DNA of 64,000 nucleotides, taken from the NCBI RefSeq assembly GCF_002153425.1, contig NZ_KZ119600.1, forward strand, positions 2,655,920-2,719,919, in the 5' to 3' direction. The stretch is from Litchfieldia alkalitelluris. GTDB lineage: Bacteria > Bacillota > Bacilli > Bacillales > Salisediminibacteriaceae. Below, piece after piece: positions 1-64,000 of the stretch. Position numbers and translations under genes: made by a program. The notes under the pieces are model-generated. The model made no database searches, was not told the DNA's origin, and saw only the letters and a list, made by a program, of their open reading frames with translations. How positions within the stretch are numbered: the stretch's first letter is position 1; every line of letters begins with the position of its first letter.

Positions 1-34
1 CTTTGGAGTATATTAGTCTTAGGAGGTTTTTGAG

Positions 35-370
35 ATGGATATGAATAATAACAAGGATCGGGGAACGATTAAGTGGACTGCCATGATGTTGCCAGAGCAT
101 GTTGGCATGTTGAGGGATCTAGAGCACAACCTCAAAAAACAACCAAAACCAGAGATTGATGAACAAAAACTAGAGGAATATGAATTTACTATTTGTGAAG
201 CACTTGAATTTAATAAAGAACTAACATTCCATTATTGGAAAAACGGCTTTTTTGAAGACGTGACAGGTCATGTTCATTACATTGACCACATTACGAAAAG
301 ACTCCATATAAAAAGTACATCAGGAGATGTAGAATACATTAAAATAGATTGTATAACCTCTATCAAATAA
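35..370 (+). CDS. YolD-like family protein
   Basis: This 111-residue protein resembles the YolD-like family, small soluble proteins often encoded just after a UvrX/DinB-type Y-family DNA polymerase. The start is an ATG preceded by a strong AGGAGG site. The first bases of the window may be the end of such a polymerase gene, but too little is visible to say. The N-terminal part has the usual 'DRGTIKWTAMMLPEH' pattern, and the C-terminal half is predicted beta-rich ('GHVHYIDHITKRLHI'). No signal peptide or membrane segment is seen. The biochemical function of the family is not established; a link to DNA damage tolerance is inferred only from the usual gene neighbourhood. Confidence 0.8.
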   Translation: MDMNNNKDRGTIKWTAMMLPEHVGMLRDLEHNLKKQPKPEIDEQKLEEYEFTICEALEFNKELTFHYWKNGFFEDVTGHVHYIDHITKRLHIKSTSGDVEYIKIDCITSIK

Positions 371-586
371 TCAACTTTAGAGCTATAGCCATAAAAACCT
401 TTGTTTCTACTGTGCTTCAAAGCTCAGTAGGACTCCTCTGAACTGACACAAGAAAACATTAACTTATTTTCATTCCCCGCCCCGGCATCTCCCCTATTTC
501 AAAACAATTTTGAGTGTTTAAATTTAAATTTCCCACATATATCTCATAAAGAGGATACTCAAAGTTTTTATGAAATGGGTGATAGC

Positions 587-793
587 ATGCTGTATAACGT
601 GATTTTTTATGAAAAAGGGGAAATTATTTTAAGTCAAGTTCGAGAAAAGTTACCAGAGGAAGGGCAAGGTATTAAGGTTAAGGGGAGAAAAGGGAAAGTG
701 CTACGTGTAGAAAAGTCGGATGACGAAAAGAGATATTACATTACAGTAGAAACAGTTAGCAAAAAAGCAGAGGACAGTAACAAGAAAAGATAG
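587..793 (+). CDS. Small uncharacterised protein
   Basis: I do not recognise this small, Lys/Glu-rich soluble protein. The frame is open from an ATG at 575 (72 residues). The ATG at 587, preceded by GGGTGAT, gives a 68-residue protein starting MLYNVIFYEKGE and has the better ribosome binding site. The beta-strand-like N-terminus followed by 'GIKVKGRKGKVLRVEK' could be a small barrel, but this is weak. The gene stands alone between yolD and a convergent SpoIID-like gene and ends just before a shared terminator. No Cys, signal peptide or membrane segment is present. Confidence 0.55.
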   Translation: MLYNVIFYEKGEIILSQVREKLPEEGQGIKVKGRKGKVLRVEKSDDEKRYYITVETVSKKAEDSNKKR

Positions 794-795
794 GA

Positions 796-833
796 AAAAC
801 GACAGGCGCCTATTTGGCATGACCTGTCGTTTT
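796..833. terminator. Bidirectional terminator
   Basis: An 11-bp perfect stem (796-806 with 823-833, AAAACGACAGG/CCTGTCGTTTT) has A/T-rich flanks on both sides. It lies between two convergent genes and can end transcription from both. Confidence 0.85.
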
Positions 834-838
834 CTCTA

Positions 839-3238
839 TCATCTACTTACCCAAACGATTCTTCTCTTTGAATCCCAGTGAGTTCTAGCGTTTGTCGTTT
901 CATTCAATGTTCGCATTGATACGTAGACCCTTGAGTTAGAAATAATTGGTGCATTGGTTAATTTTTTATTTTTCCCATTGACCGTTGCTGTTCTACTTTT
1001 TACAGTCATTCGGATATTCGAGCGTTTATCTCTCACAGTAATGCGATTAGTAGATCGATTCCATGTGTAGTTCATTTTTAGTGTGTCAGCGACACCTTTC
1101 ATTGGAACATAAATTGTGTTGTTACGCACGATTGGATTGCCTTGAACATTAGCAACTCGCCCATTGATCACAACTGCTGTTTGTCCATTTGCTGAAAGAC
1201 GCTGGTTAATGGTTAGTAGATCTACGTGTATAAACCCTCGCACCTTTCCAGCTTGCACTTCGTAAAAACTTCCTCTTCTACCTAGAATGTTAACATTTTG
1301 ATTGCGGGTAGCCTTTCCTACAATTTGAGATGATGTAGAATTAGACTTTCGGATATTGGCAACATTCACATTTACTCTTCCAGTAACACGAGTACCAACT
1401 TTCGCAACTGCAGGTGCTGTCGATTTAGGCTGCGTCACTGTTTGTGTAGCAGGTTGTGTCACTGGTGGTTGCGTTACCGATGGTTGTTGAATTGGTTGCG
1501 TCGTTGACTGTGTAACTGTTGGTTGCGTCACAATTGGTTGTGCTACCACTGGTTGCGTGCTTGGTTGTGATACTGGTTGCACCACTTCTGGCTGTTGTGG
1601 TTCAACATGCGTCAACGTGTGCTTAACAGTAGCAAGGTCCGTTTGACCACTATCCTTTGCCTCTATCGTAATGTCGTATGTGCCGTTAGGAATCGTTGTT
1701 ACTGTCCAAAACTGAGAAAGATTTCCTGACTTTCGATTTACGTCTCTTATTAATGTTGCTACTAATTTGTTCTCTGCATCTCGAACTGTGATCGTTACCT
1801 GTGCGTCTCTATTTAAGTGATATCGAACAATAACCTGGTGATTTTTCGCATCAAACTCCACGCGAGAATCCGTAATTTTTAGTACAGCTCTTTCCTCTTC
1901 TACAACAGGAGCTGGTGCCTGTGCTTGATATTGGATAAACGGTGTTAAGGTAGTCCCAGGGTAATAAAACTCCAAAATGTCCCGGACTTTAAAACCTTTA
2001 TCCGCCATCCCCTTGGCTCCCCATTGACTCATTCCCACACCGTGACCAAAGCCACGACCATTAACAACAAATGATGTACCTGTATCTCTCACACTATCAA
2101 TAAACAAACTTCTAACGACACTGGTCCCCAACATGGATCTCATTCGCTGTGAAGTTGTATTCGTCAATTGTAAAGTGTGCAACATAATGGAACCATCGGC
2201 GTTTCGCACAAAACTATTATTACTTAATGAACGAACATAGAATTGTACAGTAATATCACCATGTCTCATGCGGCCCCCTGAGGTTTGCTGATCAGAAAAC
2301 CTCAATGTTGGAACAGATATGATTTTAATGTCTGAGTTCGGATAACCGTTGTTGTTTAACCAAGACTTCAAGTTATTCGCAATCGCAGTGTCCCTTTCCT
2401 TCACTTGGGACCACCAATTTTCAGGTGTTAATAAATTTAAATTAGCAATATCAATCTGGTTTTTATGAACAGTAAAATTCCATGGGTTCACTGGGTCGTG
2501 TGGGTCTTGTTTAACTGGAAGATAAGAAACATTTGTCCCACCCCAGGCATTCCCATTAGACTCTGTTCTTCCACCATTACTAGAAGAATAAACAGCTGAT
2601 ATATATTTCCCTTGATGCATTAATGTTTGACCGCTTGTTTCATTCACTGCACGTGTACTGTTTTGATGCCATGCGTACCCAGCGTAAACTTGAAAATTCA
2701 CTGTGTCATCAATGACCTTAGCTCCTTGCATTGCCACATACGTTCGAGCAGCAACAGCTTGTGCCTTTAGGGCCTCCACGTTCCAAGAAGCTGGCATCTC
2801 TGAAGGAACAACACCTTTTAAATAATCTTCCACCGGTAACGTATTAATCGGTCTAACAAATGAACCTTCTCGTACAAAACGCATCGTACCTTGGTATGGA
2901 CGATTATTTATAAAAATGAGGTGATCCTCATATGATCTTGGAGTAAAAGTTAACTCATTTAATGTATGCAATCTATTAGAACCATCTAGCATGACGATCG
3001 TATTACCTTCATTTCTAAGACGATACGTCTTTCCGCTTTCAATAGCAATATTATGATTTAAAAAATAATTACCTGTAAACCTAATTGTAACCTCATTCAT
3101 ATTACCTAAATAGTTTACTAGTCGGACACTAACATTTGGTTGTATATGAGCTTGTCCATGAACAACATCATATTGAAAAGGAAAGGAAACAATAATAAGT
3201 ATAAAAGCCAATAAAGCGGAAGTGATCTTTTGCTTCAT
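839..3238 (-). CDS. Exported SpoIID/LytB-domain protein with SH3 and copper-amine-oxidase-like C-terminal domains
   Basis: This 799-residue secreted protein starts with a signal peptide (residues 1-29, ending near VHGQA). A SpoIID/LytB domain follows (about 120-435), with the typical VPSEMPASWN and QAVAARTYV motifs near 144-168 and GRGFGHGVGMSQWG near 395. SpoIID is a lytic transglycosylase acting on peptidoglycan during engulfment; this longer form is more like vegetative LytB-type cell-wall modifiers. After it come an Ig-like segment, a Pro/Gln/Thr/Val repeat linker (about 555-650), a bacterial SH3 domain (about 655-710) and a C-terminal copper-amine-oxidase N-terminal-like domain (about 715-799), a common wall-associated module. 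It is monocistronic and convergent with the small gene upstream in the window. The role in wall remodelling is inferred from domains. Confidence 0.88.
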   Translation of the reverse strand: MKQKITSALLAFILIIVSFPFQYDVVHGQAHIQPNVSVRLVNYLGNMNEVTIRFTGNYFLNHNIAIESGKTYRLRNEGNTIVMLDGSNRLHTLNELTFTPRSYEDHLIFINNRPYQGTMRFVREGSFVRPINTLPVEDYLKGVVPSEMPASWNVEALKAQAVAARTYVAMQGAKVIDDTVNFQVYAGYAWHQNSTRAVNETSGQTLMHQGKYISAVYSSSNGGRTESNGNAWGGTNVSYLPVKQDPHDPVNPWNFTVHKNQIDIANLNLLTPENWWSQVKERDTAIANNLKSWLNNNGYPNSDIKIISVPTLRFSDQQTSGGRMRHGDITVQFYVRSLSNNSFVRNADGSIMLHTLQLTNTTSQRMRSMLGTSVVRSLFIDSVRDTGTSFVVNGRGFGHGVGMSQWGAKGMADKGFKVRDILEFYYPGTTLTPFIQYQAQAPAPVVEEERAVLKITDSRVEFDAKNHQVIVRYHLNRDAQVTITVRDAENKLVATLIRDVNRKSGNLSQFWTVTTIPNGTYDITIEAKDSGQTDLATVKHTLTHVEPQQPEVVQPVSQPSTQPVVAQPIVTQPTVTQSTTQPIQQPSVTQPPVTQPATQTVTQPKSTAPAVAKVGTRVTGRVNVNVANIRKSNSTSSQIVGKATRNQNVNILGRRGSFYEVQAGKVRGFIHVDLLTINQRLSANGQTAVVINGRVANVQGNPIVRNNTIYVPMKGVADTLKMNYTWNRSTNRITVRDKRSNIRMTVKSRTATVNGKNKKLTNAPIISNSRVYVSMRTLNETTNARTHWDSKRRIVWVSR

Positions 3239-3453
3239 CTATTTTCCCCCTACAGGTAAAGTAATAGCAAACTAGTAAGCTAATCATAATCATTTTTGAG
3301 AATAATAGATACTAGTTTTTTATGGGAAAAAAATATGCAAATAAAGTAAAAAAGCACTAGAAAAAAGCTAAATATTCCTAACTTTGCATTTCACATGATG
3401 GATTTGTTAAAATGTTCATCTACTGAATTGAAAAAGGAAAGGAGATAATATAG

Positions 3454-3828
3454 ATGATTGAAAAAATTGGAAAAATAACGTTATATGTGAAGGATCAAAA
3501 AGAAGCGAAGGATTTTTGGTTGGATAAACTAGGCTTCGAATTGAAATTTGAGCAGCCAATGGGACCGAACTTATCCTGGATAGAAGTGGGGCCAAGTGAT
3601 GATAATACAACGTTAGTTCTCTATTCTAAATCCGCGATGGAGCAACAAGATCCATCTGTAGTCGCCCACCCTTCCGTCATCTTCAGTACAACTGACCTTG
3701 AAGCAGCTTATGAAAAAATGAAGGCTAACGGAGTAAAAGTTGAGGAAATGCAAAAAATGCCGTATGGCTCTATGTTCATTTTCTTTGATCAAGATGGAAA
3801 TAACTATTTATTAAGAGAAGACGCTTGA
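3454..3828 (+). CDS. VOC family (glyoxalase/dioxygenase superfamily) protein
   Basis: This 124-residue soluble protein has the paired beta-alpha-beta-beta-beta pattern of the vicinal oxygen chelate fold: 'KITLYVKDQKEAKDFWLDKLGF' at the N-terminus and 'DLEAAYEKMKANGVKVEEM...FFDQDGNNYLLRE' at the C-terminus. The ATG follows AAAGGAG with good spacing. VOC proteins include glyoxalases, dioxygenases and antibiotic-binding proteins, and the sequence alone does not say which this is. It is transcribed alone, away from the SpoIID-like gene, and ends at a hairpin shared with the convergent PTS gene. Confidence 0.85.
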   Translation: MIEKIGKITLYVKDQKEAKDFWLDKLGFELKFEQPMGPNLSWIEVGPSDDNTTLVLYSKSAMEQQDPSVVAHPSVIFSTTDLEAAYEKMKANGVKVEEMQKMPYGSMFIFFDQDGNNYLLREDA

Positions 3829-3891
3829 GATAAGAAATGTAAACTTGAGAATGATTTACATAATCACGAGCAAGGAAATTAAAATAATATA

Positions 3892-3928
3892 AAATGACCA
3901 TCCACTTTGCATAAGTAGATGGTCATTT
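3892..3928. terminator. Bidirectional terminator
   Basis: The stem AAATGACCATC (3892-3902) pairs with GATGGTCATTT (3918-3928), with A/T runs on both sides, between the convergent VOC and PTS IIA genes. Confidence 0.8.
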
Positions 3929-3957
3929 CAATAATTAAAATATAGTGTATTCATTTA

Positions 3958-4455
3958 CTATGATCGTTTTGTTTTTAGGAGAGCTGTCTTCCCTTTTTCA
4001 CACCTATCTATAGCCATTCTTTCAACAATCTCAACAGAATCACCATTCGTGATAATAATTGGAGTTATCGTGCTTGTTGCTTTCTCTTGGATTAGGTCAA
4101 GATCGAATGTGATTAATTTGTCCCCTACCTTCACCTTATCTCCCTCTTTCACATGCCCAGTAAAGCCTTCTCCCTTCATATTCACCGTATCAAGGCCTAC
4201 ATGAATGAGAATTTCCACACCTGCCTTAGAACGAATGCCAATGGCATGCCTTGTGGGAAAGAACTGTATGATCTCTCCATCTACTGGGGAAACGACATTC
4301 CCTTCAGAAGGTTCAATAGCAATGCCATCACCCATCATTTTTTGTGAAAAAACGGGGTCTGGGACGTCTGATAGCTGTTTTACTGTTCCTGTTAACGGAG
4401 CAACAACTACTTCTTCCAACTCAACTTCCTTTTTACCGAATAATCTCTTTAACAA
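3958..4455 (-). CDS. PTS glucose-type EIIA component (IIA-Glc, Crr-like)
   Basis: This 165-residue stand-alone IIA(Glc) protein accepts phosphate from HPr and passes it to an EIIB domain, driving sugar uptake. It has the family pattern '[22 protein letters not shown]' and the two histidines of the active site: H70 in PTRHAIG and the phosphorylated H85 in [11 protein letters not shown] (numbered from the TTG start). The start is TTG at 4455, with GAGAGTGG upstream. No EIIBC gene is adjacent, so it must serve PTS permeases encoded elsewhere. A conserved C-terminal region '[14 protein letters not shown]' completes the domain; length is normal. Confidence 0.93.
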
Positions 4456-4693
4456 AACAAATCCACTCTCTTTCTAGTTTGAGGTTATGTATAGGATTAA
4501 ACACTTGTATATACAACTAATAAAGCAAAATATATAATACCTATTAAATATTGTCAACTAAAAACCTTTCTTCCTACTGGTATATCTTATATTTGGAGGT
4601 CATTCTCTTATGGTAAATAGCAGCTTATTTTTATCCTCACAAGCGGAACTACTTACTCTAATGGACATGGACATTTTTTCTTATTCAACACGA

Positions 4694-4730
4694 AAAGCTG
4701 TCCTAAATAAAATTCATTCCAGACAGCTTT
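4694..4730 (-). terminator. Probable terminator of the SDR gene
   Basis: The stem AAAGCTGTC (4694-4702) pairs with GACAGCTTT (4722-4730), 44 bp beyond the SDR stop codon. The loop is long (19 nt) and the T-run short, so the call is moderate. Confidence 0.5.
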
Positions 4731-4773
4731 CATCTCTTTTTATCCATTCAACTCTCATTTTACTAGAGCGAGT

Positions 4774-5568
4774 TCATTTCAATTTTTCTGCAATTAGCTT
4801 CGCCGCGCGTTTCGGATTTAAGCGATACATCAGATCCATCATTCTCGAATCTTTACCAGCTAACACCCTGTATTCGTCCTTTTCGATTCCTCTGACGATG
4901 ATCTCTGCAGCCTCTTTACTTGATAATAGCTTATAGGAAGCATCTTTTTTTGGGTCCGACTTTCTCGACCCTTCCGCTCCAGAATTTTTCATAATATCAG
5001 TTCCTACCCCACCAGGGAAAACAATAGTAACCGATACATTTGTATCACTTAGCTCTGAATGTAATCCTTCCGTAAATAATTTTACAGCCGCTTTTGAAGC
5101 ACCGTAAATAGATTGACCAGGTACAGGAAGAAACCCTCCCATACTAGAGACATTCGTGATGTTTGCGACTGGCCTATCCAATAAGTAAGGCAGGAACGTT
5201 TTTGTCATATAGACTGTTCCATAGAAATTAATGTCCATTACTTGCTGGATTTTTTCATAATCAATATCGTTTATGTCTATAAAAGGTTGAATAATTCCTG
5301 CGTTATTTATCACCCCATCCACGGCACCATGCTTAGAAATCACTTGCTCTGGAAGCTCCTCCACTTCCTTTCTATTAGAAAGATCCACCTTATGAGTAGA
5401 TAGATTATCACGTTTTTGTTCTGATAACTTTTTAGTTTCCTCCAGAGCGGTTTCATTAATGTCAACTGCTGCTACTTTCGCCCCTTTCGATAGTAAATGC
5501 AGCACTACATCCCTTCCAATTCCGTTTCCACCACCTGTAACTACGAAAACTTTATTTTTTACCTCCAT
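4774..5568 (-). CDS. Short-chain dehydrogenase/reductase (SDR) family oxidoreductase
   Basis: This 264-residue NAD(P)-dependent oxidoreductase has the classical SDR layout. The cofactor-binding TGGGNGIG motif is at residues 11-18, NNAG lies in 'GVINNAGIIQP', the catalytic Ser is in 'TNVSSMGG' and the Tyr-Lys pair in 'IYGASKAAVK'. The basic C-terminal tail ('MMDLMYRLNPKRAAKLIAEKLK') is typical of a subgroup of bacterial SDRs close to YqjQ/DltE-like enzymes. The ATG follows AAGGGGGAAG. The substrate cannot be told from sequence. It is a single gene with its own hairpin downstream. Confidence 0.9.
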   Translation of the reverse strand: MEVKNKVFVVTGGGNGIGRDVVLHLLSKGAKVAAVDINETALEETKKLSEQKRDNLSTHKVDLSNRKEVEELPEQVISKHGAVDGVINNAGIIQPFIDINDIDYEKIQQVMDINFYGTVYMTKTFLPYLLDRPVANITNVSSMGGFLPVPGQSIYGASKAAVKLFTEGLHSELSDTNVSVTIVFPGGVGTDIMKNSGAEGSRKSDPKKDASYKLLSSKEAAEIIVRGIEKDEYRVLAGKDSRMMDLMYRLNPKRAAKLIAEKLK

Positions 5569-5709
5569 CGCACTTCCCCCTTAATATCCATTAATACTTC
5601 CAAAACTATATTTAGTACTCACTAACACTATTACTTTATTATATTATTCTAAATTATCAATTAGAAAGGGAAATGCATTTATCGGCTAATCACTAATAAA
5701 CAACGAAAA

Positions 5710-5734
5710 AAAACACCAATTAAATTGGTGTTTT
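5710..5734 (-). terminator. Terminator of cueP
   Basis: The stem AAAACACCAAT (5710-5720) pairs with ATTGGTGTTTT (5724-5734) and, on the minus strand, is followed by a T-run. It overlaps the cueP stop codon. A strong terminator at the end of the complete cueP frame fits one transcript covering both sides of the internal TGA. Confidence 0.88.
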
Positions 5735-6254
5735 AAGACAATTGCATCGTTGTTATACACGTATCGTCACCTTCATAGGTTGAAATCTTCGACTCCACAC
5801 TTTTCTCATTGTTTTCAATGGTAATTTGATACGTGCGATCACGTGGTAGCCATAAATCAATAAAGCCGTTTTGTAAGGAGGTTACTGTATCATTTAATAC
5901 GATGCTACCATCCTCCACATCTACAATGACCACTTCAAACTCTTCCTCTATCATCTCTCCCTGACAACCTGTCAGATTATGAATGCTTCAAGGATGGGTT
6001 TCATTAACGTATGGTGCAATGGAAACAAAGAAATCTTCCTCTGAAATATCATAGACAAACTGATCGTCACCTTCCCTGACCATTAATTCATGAGAGGAAA
6101 TAGAAGCGACTTGATTAGTAATATTTCCTACACTGTAATCGTGCACCAGTTCGCGAATGTCCTCCACCTCCATTGAGGTATTATTATCATCATTACATCC
6201 TACTAATAAGAGAATGAGAACAAGGCCAATTCCGAATAGTACTTTTAATTTCAT
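5733..6254 (-). CDS. cueP: CueP-family copper-binding lipoprotein with in-frame TGA at the conserved Cys (candidate selenoprotein, or nonsense-mutated gene)
   Basis: Read through one TGA (5988-5990), this frame gives a 173-residue protein closely matching CueP, a periplasmic copper-binding protein in Salmonella and widespread in Bacillaceae. It has a lipoprotein signal with lipobox LLVGC (Cys20), then 'FFVSIAPYVNETHP', TGA, 'SIHNLTGCQGEM' and 'GFIDLWLPRD...DDTCITTMQL'. In CueP as I recall it, the residue after THP is Cys, eight residues before the Cys of TGCQGE; here that codon is TGA. Both halves are otherwise intact and in the same frame, and the downstream part has no convincing start of its own. 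The TGA could encode selenocysteine (a SECIS-like hairpin follows), or could be a recent nonsense mutation or a sequencing error. Start chosen: ATG after AAGGTGG. Confidence 0.85.
5961..5975 (-). promoter_or_regulatory. SECIS-like stem-loop downstream of the cueP TGA
   Basis: On the minus strand, CTGAC-AGGTT-GTCAG forms a 5-bp perfect stem with a 5-nt loop. The loop begins exactly 17 nt after the TGA and starts with AGG, so a G is among its first two bases. As I recall it, the Escherichia coli fdhF SECIS loop (AGGUCU) also begins 17 nt after its UGA. A lower helix UCAU/AUGA can form with an internal loop. The same bases also encode the conserved LTGCQ residues, so chance must be considered. 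Confidence 0.45.
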
Positions 6255-6420
6255 CAAATATCACCACCTTTTTTAACTCTTTTATATTAAAACAAAAATA
6301 TGAAGAAACAATGAAGTTATTATATACGTACAAAAGGACTTAAATTTTGTACATGTTTTACACACGGATAATAGTGGTGTTTTATTTAGTAACTACAAGA
6401 TAATATTTTACTAGAAAAAT

Positions 6421-6463
6421 AAAAGCGACACAACACCTCTTACGAGAGTATTGTGACGCTTTT
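6421..6463 (-). terminator. Terminator of the GGDEF/EAL gene
   Basis: The outer stem AAAAGCG/CGCTTTT plus the inner CACAA/TTGTG (with one A·A mismatch) is followed by a T-run on the minus strand, directly after the stop codon at 6470. Confidence 0.8.
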
Positions 6464-6469
6464 GGTAAG

Positions 6470-9400
6470 TTATTTTATGGTTATGCTTTGAATGTATTCA
6501 TAACACTCTTTTGCTGTAAGGGGTTTGCTATACAGGTATCCTTGGACAAAATTACATTTTTCTGATGTTAATATATCTTTCTGTTCTTCCGTTTCGACTC
6601 CTTCAGCCGTAACAGTTAACTCTAGTGAATGAGCCATTGCGATAATCGCCCGCACAATCGCTGCATCATCCTTGTCCATATCCATATCGTGTATGAACGA
6701 TTTATCAATTTTCACATTGGAGATTGGCAACTGTTTTAACATGGCTAGGGACGAATAACCAATTCCAAAATCATCAATGGATATATTGACACCTAGTTCA
6801 CCAAGTTCTCTTAACATATCCATGCTGATCTCTACATTTTTAATGGCTGTGCTTTCCGTAATCTCCAGACATAAGTAGGATGGTGGCAAGTCACTCTCTT
6901 CGAGGATAGATTTGACAATATCCACAAAGTTTTTTTGTTGTAACTGTCTCGCTGATATATTAACAGAAACTATAATTGGCGGAAGCCCTAAATCTATCCA
7001 TTCTTTATTTTGTCGGCATGCTTCTTTCAAAACCCAATTTCCTATTGGGATAATCAGACCCGTTTCCTCAGCCAACGGAATAAAATCTAATGGTGATACA
7101 AGTCCACGACATGGTGAATGCCACCTTAGTAGTGCTTCAATTCCAAGTGTTCGGTTATTTTCTAATTGAAATTGAGGCTGATAATGTAACTCGAATTCAT
7201 TGCGTTCAATCGCTTTACGTAGTTCGTTCTCCATCGTAAAACGCTCTATTGTCATGGAATTAATGTCTGATGAATAGATTTCCATTTGATTTTTTCCATT
7301 TTCCTTCGCCTTGTACATGGCCACATCTGCACAGCGAGTTAAGCTGTCATAATCTAGCCCATCATCAGGATATACACTTACCCCAATACTTGCAGTGGTA
7401 AAAACATCGTGATCCTGTATAAAGAATGGGTCTTTAAATTTTTCAATAATCCTCTTAGCAACGACATCTGCATCTCTTACATCATGAATATGTGATAACA
7501 GAATGATAAACTCATCACCACCGAGCCTTGCTACAGTTGAATGTTCGCGGCTACCTCGTGAGATGGTATCTGAGGACCTCACTGTTTTTTCTAGTAAGCC
7601 CGCAACTTCTTGAATGAGCTGATCCCCTGCATGGTGCCCAAGAGTATCATTAATCACTTTGAATCGATCCAAATCTATTAATAAAACACCTAATTTGTAA
7701 TTATAACGATCAGCTTGTTCGATAGATTGAACTAATCGATCATGGAACAGTCGCCTGTTCGGAAGACCAGTTAAACCGTCATGAAAGGCTAAGTATTTAA
7801 TTTGTTCATCGGCAAGCTTTTTCTCTGAAATGTTAGTAATTGAGCCAATAATTCGAACAACCTTATCATTCTTACGGATAGAGTCTCCAGTTACATAAAC
7901 CCAAAGCTCCTCCTCGTTTTTCCCTTGAATCCTGAACTCACTCTTTAGTGCTGTACCCTTTTCCCCATGCTCTTTAAAGCTATTCAACACTCGGTCATAA
8001 TCATCTGGATGTATAAGTTGGAAGAAAGATTGATAATCAACAGGTAAAGATTCTCCTATTGTATCAAAAATATCTTTACTCCTGACGTTCCATTGAATAT
8101 GATCTGTTTCTACGTCCCAATCCCATATACCGTCATTCGTTGTGCTTGATACAATTTCCAATTGCTCTGCGATGGATTGAATTTGTTGAAATAATTCATC
8201 ACGCTCCATAGATGCAGCTGAAACTGTAAAACTAATTTGCGTAATATCGGCAGCAGAAATTAAGATAAGTTCATCTACTGGACCAACAATAGCAATAAAT
8301 CCCCAGTCTCCACGTTGATTTCGAATGGATTGAACCCGAACAAAATCATTGTCCTTAAGTGGTGGAATCCATTCCGTCGGTGGAAATTGATTAAGGGGGA
8401 TTTTATATCCAACAGGTGGTACAGGGTCACCATTTTTACTAAAGGTCTGGGAAACGATCAGATCTTTTTTATCCTGTTCATTTTTATCCCATAATGCGAG
8501 GCAACCCCAATGACTTTTCTTGCCAAACATATTTTCAAAATCAAAGTATTTCTCCCGTGATGCAGATGCCCATCTCTGAACAAACTCATCATAACGAGTT
8601 AGTATTGTATCTAAATTTAACTTTGATTGAATAAGCTGCTTTTGAACATCTACCGTTGGCTCCACAACTGGCACATGGTCACAACCACAGGAAGCCCGAG
8701 TGACAAGGTGAGTCTGAATGTTTGTTACGCCATACTCAATGTCTTCTCCATTCATTTTTCGATATAGGATATCAAAACCAGCACTTGCCAAATCTTTAAA
8801 GGATTGGCGCACGGTTGTTAGTGGTGGATTAAAGGTTTCAGCTGGCGCTAAATCATCAAATCCTACTACTGCAATATCTTCTGGCACTCTATATCCAGCT
8901 TCCTTTAGTTTCTCAATTGCTCCCATGGCGTTTAAATCTGTTGCAGCAAATATAGCAGTAAAGTCAATTCCTCGCTCAATCATTTCTTCAGCGGCGTAAT
9001 ATCCCCCTTGACGTATAGAATCCTTGGCTTGAAAAATGAGGTTATCATCATGATTTATCTGACTTTCAGTAAGCGCTTGCAAATAACCGAAACGCCGCTC
9101 CACAATGTCTAGATGTTCATTGCTACCAATAAAAGCAATGCGTTCATGACCATGATCTTTTATAAGGTGGAGAACGGCTTCTTTTGTCGCGCTTTTGTTA
9201 TCAATAATAACAGAATGACAATCAATAGCTTCCTCTGGATAACCTATCGTCACAACAGGTTTTCCAGTTGATTCAATATGTTTTAGTAATTCAGGATCTA
9301 TAGGCAGCACAGACTGGGGATTAGTCATTAATAACCAGCCATCTGTTTCCTCTGTTCCAACTTGATAATTAAATGGTTCTGGATTTCTTCCACTTGGTCT

Positions 9401-9526
9401 AGCTTGAATGGTAAAAATAGTAGCATTCTTTTTATTCGCTTCTTTATGCAACTCAACAAAAATTCTGCCGTAATAATCACCATCTAGGTAGGGAGTCATT
9501 AAACTAATGCGAGTGTTCATGTTCAT
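6470..9526 (-). CDS. LacI-type ligand-binding / PAS / GGDEF / EAL cyclic-di-GMP signalling protein
   Basis: This 1018-residue protein lacks any membrane segment, so it should be cytosolic. Residues 1-285 form a LacI/GalR-type periplasmic-binding-protein-like sensor ('HERIAFIGSNEHLD', 'VPEDIAVVGFDDLAPA') without the usual helix-turn-helix. A linker (about 290-440) leads to a PAS domain (about 450-570), a GGDEF domain with intact 'ARLGGDEFIILL' and an EAL domain with 'IEALLRWHSP', 'EITES', 'IDDFGIGYSSL', 'KIDKSFI', 'TAEGVETEEQ' and 'VQGYLYSKPL'. All metal and catalytic residues of EAL appear present, so it may both make and break c-di-GMP. The sensor implies control by a small sugar-like ligand. 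It is monocistronic. Confidence 0.92.
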   Translation of the reverse strand: MNMNTRISLMTPYLDGDYYGRIFVELHKEANKKNATIFTIQARPSGRNPEPFNYQVGTEETDGWLLMTNPQSVLPIDPELLKHIESTGKPVVTIGYPEEAIDCHSVIIDNKSATKEAVLHLIKDHGHERIAFIGSNEHLDIVERRFGYLQALTESQINHDDNLIFQAKDSIRQGGYYAAEEMIERGIDFTAIFAATDLNAMGAIEKLKEAGYRVPEDIAVVGFDDLAPAETFNPPLTTVRQSFKDLASAGFDILYRKMNGEDIEYGVTNIQTHLVTRASCGCDHVPVVEPTVDVQKQLIQSKLNLDTILTRYDEFVQRWASASREKYFDFENMFGKKSHWGCLALWDKNEQDKKDLIVSQTFSKNGDPVPPVGYKIPLNQFPPTEWIPPLKDNDFVRVQSIRNQRGDWGFIAIVGPVDELILISAADITQISFTVSAASMERDELFQQIQSIAEQLEIVSSTTNDGIWDWDVETDHIQWNVRSKDIFDTIGESLPVDYQSFFQLIHPDDYDRVLNSFKEHGEKGTALKSEFRIQGKNEEELWVYVTGDSIRKNDKVVRIIGSITNISEKKLADEQIKYLAFHDGLTGLPNRRLFHDRLVQSIEQADRYNYKLGVLLIDLDRFKVINDTLGHHAGDQLIQEVAGLLEKTVRSSDTISRGSREHSTVARLGGDEFIILLSHIHDVRDADVVAKRIIEKFKDPFFIQDHDVFTTASIGVSVYPDDGLDYDSLTRCADVAMYKAKENGKNQMEIYSSDINSMTIERFTMENELRKAIERNEFELHYQPQFQLENNRTLGIEALLRWHSPCRGLVSPLDFIPLAEETGLIIPIGNWVLKEACRQNKEWIDLGLPPIIVSVNISARQLQQKNFVDIVKSILEESDLPPSYLCLEITESTAIKNVEISMDMLRELGELGVNISIDDFGIGYSSLAMLKQLPISNVKIDKSFIHDMDMDKDDAAIVRAIIAMAHSLELTVTAEGVETEEQKDILTSEKCNFVQGYLYSKPLTAKECYEYIQSITIK

Positions 9527-9664
9527 AGGCGTGAACCCCTTAACTATTATTTTTCTGAAAATGTTAGATACTACTACAATTCGACATAATGTAAGTAAAT
9601 CCTTCTAGGATATTAGTACTATTTTAATATTTTTTTTACCAATTTACATAGTAATTTCAAATGT

Positions 9665-10003
9665 TCACAAATGTTTCCTTTTTAGAGAGTCTTCCTTTTC
9701 ATTTCCTGTTAAGACTGGTTCGGTCCGAAACCATATGTTTAAATCATTGATGACACTAGCAAGGTGAACAATTTCGTTGTTTAAGTCTATCATTTTATTA
9801 GCATCATTCTCTAAAAGCATATCATTTGTTTTTCTACTTACAACTTTCTCTAATTCTTTTATTCTATCAGGTATTTTAGCACGTTGTTTTTCCCAGAATG
9901 CTAATATCTCTCCTTGCTCTTCTATCGTATATAACTCCCAAGACTTATTTAGTTTTGGAAGAGCGATTCCTAATCGTTTGTCTTCAATAAATAAGGTTTG
10001 CAT
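9665..10003 (-). CDS. Uncharacterised helical protein
   Basis: I do not recognise this 112-residue soluble protein. The ATG follows AAAGGAGAGG at good spacing, and the composition is like its neighbours, so it is a real gene. The middle (about residues 25-95) is predicted mostly helical and charged ('IPDRIKELEKVVSRKTND', 'DLNNEIVHLASVINDLNIW'), suggesting a helical hairpin or short coiled coil. No Cys or membrane segment is seen. It is a single gene between the GGDEF/EAL gene and the divergent amidase gene. Confidence 0.7.
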   Translation of the reverse strand: MQTLFIEDKRLGIALPKLNKSWELYTIEEQGEILAFWEKQRAKIPDRIKELEKVVSRKTNDMLLENDANKMIDLNNEIVHLASVINDLNIWFRTEPVLTGNEKEDSLKRKHL

Positions 10004-10208
10004 CCTAACCTCTCCTTTTAAACTTCATCAAAACTATAACTGGATAATCATTTCTAGTTATTATCCCTTAAGCATTATCTAATCGTTTCTCCACGATTTA
10101 AAAAATCTATGGTCTATTATACCAAAAATAATCCATATAAGATTCCATTAAAGAATAAAATCACCATTTAATCCAAATAATAATAAAAAATTTAATGTGG
10201 AGGGAAGT

Positions 10209-10934
10209 ATGAGAAAAAAATCATCACTTGTCCTAGCAATACTATTTATCATTTTCATTCATGTTTTTCCATTTTCAACTATTGGATACGCAAATACTGA
10301 TGTTAATCAATTAGATAATCAAGATAAGCACCTTATCATGACGAAAGAGAAATTTAAGGAATGGTTATTTCAACAGGATTTATCCAGAGAAGTAAAGGTC
10401 ATTCAACAGCATCATACATGGGTCCCATCCTATGACCGCTTTAACGGCGTCAATCATCTTGAATTATTACAAGGAATGGAGCAGCATCATATAAAAACAA
10501 TGGGTTGGAGAGATATTGCTCAACATATTACTACCTTTCCAGATGGCAAGGTAGCAGTATCGAGACCTTTTGATATGTCTCCTGATGGTTCCATTGGTCC
10601 AATTGCCAATGCAAATAGTATTGCTATTGAAAATGTTGGTAACTTTGACATTGGTAATGATGTGATGACGAAAGAACAAAAGGACACCATTGTTTTTATC
10701 ACTGCACTTCTGTGTATTAAATTTGGATTAAACCCATCTGTTGATACGATCACCTATCATCACTGGTGGCATTTGAAAACGGGAGAGCGCGTGCTTGATG
10801 AAGGAAACGACTATGATGTAAAGACCTGCCCTGGGACTGGTTTCTTTGGTGGCAACTCAACGGAAGATGCAGAAAAGAATTTTTACCCACTTGTGTCTGA
10901 AAAAATAGAGGAAATACTAGCCTCAATGTCTTAA
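10209..10934 (+). CDS. Secreted N-acetylmuramoyl-L-alanine amidase (Amidase_2/PGRP fold)
   Basis: This 241-residue protein has a signal peptide (about residues 1-28, ending at GYA). The zinc amidase domain of the amidase_2/PGRP superfamily follows: 'HHTWVPSYDRF' carries the first zinc-ligand His, 'YHHWWHLKTG' another, and 'KTCPGTGFFGG' the C-terminal ligand Cys and following PG. Such enzymes cut the bond between N-acetylmuramic acid and the stem peptide. The ATG at 10209 follows GGAGGGA; an upstream GTG at 10197 lies in that site and is less likely. It is a single gene. A role in wall turnover or germination is possible but not shown. Confidence 0.87.
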   Translation: MRKKSSLVLAILFIIFIHVFPFSTIGYANTDVNQLDNQDKHLIMTKEKFKEWLFQQDLSREVKVIQQHHTWVPSYDRFNGVNHLELLQGMEQHHIKTMGWRDIAQHITTFPDGKVAVSRPFDMSPDGSIGPIANANSIAIENVGNFDIGNDVMTKEQKDTIVFITALLCIKFGLNPSVDTITYHHWWHLKTGERVLDEGNDYDVKTCPGTGFFGGNSTEDAEKNFYPLVSEKIEEILASMS

Positions 10935-11191
10935 AGGAGGGTGAGGTGAAATTTGAATCTCTCCTCTTCCTTTGTTTGCTCTATTTTGTGAAAAAATGGT
11001 GAATCCTACTCTTATGACCTAGCTATCACTTGTGAAATACCTGAGACTTCTTTACAATAGTACAAAGAGCGTTTTATGAAGGAGTTTCTATCAACCTACT
11101 ATCGAAGCTATATTCGTGAATATTGGTGTTAGAAGTGAATGCAACAACCCATATAATTCGGTTCTTGACCAGAATGAAGGAGGTCGTACAT

Positions 11192-12016
11192 TTGAGTATG
11201 AGCAATGATAAGCAGCTGCAAAAAGAAGCGATGCAGATGCTAAAGCTAACTAGCAGAACCTTTTACATACCCATCACTCTTTTAGAACCTACGCTGAAAA
11301 AGACTGTTGCTTCCGCATATCTTTGCATGCGTGCAATCGATGAAATCGAGGACCATGTAACACTTGATTCCGGTGTAAAGGAGCACTTATTGCGTGAAAC
11401 AGCAAGCCTTTTGAAAAAACCGTTTGATCATGAAGCATATCTCCAGTTAGTTTCCCCCTACAGCCATATTTTGCCTGAAGTAACTCTAAAGCTTGGAAAC
11501 TGGATTTCCACATGTCCCTCAGATATCGTTCATAAGGTACAAGAGTCTACTAGTATAATGGCAAATGGTATGGCAGAGTGGGTAAGAAAGAACTGGCACA
11601 TTAAAACAAAAGAAGATTTAAATGACTATACTTATTACGTAGCAGGTTTAGTTGGGGTCATGCTGTCTGATATTTGGGAATGGCGTGATGGTACGAAAAC
11701 GGATAGAGATTTAGCAATTGCATATGGACGAGGCTTACAAACTGTAAACATTTTAAGAAACGTACAAGAGGATAAAGATCGGGGAGTTAACTTCATTCCA
11801 GCTGGTTGGTCGATTGATGACACTTTTGACTATGCAGAACGAAACTTAGCACTAGGCGATGAATATATGAAAGACATTAATAGTAAAACCATTCTATTGT
11901 TCTGTAAAATTCCATTAGCATTAGCGAAAAAAACGTTACAGACATTAAAAAGTGGTAAAGAAAAAATGTCCAGATCAGAAGTGGAAGCAGTTGTAGAAGA
12001 AATAACAGGTAGTTAA
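11192..12016 (+). CDS. Squalene/phytoene synthase family protein
   Basis: This prenyl head-to-head synthase homologue has 275 codons from a TTG at 11192, which lies 8 nt after GGAGG; the frame is open from 11123 but without a good site. The first Asp-rich motif is present ('CMRAIDEIEDH') and the second is 'VNILRNVQEDKDRGVNFIP', where the first Asp of the usual DxxxD is Asn. 'NILRN..ED..RGV.F.P.GW' is the pattern I recall for the squalene/phytoene synthase branch of several bacteria. Such enzymes join two farnesyl- or geranylgeranyl-diphosphates into C30 or C40 terpenes. No desaturase, cyclase or prenyl diphosphate synthase is adjacent, so the product is unknown. Confidence 0.82.
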   Translation: MSMSNDKQLQKEAMQMLKLTSRTFYIPITLLEPTLKKTVASAYLCMRAIDEIEDHVTLDSGVKEHLLRETASLLKKPFDHEAYLQLVSPYSHILPEVTLKLGNWISTCPSDIVHKVQESTSIMANGMAEWVRKNWHIKTKEDLNDYTYYVAGLVGVMLSDIWEWRDGTKTDRDLAIAYGRGLQTVNILRNVQEDKDRGVNFIPAGWSIDDTFDYAERNLALGDEYMKDINSKTILLFCKIPLALAKKTLQTLKSGKEKMSRSEVEAVVEEITGS

Positions 12017-12044
12017 ATTAATATAAACATTCAATTAATTAGAA

Positions 12045-12093
12045 AAAGGTCAAAGCTCATGGACTTCTTAAATCCGAATGCGCTTTGACCTTT
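12045..12093. terminator. Bidirectional terminator
   Basis: A 12-bp perfect stem, AAAGGTCAAAGC (12045-12056) with GCTTTGACCTTT (12082-12093), lies between the terpene-synthase gene and the convergent membrane-protein gene. Confidence 0.78.
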
Positions 12094-12125
12094 AATATTC
12101 TGCTCTTTAGTATGCAAGTCTAAGA

Positions 12126-12446
12126 TTATATCTCTTCTACAACATTTGCATCATTCTTCTGTGTTTGATAAGCGTCCACTAACAATAAAACACCAGTAAT
12201 GATATGCAGAATCATACCTAGTATTGGAATCCATGCAAGACAAGATGTGATGATACCCATAATGCTTCCGTGATATTTTCTATTGTCTCGAATGGAAAGA
12301 ATTAAGGTGACGATATGTAAGATTAGCATGAAAAATAATGGTGTCCATGCAAGACTTAGTATAAGTGTTCCTCCGATTAAAGGGATCCCCCAAAATGCTT
12401 CTAATCCCCCTGTAATCCATTTAAATAAAGTTGAATTTTTCATCAT
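12126..12446 (-). CDS. Small membrane protein, function unknown
   Basis: This 106-residue protein has three hydrophobic segments (about residues 15-35, 36-52 and 62-92) with short polar loops and a charged C-terminus, so it is an integral membrane protein. The Trp-Gly-Ile-Pro-Leu and Trp-Ile-Pro-Ile-Leu-Gly pieces give it a repeated feel. The start codon follows AGGAGG. I cannot assign a family. It lies downstream of serA but is separated from it by a terminator. Confidence 0.7.
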   Translation of the reverse strand: MMKNSTLFKWITGGLEAFWGIPLIGGTLILSLAWTPLFFMLILHIVTLILSIRDNRKYHGSIMGIITSCLAWIPILGMILHIITGVLLLVDAYQTQKNDANVVEEI

Positions 12447-12643
12447 ACAATCCTCCTAAAAAAAATAAATAATGACTCCATCTCAAAAATTATTTGGAAA
12501 ATGTTACCGTTAAACCTACATACTCGATATTTTAACACTAAATACCATAAAAATATGTAGGAATAATTACCTAAGTATTCCGAATTTTATAACTCCAGTA
12601 CGTAATAAAAGTCCCAACCTTAAAATTCTTTGTCCAATTAAAA

Positions 12644-12681
12644 AAGGATGAAATGACGTATTTTGACGACATCTCACCCTT
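12644..12681 (-). terminator. Terminator of serA
   Basis: The minus-strand RNA hairpin (GGGTGAGATGTCG pairing with CGTCATTTCATCC through several G-U pairs) is followed by TTTTTT. It lies about 80 bp beyond the serA stop. Confidence 0.72.
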
Positions 12682-12762
12682 CCACATTACAAGCGAATGA
12701 TACGAATGGAACTCGTTACTTACCTAATCCTAACTCATTTTTCCGAAGCTGTAATATTAAGA

Positions 12763-13959
12763 TTAAATCACTCGTACACTTACGATTCCTTCAATTTCCT
12801 TAATCCCTTCAATAATACCTGGAATCGTGTCGCCATTGATCCGATTATCAATATCTATCATTGTATAAGCATAGTCACCGCGACTTCTATTGACCATATC
12901 CGCAATGTTTAATTGATATTTTGATATAGCAGAAGTCATTTGTCCAACCATGTTAGGTACATTTTTATGGAATGCAGTCACGCGTCGCTTCCCTGTATAA
13001 GGTAATGAAGCATTTGGGAAGTTTACAGAATTTTTAACATTACCAGTTTCTAAAAACTCCTTTAACTGTCTTGCAGCCATGATGGCACAGTTTTCCTCAG
13101 ACTCTTGTGTTGAAGCACCGAGATGAGGGATAGGAATTGCATTTTTCATTTTTAGTACTTTTTCATTTGGAAAATCTGTAATATATTTTCCTACTTTGCC
13201 AGTCTCAAGAGCTTCCGCCATATCATCTTCATTCACGAGGCCCCCACGAGAAAAGTTCAGGATATGCACGTCTGGTTTCATTAAGCTGAATGATTCTTTA
13301 TTAAACATCCCTTTTGTATCACCTGTTAATGGGACATGTACTGTAATATAGTCTGCATAGCTATACAACTGTTCAATCGTCATAGCTCTGTGCACATTTC
13401 GTGATAGATTCCAAGCAGTATCTACAGAAATGAATGGGTCATACCCTATTACCTCCATGTCTAGATCCAATGCATCGTTAGCAACAAGTGCTCCGATTGC
13501 ACCTAGACCTATGACACCAAGAGTTTTCCCTTTAATCTCTTTACCAACGAATTGCTTTTTCCCAGATTCCACAAGCTTAGAAACGTTTTCCCCTTCTCCT
13601 TCTAACGTTTTCACCCAAGCCATTCCATCAAATAGATTACGGGAAGATGCGATAAGAGAAGTCAGAACAATTTCCTTCACGGCGTTTGCGTTAGCACCAG
13701 GTGTGTTAAAAACACAGATCCCTTCTTCTGTGCATTTATCAATAGGAATATTATTCACTCCAGCTCCAGCTCTTGCAATCCCTTTAAGGTTTGAATTAAG
13801 CTCCATTTCATGCATATTATAGCTTCGAACAACGATGGCATCAGGGTTGTCACTGCGATCATCGAGGTTATATTTTTCCTTTTCAAAAACATTTAATCCG
13901 CTTTCGGCAATATTATTTAGGGTTTTTATGGTGCTCACTTCTAATGTTTTTACACTCAT
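12763..13959 (-). CDS. serA: D-3-phosphoglycerate dehydrogenase, short form with ACT domain
   Basis: This 398-residue enzyme oxidises 3-phosphoglycerate with NAD+ in the first step of serine synthesis. The NAD-binding motif 'GKTLGVIGLGAIGALVAND' is near residue 145, 'LNFSRGGLVNEDDM' carries a catalytic Arg and 'IPHLGASTQESE' the catalytic His. A C-terminal ACT domain (about 325-398, 'PNMVGQMTSAISKYQLNIADM') may bind an amino acid effector. It is the short type without the intervening ASB domain. The ATG follows GGAGGAGAG. It is monocistronic with a ZTP riboswitch in its leader, which ties serine production to folate one-carbon status. Confidence 0.93.
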   Translation of the reverse strand: MSVKTLEVSTIKTLNNIAESGLNVFEKEKYNLDDRSDNPDAIVVRSYNMHEMELNSNLKGIARAGAGVNNIPIDKCTEEGICVFNTPGANANAVKEIVLTSLIASSRNLFDGMAWVKTLEGEGENVSKLVESGKKQFVGKEIKGKTLGVIGLGAIGALVANDALDLDMEVIGYDPFISVDTAWNLSRNVHRAMTIEQLYSYADYITVHVPLTGDTKGMFNKESFSLMKPDVHILNFSRGGLVNEDDMAEALETGKVGKYITDFPNEKVLKMKNAIPIPHLGASTQESEENCAIMAARQLKEFLETGNVKNSVNFPNASLPYTGKRRVTAFHKNVPNMVGQMTSAISKYQLNIADMVNRSRGDYAYTMIDIDNRINGDTIPGIIEGIKEIEGIVSVRVI

Positions 13960-14076
13960 CTTGATCTCTCCTCCTGCTTATTCCTTCACATATGTTCTTT
14001 TCTTAGCTCTCCGATTAAAAACAGCATCTCGACCGTACTAAAAAAGTTCGTTGTTCCCCCCCTCAAAATATACATA

Positions 14077-14110
14077 AAGAGGTAAGGGACTTGTGTTTCC
14101 CTTACCTCTT
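14077..14110 (-). terminator. Expression-platform hairpin of the serA riboswitch
   Basis: The 13-bp stem AAGAGGTAAGGGA (14077-14089) with TCCCTTACCTCTT (14098-14110) starts immediately after the 3' end of the aptamer and is followed on the minus strand by a T-rich stretch. It is the likely terminator that ligand binding would prevent. The T-tract is interrupted (TTTATGTATATTTT). Confidence 0.7.
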
Positions 14111-14184
14111 GCCCAGGCGAACGGCTGAATCGATACTATGTGCTCCCATACGGTTATCCGTTTTTCGCCAGTTGCACATAGCCC
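14111..14184 (-). promoter_or_regulatory. ZTP (pfl-type) riboswitch aptamer upstream of serA
   Basis: The minus strand carries the signature parts of the ZTP/ZMP riboswitch in order. They are P1 arm CTATGTGC, AACTGGCG, a small hairpin ACGGATAACCGT, GGGA, P1 closing arm GCACATAG, a linker, and the 3' pseudoknot hairpin GCCGTTCGCCTGGGCA. ZTP and ZMP accumulate when 10-formyl-tetrahydrofolate is short, and these riboswitches normally switch on folate/purine genes. Placement before serA, about 150 bp upstream of its start, would raise serine, the main one-carbon donor. Confidence 0.9.
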
Positions 14185-14299
14185 TTTAATTCATTTTATA
14201 GTAACAAATTCTTTTAAAAACATCAACAGAATTTTCTTAAAAATTTAATCTTTTAAACTCCTAAAGTAAAATACAAACATTTACATCATGGCAGCTCCA

Positions 14300-15256
14300 T
14301 TATTTAGGCATAATTAAATGGTTTTCCCACTTTTCACCCCGGTCAAATAAGCCACTGTCCATTCCAGAAATGCCAGTGTAATACTTGAGTCCGCCATCGT
14401 TCATTTTAAGAAAAGGCATGCTTCGATAAAGGGAATCTTTAATCTCCTCCACGATCTCTTCCGTAAATGGAAAATATAACAGAAGTTCTCCCGTTTCAAG
14501 AGTTAGGGGTAATTCAATAGGATCACCCTTAAATTCACTAGGTTGATCCCAATAGCGCTCACTACCTTCAAAGGAATATAATATCTCATTCTCATGATAG
14601 TCATCATTCATTCCTGGGAGCCAAAACAAAATATCTTCTAAGACAGCGTTAACAGGACCCGATAAATGATAAATAAACCCTTCTGTATGGAGGTCATCTA
14701 GTACTTGAATTGCACCTTCTATATTCCATGTATTACTTGTAGTATTTGCTGAAAGGTTTGAAATTGGTACAAGCTTATACGTATTTTCCATTGGAAAACT
14801 GACTTCTTCTCCTTTATAGGTCATATTCAATTGTTTTAAAAAATAATGTTCCTTCATCGAATCAATACTCGTCGTTACATGGGTTGTTTCCCTAACCAAA
14901 CGTTCTCCGTTAATTGGGATTTCAATCACTGCTGGAATGTTCCGTTCGTGCCACTTGTTATCATGATCATTCACATGAATAGACATTTCCCCTTTCGTCT
15001 TGGAAATAATATCGTTATCACTATCTATTAATTGAATGTTCTTCAAAGTGGGGCGACTTTCCCACGGGTGTGTTTTAATCCACCTGACAGGTAATTCATA
15101 AGTAATGACATCTACGTCATCTTCCATATCTAGTACGACTACCCCTGTATGTTTTTCTGGATAAACACCACTAGGTACAGGGACTAACTGATGCCACCAT
15201 AATAAAGGAATAATAATTGCAAGAATGATAGAAAAAAGGATTAACCACTTTTTCAC
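14300..15256 (-). CDS. Membrane-anchored extracytoplasmic protein, function unknown
   Basis: I do not recognise this protein of about 318 residues. The best start is a GTG at 15256, six bases after a GGGAGG site; the frame is open ten codons further up. It begins with a hydrophobic anchor (about residues 3-23, 'LILFSIILAIIIPLLWWHQL') and continues as a polar, beta-rich domain without Cys, probably outside the membrane. It is divergent from the phospholipase D-like gene and monocistronic. No catalytic motif was found. Confidence 0.72.
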   Translation of the reverse strand: MKKWLILFSIILAIIIPLLWWHQLVPVPSGVYPEKHTGVVVLDMEDDVDVITYELPVRWIKTHPWESRPTLKNIQLIDSDNDIISKTKGEMSIHVNDHDNKWHERNIPAVIEIPINGERLVRETTHVTTSIDSMKEHYFLKQLNMTYKGEEVSFPMENTYKLVPISNLSANTTSNTWNIEGAIQVLDDLHTEGFIYHLSGPVNAVLEDILFWLPGMNDDYHENEILYSFEGSERYWDQPSEFKGDPIELPLTLETGELLLYFPFTEEIVEEIKDSLYRSMPFLKMNDGGLKYYTGISGMDSGLFDRGEKWENHLIMPK

Positions 15257-15459
15257 AATAGTCCTCCCTGTCTTACTGATTTTCAAGCGAGTTCGTATGT
15301 AAAATCAAAGTCATGACATACATATATAGTAATTTGTTACGAATAAATAAACAATACTTGCAGTAGAGATTAGCTAGTTATCTTTTAGATTTTACTACAA
15401 TATATTATATTAATATTATTGTATGATAAAACTTAAGCAGGCTCCAAGGGGTGATGATA

Positions 15460-16902
15460 ATGAAAAAAACGTTAAAAATATTATCTATTATTTTTGCAAG
15501 CTACTTACTTTATGCATTATTTGCTGGTGTGATAATATTTAGTTTCCACACCCCTAATGTGACCGAGTATCATGAAGAACATCCAGTCCAGCATTTTTAC
15601 GGAGAAAAGGAGTCCTCAGACCGAGTAGCCCTGGTGGAGGAACGATTAGAATCTGGCATTGCACGGATTGATTTAATTAATCGAGCTGAAGAAACGTTAG
15701 ATATAACATACCATACCATTCACGATGGGTTCTCCACTGATATTTTTTTAGGTGCGATTATTGATGCTGCCGACAGGGGAGTTCAGGTTCGGGTTTTACT
15801 CGACGGATTGTTTCATAATCTTCGAGGCAGCTTGCGAGGTGTACAATATGCATTTGATCAACACCCAAATATTGAAATTAGTATGTATGAACCCCTATCC
15901 ATAACTAAACCTTGGACTTGGAATAATCGACTACATGATAAAATGATGATCATTGACAATGAATACGGTATTATTGGTGGCAGAAATATTGGTGATAAGT
16001 ACTTCCAACCAGAATATGATGGTGCCACTCATGACAGGGATGTGGTCATTATTAATACTGCAACTGACAATGAACCTATTACCAAAACGACTAGTGCAGT
16101 ACACGAAATGACGGATTATTTTAATTATGTCTGGAATCACAAGTTTACACATGACGCAGTTCGTTATACAAACTATATCCGTAACAAAAGAGGAGATAAT
16201 ACTTTGGATGCCTTGCGCTACAGCTATGCCGATATCCAAACAAATTATCCGCAATTATTTAACCATGATATCCCTTGGGAGGAAATTTCTTTTTCTACAA
16301 ACAATGTAACACTAATTCATAATCCAATCGAACGGATGAATAAGGAACCATTAGTTTGGTTAAAAATTGTAAGTCTCATGGAAGCGGCAGAAAAGGATAT
16401 TTTTATACAAAGTCCTTATGTTATACCTACTGATGAAATGCTGTCCTATCTAGACAAGTCTAAAATAACAGCAGATAATACAACTATTTTTACTAATTCA
16501 TTAGCTTCTACACCAAACGTCATCGCATTTTCTGGATATACGAACGTGAAACAAGATGTTGTAGCATTTGCAGAAAAAATATATGAGTACCAAGGACCAG
16601 ATTCTGTTCATGCAAAAACATATATTTTTGACCAAAGGATTAGCGTGATTGGCTCCTTTAACCTAGATGCAAGAAGTGCGTTTCTCAGTACAGAAACGAT
16701 GGTCGTCATAGATAGTGAGGAATTTACCAATGAATTGCTTTCAGTAATTTCATCTAGCTACTATACAAATAGTTTAATCCCTGCGAATGAATCTTCCTAT
16801 AGGCCGAACGACACGATTGAAGATCAGCCCGTATCCTTTTGGAAAAAAAATGTAGTAAGACTTTTATCATATATTACTCGTCATCTTGATTACATGTTAT
16901 AA
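15460..16902 (+). CDS. Phospholipase D superfamily protein (cardiolipin-synthase-like)
   Basis: This 480-residue protein has an N-terminal membrane anchor (about residues 5-27) and two phospholipase D repeats. The HKD motifs are 'RLHDKMMIIDNEYGIIGGRN' in the first half and 'VHAKTYIFDQRISVIGSFN' in the second, both complete (HxKxxxxD...G-G/S-xN). Family members transfer phosphatidyl groups (cardiolipin synthase) or cleave phosphodiesters. The lack of the usual two N-terminal helices and the position of the repeats resemble the YmdC/ClsC-like group rather than Bacillus ClsA. The ATG at 15460 follows AAGGGGTG; a GTG at 15451 overlaps that site. Single gene. Confidence 0.88.
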   Translation: MKKTLKILSIIFASYLLYALFAGVIIFSFHTPNVTEYHEEHPVQHFYGEKESSDRVALVEERLESGIARIDLINRAEETLDITYHTIHDGFSTDIFLGAIIDAADRGVQVRVLLDGLFHNLRGSLRGVQYAFDQHPNIEISMYEPLSITKPWTWNNRLHDKMMIIDNEYGIIGGRNIGDKYFQPEYDGATHDRDVVIINTATDNEPITKTTSAVHEMTDYFNYVWNHKFTHDAVRYTNYIRNKRGDNTLDALRYSYADIQTNYPQLFNHDIPWEEISFSTNNVTLIHNPIERMNKEPLVWLKIVSLMEAAEKDIFIQSPYVIPTDEMLSYLDKSKITADNTTIFTNSLASTPNVIAFSGYTNVKQDVVAFAEKIYEYQGPDSVHAKTYIFDQRISVIGSFNLDARSAFLSTETMVVIDSEEFTNELLSVISSSYYTNSLIPANESSYRPNDTIEDQPVSFWKKNVVRLLSYITRHLDYML

Positions 16903-17043
16903 TCCACCCTAAAAAGGTTGGATGTTGTCATTAAGTTTGCTAAAATTTAGTACAGTTAAGACAAAAGTAGACTGAAGCGAGCACCGATACAGGTTTTGTA
17001 GTTTCAGGAAAAAAACAACGATTGAAGGAAAGTGAGCTAAAAG

Positions 17044-17526
17044 ATGAAGTACTTCAAACCAGATTATTTATTTGAGCACTTTACAGATATTACGATAACT
17101 TGGCTAAAGGAGCATCAAATCCAACATATTTTTTCAGATTTAGACAGTACTTTAGCCGCCCACGATCAGCTTGGCTGTGAACGGTTTGAAAATTGGTTGG
17201 CTATGCTTCACGACAACCATATTGAATTAGTGATTATCTCGAATAACAACCAAGAACGAGTGGACAAGTTTACAGAACCTTTTGGCATAACAGGTTATGG
17301 CAAAGCAAACAAACCTACGACAACTAAAATTGAGAAAATCATGAAAGACGTTGGTGCAAAGTCAGAAACAAGTATCTTCTTAGGCGATCAAATATTCACA
17401 GATGTTCTCTGCGGAAAGCGCCTTGGAATGACGACAGTTCTTGTCCAACCAATTGGCCCAGAACATGAGCCTTGGAATATTACCATAAAGAGAAAATTGG
17501 AAACAGTAATACGGAGTCAGTGGTAA
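17044..17526 (+). CDS. YqeG-like HAD-superfamily phosphatase
   Basis: This 160-residue HAD hydrolase of the YqeG type (subfamily IIIA) carries motif I 'SDLDSTLAAHD', motif II 'VIISNNNQ', a motif III Lys in 'KANKPTTTKIEK' and motif IV 'FLGDQIFTDVLCGKRLG'. In Bacillus, yqeG normally heads the yqeGH-aroE operon. Here it stands alone and the sequence is rather diverged from what I recall (DLDST instead of DLDNT), so it is probably a paralogue. The substrate is unknown; related eukaryotic and cyanobacterial proteins are phosphatidylglycerophosphate phosphatases, and a phospholipase D-like gene lies just upstream. Confidence 0.85.
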   Translation: MKYFKPDYLFEHFTDITITWLKEHQIQHIFSDLDSTLAAHDQLGCERFENWLAMLHDNHIELVIISNNNQERVDKFTEPFGITGYGKANKPTTTKIEKIMKDVGAKSETSIFLGDQIFTDVLCGKRLGMTTVLVQPIGPEHEPWNITIKRKLETVIRSQW

Positions 17527-17594
17527 ATAAGAAAAGCCTAAGTGCCCCGTGGCACGTAGGCACTGTAGCCAGACCTCCATTAGAAGTAATAAAA

Positions 17595-17617
17595 GAGGTT
17601 GCCCTAGGGACAACCTC
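17595..17617. terminator. Possible terminator hairpin
   Basis: GAGGTTG (17595-17601) pairs with CAACCTC (17611-17617) around an inner CCCTAGGG. It lies between the YqeG-like gene and the convergent csp gene. T-runs are weak, so function is uncertain. Confidence 0.45.
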
Positions 17618-17706
17618 GAAAGCTTCTTTTCATCATATTCTATGTCAGTGTTACATTTAATAAATGAAGGACCTTGAGTTAATCAGGTTATCTCCATTTG
17701 CTTGTT

Positions 17707-17907
17707 CTATAGTTTTTCAACGTTTGAAGCTTGAGGACCACGATCCCCATCTGTTATATCAAAACTAACACGTTGTCCTTCTTCAAGGGTTTTAAATCCC
17801 TCACCTTGAATTGCAGAGAAGTGTACAAAAATATCCTCTCCACCTTCTTGCTCAATAAAACCAAAACCCTTTTCAGAATTAAACCATTTTACAGTACCTT
17901 CAGCCAA
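17707..17907 (-). CDS. Cold-shock protein (CspA/CspB family)
   Basis: This 66-residue single cold-shock domain binds single-stranded RNA and DNA and keeps mRNA unstructured. RNP1 'KGFGFIEQ' and RNP2 'DIFVHFSAI' are intact, with '[10 protein letters not shown]' at the end. The start is TTG (17907-17905), 7 nt after GGAGGG; no ATG is available. Between it and the divergent yneK promoter lies about 150 bp that probably includes a structured 5' leader, as is usual for csp genes. Confidence 0.95.
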
Positions 17908-18089
17908 AATAATCCCTCCAAAATTTCTTAAAGAAGCTTCATGATTATATTACCCAAGATAGGACAAGTTAAACATATTTTTTGAATTAACCAAAATTAA
18001 CGACCTTGCCATATTAACACAAAGACTCTTCCCTTTTCAGAAGGGATAGAATATCGTACAATATGAATCATGAAAAGGGGTGATTTCTG

Positions 18090-18524
18090 ATGCCAAGCGA
18101 TCTATTTATGTGGTTTATCGTTCTTTGGTCCATTTTCCTCGCTGTGACCATTGGTATCGGTGGGTATTTTATGTTTAGGAAATTCCTTAAGAAGATGCCA
18201 AAAGAAGATGGAAAATCGATTCTGGACTGGCAAGAACATTATATTAATGAAACATTACATTTATGGACAGATGAAAAAAAAGAGTTATTAAACGAACTTG
18301 TGGAACCTGTACCAGAACTATTCCGTGATGTAGCAAAAGGGAAAATCGCTGGAAAAATTGGAGAATTGGCACTTGAGGAAAAAGCGGATGAAATGACCGT
18401 TGAGCTAATTATAAAGGGATACATATTAGCAACCCCTAAACGTGATCATAAATTTTTAATTAAGAAGCTACACGAAAAAAACATTGATCCTAAAAAATAC
18501 GATGAATATTTTAATGCAAACTAA
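18090..18524 (+). CDS. yneK: YneK-like protein (DUF2621)
   Basis: This 144-residue protein has one N-terminal membrane helix (about residues 6-28) and a conserved cytosolic helical part ('ILDWQEHYINETLHLW', 'KGKIAGKIGELALEEKA'). It matches what I recall of B. subtilis YneK, whose gene lies next to ccdC (yneJ), as here. Function is unknown. The ATG follows AAAAGGGGTGA, and a strong terminator follows the stop codon. Confidence 0.8.
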   Translation: MPSDLFMWFIVLWSIFLAVTIGIGGYFMFRKFLKKMPKEDGKSILDWQEHYINETLHLWTDEKKELLNELVEPVPELFRDVAKGKIAGKIGELALEEKADEMTVELIIKGYILATPKRDHKFLIKKLHEKNIDPKKYDEYFNAN

Positions 18525-18529
18525 GTGGT

Positions 18530-18553
18530 GCGAGGGAGATTCCCTCGCTTTTT
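18530..18553 (+). terminator. Terminator of yneK
   Basis: GCGAGGGA (18530-18537) pairs with TCCCTCGC (18541-18548), 3-nt loop, followed by TTTTT. Confidence 0.88.
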
Positions 18554-18565
18554 CATTAGATCATT

Positions 18566-19081
18566 CTATATATCCACAGAAGCATCTCCTGTCTTTTGGC
18601 CTAAGAGTTCTTTCTCCACTTTCTTAAACTTCATAAGCATAGCAATTCGCCATGGCAGAATCATACCAAACGCCAAAATAAAGAACATGCCAGCTAGGAC
18701 TTCATACTCGAAATGAATACCAAGAACCAATTTAAATACGAGACGAAGTGCCAACAGTCCGATTAAAAGGAATGGAAATATTTTTGAACGTTTCATATAA
18801 ATATCATTGTCTCTAATCTCAAAAGAGGACAATTTAATTAATATCAAGCTGAAGATAGCCCCAACGATAAATGCCTCGCCTACTTCCAATAACGTTGGTC
18901 TTGTTGGGGGATATAAGAACATAAAGAATCCAGTCGACATAGCAATGGGAGGAATCATAATTTTCTTTACATTCGCAGGCCGTTTCATGGACTTCATCCT
19001 TACGATTAATGCTAGCATTGCCATCATTAATCCAAAAAGAGTGAAAATAATACCGAGATAACCGTCAAAGTTCAAATTCAT
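18566..19081 (-). CDS. ccdC: CcdC-like integral membrane protein
   Basis: This 171-residue protein has about five hydrophobic segments and the conserved 'MKRPANVKKIMIPPIAMSTGFFMFLYPPTRP' region, typical of the CcdC family (B. subtilis YneJ). In B. subtilis it is encoded after ccdA, which passes electrons across the membrane for cytochrome c maturation, although CcdC itself was reported to be dispensable for that. No ccdA is seen in this window. The gene is convergent with yneK, as neighbours in the conserved block. Upstream of it lies the first 52-bp repeat array. Confidence 0.85.
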   Translation of the reverse strand: MNLNFDGYLGIIFTLFGLMMAMLALIVRMKSMKRPANVKKIMIPPIAMSTGFFMFLYPPTRPTLLEVGEAFIVGAIFSLILIKLSSFEIRDNDIYMKRSKIFPFLLIGLLALRLVFKLVLGIHFEYEVLAGMFFILAFGMILPWRIAMLMKFKKVEKELLGQKTGDASVDI

Positions 19082-19189
19082 TTGGAACTCCCCTCTAATA
19101 ACCTATTCTGATGCTAGTATATCATTGTTTAATGAAGAATTATATTTTTAATATACTGACATAATTTTTCCAAGAACAAAAGTTAGAAC

Positions 19190-19771
19190 CTCGCGTGAGA
19201 TAGGAGCTCGATCGAACGCGAAAATGAGCAAATGCGGGAAACTCGCGTGAGTTAGACTGCTGATCGAACGCGAAAAGGAGCAAATGCGGGAAACTCGCGT
19301 GAGATAGGAGCTCGATCGAACGCGAAAATGAGCAAATGCGGGAAACTCGCGTGAGTTAGACTGCTGATCGAACGCGAAAAGGAGCAAATGTGGGAAACTC
19401 GCGTGAGATAGGAGCTCGATCGAACGCGAAAAGGAGCAAATGTGGGAAACTCACGTGAGATAGGAGCTCGATCGAACGCGAAAAGGAGCAAATGCGGGAA
19501 ACTCGCGTGAGATAGGAGCTCGATCGAACGCGAAAATGAGCAAATGCGGGAAACTCGCGTGAGTTAGACTGCTGATCGAACGCGAAAAGGAGCAAATGTG
19601 GGAAACTCGCGTGAGATAGGAGCTCGATCGAACGCGAAAATGAGCAAATGCGGGAAACTCGCGTGAGTTAGACTGCTGATCGAACGCGAAAAGGAGCAAA
19701 AGTGGGAAACTCACGTGAGAAAGACCGCTTATCGAACGCGAAAAACAAAAAAAGCAAGAAACTCGCGTGAG
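19190..19771 (+). repeat. 52-bp tandem repeat array 1 (12 cores, 11 full units)
   Basis: The core CTCGCGTGAG (CTCACGTGAG at 19450 and 19710) recurs at 19190, 19242, 19294, 19346, 19398, 19450, 19502, 19554, 19606, 19658, 19710 and 19762, always exactly 52 bp apart. Each unit continues with ATCGAACGCGAA about 24 bp later and an A/G-rich tail ending GGGAAA. TCGCGT and ACGCGA inside a unit are reverse complements, so each unit can fold into a hairpin. Two unit types (GATAGGAGCT and GTTAGACTGCT after the core) alternate in part, giving a 104-bp higher-order period. No gene is carried. Confidence 0.95.
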
Positions 19772-19778
19772 ATTGTCG

Positions 19779-19913
19779 GTGTGAACGGGGTAAAATCAAA
19801 ATGATCTTGTAGTATCTTTTTAATCACTCCACTACAATGCTTCACCACGATCGCCCCTAAACATATATTAATCAATCTATGAGTTTTCCACAGGTTGATT
19901 ATTTTATAATTTC
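19779..19913 (+). repeat. Array-associated conserved module, copy 1
   Basis: This 135-bp sequence directly follows array 1 and is nearly identical to 40124-40254, which follows array 2. Shared stretches include TAAAATCAAAATGATCTT, TAGTATCTTTTTAATCA, CACCACGATC, TCCACAGGT and GATTATTTTATAATTTC. It includes TTTTCCACA (19884-19892), one mismatch from the DnaA box TTATCCACA seen in copy 2. No open frame is shared. Confidence 0.85.
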
Positions 19914-19928
19914 ATATCAACAATAAAA

Positions 19929-19952
19929 AAGCAACCCCTATATGAGTTGCTT
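19929..19952 (-). terminator. Terminator of the FxLYD-domain gene
   Basis: On the minus strand AAGCAACTC pairs with GGGTTGCTT and is followed by TTTTTT, 80 bp after the stop codon at 20033. Confidence 0.82.
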
Positions 19953-20032
19953 CGATCGTATGGCAATTTGATAAATCTGTACCTTTTTCATACTCCTATT
20001 TCAAAGTAATAAATAAGTGCAGATTCTATTTT

Positions 20033-20974
20033 TTAGTACACATCTCCCTGAACCCTTATAATATCAAAGCTGTGCCCCTCCACATCGAAATAGTAAGCTT
20101 TAAATAACCACATTTGACCAGGCTTGATACCTTCTACAATATCTAATGTACTTGCAACTATCGTGCCCTCCTCGTCTAATACGTTAATATCAATAGTTAA
20201 ATAATCTAACGTGTATTCTGAATCATTCCGAATCCTTCCAGTAACATAGGTGGATCCATATTCATCCTCTACAAGCTCAGCACCCATGACTGGCAGTTCT
20301 GTCTCATCAACAGTGATCCATAAAAAGTCACTTTCATCCATATCATAAAAGTCTTCTATATCATGATCAAAAAATTCGTCTTCCTCTAGTTCAAGAAATA
20401 CTTGCTCATCATTATAGTCTTGATATTCTTCATCTTCTCCAATAAATACACCTATAAAAAACAATCCAACCAATACAAAAAGACCGACAAAACTAATAAT
20501 ACCTAAACAACCCAGGGTTATGGCAACAGTATTGTTCTTCTTAGGCTCTTGCCTAACCATTGGGGGAGGTCCATTCTTAGTTAAGTATGGAGAATTATGA
20601 GTACTTATATTATTCATTCTGTCAGTAAGAAAATGATATAACAAAGTGACACCTTTCTCGCTTATTTCATTAAAATATACCGTCTTTTCCTCTAGCCAAA
20701 TCTCTATACTTGATGCTTCTTTTTGTATATTTTTTATTTTTTTATAAAAGATCTCAAGTGGTTCACGATTATACAAAAACTTGTGAACAAAATAGATGCG
20801 GTCAGCCAGGGCTACAACATGACCATTCGTACTATCTAATTTAACTTTTACTACACAAAAAATACTATCCTCTTCTCTTATCCGTGGTAACAACATTTCT
20901 AATTCGTTATAGTCTAACGAGAACTTTCCTTTTGTTGCATCACTAACTTTCTTTCGTAATACATCTAAATTCAC
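20033..20974 (-). CDS. Membrane protein with N-terminal PH-like part and C-terminal FxLYD-like domain
   Basis: This 313-residue protein has three parts. Residues about 1-125 look like a cytosolic PH-like domain ('FCVVKVKLDSTNGHVVALADRIYFV', 'SSIEIWLEEKTVYF'). One membrane helix spans about 151-177 with a Lys/Asn stop before it. After an acidic linker (about 180-215, rich in Glu, Asp and Tyr), an FxLYD-like immunoglobulin-type domain covers about 220-313 ('GSTYVTGRIRNDSEYTLDYLTIDINVLDEEG'). Topology suggests the FxLYD domain lies outside. The start is GTG after GAGGAGGAACAGGT. Function is unknown. Confidence 0.75.
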   Translation of the reverse strand: MNLDVLRKKVSDATKGKFSLDYNELEMLLPRIREEDSIFCVVKVKLDSTNGHVVALADRIYFVHKFLYNREPLEIFYKKIKNIQKEASSIEIWLEEKTVYFNEISEKGVTLLYHFLTDRMNNISTHNSPYLTKNGPPPMVRQEPKKNNTVAITLGCLGIISFVGLFVLVGLFFIGVFIGEDEEYQDYNDEQVFLELEEDEFFDHDIEDFYDMDESDFLWITVDETELPVMGAELVEDEYGSTYVTGRIRNDSEYTLDYLTIDINVLDEEGTIVASTLDIVEGIKPGQMWLFKAYYFDVEGHSFDIIRVQGDVY

Positions 20975-21211
20975 ACCTGTTCCTCCTCATCATTTGTTTA
21001 AAACAAATAGCTCTTTTTTCTAATTTCGTTTCAGATTACTTGCTGACCACGGTTGCGAGGTTTCGTCAATAGAAATAAAAAAATGAGTTACATAACATAA
21101 ATGTAACTCACTGTTTTATCCAAAATCAACCAAAATATTGTAAATTCATCCTTTTTAACTACACCCTCCATGTTGTTCAAATACTCAAATCCGTTATTGG
21201 TGGACGCTAGG

Positions 21212-21826
21212 TTACACAGTAAAAGGAGAAACGAGATAAACGGAAATAATTACCCCTATTATTAGTACAAAGGTTCTACCATATTTTTTACTATTTGGCA
21301 CTATTCCTAAGCATGTTAAGAGCACTAAGAAATATAGCCAGCTTCGATATAAATTAACTGGGTGATGCACAATTCCATCTACATAAAAACCAAGAGCAAA
21401 TGGACTTGCAACTCCAAATTCTTTAACAAATAAATAAAATACTGCAGAGGCAAGGACGATAGTGAATGTAAAACCATCATACGCATAATGGGACCATTTT
21501 TTTCGCAACGCTTGAAAAAGGTAGTATGCAATACTAAATGTTGCCGCAGCAAAAAAAGCATAAGGGCCACCCATGTAGTAAATGAAGTTAGATGGATCCA
21601 ATAATAGGGATGGCTGTAGGATAAAGGGCCATAGCTTATATGTCAGAACTCCTATTATTACCGAAGTTATAAAAGCATCGAGTATCTTCTCCCTTTCAGG
21701 AATTTGGTTACGTTTTAAATAAATTATCATCCCACCGTAGCCAACCCCTATACTAACGATCATAAACAACATTTCAAAGGAAACTGTAAACGGCCCTAAG
21801 GAAAATGTCTCTACAGGATTGAACAT
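21212..21826 (-). CDS. Lgt-related polytopic membrane protein
   Basis: This 204-residue protein has about six hydrophobic segments. 'LGPFTVSFEMLFMIVSIGVGYGGMI' and 'HHPVNLYRSW' resemble the N-terminal helix and the HPxxLYE motif of prolipoprotein diacylglyceryl transferase (Lgt), but the protein is shorter than true Lgt (about 270) and lacks a clear Lgt signature with the catalytic Arg. It is probably a derived relative. Its ATG overlaps the TAA of the TlpA-like gene (TAATG), so the two are translationally coupled. A joint role in redox or lipid-linked modification at the outer membrane face is possible but unproven. Confidence 0.55.
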   Translation of the reverse strand: MFNPVETFSLGPFTVSFEMLFMIVSIGVGYGGMIIYLKRNQIPEREKILDAFITSVIIGVLTYKLWPFILQPSLLLDPSNFIYYMGGPYAFFAAATFSIAYYLFQALRKKWSHYAYDGFTFTIVLASAVFYLFVKEFGVASPFALGFYVDGIVHHPVNLYRSWLYFLVLLTCLGIVPNSKKYGRTFVLIIGVIISVYLVSPFTV

Positions 21827-22419
21827 TACTCTCCACTCCTTTTAAGCACACTTATACCCAGCTCAACCTCTCTTGTGGTCAAGCCACCCACTTTTCGATG
21901 AGCAATTACTCCATCTTGATTGATAAAAAATGTGGCTGGTACTGGTGGCACATGATAGGTACTCGCAACGATTCCCGTTTCATCAGCTATCATCTGAAAT
22001 GATACGTTATGCTCTTTCACAAAGGTTTGGGCAGCACGTAAAGAATCTTGACTCGTCACATTAATACCAACAAAAGCTAGTTCGTCTCCATATATGAGGT
22101 GACCTTCTTCCAATGCTCTCACAGACGCTTCACAAAAAGGGCACCAAGACGTCCAAAAGTAAATGACCGCCCCCTCTTTTTCCGATAGAATGGTAGGGAG
22201 GTCAACATAGACGGCGGAATCAGTTGAATCAGTCGTCTCACTTTCTTCTTCCCTCCCCAACTCTATTAAAGAAAAGTTAGGTGCTTGGAAACCCACCTGT
22301 GGCATACTCGCAGTTTCCTGCGTATAATTCACTTCAAATTTTCTTTGCTCAAGATCCATCCAGATAAATAAGCCTATATTCAAAAAAAGAATAAAAAGTA
22401 ATAAACGTTTTAAAATCAA
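21826..22419 (-). CDS. Membrane-anchored thiol-disulfide oxidoreductase (TlpA/ResA-like)
   Basis: This 197-residue protein has an uncleaved N-terminal anchor (about residues 5-21) and an extracytoplasmic thioredoxin fold (about 45-190). The redox motif is CPFC in 'FWTSWCPFCEASV'; the cis-Pro is in 'VPPVPATFFINQDG'. An acidic insertion (about residues 56-70) precedes the fold. TlpA/ResA proteins reduce disulfides, for example for cytochrome maturation. It is the first gene of a two-gene unit with the Lgt-like protein, downstream of copZ but separated by a terminator. Confidence 0.88.
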   Translation of the reverse strand: MILKRLLLFILFLNIGLFIWMDLEQRKFEVNYTQETASMPQVGFQAPNFSLIELGREEESETTDSTDSAVYVDLPTILSEKEGAVIYFWTSWCPFCEASVRALEEGHLIYGDELAFVGINVTSQDSLRAAQTFVKEHNVSFQMIADETGIVASTYHVPPVPATFFINQDGVIAHRKVGGLTTREVELGISVLKRSGE

Positions 22420-22501
22420 ATTCCTAGCCTCCCTAGAAAAAGCTAAACAGTACTACAAAGTCACCTAAAAAACTTTGCTGGTAAATTACCACAAAGAAAA
22501 A

Positions 22502-22524
22502 GGGTGAACCATGATGGCACACCC
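22502..22524 (-). terminator. Terminator of csoR-copZ
   Basis: On the minus strand GGGTG(TG)CCAT...ATGG(TT)CACCC is followed by TTTTTC, directly after the copZ stop codon. Confidence 0.78.
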
Positions 22525-22537
22525 CAATAACGTTTAA

Positions 22538-22744
22538 TTAAACGACATCGTAACCTTGTTCTTCAATTTCCTCTTTTAACTTATCTAATTTCACAGCAGC
22601 ATCGTCAAACTCTACTGTTACATTTTTCTCGTCTAAATTAACCTCTGCGCTTGTAACTCCAGTTACATTTTTCAATGTCCCTTCCACAGAAGCTTTACAA
22701 TGATTACATGTCATACCCTCAACTTTTATTACTTCTTTCTTCAT
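22538..22744 (-). CDS. copZ: Copper chaperone CopZ
   Basis: This 68-residue heavy-metal-associated domain has the metal site MTCNHC (Cys13 and Cys16) and the usual ferredoxin-like pattern ending 'IEEQGYDVV'. CopZ carries Cu(I) in the cytosol, normally to the exporter CopA. The ATG at 22744 follows AAGGAG; the frame is open 29 codons further up but without a site and without similarity. It lies about 100 bp after csoR and both probably share the csoR promoter. No copA is present beside it, which is unusual. Confidence 0.93.
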   Translation of the reverse strand: MKKEVIKVEGMTCNHCKASVEGTLKNVTGVTSAEVNLDEKNVTVEFDDAAVKLDKLKEEIEEQGYDVV

Positions 22745-22844
22745 AAAACCCCACTCCTTGTTTACATATTCTTTATATCTATTATCCATAAAGCATAAAT
22801 TCTTATTCGAAAGACACTTCCGCACGAACATAAGCGACTTAGCT

Positions 22845-23180
22845 TTATGATTTAGAAAACTGTTGAATTACTTTCATGAGCTCGTTAATAGCAGCGTCAC
22901 CATCACCATTAGCAACCGCACTAGAAACACAGCCTCGAGTATGATCTTCAAGCAAATTGTAACCAACTTTTTTCAAAGCTGCACTGATAGCAGATAGCTG
23001 TACTAACACATCAACACAATAACGGTCATCCTCTACCATGCGCTGAATACCCCTAACCTGACCTTCAATCCGCTTCAGACGGTGAATTAACTCCTTTTTC
23101 TCCTCATCGGACCTCATGGCTGCAGGCTTTTTCTCAGGATTCAATGGAATATTCAACTTCAAGTCATTATCTATGCCCAT
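22845..23180 (-). CDS. csoR: Copper-sensing repressor CsoR
   Basis: This 111-residue all-helical DUF156-family repressor releases DNA on binding Cu(I). The ligand set is Cys55 ('DRYCVDVL'), His80 and Cys84 ('LEDHTRGCV'), the C-H-C of true CsoR. 'RLKRIEGQVRGIQRMV' is the family signature. The start ATG at 23180 follows AGAGGTGAGG; an upstream ATG at 23204 would fall inside the predicted -10 region, so it is not preferred. It is followed by copZ. Confidence 0.93.
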   Translation of the reverse strand: MGIDNDLKLNIPLNPEKKPAAMRSDEEKKELIHRLKRIEGQVRGIQRMVEDDRYCVDVLVQLSAISAALKKVGYNLLEDHTRGCVSSAVANGDGDAAINELMKVIQQFSKS

Positions 23181-23199
23181 GTCCTCACCTCTTATAAAT

Positions 23200-23229
23200 A
23201 CCATACCCCTTTAAGGTATCTTATGTCAA
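23200..23229 (-). promoter_or_regulatory. csoR promoter with overlapping CsoR-like operator
   Basis: The minus strand shows -35 TTGACA (23229-23224) and a -10 like TATGGT (23205-23200) with an 18-nt spacer. The spacer and -10 contain the inverted repeat ATACC-TTAAAG-GGGTAT, resembling CsoR operators (TACCC...GGGTA). This fits copper-dependent autoregulation. Confidence 0.6.
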
Positions 23230-23349
23230 TGACTTTGAACGAATCTATAAAGTACAAGGCCATGACTACAAAAGCCATGACCATCAGACCAACTATATAG
23301 CAATTTACAGAGTTTAACTTGGCACTTTTAAATATCAACTAATAAACCT

Positions 23350-23805
23350 TCAACTATCCCCTTCAAGAGCTTTCTTCACATACAACAAATGATCTGAATC
23401 CTCTTGCCTCACCATTTTAACAAGGGCTGGGCGCATTAACCTCGTTTTTAGCTTCGTTGCCTCCACCTTGCCTTCAAACCTAATCATAGTCCCTTCATCT
23501 GAATCTCCTAATTGGTACGTGTAGAAGACATTCATGCCATTAGCCTCACTCTTAATTGTTACACGATACGGAGGAACAAGCTCCGTTAGCTCTAACTCAG
23601 TACCAACACGCCGATTCGCAAACTGCCTCATTTCCAGAAAACGGCTTCCAACTGCAATTTCCTCCACAGGAGAGGTGCCAGAACTTAACGACTCCACCTC
23701 ACTTACAATCGAATAAATCTTTGTACGATTCATAGGATTAGAAAGAAACGCATAAGTATCATCTTTAGAGCTATTTACTACAACCTCTTCCACAAAATCA
23801 GCCAT
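23350..23805 (-). CDS. SRPBCC-fold protein
   Basis: This 151-residue protein has the START/Bet v1-like (SRPBCC) pattern: N-terminal 'FVEEVVVNSSKDDTYAFLSNPMNRTKIY', central strands ending 'ELTELVPPYRVTIKSEANG' and a long C-terminal helix 'MRPALVKMVRQEDSDHLLYVKKAL'. Such proteins bind small hydrophobic ligands or act as aromatase/cyclase-like enzymes; nothing more specific can be read. The ATG follows AAGGAGG. It starts about 20 bp after the second ABC gene and is probably cotranscribed with it. Confidence 0.8.
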   Translation of the reverse strand: MADFVEEVVVNSSKDDTYAFLSNPMNRTKIYSIVSEVESLSSGTSPVEEIAVGSRFLEMRQFANRRVGTELELTELVPPYRVTIKSEANGMNVFYTYQLGDSDEGTMIRFEGKVEATKLKTRLMRPALVKMVRQEDSDHLLYVKKALEGDS

Positions 23806-23826
23806 ATTAGAAACCTCCTTATGCCC

Positions 23827-25641
23827 TTATGATTCCAACGCTGCTTCCTCTGCTATTTCATCTAATTTTTCAGCCCCCTGCTGTAACAAGTACATCTTAT
23901 GATAAAGGCCATTAGCTGCAAGAAGCTCCTGATGTGTTCCCCGCTCCACAATTTCACCTTGATGGAGGACAAGAATTTGATCCGCATCCTTGATAGTTGA
24001 GAGACGGTGAGCAATTGCAATAGTCGTACGCCCACGCCTCATTTTTTCAAGAGCAGCCTGAATGACCGTCTCCGTTTCCGTATCCACATTAGCAGTAGCC
24101 TCATCTAAGACAAGGACCTTAGGCTTTCTTGCCATCGTTCGAGCAAAGGAGATTAACTGACGCTGACCACTGGAAAAAGTCGATCCCCTTTCTCCTACAG
24201 AAGATTCATAGCCTTTGGGAAGCCGGTTAATAAATGGGTGCGCGTGTACAAACTCAGCGGCTTCCTTGACTTCCTTATCAGTAATTGTGTCATCATAAAG
24301 TCGAATATTATAAGCAATATCACCAACAAAGAGAAATGGATCTTGGAGGACAAGTCCTAACTTGGACCTTAATTCCTCATCTTCGTATTTTTCAATTGGT
24401 ACACCGTCTATGAGGATTTCCCCTTTTTTTATAGCGTAAAAGCGCATAAGAAGATTTATAATCGAGCTCTTTCCACTTCCAGTATGCCCCACTAATGCAA
24501 GTGTCTCCCCTTCGTTAACCTTAAAATTAATATTCTTTAACACATCTTGCTTGCCATCATAGGAGAAAGTCACACCCCTAAATTCAATAACCCCTTCTGT
24601 TATTCTCGGAGACTGGTTCCCTTGTTTTACAGGAGCTAATTCATCATGATCCATCAGTCTGAAAACACGGCCTGCTGAAATCATCGCCTGTTGGAATAGA
24701 GATAACCGTTGCATCATCTGATTGACTGGCTCAAAAAAACGGTCCAAATAGTTGACGAAAGCATATAATACACCAATTTCCACTGGACTGTTTAAGGAAG
24801 TAATTCCAAAATAACTTAAGACTAATACTAAAGCCATGATGGATATGAAATCCACTGCAGGGCGTAATAGCAAACCATCCAACTTAATACTCTTGAAATG
24901 AGCATCATTATGTTCCTCATTCGTCTTTTGGAAATCACGATTCATTCTTCGTTCTTGACGGAACACTTGTATGATTGTCATCCCTTGAATAGACTCATTT
25001 AGTCGTGCATTTAACTGACTTAGTTTTTCACTCATCACGGAATAATATTTAGAGCTATACCGTCTATAAAGTTGCATGATGATGATAATTGCAGGAAGTA
25101 GCACAAGACAGAATATCGCCAGTTGGACATTAAGGGCAAACATAGCCACAAATACCCCTACTAAAAAGACGATGTTTTGTACGAAAATGGCCATGACACT
25201 CACATATAGTTCCTTTACCTGCTCTGTGTCATTAGTAATCCGTGAAACAAGCCCTCCTGTTGGGAATTGATCAAAAAAAGATAAACCGAGTCTTTCTACC
25301 TTGGCAAACACGTCTATTCTTAATTGTTGAATAATGCGTAATGCTATTTTTTGAAACATGAGTGATTGTGCAAAGTTCATTCCAGCTGATGAAAAATATA
25401 ACACTAAATAACCAATACCTAGCCATAAGAGAGGCTGAAGTTCAAATATCCTAGGAGTTAAATAATCATCTATGAAAACTTTAATTAAGATTGGCCCTAA
25501 TATTTGTGCACCAGTTCCACCCACTAACAGTAGAAAAGCTATAATTAGCCATTTCCAATGTGGTTTTGCATAGGAGAGGAGTCGTTTAAAAACCGCTCCT
25601 TGTGGTAACGGGACTAACAAATGCTTGTGACGTTCAATCAT
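23827..25641 (-). CDS. ABC exporter half-transporter, BmrD/YheH-like (catalytic-Glu half)
   Basis: This 604-residue protein has a six-helix exporter domain (about 1-335) and an ATPase domain (about 345-590). It shows Walker A 'GHTGSGKSS', Walker B 'VLVLDEATANVD' with the catalytic Glu, and a signature loop 'FSSGQRQ' instead of LSGGQ. The partner encoded just before has a normal signature but Asp at the catalytic Glu, so the pair forms an asymmetric heterodimer with one degenerate ATP site, as in BmrCD of B. subtilis. The ATG overlaps the partner's stop codon (ATGA). Substrates are likely amphipathic drugs, inferred from the family. Confidence 0.88.
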   Translation of the reverse strand: MIERHKHLLVPLPQGAVFKRLLSYAKPHWKWLIIAFLLLVGGTGAQILGPILIKVFIDDYLTPRIFELQPLLWLGIGYLVLYFSSAGMNFAQSLMFQKIALRIIQQLRIDVFAKVERLGLSFFDQFPTGGLVSRITNDTEQVKELYVSVMAIFVQNIVFLVGVFVAMFALNVQLAIFCLVLLPAIIIIMQLYRRYSSKYYSVMSEKLSQLNARLNESIQGMTIIQVFRQERRMNRDFQKTNEEHNDAHFKSIKLDGLLLRPAVDFISIMALVLVLSYFGITSLNSPVEIGVLYAFVNYLDRFFEPVNQMMQRLSLFQQAMISAGRVFRLMDHDELAPVKQGNQSPRITEGVIEFRGVTFSYDGKQDVLKNINFKVNEGETLALVGHTGSGKSSIINLLMRFYAIKKGEILIDGVPIEKYEDEELRSKLGLVLQDPFLFVGDIAYNIRLYDDTITDKEVKEAAEFVHAHPFINRLPKGYESSVGERGSTFSSGQRQLISFARTMARKPKVLVLDEATANVDTETETVIQAALEKMRRGRTTIAIAHRLSTIKDADQILVLHQGEIVERGTHQELLAANGLYHKMYLLQQGAEKLDEIAEEAALES

Positions 25642-27395
25642 GATGACCTGCCCCCTTTCTCCACAAGTGATTCCAATTGTTGATGATCGTACATTTTACG
25701 ATACCAACCATTTTCTTTCATCAACTCTGCATGATCCCCCTGCTCAATAATTACCCCTTGTTCTAAAACAAGAATCAGATCAGCATGTTTAATGGCACTT
25801 AACCGATGTGCAGTAATCAATGTTGTTTTTCCACGACGCACATCCCTTAAGGCATGGAGAATCTGTTCCTCCGTTTTCGCATCTACGGCGGATAAGGAAT
25901 CATCTAGAATGAGTATTTCTGGATCAGCAAGGAGAGCCCTAGCTATGGAAATCCTTTGCTTCTGTCCACCTGATAAGGTTACTCCCCGCTCTCCGACAAT
26001 CGTTTCATATCCTTCATCGAATCGCGTAATGTCTTCATGAATGGCCGCTAGCTTTGCTGCTTCAATGATTTCTTGATAGCTTGCTTCCGGTCTCGCAAAG
26101 GCGATATTATCTGCAATAGTTGCAGAAAACAGAAAATGATCTTGTGGCACATAGCCGAGCGATGCCCGTAGTGCATCTAGAGTATATTCATCATGAGGCG
26201 TGCCATCTAATAGAATTTTGCCATTTTTAATTTCAAAATCTCTCATTAACGTTTTGGCCAAAGTGGTTTTACCACTTCCTGTACGTCCAGCAATACCTAA
26301 AGTTTGCCCACGCTTCAAATGAAAGAAAATATCCTTTAAGGCCGGTCCCTCATCATCAGTATAAGAAAATTCGTTGATCTGAAAGTCTAGGTTCCCCTTT
26401 GGTGGTGTATCTACTGCACCTGGCTTATCAACAATGTCCTGCTTAACTTGAAGGAGCCGGTTTACCCTGTCGTAAGAAGCACGACCTCGCTCAACGATAT
26501 TAAATAACCAACCAAATGCAAGCATGGGCCAAATTAGGAGGCCTAAATATACTGTAAACGCAGTTAATTGTCCAATAGTCAAGTCACCTAGTACAACATA
26601 CCTCGCACCAAATACGATAGATAAAAAGAATGATAAGCCAACAATGATCTGAATCGTTGGATCAAAGAGGGCATCCACCTTTGCGACTTGAATGTTTTTT
26701 TCAACCACATCATCTGATTCTTTTTTAAACTCGGTTACCTCGTTTTCTTCGTAACCGAATGTTTTAGTTACTCTTACTGCAGACATGCTCTCCTGTACTT
26801 TATCATTTAAAGATGAGAATGCTGCCTGAGCCTTTGCAAAGCGTTTATGTAACATGAATCCATATTTACTCGTTGCAAATGCCATGAATGGCATTGGAAT
26901 AAGAGCAATTAGCGTAAGCTCCCAGCTGATCGTAGCTGCCATGGTAATGATCACAAAGCCCCCCATAGTGAGGGAATCTACTAATGTAAGAACACCAACA
27001 CCTGCAGTTTGTTCAATGGCACGTATGTCATTTGTTGCGTGCGCCATTAAATCTCCCGTTCTACGTTTCTGAAAAAAAGAAGCTGACATTCTAGAAAAGT
27101 GATCATAGAGCTGGTTCCGTAATAACCTTGCTAACCGAATAGCCGATCCAAATATTAATATCCTCCAAATATATCTGAGGACGTATACCGTCACAGCAAG
27201 AACAAATAATATGACCATCCACCTTAGAAGAATATCTTGGGTTAATGTATTTTCAACAATATGGTCAACAATCAACCCTACAACGTATGGCGGTAATAAG
27301 GAAAGAAACGATACGAGGGCTAGTACTAATATTCCTCCTCCATATTTCCATTTTTGTTCTTTAAAATACCACATTAAGTCTTTGAATACTCGCAT
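25638..27395 (-). CDS. ABC exporter half-transporter, BmrC/YheI-like (degenerate-site half)
   Basis: This 585-residue protein, the same length as B. subtilis BmrC (YheI), has six membrane helices followed by an ATPase domain with Walker A 'GRTGSGKTT', signature 'LSGGQKQR' and Walker B 'ILILDDSLSAVD', where Asp replaces the catalytic Glu. 'QTAGVGVLTLVDSLTMGG' and 'LNDKVQESMSAVRVTKTFG' match the BmrC family as I recall it. It is the first gene of the pair, with a strong GAGGTG site. It should heterodimerise with the 604-residue protein and export hydrophobic compounds. Confidence 0.9.
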   Translation of the reverse strand: MRVFKDLMWYFKEQKWKYGGGILVLALVSFLSLLPPYVVGLIVDHIVENTLTQDILLRWMVILFVLAVTVYVLRYIWRILIFGSAIRLARLLRNQLYDHFSRMSASFFQKRRTGDLMAHATNDIRAIEQTAGVGVLTLVDSLTMGGFVIITMAATISWELTLIALIPMPFMAFATSKYGFMLHKRFAKAQAAFSSLNDKVQESMSAVRVTKTFGYEENEVTEFKKESDDVVEKNIQVAKVDALFDPTIQIIVGLSFFLSIVFGARYVVLGDLTIGQLTAFTVYLGLLIWPMLAFGWLFNIVERGRASYDRVNRLLQVKQDIVDKPGAVDTPPKGNLDFQINEFSYTDDEGPALKDIFFHLKRGQTLGIAGRTGSGKTTLAKTLMRDFEIKNGKILLDGTPHDEYTLDALRASLGYVPQDHFLFSATIADNIAFARPEASYQEIIEAAKLAAIHEDITRFDEGYETIVGERGVTLSGGQKQRISIARALLADPEILILDDSLSAVDAKTEEQILHALRDVRRGKTTLITAHRLSAIKHADLILVLEQGVIIEQGDHAELMKENGWYRKMYDHQQLESLVEKGGRSS

Positions 27396-27492
27396 CTGTG
27401 ACGCACCTCTGTCTTTATTAGTTAAAATACCTTATTCATCATAGCAGAATTTCCATTTTTCCTCTATAAACGAATCCTACTTATACAATAAA

Positions 27493-27516
27493 AAAACACC
27501 CCAAATGGAGTGTTTT
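27493..27516 (-). terminator. Terminator of yneF
   Basis: On the minus strand AAAACACTCC pairs with GGGGTGTTTT, followed by TTTTT, right after the yneF stop codon. Confidence 0.82.
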
Positions 27517-27518
27517 AA

Positions 27519-27731
27519 TTACTTCATATTATTTTGCATTGCTTTCATCATTTGATTAATTTTCTTCTGGGACGGATTCATCCCCATCTGCATCATCATG
27601 ACGCGAAGCATTTTCTCATTAATTGGCGGATTCTTTTTCATATAACTCATCATGTACTGTCGGGCAATGAAGAAACCTAACGCAACTCCCGCCAACAGAG
27701 CAATGACACCGATTAAAATATTTACCCACAT
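27519..27731 (-). CDS. yneF: YneF (UPF0154) membrane protein
   Basis: This 70-residue protein has one N-terminal membrane helix (about 4-24) and the conserved tail '[33 protein letters not shown]'. It belongs to the UPF0154 family of unknown function, and its place after sirA is as in B. subtilis. The ATG follows AAGGAGGG. Confidence 0.93.
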
Positions 27732-27860
27732 TTTACGGTGACCCTCCTTCTCGTTGTTGTTTCTACTACTAATTCTCGTATTATTATTATAAACCTTATT
27801 TATTATAACGTATTGATTGGGTGATTAAAAGAGAAGTTGCTAAAAAATGTGTTATTCCGT

Positions 27861-28310
27861 CTAAGAATGTTGAACGACATCGAGAGACTTAAGTGGTTTT
27901 AGCCACCCATAACGACCTTGTGAGAATTCCATAGCTAAAAAATAAGGATGAAATCTTCTCAACGCTTCGAAAAAGCAAGCTTCTGCATCATACCCACCCT
28001 CTGAATATAAAGTTATATAATCTTCGTGTATATATAAACCAGCTTGGCTATTCTCTTCATCCATAATAATATAGTGTTTATTATTTGTGAATGAATATGC
28101 CTCTTTATGTTCAAGTTCTTTATTTAAGTATACTTGTAATTGATCATAGTTAATGGCACCTATAATAAATTGAATCTGCTTATCAGTAATTTCCTTTAAA
28201 TTCCCTTGCGCTGCTCGATTTTCTTTAAATAGTTGATACAGTTTCGTCTCTAACCCGTAATAAGTGTTCGCAATCTCTTCTCGTATGACATAAATCTCAT
28301 ATTCTCTCAT
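27861..28310 (-). CDS. sirA: Sporulation inhibitor of replication SirA
   Basis: This 149-residue protein matches SirA (YneE), which binds DnaA domain I and blocks new replication rounds when sporulation starts. Conserved parts are 'YVIREEIANTYYGLETKLYQLF', 'ITDKQIQFI' and the C-terminal 'FFEALRRFHPYFLAMEFSQGRYGWLKPLK'. The ATG at 28310 follows AAGGGGTGA; the longer frame from 28331 includes that site. It sits between yneF and tkt as in B. subtilis. Confidence 0.92.
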   Translation of the reverse strand: MREYEIYVIREEIANTYYGLETKLYQLFKENRAAQGNLKEITDKQIQFIIGAINYDQLQVYLNKELEHKEAYSFTNNKHYIIMDEENSQAGLYIHEDYITLYSEGGYDAEACFFEALRRFHPYFLAMEFSQGRYGWLKPLKSLDVVQHS

Positions 28311-28541
28311 GGGCTCACCCCTTGAAGACAATCATATTTTCAATCCATTATATCGGACAACCTCTATATTAATTGTCATTCCTTGGAGGAAAGCCTGACT
28401 TATTTTGTCGTTTTCGCCTCTTTGCAAGAATTATTAAAAATTCACACCTTACAGTATGAGGGAATCTTCAACATGGTGGTTTACATAATAAAAGGAGAAA
28501 ATACCATAGTTAAAAGCAATCTTTGGTCTTTCAGTTAAAGA

Positions 28542-28573
28542 AAAAGTGCCTGATCTGAAGATCAAGCACTTTT
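28542..28573 (-). terminator. Terminator of tkt
   Basis: AAAAGTGC-TGATC pairs with GATCA-GCACTTTT in a near-perfect hairpin just after the tkt stop codon, with a T-run on the minus strand. Confidence 0.87.
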
Positions 28574-28581
28574 ACACCGTT

Positions 28582-30576
28582 CTATTTTTGAAGAATATGC
28601 TTAAATTGCGCTACAACATTATCTACAGTAAAGCCGTATTCACTCATGATTTTTTCACCAGGAGCAGAAGCACCAAATCCATCGATGCCTAAAACTGCAC
28701 CATGATCACCAGTATACTTGTGCCAACCTAAAGGTGTAGCCATCTCAATTCCTAAGCGTACCTTCAAGTGAGGTGGGATAACAGAGTCTTTATATTCTTG
28801 ACTTTGTTTTTCGAAACGATCCCAGCTTGGCATACTAACCACATTTACAAAGATACCTTCTTTTTCAAGGGCCTGTTGCGCTTCCACAGCTAAAGGAACC
28901 TCAGAACCAGAAGCTAGTAGTAAACCTGCTGCTTCTCCATTTGCTTCTGAGATAACATACGCACCTTTTTTTACCCCTTCATACGCTTTTTCTTTCGTTC
29001 CAGCAATAGTTGCTAATCCTTGTCTTGTTAGAACAAGTGCTGTTGGTTGATCCTTACTTTCCACAGCTAGCTTCCATGCTGCAACTGTTTCATTGCCATC
29101 ACCAGGACGGATTAAAGATAGACCTGGCATAGCCCTTAATGCAGGAAGCTGTTCTACAGGTTCGTGTGTAGGACCATCTTCCCCAACAGCAATACTATCA
29201 TGTGTGAAAACATAAGTTACTGGAATTTGCATTAATGATGCTAAACGGACTGCTGGACGTAGATAGTCAGAGAAAACAAAGAATGTAGCATTAAACGGTT
29301 TAACCCCACCATGGAGCGCCATCCCATTAGCTGCACAAGCCATTGCGAATTCCCTAACACCAAACCAAACATTCCTACCAGCATAATTATCTCTAGAGAA
29401 ATCTTCTTCCCCTTTTAGCATTGTTTTATTGGAGGAAGCTAAGTCAGCTGAGCCACCAAATAAGTATGGAATGTTCTGAGCTAATGCGTTTAATGCATCA
29501 CCACCTGATTCTCGAGTTGCTTTCTTATCACCAACTTCGTAAACAGGAAGATTTGCATCATAACCTTCAGGAAGATCTCCATTAATTGCATTCGTTAACT
29601 GCTTAGCAAGCTCTGGATATTCCTCTTTATATTTATCAAATAAACTGTTCCATTCCTGTTCCTTCTTTGCGCCTGCTTCTTCTAGCTTGCGGTAATGCTC
29701 CCTTACTTCATCTGGAACATGGAAGTCCTTTTCAAATGTCCATTTATATGCTTCTTTCGTTAATTTTGCTTCTTCTTCTCCTAGAGGTGCTCCATGAGAA
29801 GCGGATTTACCACCTTTATTCGGTGATCCATATCCAATTGTTGTTTTTACTTCAATTAGAGTCGGACGCTCATCTGCTTTTGCCGCTTCTATTGCTTTTG
29901 AAATCTCTTCAAGATCGTTTCCATCTTCTACTCGGATCACTTGCCAGCCATATGCCTTATAGCGATCTTCTACACTTTCAGAGAAAGACTGGTGTAGATC
30001 CCCATCAAGAGATATATCATTAGAATCATATAAGACAATGAGACGTCCTAGTTTTAAGTGTGCTGCAAGGGAGGCAGATTCTGCAGATACACCTTCCATT
30101 AAATCCCCATCACCACAAATACTGTATGTATAGTGATCGATAAGGTTGTAATTGTCTTTGTTGTACGTTGCAGCTAAATGTCTTTCTGCCATCGCCATAC
30201 CTGTTGCCATTGCTAACCCTTGCCCTAATGGACCGGTAGTTGCTTCAACACCAGGTGTGTGGCCGTATTCTGGGTGACCTGGTGTTTTACTTCCCCATTG
30301 ACGAAAGCTTTTTAAGTCTTCCATAGAAACACCATACCCATGTAAATGTAATAAGCTGTAGAGTAACATAGAACCGTGTCCTGCTGATAAGACGAATCTG
30401 TCACGATTAAACCAATCTGGATTTTTAGGATTATGATTCATATACTTTGCGAATAAAGTATATGCCATTGGTGCTGAACCCATCGGCATTCCCGGATGTC
30501 CGGAGTTAGCTTTCTCAATACTGTCAATTGATAAAGTTCGAATCGTATTAATTGCTAATGCATCGATATTATTCAT
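28582..30576 (-). CDS. tkt: Transketolase
   Basis: This thiamine-diphosphate enzyme of the pentose phosphate pathway moves two-carbon units between sugar phosphates. It has '[21 protein letters not shown]' at the N-terminus, the TPP motif '[17 protein letters not shown]...[11 protein letters not shown]', and '[19 protein letters not shown]' with the active-site His region. The second ATG at 30576 is preferred because AAGGG lies directly against the first ATG (30585), leaving no spacing; it gives 664 residues. It lies between ynzC and sirA as in B. subtilis and has its own terminator. Confidence 0.96.
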
Positions 30577-30701
30577 ACTATCCATCCCTTCTTTCCAAAA
30601 ATAAATTCCCTTTCCATAATATACCCTCTGTCCAAGTAAAACAACCGTTCTTAGAAGGATTTGTTCGAAAATTCACAACTTGACCTTCATTATTAATACA
30701 A

Positions 30702-30745
30702 AAAAAGAAGAAGATCTCCTTTTTTAAGATAGTCTTCTTCTTTTT
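30702..30745 (-). terminator. Terminator of ynzC
   Basis: The 13-bp stem AAAAAGAAGAAGA (30702-30714) with TCTTCTTCTTTTT (30733-30745) overlaps the ynzC stop codon. The loop is 18 nt. Confidence 0.72.
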
Positions 30746-30989
30746 AGTGATAATATCCATTATTATTGTCTTTTTTCTTTTCCTGCTTCAGCTTCTCAGG
30801 AGTTACATCATTACCTGTTTCATCAACTATTTTTACGGATTTCAATTGATTTTTAAAAGATTGGCGCATACTTTTTAAATATTCTTCTCGTAGTTCCTTT
30901 TGCTCCTTCTGTTCCTTTAAGCTAAGACCTTCAGACTTAGACTTCTTTGCTAGGGCATTTATACGTTCAATTTTTTCTTTTCCGAGCAT
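30744..30989 (-). CDS. ynzC: YnzC (UPF0291/DUF896) protein
   Basis: This 81-residue protein starts 'MLGKEKIERINALAKKSKSEGL' and has two amphipathic helices typical of the DUF896 family; B. subtilis YnzC is a helical-hairpin protein in the SOS yneA-yneB-ynzC operon. Here it is separated from yneB by about 4 kb of other genes, so it has left that operon. The C-terminal tail is Lys/Asn-rich. The ATG follows GGAGG. Confidence 0.93.
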   Translation of the reverse strand: MLGKEKIERINALAKKSKSEGLSLKEQKEQKELREEYLKSMRQSFKNQLKSVKIVDETGNDVTPEKLKQEKKKDNNNGYYH

Positions 30990-31120
30990 ACTAACAAACC
31001 TCCATCTATCCTTATAAAACTTATCCTACATAAATAACAGCTATGTTGCAACTGACAACTCTCACAAGAGAGTGCTACTCTAATCGTCCCATTCATATTT
31101 ATTTATAAGGAAAATATGAA

Positions 31121-32548
31121 ATGGGGGAAAACGAGTTGAAAAAAGTCAAAGTGAATTTACAACCCATTATTAGCCATATTAATTTACCAACGGTATTAAA
31201 AACAGCTGTCCTTCCAGGAGATTCTACTGAGAGCTTGTTTATTGCCACTCAGGTTGGTGAGGTTTTATATGTTAAGAACGGTATTGCTAAGAATTTCCTA
31301 GATATTCGTCACCGAGTGATTCAACTTGGCTCAAATGGTGGATATGATGAACGGGGATTGGTTGGATTAGCGTTTCATCCAGATTTTTATCACAATGGCC
31401 TTTTTTATCTTCATTATTCTGTGGCTGGTTCACAAGGTCCTGGGGCTCTTTCAGATTCCTTTGAGCCTGATCCTTGTGATCCGAAAACGTTAACCATGAA
31501 GTGGAAAAATAGGGAACAGAATTATGATCACATTGATACTGTTGAAGAATGGAGGTATAAATCAAACAATAAGCCTCAAAAACGTCGGACACTCCTTAAC
31601 TTAAGAAGACCTTTTTTTAATCATAACGGGGTTAATAGTTTAAACTTTTCACCTGAAACAGGAAATCTTGTCTTAACGACGGGGGATGGCGGGTCTGGAT
31701 TTGATCCATTCAATTTAAGCCAAGATCCTATGGAGATAGCTGGAAAAATAATTGAGGTGGATGTAAAGGGCGATACTTCTAGCGTTGAACCACCTGCAGT
31801 ATCACGTTTTAATGAACTCCCTGAATCCCTCCAAGAAATACTTACTGTTATAGTGATTGGTGTTCGTAATGCTCCTGGAATTTCTTTTCACCGATTGAAT
31901 AACCAATATATGAAATATGTAGGTCATGTAGGGCAAGAACTTATAGAGTCGATTTTCTCCTTTAGCAACATTAAACCACTAGGAGTAAAGGATCTAGTGC
32001 AGTCTCATGTAAAGAAGACTGGACCTGATCTAGATGGAATAGTAAATTTAGGTTGGAGAGGTTGGGAAGGGGACTTTCCTTCTCCGATTATAAAGGATTG
32101 CTCTAACAACAATGATCTGGACAAGAAAATCATCGCTTTCTACAATGACGCAGTAATCACTTCCACAAAAAGATTACGACCGCTCATTAACTATTTTCAT
32201 CAAGATCCTCGAGCAAATAAATTTCGAGGAACGGCATTGACAGGCGTACAGGCGTATACAGGGAAAAGAATCTCTGATTTAAATGATAGTATTGTTTTTA
32301 CAGACTTTGCTCGAAGAGAAGAAAGTGATGATCCAACCAGAGGTGTCCTCGCTTATACGAGGGTAAGAATGGACGGTCAACCAAACGATTTTTCCGTTAT
32401 TGACAATGATTTTAATTTTGGCAATGAGGATGCTTATTACGTTAGCTTAGGAACAGATTTGAAACAAAAGAGATTATTTCTTGGAACATATGGCTCATCA
32501 AAGGTAACCGAGTTTAAACAAGGGACTGTATTTGAGATTGTGCCATAA
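31121..32548 (+). CDS. PQQ-dependent sugar dehydrogenase-like (GSDH fold) beta-propeller protein
   Basis: This 475-residue protein shows the glucose/sorbosone dehydrogenase pattern: 'DERGLVGLAFHPDFYHNGLFYLHY', 'FNHNGVNSLNFSPETGNLVLTTGDGG' with the putative catalytic His, 'NAPGISFHRL' and a late 'FTDFARR' blade. It has no signal peptide, whereas most enzymes of this fold are exported, and it carries inserts (about residues 105-160 and 225-310) compared with the short bacterial forms. Whether it binds PQQ is uncertain, as many Firmicutes proteins of this fold are uncharacterised. The ATG at 31121 has AAGG upstream; a TTG at 31136 after GGGGGAAA is an alternative start. Confidence 0.8.
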   Translation: MGENELKKVKVNLQPIISHINLPTVLKTAVLPGDSTESLFIATQVGEVLYVKNGIAKNFLDIRHRVIQLGSNGGYDERGLVGLAFHPDFYHNGLFYLHYSVAGSQGPGALSDSFEPDPCDPKTLTMKWKNREQNYDHIDTVEEWRYKSNNKPQKRRTLLNLRRPFFNHNGVNSLNFSPETGNLVLTTGDGGSGFDPFNLSQDPMEIAGKIIEVDVKGDTSSVEPPAVSRFNELPESLQEILTVIVIGVRNAPGISFHRLNNQYMKYVGHVGQELIESIFSFSNIKPLGVKDLVQSHVKKTGPDLDGIVNLGWRGWEGDFPSPIIKDCSNNNDLDKKIIAFYNDAVITSTKRLRPLINYFHQDPRANKFRGTALTGVQAYTGKRISDLNDSIVFTDFARREESDDPTRGVLAYTRVRMDGQPNDFSVIDNDFNFGNEDAYYVSLGTDLKQKRLFLGTYGSSKVTEFKQGTVFEIVP

Positions 32549-32662
32549 CTAGTAGATTGAATGACTACTAATAAAACTTTTTACTTTGAATGATGTCGCA
32601 AATGGTACTTTGCAATATCTATTAAGACTTTTAGTAGCTTAGCAAGGAGTGAGGTAGTTAAT

Positions 32663-33172
32663 TTGAGAGAAATGAATAAAGCTAGGTTTGTAAGTGTTGG
32701 GGGAATGCTTACTACACTTGCTGTCATCTTCCAGTCAGCACCAGTATTTTTACCTATAGTTGGGCTAGCTTTCAGTCCAATAAGTACGATGCCGATTGCA
32801 TTAGCTGCTTATTTGAATATATCACTTGGAATTGTTGTTTATTTATCTACCGCGTTTATCCTGACTATCATCTACATTCAAGAAGCAATCATTTTTGTAT
32901 TTACTACTGGACTCCTTGGCCTAGGGATTGGAACACTTCTTTATAGAAAAGGTACAATAGCATCGATAATTTTTTCTAGTATACTTTTATCCCTTGGAAT
33001 GCTCTTGTTAACTTATTTTGTAGGGATTGCATTGTTTGGAAATATTACAATTCCCGCAAGAATCCCTTTGACTCTTTTTATATTCTTTACATTTTCACTT
33101 CTTTATTCAACCATCTGGTGTTTAGTTCTAAAAAAACTAATTAATTATCTTATCAGAATGAAGGCTATTTAA
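32663..33172 (+). CDS. Polytopic membrane protein, ECF S-component-like
   Basis: This 169-residue protein has about five hydrophobic segments, beginning 'KARFVSVGGMLTTLAVIFQSAPVFLPIVG'. The pattern of a short N-terminus with helices and Gly/Pro-rich loops is like substrate-binding S components of energy-coupling factor transporters or related DUF2232-type proteins, but I cannot name the family. The start is TTG after GGAGTGAGG. It follows the GSDH-fold gene by about 115 bp. Confidence 0.6.
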   Translation: MREMNKARFVSVGGMLTTLAVIFQSAPVFLPIVGLAFSPISTMPIALAAYLNISLGIVVYLSTAFILTIIYIQEAIIFVFTTGLLGLGIGTLLYRKGTIASIIFSSILLSLGMLLLTYFVGIALFGNITIPARIPLTLFIFFTFSLLYSTIWCLVLKKLINYLIRMKAI

Positions 33173-33229
33173 CGAATTTTAGCCAGAATTCTCCTTCCTC
33201 AACATTTGGGTAGGTGGGAGATTAATAGA

Positions 33230-33281
33230 GGTTCCTAACTCCCTGCATGTTTAGGTTATACTTTGCTAAGAGTTAGGAACC
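33230..33281 (-). terminator. Probable terminator of the carboxypeptidase gene
   Basis: The 12-bp perfect inverted repeat GGTTCCTAACTC (33230-33241) / GAGTTAGGAACC (33270-33281) encloses a 28-nt loop between two convergent genes. There is no long T-run. Confidence 0.5.
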
Positions 33282-33283
33282 AT

Positions 33284-34945
33284 TTAGTGTTCTTCTTTTG
33301 AATATTCAGCTAACCTTACAACAATGTGATCAATAATAGCGATTGCATTATTGTGGAAGTAATTATTTAGGACGATGGAAAACATTAATTCTTCTTCATC
33401 CTGCGTGGTTACATACCCAGATAATGAAGCTTTAGAAGTAAGGCTCCCAGTTTTTCCTCGCACATTCCCTTCCGCTGCTGTTCCCCCCATACGATAACCT
33501 AATGTACCGCCAATGTTGCGATTACTTGTACCTGCAATAGGAAAGGAATCATAGAAAAGGTCATACCATTCTTCCTCCTTCACAGTATGTAAAAGCTTTG
33601 TCATTTCTTCTGGTGGAATAGCATTTAAATGTGACATGCCGGATCCATCTCGCAAGTGGATACCATTCATATTTAAGCCTGCACTACGAAGATAGTCTTC
33701 CACAACCTGTAGTCCAGCCTCCCAACTCCCTTCATCATGAACGACCTTCCCCATTGTTTTCGTTAAAATTTCTCCAATGGAATTATTACTGAGCTTCATA
33801 TAAGGATAGAAGAGATCTTCTAATGGAGCAGAAACATGGTGGGCAAGCTCTTGAGCTCCTGTTGGAGTATCTCCAAGCCTCCCTTCTCCTTCTATCTTTA
33901 TACCATTATCTATAAGTGCTTCATAAAACAATTGCAAAACAAGCTCCGTTGGCTCCCAGACCGATACCCAGTTTCTGTAGACTGTTGCATTATGAGTAAG
34001 TGTCCCATCATAATGTATGGTATTATTTCCATGCTCACGATCCCATTCAATATGACTTGTACCTCCAGTAGCTACCGTTTCCACATTGTTAACAATCGTC
34101 ACATAGTCTGTGTCAGGATATACTGAAATGATAGCGTCCTCCCCTATCTCCGCGCCAGGACGAATTTCTACCATAACAGATCCGGCATCATAATCTCGGG
34201 TCGGTGATAGAGTTAACGCAGAAACCTGTGTACCATAAACGTATTTCTCGTTTGCCCATGAAAGATCAATGGACAGTCTAATATCATCAAAATACGTGTC
34301 GTCAGCAATAACATCCCCGCGAATCGTTGTTATCCCTAACTTTGCTATTTCCTCCGCTAACTTTTGATAATCTTCTGCTTGTATTGTAGGATCACCAGTC
34401 CCTTTTAAAAATAAGTTTCCCTCCAACACACTTCCGATCTGTTCTGAAACAGTATAAACACCTGTGTAAAAGGAAAAGTCTCTTCCTAGCGTATCAAGGG
34501 CGGCTGCACCAACTAAAACCTTTTGACCAGATGCTGGTACTGCACTTTTATCACCATGAAAAGAATAAATTTCCTCTCCCACCTCCGAGCGAACATGAAC
34601 TGCTGCCAAGGCATGGTCTAAACGTTCATCTTGTAAAAATTCATCAAGTTGCTCTTTTAATGTATAATCCGTATTTACTAGAAACTCTACTGTCTGCAAA
34701 TAATTATCTTCAACAGGCAAATCTTCTAGCTTATTCTCTTCAATAATTATTTCCACTTCTTCGGAATCATCTTCCTTTTCTTCCCCTAAAGGTGGAATCT
34801 CTGATTCTATTTCTGGTGTATACTCTGGTTCAACTTCAGAAACAACTATTTCGCTAAGATTCGTGACAAAAAAATATACTGACCCTGTACTAAGAATTAA
34901 TAAGACTAGTACGAACCACAGGGATACTTTTCTTTGAAATAAAAT
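33284..34945 (-). CDS. D-alanyl-D-alanine carboxypeptidase/endopeptidase (class C PBP, PBP4a-like), apparent ATT start
   Basis: This serine peptidase acts on peptidoglycan stem peptides and cross-links. The catalytic SxxK is in 'VPASGQKVLVG', SxN in 'MKLSNNSIGE', KTG in 'VRGKTGSLTSKASLSG'. The first ATG/GTG/TTG in frame (GTG at 34756) gives a protein without a signal. Reading on upstream to 34945 adds 63 codons forming a perfect membrane anchor ('FQRKVSLWFVLVLLILSTG') and an acidic linker. The only well-placed start is an ATT (34945-34943), 8 nt after a perfect AGGAGG (34954-34959); an in-frame TAA lies further up. Full length would be 553 residues. ATT starts are known for infC. A point mutation of ATG is the alternative. 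Confidence 0.85.
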   Translation of the reverse strand: MLFQRKVSLWFVLVLLILSTGSVYFFVTNLSEIVVSEVEPEYTPEIESEIPPLGEEKEDDSEEVEIIIEENKLEDLPVEDNYLQTVEFLVNTDYTLKEQLDEFLQDERLDHALAAVHVRSEVGEEIYSFHGDKSAVPASGQKVLVGAAALDTLGRDFSFYTGVYTVSEQIGSVLEGNLFLKGTGDPTIQAEDYQKLAEEIAKLGITTIRGDVIADDTYFDDIRLSIDLSWANEKYVYGTQVSALTLSPTRDYDAGSVMVEIRPGAEIGEDAIISVYPDTDYVTIVNNVETVATGGTSHIEWDREHGNNTIHYDGTLTHNATVYRNWVSVWEPTELVLQLFYEALIDNGIKIEGEGRLGDTPTGAQELAHHVSAPLEDLFYPYMKLSNNSIGEILTKTMGKVVHDEGSWEAGLQVVEDYLRSAGLNMNGIHLRDGSGMSHLNAIPPEEMTKLLHTVKEEEWYDLFYDSFPIAGTSNRNIGGTLGYRMGGTAAEGNVRGKTGSLTSKASLSGYVTTQDEEELMFSIVLNNYFHNNAIAIIDHIVVRLAEYSKEEH

Positions 34946-35030
34946 AGCCAGCCCCTCCTCCGATATGTATCTATTATATGGTTAATACATTATCAGAATA
35001 TTAGAATAGAAACTAGCGTATTACCAAAGA

Positions 35031-36004
<974 letters not shown>

Positions 36005-36020
36005 TATCTTCACCCCTATA

Positions 36021-36090
36021 GAATATATGTTCTGTATATAATATATCAAGAACGAATGTTCGTGTCAACAGATTAATAGAACGGATGTTT
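36021..36090. promoter_or_regulatory. Three LexA (SOS) boxes between yneA and lexA
   Basis: Three sites match the Gram-positive SOS box CGAACRNRYGTTYC: GAATATATGTTC (36021-36032, one arm changed), GAACGAATGTTC (36050-36061, the best) and GAACGGATGTTT (36079-36090). They lie about 18 bp apart edge to edge in the divergent promoter region, so LexA can repress both yneA-yneB and itself. Confidence 0.88.
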
Positions 36091-36161
36091 GCTAGTGAGT
36101 TGGAAGCATGGTATAATGTTCCTAAATACAATACATATAAACTCTAAATGAGGTGGAGAAA

Positions 36162-36785
36162 ATGACGAAGCTATCAAAACGCCAGCAGGATATACTAGAT
36201 TTTATTAAACAAGAAGTGAAAAAAAGGGGTTATCCTCCTTCTGTTAGGGAAATAGGGGTAGCAGTAGGATTGGCTTCAAGTTCCACTGTACATGGCCACT
36301 TATCAAGACTCGAGAAAAAAGGATATATTCGTCGTGACCCTACTAAACCACGAGCAATAGAAATTATTGATACGGAAAAAGAAGAAATGAAATTCCCTGA
36401 AAGTCCATCCGTTTATGTACCGATCATCGGTAAAGTAACTGCTGGGGAACCGATTACGGCGATCGAAAACATTGATGAATATATTCCCTTACCAGCAACA
36501 TTTGCACATGACGAGAATTCTTTCGTTTTAGAAATTTCTGGTGACTCCATGATAGAGGCTGGTATTTTCGATGGAGATTACGTCGTTGTCCGTCAACAGC
36601 AAAGTGCAACAAATGGAGATATCGTGGTTGCTATGACAGAAGAAGATGAAGCAACGGTTAAGAGATTTTTCAAAGAAAAGGATTATATTCGCCTGCAGCC
36701 GGAAAACTCTTCCCTTGAACCAATTATCCTGAAGAACGTGCACATATTAGGAAAAGTCATCGGAGTATTCCGCTCTATACATTAA
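36162..36785 (+). CDS. lexA: LexA repressor
   Basis: This 207-residue SOS repressor has an N-terminal winged helix ('[26 protein letters not shown]') and a C-terminal self-cleaving peptidase domain. The cleavage bond is Ala94-Gly95 in 'KVTAGEP', the nucleophile Ser129 in 'SGDSMIEAG' and the general base Lys167 in 'ATVKRFF'. The ATG at 36162 follows AGGTGGAG; a GTG at 36153 lies inside that site. It is autoregulated through the upstream SOS boxes and ends at a strong terminator. Confidence 0.97.
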
Positions 36786-37140
36786 GCGACAGTTCAAGCT
36801 TCGGAAATTATTAAAATAATAAAAACGAGTCCCTTTCACTAAAGGGACTCGTTTTTTAATCACTAATTGCTACAACCAGATAAATTTGTTAATCATCAAT
36901 TTCTAATTTTCATCCAACAATGGAACTTGAATACATTTATTATTGATGAAGCTAGGATTGGTTGATATACTAATCCTATATACCTATTTTAAATATTCTA
37001 AAAAATAGTTTTTTTGTCCTAAATTATGGTGGATCACAAACTCTAGATTTTATAATTATTTAAGGTTGATAAACTTAGTTTAGATGATGATACGTACGTT
37101 TTTACTTACAAATCTCTTTAGTAGAAAGTAGCTGATTGTT
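36786..37140. other. Intergenic region between lexA and the PilX-like gene
   Basis: Apart from the lexA terminator (36822-36855), this 355-bp A+T-rich stretch shows no open frame with a ribosome binding site, no repeat and no recognisable RNA. It should contain the promoter of the PilX-like gene, but no clear -35/-10 pair was found. Confidence 0.6.
36822..36855 (+). terminator. Terminator of lexA
   Basis: The 15-bp perfect stem AAAACGAGTCCCTTT (36822-36836) with AAAGGGACTCGTTTT (36841-36855), 4-nt loop, is followed by a T-run. Confidence 0.93.
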
Positions 37141-38544
37141 TTGAAGCATAGAAAAGTATTCTCCCCACTGAAAAACGAAAAAGGAATAGCCTTGGTACTA
37201 GTTTTACTTATAATTGTCATTATTTCAGTCCTTAGTCTTAGTATGGTAGGGATTGCAACAACGACTTTAAAGCATAGTTCTGGAGAGAGGGATTTTCAAT
37301 CAACATACTATATTGCTGAAGCTGGCGCTACCCTTATGCTACATGAATTATCCTCCGAAATAATGGAAATACATGAGGATCATTCAAGTGCTCATTCTTT
37401 TTTTAGCACAGTTGAAACCGAACTACTAAATTTAAATAATACTATCGAATATGATGTTTTTAGTGATAATAAAGGTGAAACTCCAAATGCAGAAGTTACA
37501 GTCGAAATTGCAGAAATGGTTGATGAAGAAACGAAAAGGTATAAATTAGTTTCTAAAGGGCAAATCGGGAATAGAACTAGAATTGTAGAAACGTATTTAG
37601 ATCTATCATGGCACGAAACTAGTTCCGATGGAGAGTATATAAGTATACTTAACGACATGGCTATTTTTACAAACGGAAATATAACTTTATCAAATTCAAA
37701 TAGTAATGTAACAGGAAGTATAGGAACAAATTCACAAGTGGATAACTCAATAAGTATGCATCGTAACTCAAGTGTTAGTGAATACATTTATATACCAGGT
37801 GCAAAACAAAGTGTCGTTGATGAAAGTAGTCATCATAATAAAGTAAGAGATCTAGGAGAAAAAAGAAATTATCATCTTCCTCCATTCCCTGATTTACCAA
37901 CCTTTAGCGAATCCAGTGGTAATTTCCACAATGGGGTGATTGACTCAGATAGATCATTCAATGTTCTCGGTGGTAATAACAGCAATATTCATATAGAAGT
38001 AGGAAGTGGACAGCGGATTATACGAGTAAAAGAACTACTTTTGGGAAATTCAAATAGTAGTCTAACCATTGAAGGGGATGGGGAACTGTTACTTTATGTG
38101 GAAGATAAGATTGATATTAAAGGAAAGTTCAATGAAGCAAATAAAAATGTAACTATCTATTATAGTGGAGAAAATAGTGTAGACATTACATCAAATAATA
38201 GCCTCTTTTATACAAGTCTGTTTTATGCTAAGAATGCTAATTTGAAAATTAATGGTGGGAATGTAAGAGGTCATATTTTTACTGGCGGCAATAGCATCGA
38301 TTTTCAAGGTAACGGTGAAACACATAGCCAATTACTCTTAGCTCCAAATGCTAATGTTAAATTGAGTGGTAATGCGACCTTTAAAGGTTCCCTTATTTCG
38401 GAACAGCTTACATATAGTGGTAATGCAGATGTGATTTACGGTGAAATCCTTGAAGATGAAATAATAACTCACTTTCCAGGAGAAGGCTCTACTGACGTCT
38501 CACGTGAACAAATTCTAAATATAAATTCAATAAGAGAAAGATAG
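37141..38544 (+). CDS. PilX-like prepilin-type protein
   Basis: This 467-residue protein starts with a class III signal-like segment: 'NEKGIALVLVLLIIVIISVLSL' (G then a hydrophobic helix, with the prepilin peptidase site likely after the Gly), as in PilX/GspK N-termini. The rest is exported, without Cys, and rich in Asn, Ser and Gly. The C-terminal part (about 270-440) has regular 'GNSNSSLTIEGDGELLLYVEDKIDIKG' strands suggesting a beta-solenoid. It probably joins or decorates a type IV-like pilus or competence pseudopilus. The start is TTG with no clear ribosome binding site. No other pilus gene is nearby. Confidence 0.75.
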   Translation: MKHRKVFSPLKNEKGIALVLVLLIIVIISVLSLSMVGIATTTLKHSSGERDFQSTYYIAEAGATLMLHELSSEIMEIHEDHSSAHSFFSTVETELLNLNNTIEYDVFSDNKGETPNAEVTVEIAEMVDEETKRYKLVSKGQIGNRTRIVETYLDLSWHETSSDGEYISILNDMAIFTNGNITLSNSNSNVTGSIGTNSQVDNSISMHRNSSVSEYIYIPGAKQSVVDESSHHNKVRDLGEKRNYHLPPFPDLPTFSESSGNFHNGVIDSDRSFNVLGGNNSNIHIEVGSGQRIIRVKELLLGNSNSSLTIEGDGELLLYVEDKIDIKGKFNEANKNVTIYYSGENSVDITSNNSLFYTSLFYAKNANLKINGGNVRGHIFTGGNSIDFQGNGETHSQLLLAPNANVKLSGNATFKGSLISEQLTYSGNADVIYGEILEDEIITHFPGEGSTDVSREQILNINSIRER

Positions 38545-38552
38545 CATTTAAC

Positions 38553-38606
38553 GGAGTTCCCATAACTTAGTTGAAATACTGTCTTAAACTAAGTTTCGGG
38601 AAACTC
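38553..38606 (+). terminator. Hairpin after the PilX-like gene
   Basis: Nested inverted repeats (GAGTTCCC with GGGAAACTC, inner ACTTAGTT with AACTAAGT) lie just after the stop codon. T-runs are weak, so it may be a terminator or a 3' stabiliser. Confidence 0.5.
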
Positions 38607-38685
38607 ATGATATTATATTCTTAATTTTGGACAAGAATGTACTAGACTTGCAATCGAAATGTGTAAATAATTGACTAACGATAGG

Positions 38686-39540
38686 TTATTTTTCAGCATG
38701 TAATTTTACAACGACTATTTCCGGCCTATTAAAAACTCTCTGTGGAATAATACTATTCCCAAGTCCCCTATTCACAATCATTGTGGTCTTGTTGTTTTCC
38801 TTATAAATGCCAGAAGTATAACTAGGGAAAAAACCTTGATTTGGTGCAACCAGCCCCCCAATAAAAGGCAATCTAAATTGTCCACCGTGAGCGTGTCCAG
38901 TAAAAACTAGATCAAATTCTGCAGAGGCATAGAGGGAGAAGAATTCCGGTCTGTGAGCTAGAAGGATTTGGAAGCCCTCTCCTTTTATTATTTCAACTTT
39001 GTTTAGGTTTTCTTCCGTTATTGTTTTCTCTGCATAAGTTGCTTCACCTTTGGCAGGATCATCAATACCTATAAGATTAATTATTTCGTTTTCATAGACA
39101 ATCTCTTCCGACGAATTCCTCATTACATTAACTCCGATATTCTGAAGTTTAACCTCTAAATCATCGAAAATTCCAGAACGCCATTCATGATTACCTGTTA
39201 CATAATAAACGGGAGCAACCTTTACTAATTTTTCCATTAAGAGTAGACTAGGTTTTTCGTCATATTTCCTAGAGTCTATTAAATCACCTGTAAATACAAT
39301 CAAATCAGGTCTTAAATTGTTCACTCTATTAACTAGGTAACTTTGATCAGCTCTAAATGATTTGTTATGTAGATCGGATAATTGGACAATCGTGTACCCA
39401 TCAAAGCTTTCCGGCAATTTATTTGATTGAATGCTATATTCACTAGTTATAATGGCGTTATTTTGAAAATAAGAGAAAGAGACTAATAACACTACTACAA
39501 TTAATAGAATCATGATTTTATAAACCTTTCTAGATCTCAA
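38686..39540 (-). CDS. Membrane-anchored metallophosphoesterase (YkuE/YaeI-like)
   Basis: This 284-residue protein has an N-terminal anchor (about residues 6-24) and a calcineurin-like phosphoesterase domain with all metal-site motifs: 'VQLSDLHNKS', 'VFTGDLIDS', 'YYVTGNHEW', 'LLAHRPEF' and 'FTGHAHGGQFRLP'. Relatives such as YaeI hydrolyse UDP-diacylglucosamine and YkuE is wall-associated; the substrate here is not known. The start is taken as TTG at 39540, seven nt after GGGAGG; the frame is open to 39555 through that site. Upstream lies the second 52-bp array. Confidence 0.9.
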   Translation of the reverse strand: MRSRKVYKIMILLIVVVLLVSFSYFQNNAIITSEYSIQSNKLPESFDGYTIVQLSDLHNKSFRADQSYLVNRVNNLRPDLIVFTGDLIDSRKYDEKPSLLLMEKLVKVAPVYYVTGNHEWRSGIFDDLEVKLQNIGVNVMRNSSEEIVYENEIINLIGIDDPAKGEATYAEKTITEENLNKVEIIKGEGFQILLAHRPEFFSLYASAEFDLVFTGHAHGGQFRLPFIGGLVAPNQGFFPSYTSGIYKENNKTTMIVNRGLGNSIIPQRVFNRPEIVVVKLHAEK

Positions 39541-39685
39541 CTGCTTACCTCCCAAAAGTTCGTAAATGATAGAAATCTTCTTAATCCGTAATTTTAATAA
39601 CCTTATTGTCTATAATGCCATAATCAATTTACTACATTCGGCAATAAGGGTGAAATAACCTTTATATTTGAACAAAAGTAGGAAT

Positions 39686-39955
39686 CCTGCGTGAGTTAGG
39701 CTGCTTATCGAACGCGAAATTGGGCAAAAGTTAGGATCTCACGTGAGATTGACTGCTTATCGAACGCGAATATGAACAAAAGTAGGAATCTCGCGTGAGT
39801 TAGACTGCTTATCGAACGCGAAAAAGCTCAAAAGTGGGAATCTCGCGTGAGTTAGACTGCTTATCGAACGCGAAAAAGCTCAAAAGTGGGAAACTCGCGT
39901 GAGATTGACTGCTTATCGAACGCGAATATGAACAAAAGTAGGAATCTCGCGTGAG
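39686..39955 (+). repeat. 52-bp tandem repeat array 2 (6 cores, 5 full units)
   Basis: Cores start at 39686 (CCTGCGTGAG), 39738 (CTCACGTGAG), 39790, 39842, 39894 and 39946 (CTCGCGTGAG), exactly 52 bp apart and on the same strand as array 1. Units share the downstream CTGCTTATCGAACGCGAA element; tails differ (TTGGGC, TATGAAC, AAAGCTC). It carries no gene. A conserved module follows about 170 bp further on. Confidence 0.95.
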
Positions 39956-40123
39956 ATACCAATCTAATAAGTATATTTAATCTACCATGTAGTAAGAATA
40001 AGGGCCATGGAATACAACCTTATAATGCTGAACTATTATTCTTACAATAGTTCGTTCACTTACACCTCCCTCCCACACCATATTTTTGTACAATAAAGCA
40101 TGAAAGTTTTAGTTTCTAAGTTT

Positions 40124-40254
40124 GTCTGAACCGGATAAAATCAAAATGATCTTTTAGTATCTTTTTAATCATTCCACTACTTTGCTACACCACGATCACC
40201 TTTACACATATTTTAATCCATGAGTTATCCACAGGTCGATTATTTTATAATTTC
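40124..40254 (+). repeat. Array-associated conserved module, copy 2, with DnaA-box sequence
   Basis: This is the second copy of the module at 19779-19913, in the same orientation and again between a 52-bp array and the terminator of a minus-strand gene. It contains TTATCCACA (40225-40233), a perfect match to the DnaA-box consensus TTATNCACA. The surrounding TGAG and GGT..GATTATTTTATAATTTC are the same in both copies. Confidence 0.85.
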
Positions 40255-40268
40255 CTGGTAAACAATAG

Positions 40269-40301
40269 AAAAGCCTTGAAGCAAAGTGCTTCAAGACTTT
40301 T
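40269..40301 (-). terminator. Terminator of glnA
   Basis: CTTGAAGCA pairs with TGCTTCAAG, extended by AAAAG/CTTTT with one G-U pair, directly after the glnA stop codon. Confidence 0.9.
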
Positions 40302-40307
40302 TAAGTA

Positions 40308-41645
40308 TTAATAAGTAGTCATATACTGTTCACGTTCCCAAGGGTGTACTTGCGTGCGGAACATATCCCATTCAATCTCTTTTGCTTCAATGAAGTGCTC
40401 TAGGACGTGCTCACCTAGCGAGCCAGTGATTGTTTCATTTTTCTTCAATGCTTCGATTGCCTCTTTTAAGGTTGCTGGTAGTGCTTTGATACCTTCTGCT
40501 TCACGCTCATCAAGGTCCATCGCATAAATATTACGGTCAGTAGCCTTAGGTGGAGCAATTTTATTACGGATACCATCTAGTCCTGCTGCTAGCATAGCCG
40601 CCATTGCAAGGTATGGATTAGCTGCTGGGTCTGGACTTCTCACTTCAATTCGAGTACTTAGTCCGCGAGAAGATGGAATACGTACTAATGGTGAACGGTT
40701 ACGCATTGACCATGCAACATAACAAGGTGCTTCATAGCCAGGTACTAAACGCTTATATGAGTTTACAGTTGGATTTGTAATAGCTGTAAATGCATCAGCG
40801 TGCTTTAAAATACCGCCTAAAAATTGCATTGCTGTTTCACTTAATTGACCAGGTGCATTTTCATCGAAGAATGCATTGTCCTTTGGTCCACGGAATAGAG
40901 ACATGTTCGCATGCATCCCACTACCGTTAACACCGAACAATGGTTTTGGCATGAATGTCGCATGTAAACCGTGCTTACGAGCGATAGTCTTTACAACAAG
41001 TTTAAACGTTTGAATATTGTCACAAGTAGTTACAGCATCTGCATATTTGAAGTCAATCTCATGCTGACCAGGAGCTACCTCATGGTGAGATGCTTCGATC
41101 TCGAAGCCCATGTCTTCAAGCTCAAGCACGATGTCACGACGGCAGTTTTCACCAAGATCAGTAGGTGCTAAATCAAAGTATCCACCTTTATCATTAAGTT
41201 CTAAAGTTGGCTCCCCTTTTTCATCAACTTTAAATAGGAAGAACTCTGGCTCTGGCCCAATGTTAAAGTCTGAGAAACCTAAGTCTTTAGCTTCTTGTAA
41301 TACTTTCTTCAAAGTGCCACGAGGGTCCCCAGCGAATGGTGTACCGTCAGGATTATAAACATCACAGATAAGTCGTGCTACTTTTCCTTTTTCAGGTGTC
41401 CATGGGAAGATTACCCAAGTATCTAGATCAGGATACAGATACATATCTGACTCTTCAATTCGAACAAAACCTTCGATGGATGAACCGTCAAACATCATTA
41501 GATTATCTAATGCTTTTGTCAGCTGATCAACTGGAATTTCTACGTTTTTAATAATTCCTAGAAGGTCTGTAAACTGAAGTCGGATAAACCTTACATTTTC
41601 CTCTTTAGCCATTTTCATAATATCTTCTCTTGAAAATTTACTCAT
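40308..41645 (-). CDS. glnA: Glutamine synthetase type I
   Basis: This 445-residue enzyme joins ammonia to glutamate using ATP. GSI signatures are present: '[11 protein letters not shown]', '[11 protein letters not shown]', '[16 protein letters not shown]', '[15 protein letters not shown]', 'NRSPLVRIP' and '[20 protein letters not shown]'. Length and the absence of an adenylylation-type insert fit the Bacillus GSI-alpha form, which is feedback-inhibited and controls GlnR/TnrA. The ATG follows GAGGAGG. In B. subtilis glnR lies directly upstream in the same operon; here it is missing and ynbB is next, though a GlnR/TnrA box is present. Confidence 0.97.
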
Positions 41646-41705
41646 GAATGAATCCTCCTCAATAATTATCTCGGTAATAGGTACATTTTTGCCCTTCCCG
41701 AGGCG

Positions 41706-41759
41706 AAAACGAACTAAATGATTAACATTAGCTATGAAAAGTCAATTTATGTTCGTTTT
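41706..41759. other. Inverted repeat in the glnA promoter region
   Basis: AAAACGAAC (41706-41714) and GTTCGTTTT (41751-41759) are perfect inverted repeats 36 bp apart. They enclose a likely glnA -35 (TTGACT, minus strand, 41745-41740) and -10 region. A structural or operator role is possible. Confidence 0.5.
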
Positions 41760-41811
41760 TCCTTTGCGTTATGTACATAATAACGGAGATTAAATCAGTT
41801 GTGTTTAATCA

Positions 41812-41828
41812 TGTCAGATTATCTGACA
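41812..41828. promoter_or_regulatory. GlnR/TnrA box upstream of glnA
   Basis: TGTCAGATTATCTGACA is a near-perfect palindrome matching TGTNA-N7-TNACA. A weaker second half-like site (minus strand TTGTCAGAAAAATTAC) lies next to it, recalling the two operators of the B. subtilis glnRA promoter. A further palindrome TTATGTACATAA is at 41769-41780. Confidence 0.85.
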
Positions 41829-41916
41829 TGGTAATTTTTCTGACAAACCAAGCTATCGTTTGTTAACAGTTGAGACAATGGGCTTGAGTTCACATTTAAA
41901 TAATAGTAAATATTTC

Positions 41917-43179
41917 TTATTTAATTTCCCAAAGGCCTTTTTCTAATAAATTCATTACAGCATCCTTCACACCAATTTTCACGTGTTCATATGTGAGACC
42001 ACCTTGTACATATGCGGTATATGGTGGGCGAATTGGCCCGTCCGCTGTAAGCTCGATACTTGCTCCTTGAATAAATGTTCCAGCAGCCATAATGACATCA
42101 TCTTCATAGCCTGGCATCGGGCTTGGGTGAGGTTTTACATGGGCATCCACTGGAGATGCACCTTGGATGGCCTGACAAAAAGCAATCATAATCTCCTTAT
42201 TGGGGAAGGAAACAGATTGGATTAAGTCCGTTCGGTCTTCATTCCATGCAGGTGATGTTGTCATACCCAACTCCTCTAGTAGTTTTGCAGTAAACAGCGC
42301 CCCTTTCACTGCTTGATTAACGACATGAGGCGCTAGAAATAAACCTTGATACATCTCTAATAAACTATATAATGATGCACCACCCTTTAAGCCAATTCCA
42401 GGTGCAGTTAATCGATTGGCACATTGATTAATATATTTTTCCTTTCCAACAATATATCCACCAGTTTTCACTATACCCCCACCAGGGTTTTTAATGAGTG
42501 AACCAGCAGTAACATCTACTCCCACATCACCAGGCTCTTGTAGCTCAACAAATTCACCGTAACAATTATCGACGAAAACAATAACATCTTCCTTTATTTC
42601 TTTTACGAATGAGACCATTTCTCCTATTTGCTCTATTGTAAAGGATGGTCGTGTATCATAGCCTTTCGAACGCTGTATCCCAATGACCTTCGTTTTGTCA
42701 TTGATCATTTCCTGGACCTTCACATAATCAATTTCAGTCTGTCCCTTTAATGGTACATAGTTATAGGAAATACCAAAATCAAGGAGTGATCCACTTATAT
42801 CCCCGCGAAGACCGATTACCTCTTCTAATGTGTCGTAAGGTTTTCCTGATATATATAATAGTTCATCTCCAGGTCGTAGTAGCCCAAATAAGGAGGTGCT
42901 AATCGCATGAGTACCTGAAACAATTTGTGGTCTTACAATCGCTTTTTCTCCGCCAAAAACTTGAGCATAGATATTTTCCAACGTTTCACGTCCAGTATCG
43001 TCGTACCCATATCCTGTGGAGGCTTGAAAGTGAAACTCAGATACTTGATTTTTTCTAAATGCTTCTAGAACTTTCCGTTGATTTTGTTCAGAAATCTTTT
43101 CTCTCTGGAGGAAAGCTGGTTGGAGTTCTATCTCTGCTTCCATACTCAGCTTGTCCACTTTATTTAGTATTTCACTCAT
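41917..43179 (-). CDS. ynbB: YnbB-like PLP-dependent lyase (methionine gamma-lyase/aluminium-resistance family)
   Basis: This 420-residue PLP enzyme of the family annotated as methionine gamma-lyase-like or aluminium resistance protein has '[30 protein letters not shown]' near the N-terminus. The PLP Lys is probably in '[11 protein letters not shown]', with the Asp in '[13 protein letters not shown]'. The physiological substrate is not known to me. Its ATG overlaps the hflX stop codon (ATGA), so it is translationally coupled, as in B. subtilis. Confidence 0.9.
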
Positions 43180-44456
43180 AAATCTTTCTCCTCTGATTGT
43201 CTTGTTTGCATTTCATGATAAATGGCTGATTCAGGTGGTGCAAAGCCACGGACGATGTACTCTTCTTTTAACTCATCAAATATTCTTTCCACCTGTATCG
43301 TCTCTTTTTGTAGCCGATGTAGTAATTTCCCTTCGTCCGACTCTAGATGAACGATATATGGCGAGAAATTTTCCTCCATTATAAGCTCAATCTTCTCCCT
43401 AAGCTTGTCCATATCCCCTTCATCATTGGCGCTCACTAAAGTGGTTGGACCATCGGAAAAGGAAAAGAAATCGCTTGTTAATAAATCTCGCTTATTGTAC
43501 ACAGTCAGCATCGGTATTTTTTCTGCAGATAGTTCTTCTAATAACCCCTTCACCGTTTTCTCATGGTTTGGATAATCTGGGTTGGAAGCATCTACTACAT
43601 GGAGTATTAAGTCTGCTTCCTGGACCTCTTCAAGTGTGGATCGAAAGGCTGCAACCAGTGTTGTTGGGAGTTGTTGAATAAAACCTACTGTGTCAGTTAA
43701 AAGCACTTCAATACCAGATGGTAGCTTTAGTTTTTTCGTCGTAGGATCAAGAGTTGCAAACAGTTGGTTCTCCATATAAACGTCCGCTTTTGCTAATTTA
43801 TGTAACAATGTAGATTTCCCTGCATTTGTATAACCCACCAATGAGATCTGGAATGCTTGATTTTTCTTCCTACGGGTCCTGTATCGATTACGGTGGGATA
43901 CAATTTGTTCTAGCTGGCGTCTAATATCTGTCATCCTATTACGAATATGACGCTGATCTACTTCTAACTGCGTTTCACCTGGTCCCCTTGTTCCAATTCC
44001 CCCACCAAGACGAGACAGCATGAGCCCTTGCCCTCTTAAACGGGGTAATAAATAACTTAATTGAGCGAGCTCCACTTGCAGCTTTCCTTCTCTAGATCGT
44101 GCACGTTTAGCAAAAATATCTAAAATCAGTTGGGTTCTATCGATAACCTTCACATCAATAATATTGGTTAGGTTACGAATTTGTGAGGGGGTTAGTTCAT
44201 CATTAAAGATGACTAATTCCACCCCCAACTCCTCCACTAATGCTTCTAACTCCTCCACTTTACCTTTCCCAATATATGTGGCCCTGTCAGGATTCTCCCT
44301 GTTTTGAATGACTTCAGAAACAACAACACCACCTGCAGTATTCGTCAAGGCTGCTAATTCTTCCATACGATATTGGAAGTCTTCTTCATCTGTTTCTGTA
44401 TCTCTCACACCAACAAGCACAACGCGTTCCTCATTTACTTGTACGCCTTTTTCCAA
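43176..44456 (-). CDS. hflX: GTPase HflX
   Basis: This 426-residue ribosome-associated GTPase splits stalled ribosomes. The N-terminal HflX domain has '[20 protein letters not shown]' and '[17 protein letters not shown]', followed by the G domain with G1 'GYTNAGKST', G3 'DTVGFI' and G4 'YNKRD'. The start is TTG (44456), nine nt after GGAGA. It is cotranscribed with spoVK upstream and ynbB downstream. Confidence 0.95.
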
Positions 44457-44473
44457 AATGCTAGTCTCCTTTC

Positions 44474-45409
44474 TTATTTAAAAGCTGCTTTTTTAAAATC
44501 AACACTTTTTAATGTCATTAACTCAGTTTTTCCATAGTTGTCTTCTTCTAAAAGACGAACTGCCTGAGCCCTAATTGCCCGTTCTAATAAATTTCTAATA
44601 AACCTGCCATTACTAAAATTATCTTCTTGTTCTTCTTTCGCATGAGAAAGAAGGTTTTTTAAGGTTTCCTCCCCTTTCTCATCTAACTGATAATCACGTT
44701 CCTTCACCATCTTTTTAGCCATCTGTAATAATTCGTTAACTGTGTAATTTGGGAAAGTTACTTTCATCGGAAAACGTGAAGGTAATCCTGGATTTAATTT
44801 TAAAAAACGATCCATTTCTTTCGGATAACCAGCTAAAATTAAAACGAAGGAGTGCTGCTGATCTTCCATAGATTTCACAAGAGTATCAATTGCTTCCTTC
44901 CCAAAATCCTTTTCACCACCACGGGCTAGGGAGTAGGCCTCATCTACAAATAATATACCACCAATAGCTTTTTGTACTAATTCCCTTGTTTTCTGAGCCG
45001 TATGTCCAATGTATTCCCCTACAAGGTCCGCTCTTTCCGCTTCAATTAAATGGCCTTTCTCAAGTACACCCATTTCTCGAAACATTTTTGCAATCAGTCT
45101 AGCTACCGTCGTTTTTCCTGTTCCTGGATTACCACGGAAAACCATATGCAGAACTTGTTTGCCAGCCTTTAAACCCGCTTCTTCCCTTCGTTGGTTTAAG
45201 TATAACCATGCGTAGATCTCTTTCATGAAATCCTTAATATTTTTGAGCCCAATAAACTCATCCAGTTCCCGTTGTATTTTTTTAAAAGCATGATGTTCCG
45301 GCTTTTCCAATACATTTGATTGATGGGAGAGGAGAGCATCTTGCTCTGGTTGTTTTTTTAGTACAACATTAATTTGCCCTCTTTTTCTCATTCTTGCTGC
45401 CTTTTCCAA
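44474..45409 (-). CDS. spoVK: Stage V sporulation protein K (AAA ATPase)
   Basis: This 311-residue AAA+ ATPase of the CbxX/CfqX type is needed for spore maturation. Walker A is 'GNPGTGKTT', Walker B '[20 protein letters not shown]', sensor 1 'LAGYPKEM' and the Arg finger region 'NPGLPSRFP'. Comparison with B. subtilis SpoVK, which starts close to 'LERAV...GQIN', favours the TTG at 45409 ('[13 protein letters not shown]') with GGTGA upstream; an ATG at 45421 sits directly against AGAGG. It heads the spoVK-hflX-ynbB group. Confidence 0.93.
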
Positions 45410-45576
45410 CGAGGTCACCATCCTCTATTGTATAGTGGATATATCTTTCTAACAACTACTATACGCAATTGCGTCGTACGCGTGACACATGCCTAAATAA
45501 TTTATTCCTACTAAGTTTAAATCTCCTTTTTTCCAGTCCTACTATGAAATAAGGTTTATTGGAACAACCTACGGTT

Positions 45577-45650
45577 TACTCCCTTTCCGTGGGCGAACCG
45601 CAAGCCTCCTCGTTCCTGCGAGGTCTTGCCTGGCCCGCTGTTCCCACAGG
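45577..45650 (-). repeat. Foldback intergenic repeat (Bacillaceae type)
   Basis: Read on the minus strand, this G+C-richer stretch has the pattern I recall from a dispersed Bacillaceae repeat: a CTGTGGGAA-like start, AAGACC, GAGGAGGCTTGCGG, then CCCACGGAAAGGGAGT. It resembles the element at 56099-56206. TCCGTGGG and CCCACAGGA arms let it fold. It abuts the left inverted repeat of the recombinase region. Confidence 0.6.
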
Positions 45651-45735
45651 AACGAGCGTTTACATCACGAATATGCTTCGAGTTGTCTCGACGGATACGC
45701 TTCGTAGCATATGCTCGTAGAGGAAGAGACAGTTG
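45651..45735 (+). repeat. Left inverted repeat flanking the recombinase-like gene
   Basis: The first 35 bp (45651-45685, starting AACGAGCGTTTACATCACG) are identical to the reverse complement of 47071-47105. The next ~50 bp remain similar (CTCGACGGATACGCT, GAGGAAGAG-CAGTT) with changes. Similarity stops abruptly outside 45651, as at the end of a terminal inverted repeat. Confidence 0.88.
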
Positions 45736-46023
45736 CTTCGTAAACCTCCGTTTGTTCCAAATAATTTTCCATCGTACATGGTGCAACATTTCCATTGCAT
45801 TGAGGTCTACCGTGAAAATACTTATCTTGTGTAGGTTGTCGTTACTGTTCATTTGTTTTTTCCGATTGGATGATAGCCCTTTGTTGCAAGACAAGTTATA
45901 ATATTTAGAATATAATTTAAATAAAGGAAAGCAATGTTTTAAGAAAACATTTGGAAGTCAGGCAACCTTAGAAAAACAAGAATCAAATTTTTACAACAAA
46001 AATAAAGTCTGTGAGGTGTTCAA

Positions 46024-46989
46024 ATGAATTTAATCAAAGGTATGGAACGCTTTATGATCGACTTAAAGGAAGCTAAACAACCAAGTACAATTAGAAGATA
46101 TAGTTATGATTTAAAACAGTTTGATCAATGGTTAAAAGAAGAAAGAAACACTTCTGATTCAGATATACCCACCTTAGAAGAACTCCACTCCTATTATTTA
46201 TATTTAAAGCATGTAATGGAATATTCCCCTAATACCATACGCCGGATTTTGTCAGTCTTAAAACAGTGGCTTTTATTTATGGATAATAAAGAATTAGCTT
46301 CTTGTTTAGAAGCCTATATTCAAAAGACAACTGGTAAGGGAAAAGATCGTAAATACCCGTTCTTAAAAGAAAAGGATATAAATAGACTTTTTCACAGTAT
46401 TGCCTCTAACAGTGGATTAACAGACCACCAAATGAAATATCGCCATCTTATCCGTGATAGAAACGATGTGATATTCCGCCTTATTCTATTCTATGGTGTT
46501 ACCATTCAAGAATTAACTAATTTAACAATTGATCGAATTCATTTTGCTTCAGATGAACTCGTTTTAAAAAGTCGGAAGGGAAAAATACGGCACAGGACTA
46601 TCTCTAAGGAGGATCGAATTAAACTGTTTGAGTATTATATGACGATACCAGAACCCGTACGACCAGGTAGATACGATCACGCACCGTTTTTTATTGCATT
46701 TGATTATCAGCGTGGAACATATCGTTGGGATTATGATCACGATATACCAAAAGGGCTCACTGAAGTTGCCATGCAAAAAATGATACGTCAGGAAATGGTC
46801 CGTGCAGGACTTGGGAGAAATTTAACAGCTCGCCAGTTAAGAAAAACATATATTCTGAATCAGCTTCAAGCAGGAAGAAGTAAAGAAGATTTAAGTGTGG
46901 AATTACGTTTTGAAACAGTAAAACCTATTGAAACTGTAGAAGAAACATGGCAAAAGTGGGAAAGCGATAAAAAACTTCAAACTATATAG
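46024..46989 (+). CDS. Tyrosine recombinase-like protein with degenerate catalytic site
   Basis: This 321-residue protein has the XerC/D layout: an N-terminal SAM-like core-binding domain (about 1-95, 'QPSTIRRYSYDLKQFDQWLKEE') and a catalytic-like domain (about 115-310). By eye alignment, the first Arg of GLR-x-SEL is Thr ('YGVTIQELTNL'). The Lys of the beta hairpin is kept ('SRKGKIRHR'). The HxLRH box reads 'RQLRK', the later His is absent, and no Tyr nucleophile is found near the end. It is probably catalytically dead but could bind DNA. It is the only plus-strand gene in a long minus-strand block and lies between inverted repeats. The ATG follows GTGAGGTG. Confidence 0.82.
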   Translation: MNLIKGMERFMIDLKEAKQPSTIRRYSYDLKQFDQWLKEERNTSDSDIPTLEELHSYYLYLKHVMEYSPNTIRRILSVLKQWLLFMDNKELASCLEAYIQKTTGKGKDRKYPFLKEKDINRLFHSIASNSGLTDHQMKYRHLIRDRNDVIFRLILFYGVTIQELTNLTIDRIHFASDELVLKSRKGKIRHRTISKEDRIKLFEYYMTIPEPVRPGRYDHAPFFIAFDYQRGTYRWDYDHDIPKGLTEVAMQKMIRQEMVRAGLGRNLTARQLRKTYILNQLQAGRSKEDLSVELRFETVKPIETVEETWQKWESDKKLQTI

Positions 46990-47020
46990 AAAAGCGAAAG
47001 CGCCTTGGTCATCGGCCACA

Positions 47021-47105
47021 AAAACTGCCTCTTCCTCTACTAGTAAAGCTCTGTAGCGTATCCGTCGAGGCAACTCGAAGCATATTCGTGATGTAAACGC
47101 TCGTT
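47021..47105 (-). repeat. Right inverted repeat flanking the recombinase-like gene
   Basis: This is the reverse complement of the left repeat (perfect over 47071-47105). A shorter related piece (GTATCCGTC-AGGCAA) appears again at about 47162-47177, so the sequence may belong to a dispersed repeat family. Just before it, 46990-47020 carries AAAGCGAAAGCGCCTTGGTCA, the start of another repeat type common in Bacillaceae. Confidence 0.85.
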
Positions 47106-47200
47106 GGAGGAGCTAATTCGAAGAAGCTATCGTGAGATAAAGGAAACACAACGAACGGAGTGTATCCGTCTAGGCAATTTACAGAGGATCTTAATAAATA

Positions 47201-47234
47201 AAACACTTCTGCAGAACAAGCTGCAGAAGTGTTT
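47201..47234 (-). terminator. Terminator of hfq
   Basis: The 14-bp perfect stem AAACACTTCTGCAG (47201-47214) with CTGCAGAAGTGTTT (47221-47234), 6-nt loop, lies right after the hfq stop, with T-rich sequence on the minus strand. Confidence 0.88.
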
Positions 47235-47235
47235 A

Positions 47236-47472
47236 TTAATTTCCATCTTGATTTAACTGAACGTTCTTTTGTGGTGAGAATGTTGATATAGCATGCTTAT
47301 AAACAAGCTGCTGCTTCCCATCCGTATCAAGGATTATCGTAAAGTTATCAAAGCTTTTTACAAATCCCCTTAGTTGAAATCCATTCAACAAGAAAACGGT
47401 AACTGGAATACTTTCCTTCCTTAACTGGTTTAGGAATTGGTCTTGGATATTCACTGGCTGTTTCATGGTCAT
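47236..47472 (-). CDS. hfq: RNA chaperone Hfq
   Basis: This 78-residue Sm-like protein forms hexameric rings that bind small RNAs and mRNAs. The Sm1 region is '[39 protein letters not shown]' (in two parts) and the Sm2 motif is '[10 protein letters not shown]'. The ATG at 47472 lies after GGGAGG; a second ATG two codons later is an alternative matching the B. subtilis start better. It follows miaA, as in B. subtilis. Confidence 0.96.
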
Positions 47473-47510
47473 GTAAGCCTCCCTCTTTTTCTCTTTATTA
47501 TTTATATTCG

Positions 47511-48437
47511 CTATGTAAAACAACTTTCCTTCACAAACTGATGAATTTCTTCAAGCTTTTTTTCACCATGTTTCGTCATATCAAACCATTGTATGTCCAT
47601 TTTATTTCTAAACCATGTTAACTGGCGTTTAGCGTACCGTCTAGAGTTTTGCTTCAATAAATCAATGGCTTCCTCTTTTCCCAATTCTCCACTCAAATAC
47701 AAGTAAATTTCCTTATAGCCAATGGCTTGGACAGACTGACAGTCACGTAACCCACTTTGATAGAGCTTATTTACCTCGTCAATGAGACCTTGTTCGATCA
47801 TCAGATCCACCCTTGCATCAATACGATCATATAAGATTTGCCGATCCATTGTAAGCCCGATAACCGTAGCATCATATGGTGATTCCTTCGGCTGGTCTGG
47901 ACGTTCCCCAATAGGTTTACCCGTTAACTTATAAACTTCTATAGCCCTAATTACTCTCCGTATATTATTCGGGTGTAATTCGTTATAACTAATGGGATCG
48001 ATCTCTTTAAGCTTTTCATGAAGTGCCGTATTGCCATGGGTTTTCGCATAGTTTTCTAACTCTGCTCTAAGCTTAGAATCCCCTACTGAATCAGAGAAAT
48101 CGTAATCATAAATAACAGAATTAATATAAAGTCCTGTTCCCCCTACTATAATAGGTAGTTTTCTTCGCTCAGAAATAGAATGAATGTATTCCTTTGCCCG
48201 TCCTTGAAATTCTGCGACAGAAAAACTTTGATCTGGCTCCTTGATATCAATAAGATGGTGAGGTATGCCATCCATTTCCTCCACCGTCACCTTTGCTGTA
48301 CCAATATCCATTCCTTTATAGACTTGCATAGAATCCCCACTGATTATTTCACCGTTAAAGTTTTTTGCTAATGAAATACCTGTAGCTGTTTTTCCTACTG
48401 CTGTTGGACCTACAATGATGAAAATCTTCTTTTTCAT
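47511..48437 (-). CDS. miaA: tRNA dimethylallyltransferase MiaA
   Basis: This 308-residue enzyme adds an isopentenyl group to A37 of tRNAs reading UNN codons. The P-loop is '[11 protein letters not shown]', followed by '[18 protein letters not shown]', the catalytic-site region '[17 protein letters not shown]' and '[19 protein letters not shown]'. It ends in the basic '[13 protein letters not shown]' motif. MiaB, encoded in this same window, methylthiolates the product. It ends about 40 bp before the hfq start. Confidence 0.96.
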
Positions 48438-48441
48438 TCAC

Positions 48442-49239
48442 TCACCCCATTTCTTCGTTTAGTTCTATTGTGCCAAAGTGATAGGTCGCAGAGGGGCGTA
48501 CTCGTACATGAAAACCTAACTCTTCAAATCTCTTACTACGAAAATGATCCTTTAAAACAACACGCTTTCTTGCCACTCGTTTTGCTTCCTTAATCACTTC
48601 TTCAGTTAATAATTCCGTATAGGTGAATGGCCTAATTGAATCAAATCCGTCCGCTCCTGTTACTGCCTCTTCAAACATAGGATCAAAATAAACGATATCA
48701 ACTGACTTTTCTGGCGCATTTCGTAACCAGTCTCTATTATCAGCAGAAATTACCATAATTCTTCTCAATGCATCATCTATGTACTGGACACCGCTATTGT
48801 AATCTTTTAAACCACGTGTTACAAGAAACGATATGATTGGTGACGCGTCTAATCCTATGACAGCTCCCTTATCACCAACAGCTAAACTGGCAAGTATGGC
48901 ATCAGATCCTAAGCCTAACGTCGCATCAACTACCGTGTCTCCAGGCTTTAGTTTGCAAGCCTCTACCAGTGGATCTTCCCCTGATTTAAGCCACCGCTTC
49001 GCCCGAAACATTGCAGAATTCGGATGAAAGAAAAACACGTGGGAGCTGCCTCTTCTATGAGCCTTTAAACCATCGGCACCTACGACAATAGCATCGCTCC
49101 CACTTTCTTTCATCACATTATTTACAGACCGCTTTTTTCTTTCCACAAAGGGTACTCCAATTAAGTCAGCCACTTTTTTTGCATAGATAACAATTTCTAC
49201 AGAAGGGCGTCCTGATGTGGTGACAATTACATTCTTCAA
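48442..49239 (-). CDS. Class I SAM-dependent methyltransferase (RsmJ-like)
   Basis: This methyltransferase of about 265 residues has the SAM-binding motif 'DTVVDATLGLGSDAILAS' and a DPMF active-site motif ('DIVYFDPMFEEAV'), followed by a conserved 'RVVLKDHFRSKRFEELGF'. The architecture is like RsmJ, which methylates 16S rRNA G1516, but the N-terminal part differs, so the target is unknown. The start is taken as TTG at 49239, 8 nt after GAGG; a TTG two codons upstream is too close. It is between mutL and miaA, probably in one transcript. Confidence 0.82.
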   Translation of the reverse strand: MKNVIVTTSGRPSVEIVIYAKKVADLIGVPFVERKKRSVNNVMKESGSDAIVVGADGLKAHRRGSSHVFFFHPNSAMFRAKRWLKSGEDPLVEACKLKPGDTVVDATLGLGSDAILASLAVGDKGAVIGLDASPIISFLVTRGLKDYNSGVQYIDDALRRIMVISADNRDWLRNAPEKSVDIVYFDPMFEEAVTGADGFDSIRPFTYTELLTEEVIKEAKRVARKRVVLKDHFRSKRFEELGFHVRVRPSATYHFGTIELNEEMG

Positions 49240-49257
49240 CTTCAAAACCTCAACTTT

Positions 49258-51243
49258 TTACATGACTCGTTTAAACATCCGTTCCATTTCATACGTGGAG
49301 AAGTGCACGATTACAGGTCTCCCGTGTGGACATGTATAAGGCTCTTCACACATTCTTAACGTTTCTAAGAGACGGAACATTTCATCTGGTGTTAAATAAC
49401 GATTGGCTTTAATCGCGGCTTTACAAGACATTAAGATGGCTGCCTCTTCGCGAATTTTTAATATATCTATAGAAGTAGAGCTATGATCTTTAATTTGCTC
49501 TAGCATTTCCTCAATTATATCCTGCTCTTCTCCCCTTGGGAACCAGGTTGGATGGGACCTGACTAAATAAGTTCGTGTGCCAAATGGCTCAAGAAATATT
49601 CCTACTTCTTCTAGAAGATGTCCCTTTTCCTTAATTCTTTCCTCTTCTGCTTGTGTCACCTCAAAAGTGAGGGGTACAATCAAGTCTTGTAAATTCTTAT
49701 CCACTTCCACGATCTTGTCACGAAAATACTCGTACTTGATTCGCTCCTGAGCTGCATGCTGGTCTATGATGAACAATCCCTTTTCATTTTGGGCTAATAT
49801 ATAGGTTCCGTGTAGTTGACCAATTGGATAAAAAGCTGGTACTTCTTTCTTTCCATCATTCTCCATGGGGCTTGTCTCATCTAAAGCTACATGAGCATTT
49901 GAAGCATCAGTCCCTAAGTCTCCCGTTTCCCCTATTGGGCGCTTTTCATCTACAGCAGTCATTAATTCTTCCGCAGAATTTTGTCCCCCATAACCCTCCA
50001 TGAGCACCTTATTATCTTCTTTATCTCCATATTGTTGTTCCTTTAATCTAGTACCGTAAAAATCATCTACTTTTTCCGTTTTTTGCGGTTGAAGCGAGGC
50101 TTCACTATTATCACTTTCTTTTAGTTTTAGGTGATCGCCTGTTTTTTCACTAGCTTCCTTTGAAAACAAATCATGCGTTATCCCTAAAGATAGCTGTTCA
50201 GAGTTTTGCTTTTCTTTCGGCAAAGAAGATGAATCATATCGCACCTCTGGAATAAATCGTGTTCTCTGAAAAACTTCCTTTAATGACCTCGTTACAAGTT
50301 CCTGTAAAGCTTGTTCTTTACTAAGACGAACTTCTAGTTTCGAAGGATGTACATTCACATCTATTAAAATAGGATCCATCTCAATATGAAGAACAACAAT
50401 CGGAAATTTCCCAATTGGAAGTAGCGTATGGTAACCGTCTTGGATAGCTCTCATTAATGGATAGTTTCTAATGAAACGACCGTTAATGATTGTGGACATA
50501 TAAGAACGGTTTGATCTTGTGACTTCAGGCTTGGCGACATACCCCTTCACCGTAAAGTCGAGCGTCTCTCCTTTCACTTCCAACATATTTTTAGCTACAT
50601 GAGAGCCATATATCGCTGAAATTACTCGGAGCATATCACCATTTCCCATTGTTTTTAACAATGTTTTCCCATTATGTGTCAGGTGGAATGCCACTTCCGG
50701 GTGAGCCAACGCCATTCGGTTTACCACATCAGATATGTGACCTAATTCTGTATGGACAGTCTTTAAATATTTTAAACGAGCAGGAGTATTATAAAAGAGA
50801 TCTGTAACGATAATTTCTGTCCCTTTTCTAGAAGGGCTAGAGCCTTTTGAGGTGATGCGTCCACCTTCTAGCTTAATTTCATGCCCTTCATGATTTCCAT
50901 TACATGTTTTCAACGTAAGTCTTGATACGGATGCAATACTAGGAAGTGCTTCCCCGCGGAAACCAAGCGTCGCAATACGGAACAAGTCATGATCATTTCG
51001 TATCTTACTTGTAGCATGTCGGAAAAAAGCAGTTTCTAGATCATCCCCATCGATCCCATCTCCATCATCTAGTATACGAATCAGGGTCAAACCACCTTCT
51101 TCCACATCAACACGTATTTGTCTACTATTCGCATCAAGGGAATTCTCTACAAGCTCCTTGACTACAGATGCAGGTCGCTCAACTACTTCACCAGCAGCTA
51201 TTTTATTCGAAAGCTCGTCTGTTAACTGATAAATTTTCCCCAA
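49258..51243 (-). CDS. mutL: DNA mismatch repair protein MutL
   Basis: This 661-residue protein has an N-terminal GHKL ATPase ('[24 protein letters not shown]', split here as IAAGEV and [11 protein letters not shown]; 'DDGDGI'; 'RHATSKI'; 'GFRGEAL'). A low-conservation linker (about 340-470) leads to a C-terminal endonuclease domain with [21 protein letters not shown] and CPHGRP. The endonuclease motif marks the nicking type used by bacteria without MutH. The start is TTG with GAGGAAGTG upstream. Confidence 0.97.
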
Positions 51244-51325
51244 TGTCTTTCACTTCCTCAAGTTAGTTTGCGTTCACGCAAGCTTAAAATTACTATATTT
51301 ATCTATTTATTTTCAAAATTACCTA

Positions 51326-53986
51326 CTATTTTCGTAGCTTTCTCTGTAATTCATCTAATACTTGTATCGCTTGTATTGGTGTTATATGGAGCAGGTTTAA
51401 TTTCTGTATCTCATCTACGATCGTCTTTTCTTTTGATGACAGCTTCTTTTTACTGCTTTCTTCTTCATTTTCCTTGTCTATCGTTCCAAACAAGGTTAGC
51501 TGCTCCATGTCATGCGCCTGTTGCGTAGAAGTGTCGATCACTGTTTCTTCAACAGCAGCAGATACTTCCTCAAATGCCTGGTGAGACTCGTCCACTTCTT
51601 TCACGATACTATGCTTATCTCCATTTTCAAAGTCATGTAGAATTGTTTTCGCACGGGATATAAGCTTTGGCGGCAGTTCAGCCAACTCCGCTACATAAAT
51701 TCCATAACTTCGATCTGCCGCTCCATCAATCACTTTATGAAGGAATACGACCTTTCCATCTTCTTCTATAGCTGATACATGAACATTTTTCAGCCTTGGG
51801 AGATCATTTGCTAAGCTAGTCAATTCGTGATAGTGAGTTGAAAATAAAGTTTTTGCCCCAATTTCATGGTGAATGTATTCAATAATAGCCTGTGCTAAAG
51901 CCATTCCATCATAGGTTGATGTACCACGACCAATTTCGTCTAATAGAATCAGACTGTTTTTGGTAGCTCTAGACACGGCATGCTTTGTCTCTAGCATTTC
52001 CACCATAAAAGTACTCTGACCTTGTGCTAAATCATCGGCAGCACCAATTCTCGTAAATATTTGGTCAAAGACAGGCAACGTTGCAGCGCTTGCTGGAACA
52101 AAGGATCCTACTTGTGCCATGATAGAAATAAGGGCAAGCTGACGCATATACGTGCTTTTACCTGCCATGTTTGGACCAGTTATCAACAGCATCTCCTGTT
52201 CATGATCAAGATGAATATCATTAGAGACATAGTCCCCTTCATCAATCATTTTTTCCACTACAGGATGTCTACCGTCTGTTATTTTCACTTCTCCGTTATA
52301 GACCACTTTAGGTTTTACATAATGATTTTTCTCCGCAACTTCTGCAAAGCTTTGCAATACATCTAAGGTACTTATAACAGAAGCTAGCTTTTGCAATGGA
52401 CGAATATAGGCCTTCACCTTTTCCCTTATCTCCATGAACAATTCATATTCTAGCTTCACGCTTTTTTCTTCCGCTTCAAGGATTAACGTTTCCTTCTCCT
52501 TGAGCTCCTCAGTAATGTAACGCTCTGCGTTGGATAGTGTCTGCTTTCGTTCATATCGCCCTTCTGGTAGATGGGGAATATTCGCCTTCGTCACCTCAAT
52601 ATAGTAACCAAAGACTTTATTAAAGCCTATCTTTAAGGACTTGATTCCTGTTTCTGCCCGCTCTTGTTGTTCTAACCCTGCAATCCAAGTTTTCCCATTA
52701 CGCATAGCATCTCGGTACTTATCTAATTCTTGATTGTACCCGTCCTTAATAATATTACCTTCCGTAATAGACAAAGGTGGTTCTTCCTGAAGGCTTGTCT
52801 CTAATAGCTCCCGAAGACCTTCACAGTTCTCCCCCTGTCCAATAAGCTCATCTGCATAGCCATTCCCTAATTTAGCAGCAGTTTCAAAGATTTGAGGCAC
52901 TTGCTGCAAGGAGCGCTTTAGCTGGATCATATCTCTTCCGTTCACATTTCCAAACGCCACTTTTCCAGAAAGGCGCTCTAAGTCATAAACACCATTTAAC
53001 TGCTCCCTTAATGATTCCCTTTCAAAAAAACGGTCCAATAATGTTTCAACGAGGCTTAATCTTTTTTCAATAAGATCCTTGGAAACAAGTGGTCTTTCAA
53101 TCCATTGCTTTAAATGTCTCCCACCCATTGCAGTTTCCGTTTCATCAAGAACCCACAGGAGAGAACCTTGCTTTTTCTTCTCTCGTAGTGTTTCAACTAA
53201 TTCCAAGTTCCGTTTCGAATGCACATCTACTCCCATATATTCATTTGCCATATAGTAGATTGCTGGTTGCAAGTGATCGAGTGATCGTTTCGTTGTTTTT
53301 TTCAAGTAATTCAAGAGTCTAGCACAAGTTTTAACCAAAGCTTCCTCTTCAATTTTATGGAATAAAGTGTTATCCACTGCTTGTCCATCTTCAAACGATA
53401 AGGTGACACCAAGGTTTTTCTGAAGGTGCTGTTGCATGTCCTCAGAAAACGTAGATGGAATAACTAATTCCTTAGGTTTATATACTGCTACCTCATGATA
53501 GAGGCCTTCAAGTCCATCGATTGCAGTTACTTTAAATTCACCAGTCGTCATATCCACTGCAGCAATGCCAAAGCGGTCTTCTGCCAACGGAGTAATGGAA
53601 ACGAGATAGTTATTATCCTTCTCCTCTATAATGTTTCCTTCCATCACCGTTCCTGGAGTAATCACCTGTACGACTTCTCGCTTAACAACCCCCTTCGCTT
53701 GCTGAGGATCTTCTGTTTGCTCACAAATGGCTACCTTATATCCTTTTTTGATAAGCTGTACTATATACTGTTCCGCTGAATGGTAAGGAACTCCGCACAT
53801 TGGGATACGGTCCTCTTCTGCTCCCTTCCCACGGCTCGTTAATGTAATCTCTAATTCCTTCGCTGCTTTAATCGCATCTTCTAAAAAGAGCTCATAAAAG
53901 TCTCCTAGACGAAAAAATAAAAAGGCATCTTCATACTGTGCCTTAATTCGTAAATATTGCTCCATCATTGGCGTCTGTTTTGACAT
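51326..53986 (-). CDS. mutS: DNA mismatch repair protein MutS
   Basis: This 886-residue mismatch sensor has the Phe-x-Glu mismatch-reading motif in '[14 protein letters not shown]', clamp and lever domains, and an ATPase with Walker A '[11 protein letters not shown]', '[13 protein letters not shown]' and 'FSTHYHELT'. The C-terminal end carries an acidic insert before the final helix-turn-helix region that normally binds beta clamp or dimerises. The ATG at 53986 follows GGGGGAG; the open frame runs to 54088 but into the preceding gene's end. It is followed by mutL after about 80 bp. Confidence 0.97.
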
Positions 53987-54048
53987 GGTTCTCCCCCAAC
54001 TATCTATCATAATTATAGAATTAATTATAACATAGGTTCCCCAGTCTG

Positions 54049-55125
54049 CTAATCTATTCTCTCTCTCATTTTTAGCCAATTTAACCACTCATTTATTAGT
54101 TTTTGTTCTGTAGATGAGAGCAATGGATATAGTTGTTGGAAAAATTGGGTCACTGCTATTTTTAAGGTTGCTATGTCACCGTGGTAATAAGCACGAAGGA
54201 CTGATTCAGTAAACTTATAATGAGGTAAATTTGGGTGTAAAAAAATAAATTCAATCCATTGAAAGAAAACCTTATTATCATCATCAATCAGCTCGTACCA
54301 GGATGGCAAAGTGCGATACTCAAAACCATTGTAGGGATTAAGACGAATAGAACCAAGTCTTCCGTAAATTTTGCGCCTATCCAAACCGTTTTTCATGTAA
54401 TAAGCACTCAACGGGAGTGTGATTAGTGCATCTAATTGAGAAGCCTTGCGAAACGTCGCTTTCTGATTAGATACATGAATATGTCCACCGAGATAGAATC
54501 GCCCAGTTGGATTAGGAGAAGAAACAATTTGGAGACTTCTTTTACCAAGATTCTCTTCCAATCTACATTTAAGGGTATGTAATTCGTCTCTAAGCTTTAT
54601 GCCCGATTCCTGTGGGGATGGGCGCAACTCGATAATCGGTTGATAAAAAGCATGACCCTTCCTAATTAAAGCCCTGTCAGACCCAATTTTACTACCTTCC
54701 CTATTCCCCATTGGAATGGCAACGAAAGACCCTCTCAAAGGATGATAGACCATTACCTCAATATCTGCCCCAAGCAGTGCCTTTAATTGCGTCTCTCCTT
54801 CCCCTCTATCTGAAAGATTGTGTTCGTTTTCCTCCGTTGATATAACACCAATCTCTTTCCCCATTCTCTGTACTTGTACCCTGTAGCTTGGAAGGTTGTT
54901 ATAATAGGCAGCCATGATGGCAGTGTCCATCATTTCTTGTCCTAAATAATATTTATTAATGGATGATGCGTGACTTTGAATCGTTATGTAATTGTTTGAT
55001 AAAGGCTGTTTTACTTGAATGCTTATTGGATAAAAATCAGTTCCTTCTACGATCATTTGAAAACCGTTATCCTTCTCTTCCATTGAACGTATACCATGAA
55101 GCTCATAATTTTTTTTCGCTACCAT
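54049..55125 (-). CDS. Putative amidoligase (phiEco32-type COOH-NH2 ligase-like)
   Basis: This 358-residue protein shows features of the glutamine-synthetase-like amidoligase group: '[16 protein letters not shown]', a central 'DRALIRKG' in place of the usual DGxxxE region, '[11 protein letters not shown]' and '[13 protein letters not shown]'. Such enzymes form peptide or isopeptide bonds with ATP; members in Bacillus are uncharacterised to my knowledge. It sits between the spore coat gene cotE and mutS, hinting at a role in spore coat or wall modification, which is inference only. Confidence 0.7.
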
Positions 55126-55164
55126 CCCTTTTTCCCCTTTTCGTTTCTACCCTTATAAAAATAA

Positions 55165-55187
55165 GGAAGAAGCTTTTGGCTTCTTCC
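55165..55187 (-). terminator. Terminator of cotE
   Basis: GGAAGAAGC (55165-55173) pairs with GCTTCTTCC (55179-55187), followed by a T-rich run on the minus strand. Confidence 0.85.
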
Positions 55188-55196
55188 CATAACTAA

Positions 55197-55769
55197 CTAT
55201 TCTTCTAAATCACCCATGAGGAAGTTTGGATCTAAGTCTTCAAAGTCTTCATCCTCGACATCATAATCCCAAACTTTATCATCCCAGTCATCTGTGCACC
55301 CATCAGGATTGACGTACACACAAACTTTAGTCTCACCGATTACTTCTACTAGGAATTCACGCTCTACTTGCACATTCACATCAGTTCCATTAGCAGCAAT
55401 AGTTGCTTCTAATGTGTTTGGCTGTTGAACAGCTCTTGCAATTACTTCTAACTGATCAGAAAGGACATTTTTATCCTGCATGGATAGTGGTACAACATCC
55501 GTGTAGGTAACTGTTTCAGTTGCAACATTCGTCTTCGTATTGTTGCTGTAGGAATACCATATATTAATATCGTATTTACCACGAACCTCAATGGCATCTC
55601 CTTTTTTTGCAGCCTGATATTTGTGATTAATAATCCAACAACCTAGAATACTTGTTGGTTTTTCTCCTGGACTAATAGCGTGACTTGCTTGAGAAAACTT
55701 TCTTCCCTTTCCACATACGGCTTTCGTTATAATCTCTCTGTAATTAAGCTCTCTGTCTGCTGGTGACAT
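55197..55769 (-). CDS. cotE: Outer spore coat morphogenetic protein CotE
   Basis: This 190-residue protein matches CotE, which directs outer coat assembly: '[23 protein letters not shown]', '[14 protein letters not shown]' and '[17 protein letters not shown]', with the acidic C-terminal tail ('[23 protein letters not shown]') that is needed for coat protein interaction. Conserved Cys residues are kept. The ATG follows GAGGAGGG. It lies between ricA and the amidoligase gene, with a long leader of about 300 bp that holds two small hairpins. Confidence 0.95.
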
Positions 55770-55929
55770 GCTTTTCCCTCCTCAAAACGATTGATTGATG
55801 CGCAGCAAACGAAATTCCTAGAAATAACACGGTTTCACTTGCATCTTATGCAAGACAAATGACCATTGTGATAATAAAAATATGTGCGACTACTGCAATC
55901 TATGATGTTAAGTAAGAAATTGTTCCAAA

Positions 55930-55976
55930 AGAACAGGGGTTTTCCCAGTTCTAAAGGGATGTTTTGCACCCTTTTA
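55930..55976. other. Two small hairpins between ricA and cotE
   Basis: AGAACAGGG pairs with CCCAGTTCT (55930-55952, opposing A bases), followed by AAAGGG...CCCTTTT (about 55953-55975). They lie in the probable cotE upstream region. Function unknown. Confidence 0.45.
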
Positions 55977-56098
55977 AGTACCCTTTCTCCATAGTTCATT
56001 TATTTATATGATTGAATCGTAAAGATAATGATTATTCCAATAAAAAAATTTAAGAATAATATAATCAATCAAAGATAGTTTCAACTAAGTAGCCATGA

Positions 56099-56206
56099 AC
56101 AACAATTCGTGAGACTCCTGTGGAAAAGGAAGGCAGGGCAAGACCCTGCAGAGCGTAGCTCGAAGCGGCTTGCCTGCTTCTCCACGGAAAGGGAGTGAAT
56201 TGTTGT
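56099..56206 (+). repeat. Foldback intergenic repeat (Bacillaceae type), 108 bp
   Basis: Perfect terminal inverted repeats ACAACAATTC (56099-56108) and GAATTGTTGT (56197-56206) enclose a G+C-richer hairpin with GACTCCTGTGG, GCAAGACCCTGCAG, CGGCTTGCCTG and CCACGGAAAGGGAGT. This is the pattern of a dispersed repeat I recall from many Bacillaceae genomes. It is related to the stretch at 45577-45650 and carries no gene. Confidence 0.75.
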
Positions 56207-56252
56207 GAATTGGCATTAAAACTAACAAATTTTCCGGTAGCCATAAAAAAAA

Positions 56253-56274
56253 CTGCCCATTGAAATATGGACAG
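56253..56274 (-). terminator. Terminator of miaB-ricA
   Basis: On the minus strand CTGTCCAT pairs with ATGGGCAG and is followed by TTTTTTTT, just after the ricA stop codon. Confidence 0.85.
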
Positions 56275-56284
56275 CTTTAATATT

Positions 56285-56710
56285 TTAACAGCCGTGTGAA
56301 TCAAAAGGGCTCTTCGTTGTCGTTCCCTTTAACAAATCTCCACCTGTTGACTTAATAATTTCGTCTGTTACTGTGTTTGAAATTGTCGTACTAACTAGTT
56401 GCAATAAGGAATTGACATCTGTTTGTGTCTGTTTAAATTCCTTTACTAGAGGGATCTCATCTAGCTCATCTTGAAGTGCATCAATTTTATCTTCGACAGC
56501 TTTAAGCCCCTCTGTTTTTTGGTAGTGCTGCAGATTAACAGCTTCTTTTTGCAAGGACTTGATTTTTGCAATTGTCTCCTGCACTTTAAGATTTTCATTG
56601 ATTTGAAGCTCTGCACGTTTAAAGAAATCTACCTCTTCTGTTTCTGCAATCATTTTTGCCAGTTCTTTTGCTTGATCAATAACTTCTTGCTTTGAATAAG
56701 TTTTCCCCAT
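56285..56710 (-). CDS. ricA: RicA (YmcA), YlbF-family regulator
   Basis: This 141-residue helical protein is a subunit of the Y-complex (RicA-RicF-RicT), which with RNase Y matures polycistronic mRNAs and affects sporulation, competence and biofilms. It shows 'VDFFKRAELQINENLKVQETIAKIKSLQKEAVNL' (in parts) and the C-terminal Cys ('DSHGC') that helps bind the [4Fe-4S] clusters. Its ATG overlaps the miaB stop codon (TAATG), giving translational coupling. Confidence 0.93.
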   Translation of the reverse strand: MGKTYSKQEVIDQAKELAKMIAETEEVDFFKRAELQINENLKVQETIAKIKSLQKEAVNLQHYQKTEGLKAVEDKIDALQDELDEIPLVKEFKQTQTDVNSLLQLVSTTISNTVTDEIIKSTGGDLLKGTTTKSPFDSHGC

Positions 56711-58257
56711 TATTTTTTCACCTCGGCAGTTTCCACAACTTGGCCATTTAATGACCAGGACTTTGCATCTGTTATTTTAACATGAACAAGCTTTCCAATA
56801 CAGGATTTAGGTGCTTCAAAGTTAACTAGTTTGTTCGTTCGCGTCCTACCAGCTAGTACATCAGGGTTCTTTTTACTTTCCCCTTCAACGAGAACCTCCA
56901 CAACTTTTCCTTCATATGCTTTGTTTTTCTCTGCAGAAATTTCATTGACTAGGGCATTCAAACGCTGTAATCGCTCTTTCTTCACTTCCATTGGAACATT
57001 GTCTTGCATTTTAGCGGCTGGCGTTCCTTCCCGTGGAGAATAAACATACGTATAGGCACTGTCATATTCCATTTCTCTCACTAATGACAACGTGTCCTCA
57101 AATTGCTCCTCTGTTTCATTCGGAAAGCCAACGATAATATCTGTTGTAAATGATGCATGAGGAATGGCTTTCTTAATTTTATTAGCAAGGGTTACATACT
57201 CCTCACGGTTGTATTTTCTCGCCATCAGTTTCAATACATCACTATTTCCACTTTGAACTGGAAGGTGAATATGTTCAACGAGATTGCCACCTTTAGCTAA
57301 CACCTCGATTAAGTGATCATCAAAATCTTTAGGATGACTTGTAGTAAAACGAACACGTGGAATGTCTATCTTACGAATTTCATCCATCAAATCTCCTAGT
57401 CCATAGTCCATGCCTTCTAAATCTTTTCCATATGCATTCACGTTTTGTCCTAAAAGCGTGATCTCCTTGTAGCCATTACGAGCTAAGTGACGGACCTCTT
57501 CAATAATATCCTCTGGGAGACGGCTACGCTCTTTCCCCCTCGTATAAGGAACAATACAATACGTGCAGAATTTATCACAACCGTACATGATGTTAACCCA
57601 GCCTTGGATTTGACCTTTACGGGCACGTGGCATATTCTCCACAATATCTCCCTCTTTAGACCAAACCTCAACGACCATTTCCTTACTGAAGATGGCATTT
57701 TTTATTAAAGTCGGCAAACGGTGGATATTATGTGTTCCAAAAATCAAGTCAACATGTTGATGTTTCTGAAGTATTTTGTTAACGACTGACTCTTCCTGCG
57801 ACATACAACCACATACACCAACGATTAGCTCTGGCTTTTCTTGTTTCATTGGTTTTAAATTCCCAATTTCTCCAAAAACTTTGTTTTCTGCATTCTCCCT
57901 AATAGCACATGTGTTTAGTAGAATAACATCTGCATCTTCTGTTTCCGTCGTCGATTCAAACCCCATATTGAGTAAGATCCCAGCCATGTTTTCTGAATCA
58001 TGTTCGTTCATTTGGCATCCATACGTACGGATTAAAAACTTCTTTCCTTTCCCAATCTCTCGCATATCCTCTGGTATCTCAAAATCATAGTGGATTTCCA
58101 CATCTGCTTTACCACGCTTTTTAGCCTGCTTAAGGTCTGGTGGAATATACGTTGTTTGAAAATACTGAGAGAAGTCTTTACCCTGGCCGGATTTTTTGTC
58201 CGCAGAGCTTGTACTCCCTACTGCTGTGGTTTGTTGCTTACGTTGCTCTTCATTCAT
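56710..58257 (-). CDS. miaB: tRNA-2-methylthio-N6-dimethylallyladenosine synthase MiaB
   Basis: This 515-residue radical-SAM methylthiotransferase converts i6A37 to ms2i6A37. The N-terminal cluster cysteines are in '[12 protein letters not shown]', '[10 protein letters not shown]' and '[10 protein letters not shown]'; the radical-SAM CxxxCxxC is '[17 protein letters not shown]'. A C-terminal TRAM domain ends at '[11 protein letters not shown]'. The ATG at 58257 follows AAGGAG; the frame continues nine codons upstream. It precedes ricA, as in B. subtilis. Confidence 0.96.
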
Positions 58258-58427
58258 TTTTATCAAAGCTCCTTCTACCATCAAATTTACAAATTAATTA
58301 TAACTGTTAAACATTCTACAACCTATAAGTATAAATGGTTTTATACTGATAAACAATAGGAGGTTACGATACATAATCTTTAGTTTGTAGAAGTAGTATT
58401 AAGGGAATATGGTTCCTAAAAAAGAAG

Positions 58428-58460
58428 AAAGGTGGATACTATCATGAGTAACCCACCTTT
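58428..58460 (-). terminator. Terminator of tdh-kbl
   Basis: AAAGGTGG (58428-58435) pairs with CCACCTTT (58453-58460), followed on the minus strand by a T-rich run, right after the kbl stop codon. Confidence 0.82.
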
Positions 58461-58465
58461 TACTA

Positions 58466-59641
58466 TTAGATTATCCCCAGTTCTTTGCCAGCCTTTTCAA
58501 ACGCTTCTAAAGCTTCTTGAAGTAACTCCTTCGTATGCTCTGCAGTGACGATAGTTCTTACCCTTGCTAACCCTTTTGCAACTGTCGGGAAAGCAATCCC
58601 TTGCGCAAAAACTCCATAGGATAAGAGTTTATCAGAAAGTTGATGTGCCTTGGCTTCATCGCCTACGATGACAGGTGTAATTGGTGTTTCACTAGTGCCT
58701 GTTTCAAAGCCTAGCTTATGAAGACCTTCTTTAAAAAACTTTGTATTTTCCCATAATCGATCAATTCGTTCTGGTTCATCCAACAAAATATCAATCGCTT
58801 CCGAACATGCAGCAGTAACTGCAGGTGGGTGTGATGTACTAAATAGGAACGGACGTCCTTTATGAATGAGATAATCACGTACAGCTTGCGTACTAGCGAC
58901 ATATCCCCCTAAAACACCAATCGCTTTACTTAATGTACCAACTTGAATATGAACACGTCCATTAAGATCAAAGTGGTCTACAGAGCCTCTTCCATTACGA
59001 CCAAGAACACCGCTTGAATGGGCATCATCCACCATTATTAAAGCATCATATTTTTCTGCTAATTCTACTATTTCTGATAGTGGTGCAATATTACCGTCCA
59101 TGGAAAAAACACCATCTGTTACTACAAGACGTTTGCGGTAATCCTTAGACTCTTTTAAAGCAGTCTCTAGACTTTCCATGTCCACGTGCTTATATATTTT
59201 ACGTGCCGCCTTTGTTAAACGAATGCCATCAATGATGGAGGCATGGTTCAATTCATCAGAAATGACCACATCATCCTTTGTTAAAATGGATGATAAAATG
59301 GCTTGATTTGCCGTAAACCCAGACTGTAAAACTAAAGTTGCTTCCGTATGCTTAAATTCAGCTAGTTTTTTTTCAAACTCTTCATGCATACTAAATGTAC
59401 CTGCAATCGTACGTACTGAACCTGTACCAGCTCCATATGTTTCTACAGCTTTTAAAGCTGCCTCTTTCATTCTAGGGTGATTTGTCAACCCAAGGTAGTT
59501 ATTAGATGATAACTGAATAACTTCCTTCCCATTAATAACCACTTTTGCCCCTTGATCAGATTCTAAAGGTACAAGTGAACGGAATACCCCCGCCTCCTTC
59601 ATACCTTGAAGCTCTTCCTCTAAATATTCAAACCCCTTCAT
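58466..59641 (-). CDS. kbl: Glycine C-acetyltransferase (2-amino-3-ketobutyrate CoA ligase)
   Basis: This 391-residue PLP enzyme of the alpha-oxoamine synthase family cleaves 2-amino-3-ketobutyrate with CoA into glycine and acetyl-CoA. Signatures are '[18 protein letters not shown]', '[19 protein letters not shown]', '[10 protein letters not shown]' and the PLP Lys in '[12 protein letters not shown]'. The ATG at 59641 follows GAGGAGG; the 14 codons further up overlap tdh and are not used. It forms an operon with tdh, whose product is its substrate. Confidence 0.95.
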
Positions 59642-59657
59642 ATGAAAACCTCCTCGT

Positions 59658-60698
59658 TTATGGATGTAAAACGACTTTTCCACATTTACCTTCTAGCATT
59701 AAGTCAAAGCCTTTTTCAAATTCTTCTAGTTTAAAATGATGAGTAATCATTGGCTTCACATCCACTTGGCCTGAGCTAAGTAAACCTGATACTTGCTGCC
59801 ATGTCTCAAACATTTTACGACCTGTAATTCCTTGTACAGTAATTCCTTTAAAGACAATGTCATTTGTAATGTCAATTTCTACTCGCTTCACTGGTAAACT
59901 TAAGATGGACACACGACCACCATTTGTTACCATTTTAAAGCCTTGATCCATTGCAATAGGGTGGCCACTCATCTCACAAACAACGTCCACTCCAGTTCCA
60001 TTTGTCAGTTCACTAACTACTTTTAATGGATCTACTTCTTTAGAGTTAATAATCGTTGACGCGCCCATTTGTTTAGCCAAATCAAGACGATAGTTATTTA
60101 AGTCAAGTGCAATTACTTGAGATGCTCCACAAGCTTTCGCAACCCCGACTGCCATAATACCAATTGGACCACAACCAATTACTGCTACACTCTTACCTGC
60201 AACATCCCCTGCTAAAACCGTATGAACGGCATTACCAAAAGGCTCCTGCACACTAGCTACATCAAAAGGGAGCTCTGGGTCATTTTTCCACATGTTTTGC
60301 GCTGGTAATGCAACATATTCTGCAAAACACCCATCTCGATCTACCCCGATTATTTCTGTATTTGCACATATATGCGCTTGACCAGTTAAACATTGAGGAC
60401 AGTGTCCACAAACAATATGTGTTTCAGCAGAAACGTGATCTCCTACTTCCACATTGTAAACATTTTTCCCCTTTTCCACAACGATCCCAGCAAACTCATG
60501 TCCGAAAACATAAGGTGGATTTACTCTACTTTGTGACCATTCATCCCACGTATAAATATGAACGTCCGTACCGCATATAGAGGTTGCTTTTACTTTTATC
60601 AGTACTTCATTATCACCAATCGTAGGGACCGGAACTTCCTTTAATGTTGCTCCAGGACCACGTGTATCTTTCACAATGGCTTTCATTAGTTTAGTCAT
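59658..60698 (-). CDS. tdh: L-threonine 3-dehydrogenase
   Basis: This 346-residue zinc alcohol-dehydrogenase-family enzyme oxidises threonine to 2-amino-3-ketobutyrate with NAD+. The catalytic zinc site is in '[10 protein letters not shown]' and 'GHEFAG'; the structural zinc Cys set is in '[18 protein letters not shown]'. The NAD fold starts '[23 protein letters not shown]', with '[11 protein letters not shown]' later. The ATG follows GGGGGAG. It is cotranscribed with kbl. Confidence 0.95.
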
Positions 60699-60879
60699 GC
60701 ATTCTCCCCCTCAGATGATAGGTTTACATTGAAAAAAGATATAAATGATATCTTATATTGAATTTGTATGCCTTCTCTATTTTACCATTTGGAAATGTAC
60801 TCGTAAACAACACTGTCCACAACAAGAGGACAAACGATCCCCTACTTAAAACAAATCAAAAAATATTTTCTCCACATAA

Positions 60880-60908
60880 AAAGCACCTCTCGAAATGAGA
60901 GGTGCTTT
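60880..60908 (-). terminator. Terminator of korA-korB
   Basis: The 12-bp perfect stem AAAGCACCTCTC (60880-60891) with GAGAGGTGCTTT (60897-60908), 5-nt loop, is followed by a short T-run on the minus strand. Confidence 0.9.
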
Positions 60909-60916
60909 CCCTTTTA

Positions 60917-61783
60917 TTACATAAATTCACTAATTAATTTATCGAATTTCTCTTGATCTAATTCTAAGTCTTGTTTTGCTAGACCTTCTTCTTCGAATCC
61001 TTGTACAAGGGATTCATATGATGGCTTTTCTTTATCTTGATAGATTAAACCAGTTACTAATCCGTTATATTTCATTAGTGTATTCATTGCATCTGTACGA
61101 TTTTCTGGATCATATCCTTCAATCGTTGAAAGGGAAGTAAGGTTTTCCTTGAACCAGTCATACGTATTAATCTTATTAAATGTTACACAAGGGCTGAACA
61201 CATTAATTAGTGAGAAGCCTTTATGGTTAATTCCTTGCTCTATTAAAGATGTTAACTCTTTTAAGTCACTGGAGAAGCTTTGTGCTACAAAACCAGCGCC
61301 AGAAGAAATTGCAAGCTCCATAACATTCAATGAAGATTCAATGGTTCCAGCAGGTGTACTTTTCGTTTTGAATCCCATTTCACTACGAGGTGACGCCTGA
61401 CCTTTTGTTAGTCCATAAATTTGGTTATCCATGACGATATACGTAACGTCAATATTTCGACGGATCGCATGAACCGTGTGCCCCATTCCGATCGCAAAAC
61501 CGTCCCCGTCACCACCTGAAGCAATAACCGTTAATTCGCGGTTAGCCATTTTAACACCTTGTGCGATAGGTAATGAACGACCATGGATTCCGTGAAAACC
61601 ATATGAATTAATATAACCGGATATTCTTCCAGAGCATCCGATACCAGATACAACAGCTAGTTCTTCTGGAACGATACCAACATTCGCAGCAGCACGCTGG
61701 ATTGCAGCTTGTACAGAAAAGTCACCACACCCTGGACACCAGTTAGGTTTTACATTATTTCTAAAGTCTTTAAACGTGGCCAT
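60917..61783 (-). CDS. korB: 2-oxoacid:ferredoxin oxidoreductase, beta subunit
   Basis: This 288-residue thiamine-diphosphate subunit has 'NWCPGCGDFSVQAAI' with cluster-type Cys near the N-terminus, and the TPP motif 'GDGDGFAIGMGHTVHAIRRN' followed by 'MDNQIYGLTKGQASP'. With the alpha subunit it oxidatively decarboxylates a 2-oxoacid such as 2-oxoglutarate or pyruvate, reducing ferredoxin. The ATG at 61783 follows AAGGAG; codons upstream overlap the alpha gene. The kor name is by similarity; substrate is not proven. Confidence 0.9.
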   Translation of the reverse strand: MATFKDFRNNVKPNWCPGCGDFSVQAAIQRAAANVGIVPEELAVVSGIGCSGRISGYINSYGFHGIHGRSLPIAQGVKMANRELTVIASGGDGDGFAIGMGHTVHAIRRNIDVTYIVMDNQIYGLTKGQASPRSEMGFKTKSTPAGTIESSLNVMELAISSGAGFVAQSFSSDLKELTSLIEQGINHKGFSLINVFSPCVTFNKINTYDWFKENLTSLSTIEGYDPENRTDAMNTLMKYNGLVTGLIYQDKEKPSYESLVQGFEEEGLAKQDLELDQEKFDKLISEFM

Positions 61784-61784
61784 A

Positions 61785-63527
61785 TTAGAACAACTCCTTG
61801 CATTGGTTGTGAATTTCAGATGGCAAGAATGGATTTCCATCGTATTTTAGAATAGAATGAATATCTCCTTGACATAGGTTCATCTTCGTCAGTTGTGCCA
61901 GCTGGCCTGTGGCGTTATTTTCTACCACAACGACCTTCTTAGCTTTAGCTACCATGCTCTTCACTTCTTCTGTTGGGAATGGGTGAAGCAGTCGCACTTG
62001 ACCATGATTGACCTTCAAACCATCTTTTTCTAACCTTGGAATTGCTTCTTGAATTGTTCCACGCGTTGAATTAAATCCTAAAATAAGTAGATCCGCTTCT
62101 TCATGTCGCTCATCCTTATAAACAGGAGTTGGGAAAACATCTGGTAGCTTATCTACCTTCCTCATACGCTTATCCATCTGTGCCTTACGGTTTTCAGGAC
62201 TTTCTGACGGCTTACCTTGTTCATTATGTTCAACACCAGTAACATGATGAATACCATATTTCATACCAGGGATAACCCGTTTTGAAATACCATCTTCCGT
62301 TACTTCATAGCGCTTAAAGTACTCATTTTTTTCTAGTTCAGGCAATTCTCCATTAAGGTCAAATTTCCCTCGACGAATCTTCACCTTATCAAAGTCTAGT
62401 GGCTCTACAGTCTGTTTTCCTAATGAAAGGGCTAAGTCTGTCACTAGAATTACAGGTAATTGGTATTCTTCCGCAATATTGAAAGCTTCGACAGCGTCAT
62501 AGAATGCTTCCTCTACTGTTGACGGTGCGATCACAACTTTAGGAATTTCACCATGTGTACCGTATATTAAAGCAAAAATATCAGATTGCTCTTGTTTCGT
62601 TGGTAAACCAGTACTTGGACCTCCACGTTGTGTATCAACAATTACTAAAGGCGTTTCTGTGATACCGCTTAGACCAATTGCTTCCATCATTAACGATAAC
62701 CCCGGACCAGCTGAGGCAGTTAAACTACGGACCCCACCGTAATTCGCACCAATTGCCATTGTACATGCAGCAATTTCGTCCTCTGTTTGTATAACTGTTC
62801 CACCGTATTCTGGAAGTTTTTTAATTAAATATTCCATAATTTCTGAAGCTGGCGTAATTGGATACGCTGGCATAAATCTAGCGCCACCTGCAAGTGCCCC
62901 TAGTGCTACTGCATCGTTTCCAATCATAAACATGCGGTTCTGTCCATCAGCTTCTACTAATTGAAAATCGCCCACATTATCCTGCGCTTCATTTAGGAAA
63001 TATTTCATACCTTCTTCAATTGCTTGTAGATTTTTCTCAACAACTGATTCACCTTTTCGTGAGAAAATCTGTTCCACTACTGATCGGAATGCATCTGCTT
63101 TTAGTCCTAATAAGGCACTAGATGCTCCTACTGCCACCATGTTTTTCATCAATGAAGTTCCTAAGTCTGTCGCAATTTCTGTAAATGGTACAGAGAATAA
63201 ACTTGCTGTACATCCTTCAGGTTGTTTTGGTGAAAATTTACTGTCTCCAATAATTACTCCACCTTGACGCAATTCATGGTGATTTAAATCTATTGTTTCC
63301 TGGTCAAAAGCTACCAGTATATCTAAATCATCTGATATGGAATTAGTCGGTGTAGTACTTACACGAATTTTATTGTTTGTATGTCCACCTTTAATACGTG
63401 ATGAAAAGTGTCTATACCCGTATAAATAATACCCTTGACGGCTTAATGCCATTGAGAAGATTTCACCTGTACTTTCAATCCCCTCACCTTGCTGTCCTCC
63501 AACTTTCCATGAAAGTTGATTGATCAT
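61785..63527 (-). CDS. korA: 2-oxoacid:acceptor oxidoreductase, fused gamma-alpha subunit
   Basis: This 580-residue protein joins a gamma domain (about 1-190, 'VGGQQGEGIESTGEIF', 'RIKGGHTNNKIRV') to the alpha pyrimidine-binding domain ('FMPAYPITPASEIMEYL', 'AGPGLSLMMEAIGLSG', 'RGGPSTGLPTKQEQSD'). This two-subunit type lacks the ferredoxin-like delta domain. The ATG at 63527 follows GGGGTGGAG, and the stop lies immediately before korB. Neighbouring tdh-kbl is a separate amino acid degradation unit. Confidence 0.91.
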   Translation of the reverse strand: MINQLSWKVGGQQGEGIESTGEIFSMALSRQGYYLYGYRHFSSRIKGGHTNNKIRVSTTPTNSISDDLDILVAFDQETIDLNHHELRQGGVIIGDSKFSPKQPEGCTASLFSVPFTEIATDLGTSLMKNMVAVGASSALLGLKADAFRSVVEQIFSRKGESVVEKNLQAIEEGMKYFLNEAQDNVGDFQLVEADGQNRMFMIGNDAVALGALAGGARFMPAYPITPASEIMEYLIKKLPEYGGTVIQTEDEIAACTMAIGANYGGVRSLTASAGPGLSLMMEAIGLSGITETPLVIVDTQRGGPSTGLPTKQEQSDIFALIYGTHGEIPKVVIAPSTVEEAFYDAVEAFNIAEEYQLPVILVTDLALSLGKQTVEPLDFDKVKIRRGKFDLNGELPELEKNEYFKRYEVTEDGISKRVIPGMKYGIHHVTGVEHNEQGKPSESPENRKAQMDKRMRKVDKLPDVFPTPVYKDERHEEADLLILGFNSTRGTIQEAIPRLEKDGLKVNHGQVRLLHPFPTEEVKSMVAKAKKVVVVENNATGQLAQLTKMNLCQGDIHSILKYDGNPFLPSEIHNQCKELF

Positions 63528-64000
63528 CTTTTTCTCCACCCCTTTAATCTGACAATGAATTAGTTACAACATGTGAAAGTAAAAACGTTCTTAATCAACA
63601 ATAAATATGTACCGTGATCCTGGACCTTTTATCAAATAATGTTCCAAGAAACACCTCGACTTTCATCGATCCCCATTTGTTTAGGCCTCGTTTCTAAAGT
63701 TCAGAAGTGAAAACTCAATATTTTTCATAGATTCATATTGTAAAGCGTTTTCAGCTACTGTTTAATTTCTTAAAACACATTTATATTGTAACATAACTTT
63801 CACAATTTCTAAAACAAGAATATTCATTCTATTTTGTCAGATCTTATTTTGATTAAAAGCAATAGGCTATGTTAAAGAGTAGTCTAGATATGTTTAACAG
63901 AGCCAAATAATAAAAAATGTCTGAATAACTTGATGATTTGATTAAACTATATAAACACTTGATACGTTTGTCAAAGGATTGAACTCAACAATAAACGATA
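63528..64000. other. Upstream region of korA, no gene seen
   Basis: About 470 bp of A+T-rich sequence up to the window end shows no open frame with a ribosome binding site and no repeat. It should hold the korA promoter and contains a possible catabolite-response element at 63739-63753. In B. subtilis spoVS would be expected further on; it is not within the window. Confidence 0.55.
63739..63753. promoter_or_regulatory. Possible CcpA cre-like site upstream of korAB
   Basis: TGTAAAGCGTTTTCA resembles the cre consensus (TGWAANCGNTNWCA) but has one extra base in the left arm, or two mismatches without it. It lies about 210 bp upstream of korA. Catabolite control of a 2-oxoacid oxidoreductase would make sense, but the match is imperfect. 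Confidence 0.35.

Follow-up and report, generated by a model that had tools for sequence, protein, structure and literature searches.

On the minus strand of the window (the whole stretch of DNA analysed, 64,000 nucleotides from Litchfieldia alkalitelluris) lies a gene of the CueP copper-protein family, whose frame contains a single in-frame TGA (5990-5988) and no other in-frame stop. The original prediction had described one CueP split by a lone TGA, and the frame 6254-5733 agrees with it. The features of the locus, with their basis, are:

6262..6269, minus strand: Shine-Dalgarno-like AGGTGGTG, 5' of the ATG (read from the sequence)
5733..6254, minus strand: cueP with its TGA taken as a sense codon, 173 codons and the TAA (ATG at 6254; NCBIfam and Pfam matches; model against 4gqz)
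6195..6254, minus strand: N-terminal signal with lipobox LVGC, Cys 20 (sequence; the lipobox assignment is general knowledge)
5988..5990, minus strand: candidate selenocysteine (Sec) codon, the in-frame TGA, residue 89 or U89 (only TGA, TGT or TGC here in 107 distinct readable homologues)
5961..5975, minus strand: putative bacterial SECIS hairpin CTGACA-GGT-TGTCAG (12 nt 3' of the TGA; apical loop starting after 18 nt)
5964..5966, minus strand: TGT codon for the conserved Cys 97, second of the motif cysteines, overlapping the 3' arm of the hairpin (alignment)
5757..5759, minus strand: codon of conserved Cys 166, the third invariant cysteine of the CueP family (alignment)
5710..5734, minus strand: intrinsic terminator of 11 pairs with a loop of 3 and a T-run (hairpin found in the sequence)

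The strong terminator that had been placed past the frame was found as the 11-pair hairpin and T-run at 5734-5710, and because it comes after the gene, cueP appears to be monocistronic here. Promoter-like sites gave no signal above chance (3 seen, 4.3 expected), and the two Rfam matches on the locus were both far under their gathering scores. The neighbours of cueP in the window are a GGDEF/EAL protein and a short-chain dehydrogenase, with no copper gene beside it in the window. The first of these neighbours (6470-9526) is a fusion of a LacI-type periplasmic-binding domain with PAS, GGDEF and EAL domains in 1018 residues. Elsewhere in the same genome there is a decayed cueP remnant (G000:C1:3650376-3650468; L129 2377-2469, minus strand), which corresponds to the C-terminal end with 61% identity over 31 residues.

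The read-through product as a CueP protein

The 173-residue read-through product matched the NCBIfam model CueP_fam (NF038094) over positions 2-146 of 146 with an E value of 6.3e-54 and 181.6 bits against a cut-off of 60, and the Pfam model CueP (PF21172) with an E value of 1.1e-41 and 142.2 bits against a cut-off of 27. With the model for the Salmonella-type metallochaperone (NF038095) it scored 126.8 bits, which is under the curated cut-off of 195. The AlphaFold2 model of the product (mean pLDDT 84.3, residues 1-27 under 50) superimposed on the Salmonella CueP structure 4gqz with a TMq of 0.77 and an rmsd of 1.5, as one CueP fold. In an alignment of the product with 4gqz, the three cysteines of the Salmonella protein fall on residue 89 (the TGA), Cys97 and Cys166, and residue 89 corresponds to the THPC cysteine, eight residues N-terminal to the GCQGE cysteine (C97), in agreement with the earlier claim that the TGA stands at a conserved Cys at this distance. 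Counted along the alignment, the three cysteines occupy positions 78, 86 and 154 of the 4gqz chain, and an offset of 18 gives Cys96, Cys104 and Cys172, which we take to be the numbering of Salmonella CueP. Moreover, His87, the TGA position, His92, Cys97 and Cys166 are invariant in an alignment of 30 sequences in which Cys was written for the TGA residue. The three conserved Cys positions of CueP are thus all kept in the window product, one of them being the putative Sec position. A lipobox in an N-terminal signal leads to anchoring outside the membrane, and from this motif the CueP product is expected to be exported and anchored outside the cell membrane.

The TGA codon and the downstream hairpin among relatives

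CueP was found in 26 of 35 genomes of the family and in 89 of 397 genomes of the order, one of the 89 being a weak match (G221) that was set aside. The codon at the site was read in 112 loci, from which L045, L046 and L130 were dropped as repeats of places already in the set; also left out of the count were L112 (decayed, with TAC at the site and TGA and TAG inside), L044 (which ends short of the site), N-terminal fragments in other frames and a few short fragments. In the resulting 107 distinct readable CueP genes, the window gene included, 55 have TGA as the site codon and 52 have TGT or TGC. The TGA genes are spread over 53 genomes, counting that of the window, so the close relatives do not uniformly carry TGC or TGT. 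In three of the 55 (L042, L043 and L126) the frame is broken further upstream, and a contig end truncates L131. In a phylum-wide set of 398 genomes, 9 had a CueP match, and TGA occurred only in the window genome and in one other of the same order. A further set of named genomes, made up of the best 80 of 415 related loci and 7 from the phylum search and overlapping the 107-gene set, gave 25 loci with TGA, 60 with Cys and 2 without the motif. Carriers of TGA-CueP include Anaerobacillus arseniciselenatis, Salipaludibacillus aurantiacus, Evansella clarkii, Mesobacillus persicus, Halalkalibacter okhensis, Cytobacillus firmus, Schinkia azotoformans and Neobacillus niacini. Bacillales-type TGA-CueP was also seen under the names Pseudomonas sp. 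ISL-84 (L157) and Paenibacillus sp. FSL R5-0490 (L199), and these organism names may be wrong.

A CueP tree of 103 genes, made after four short ones had been removed from the 107, is weakly resolved. Parsimony counts 15 changes between Sec and Cys on it but only 1 is forced by starred branches, and repeated Sec/Cys exchange in CueP is therefore likely but unproven. As to plasmids, a protein search gave 22 CueP records, all below 60% identity among the matches listed, a DNA search of plasmids for cueP gave no match, and the one plasmid record read, from Staphylococcus equorum, has TGT at the site. In that organism an N-terminally short cueP for which no gene is listed (L230 3001-3318) lies on the plasmid beside a copper P-type ATPase.

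The hairpin behind the TGA accompanies the TGA form of the gene. The sequence (C/T)TGACA-GGT-TGTCA(G/A) stands 12 nt 3' of the TGA in all but one of the 55 TGA genes; the exception, L099, carries a double change of A-T to G-C on both arms at the cost of a Thr to Ala replacement. A stem of six Watson-Crick pairs closed by a GGT loop is present in 55/55 TGA genes versus 2/52 Cys genes (Fisher 1.3e-28, related genomes being counted as independent); in L102, another Cys gene, the six pairs enclose a different loop. Among the TGA genes, 35 have T-A as the outer pair and 20 have C-G. The same residues are encoded in the Cys genes by varied synonymous codons, and independent draws from these would give the full hairpin with a probability of 0.008. 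In the named-genome set all six pairs are complete in 25/25 TGA loci versus 1/60 Cys loci. Furthermore, RNAalifold predicted for 51 different TGA sequences exactly the SECIS hairpin and one outer pair (-8.7 kcal/mol), and for 51 different Cys sequences it predicted no structure.

The hairpin of the window gene has a loop of 3 beginning with GG and a stem of 6-7 bp, lies 18 nt from the UGA and folds with -8.9 kcal/mol. The constraints stated for the bacterial SECIS element (bSECIS) in a passage of a 2026 review are a loop of 3-9 nt, a stem of 4-16 bp, a G in the first two loop positions, a spacing of 16-37 nt and an energy of at most -7.5 kcal/mol (PMC13188914). Taken singly, the window hairpin is not exceptional (z -1.41, with 20 of 200 shuffles folding equally well), and when synonymous recodings were made with codons of the Cys genes only, 4.4% folded as well for the window gene, with a mean of 2.5% and a largest value of 15.2%. 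The case for the hairpin is therefore one of comparison, since the window sequence on its own is unremarkable. The two Cys genes that keep the full hairpin, L122 and L023 of Evansella tamaricis (the same gene as L164), are likely relics of a change from Sec to Cys, and the opposite direction of change is possible.

Selenocysteine machinery and the reading of the UGA

The search for Sec machinery that had been proposed as a check found all of its parts in the window genome. SelB (389 bits), SelA (527 bits) and SelD (413 bits) each gave one match over the curated cut-off, tRNA-Sec scored 55.1 bits, also over its cut-off, and was called tRNA-SeC by ARAGORN, and the four genes all lie within about 16 kb (C1:2555824-2571422). 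Since the tRNA-Sec model responds to other tRNAs as well (23 matches, of which one exceeded the cut-off; all 14 control genomes matched, 5 of them over it), the call was made on the over-cut-off match together with ARAGORN. In the same 14 control genomes the SelB and SelD models matched in all and were over the cut-off in 2 each, and the SelA model matched in 4, with 1 over the cut-off. The selD gene has a TGA of its own at the active site, in the motif AGU-GCKIGP (L133 1531-1533; G000:C1:2558393-2558395), and is itself likely a selenoprotein gene; it would seem, then, that a classic selenoprotein of the window genome contains Sec too. The three formate dehydrogenase homologues found in the window genome have no internal stop, and for that reason CueP and SelD may be main clients of its Sec machinery; the KCU-star selenoprotein had no match there.

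Across the genomes, SelA accompanies the TGA form: it was found in 52 of 53 TGA-CueP genomes versus 17 of 49 genomes with Cys-CueP only (p 8.5e-13, with kinship ignored and the Sec trait judged by SelA alone). For this count G065, which has both kinds of CueP, was placed with the TGA genomes, an E value of at most 1e-138 was taken as over the cut-off where the matches listed had no row for a genome, and a genome absent from the list was taken as having no match. The only TGA-CueP genome without SelA is G017, which is 76% complete. Over the order as sampled, SelA was over the cut-off in 181 of 397 genomes.

The locus and its relatives thus present the marks of a bacterial selenoprotein, namely a UGA at a Cys position, the Sec genes, a bSECIS hairpin, and a UGA that is conserved and tracks the Sec trait. 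We consider that the UGA at codon 89 is read as Sec and that cueP encodes a selenoprotein form of CueP, with a probability of roughly 0.96 on the strength of this comparative sequence evidence. The selenoprotein reading of the original prediction gains support from the 55 TGA genes, the covarying hairpin, the Sec machinery and the association with SelA.

The open frame past the UGA would also suit near-cognate read-through or a reassigned code that inserts another residue, but this is scarcely credible given that the alternative codon is Cys in 52/52 genes, that TGA-CueP goes with SelA and in every gene with the hairpin, and that TGA ends 5 of the 30 mechanically listed window ORFs of at least 250 codons and so is still a normal stop in this genome, on which ground a reassigned TGA was rejected. 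A single-base nonsense mutation, a pseudogene or a sequencing error in one strain was the plain alternative: one base separates TGA from TGT and TGC, and copies of cueP do decay, as the C-terminal remnant in the window genome and L112 illustrate. The same codon is nevertheless TGA in 55 distinct genes of 53 genomes together with a covarying hairpin, so that a nonsense mutation or an assembly error was rejected for the family and is most improbable. Finally, the UGA could be a true stop, giving two half-proteins by internal re-initiation, or a selenium-controlled switch between products of 88 and 173 residues. Both halves are open frames, and partial termination at Sec codons is normal, with 30-40% recoding in vivo according to a passage of PMC4513850. 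For the second half the earlier statement that it has no good start holds, as no position among the 21 codons following the TGA holds a start codon in every one of the 55 TGA genes, and the best column outside the hairpin has a start in 24 of them; the Cys relatives, moreover, encode a single chain, and the model is one CueP fold. We regard this alternative as very unlikely, although the two products might occur as a mixture that depends on selenium.

By the proposed mechanism, the ribosome would reach the UGA at codon 89, where the hairpin 12 nt downstream would recruit SelB with selenocysteinyl-tRNA-Sec, and Sec would be inserted in place of a stop. The product would then be exported and, as the lipobox suggests, anchored outside the membrane.

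The proposed role of Sec in CueP, and known systems

Gene neighbourhoods were compared within 8 kb in 78 named motif-bearing loci, one representative of each cluster being identified by Pfam. Two DsbD/CcdA-like clusters occur near cueP at 14 loci (3 with TGA-CueP) and 11 loci (2 with TGA-CueP), P-type ATPases at 13 (2), multicopper oxidases at 11 (2), TlpA-like proteins at 9 (0), DUF1541 at 8 (1) and CsoR-type repressors at 7 (2), the majority of the copper-gene neighbourhoods among the 78 loci belonging to Cys-CueP. In Sporosarcina globispora DSM 4 (L188 6451-9362), a multicopper oxidase gene, a TGA-cueP and a DsbD-like gene stand in a row on one strand. From its family and from these neighbours in some relatives we infer that the window CueP binds copper.

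The copper/thiol site of CueP would be made up of Sec89, the two cysteines Cys97 and Cys166, and two invariant histidines, His87 and His92; in this site Sec89 is most likely a Cu(I) ligand, half of a Sec-Cys redox pair, or both, and such a pair might be re-reduced by extracytoplasmic proteins of the thioredoxin/CcdA type. Compared with Cys, selenium would bind Cu(I) more tightly and recover more easily from over-oxidation. Our preferred picture is a site that binds Cu(I) and cycles in redox state, where Sec would improve both affinity and resistance to over-oxidation, with about even odds that Sec89 ligates copper directly. The Cu(I) binding by Sec that the original prediction suggested is plausible. 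It is quite possible, though short of probable, that the protein is a selenoprotein whose Sec carries out peroxide or copper-linked redox chemistry and does not ligate copper, an alternative that concerns the functional part only. Salmonella CueP reportedly scavenges ROS directly, going by a title in a reference list, and some relatives have DsbD/CcdA-like and TlpA-like genes close to cueP. In addition, most uncharacterised selenoproteins are considered redox-active in a passage of the review (PMC13188914). Against this, a passage of PMC7558416 assigns the copper site of CueP to its conserved Cys and His residues, and Cys104 of Salmonella CueP, the other motif cysteine, is reported in part of PMC13201067 as a metal-thiolate ligand whose replacement in C104S loses copper protection. 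Returning to the copper-binding, redox-cycling site, we propose tentatively, at somewhat under an even chance, that Bacillales keep the Sec trait partly for copper, with the selenolate of an extracytoplasmic Sec-CueP coordinating Cu(I) and Sec/Cys exchange following selenium and copper conditions.

The table of the 2026 review lists 119 families or subfamilies of prokaryotic selenoproteins, and two papers by Haft and co-workers are cited and tabulated in it; CueP, NF038094 and PF21172 are absent from its main text, and its 119-family table has no such entry (PMC13188914). A literature text search for CueP with selenoprotein or selenocysteine gave no relevant paper, and an NCBI annotation of Sec-CueP, which lies outside such a search, is possible. 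Since it is missing from the review table and from the literature searches, Sec-CueP is apparently an undescribed Sec variant of a known copper-protein family. A copper-handling family would thereby join the selenoproteome, with a relative of solved structure and a function that can be assayed, and the natural Sec and Cys versions within one order make it directly askable whether selenium serves metal binding or redox protection. Many public genomes probably list Sec-cueP as a split or truncated CueP.

With Salmonella CueP (4gqz; PF21172; NF038094/NF038095) the window protein has the fold and the cysteine positions (THPC, GCQGE and C-terminal) in common; it differs in the putative Sec as the first motif cysteine and in being, as predicted, a Gram-positive membrane-anchored form. 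The Cys-CueP proteins of Lederbergia lenta (L139) and Evansella tamaricis (L164) are 57-58% identical to it, and the Cys-CueP genes of other Bacillales have TGT or TGC at the site, unlike the TGA of the window gene. Its hairpin falls within all the rules of the bSECIS model, and what sets it apart is that the codons of the conserved protein motif L-T-G-C-Q themselves make up the hairpin. Sec in metal-handling proteins has its known counterparts in the CopZ-type (2Fe-2S)-binding proteins, the mercuric transport protein, MbdU and the SO_0444 Cu/Zn efflux transporter, which are entered in the table of the review as families other than CueP (PMC13188914).
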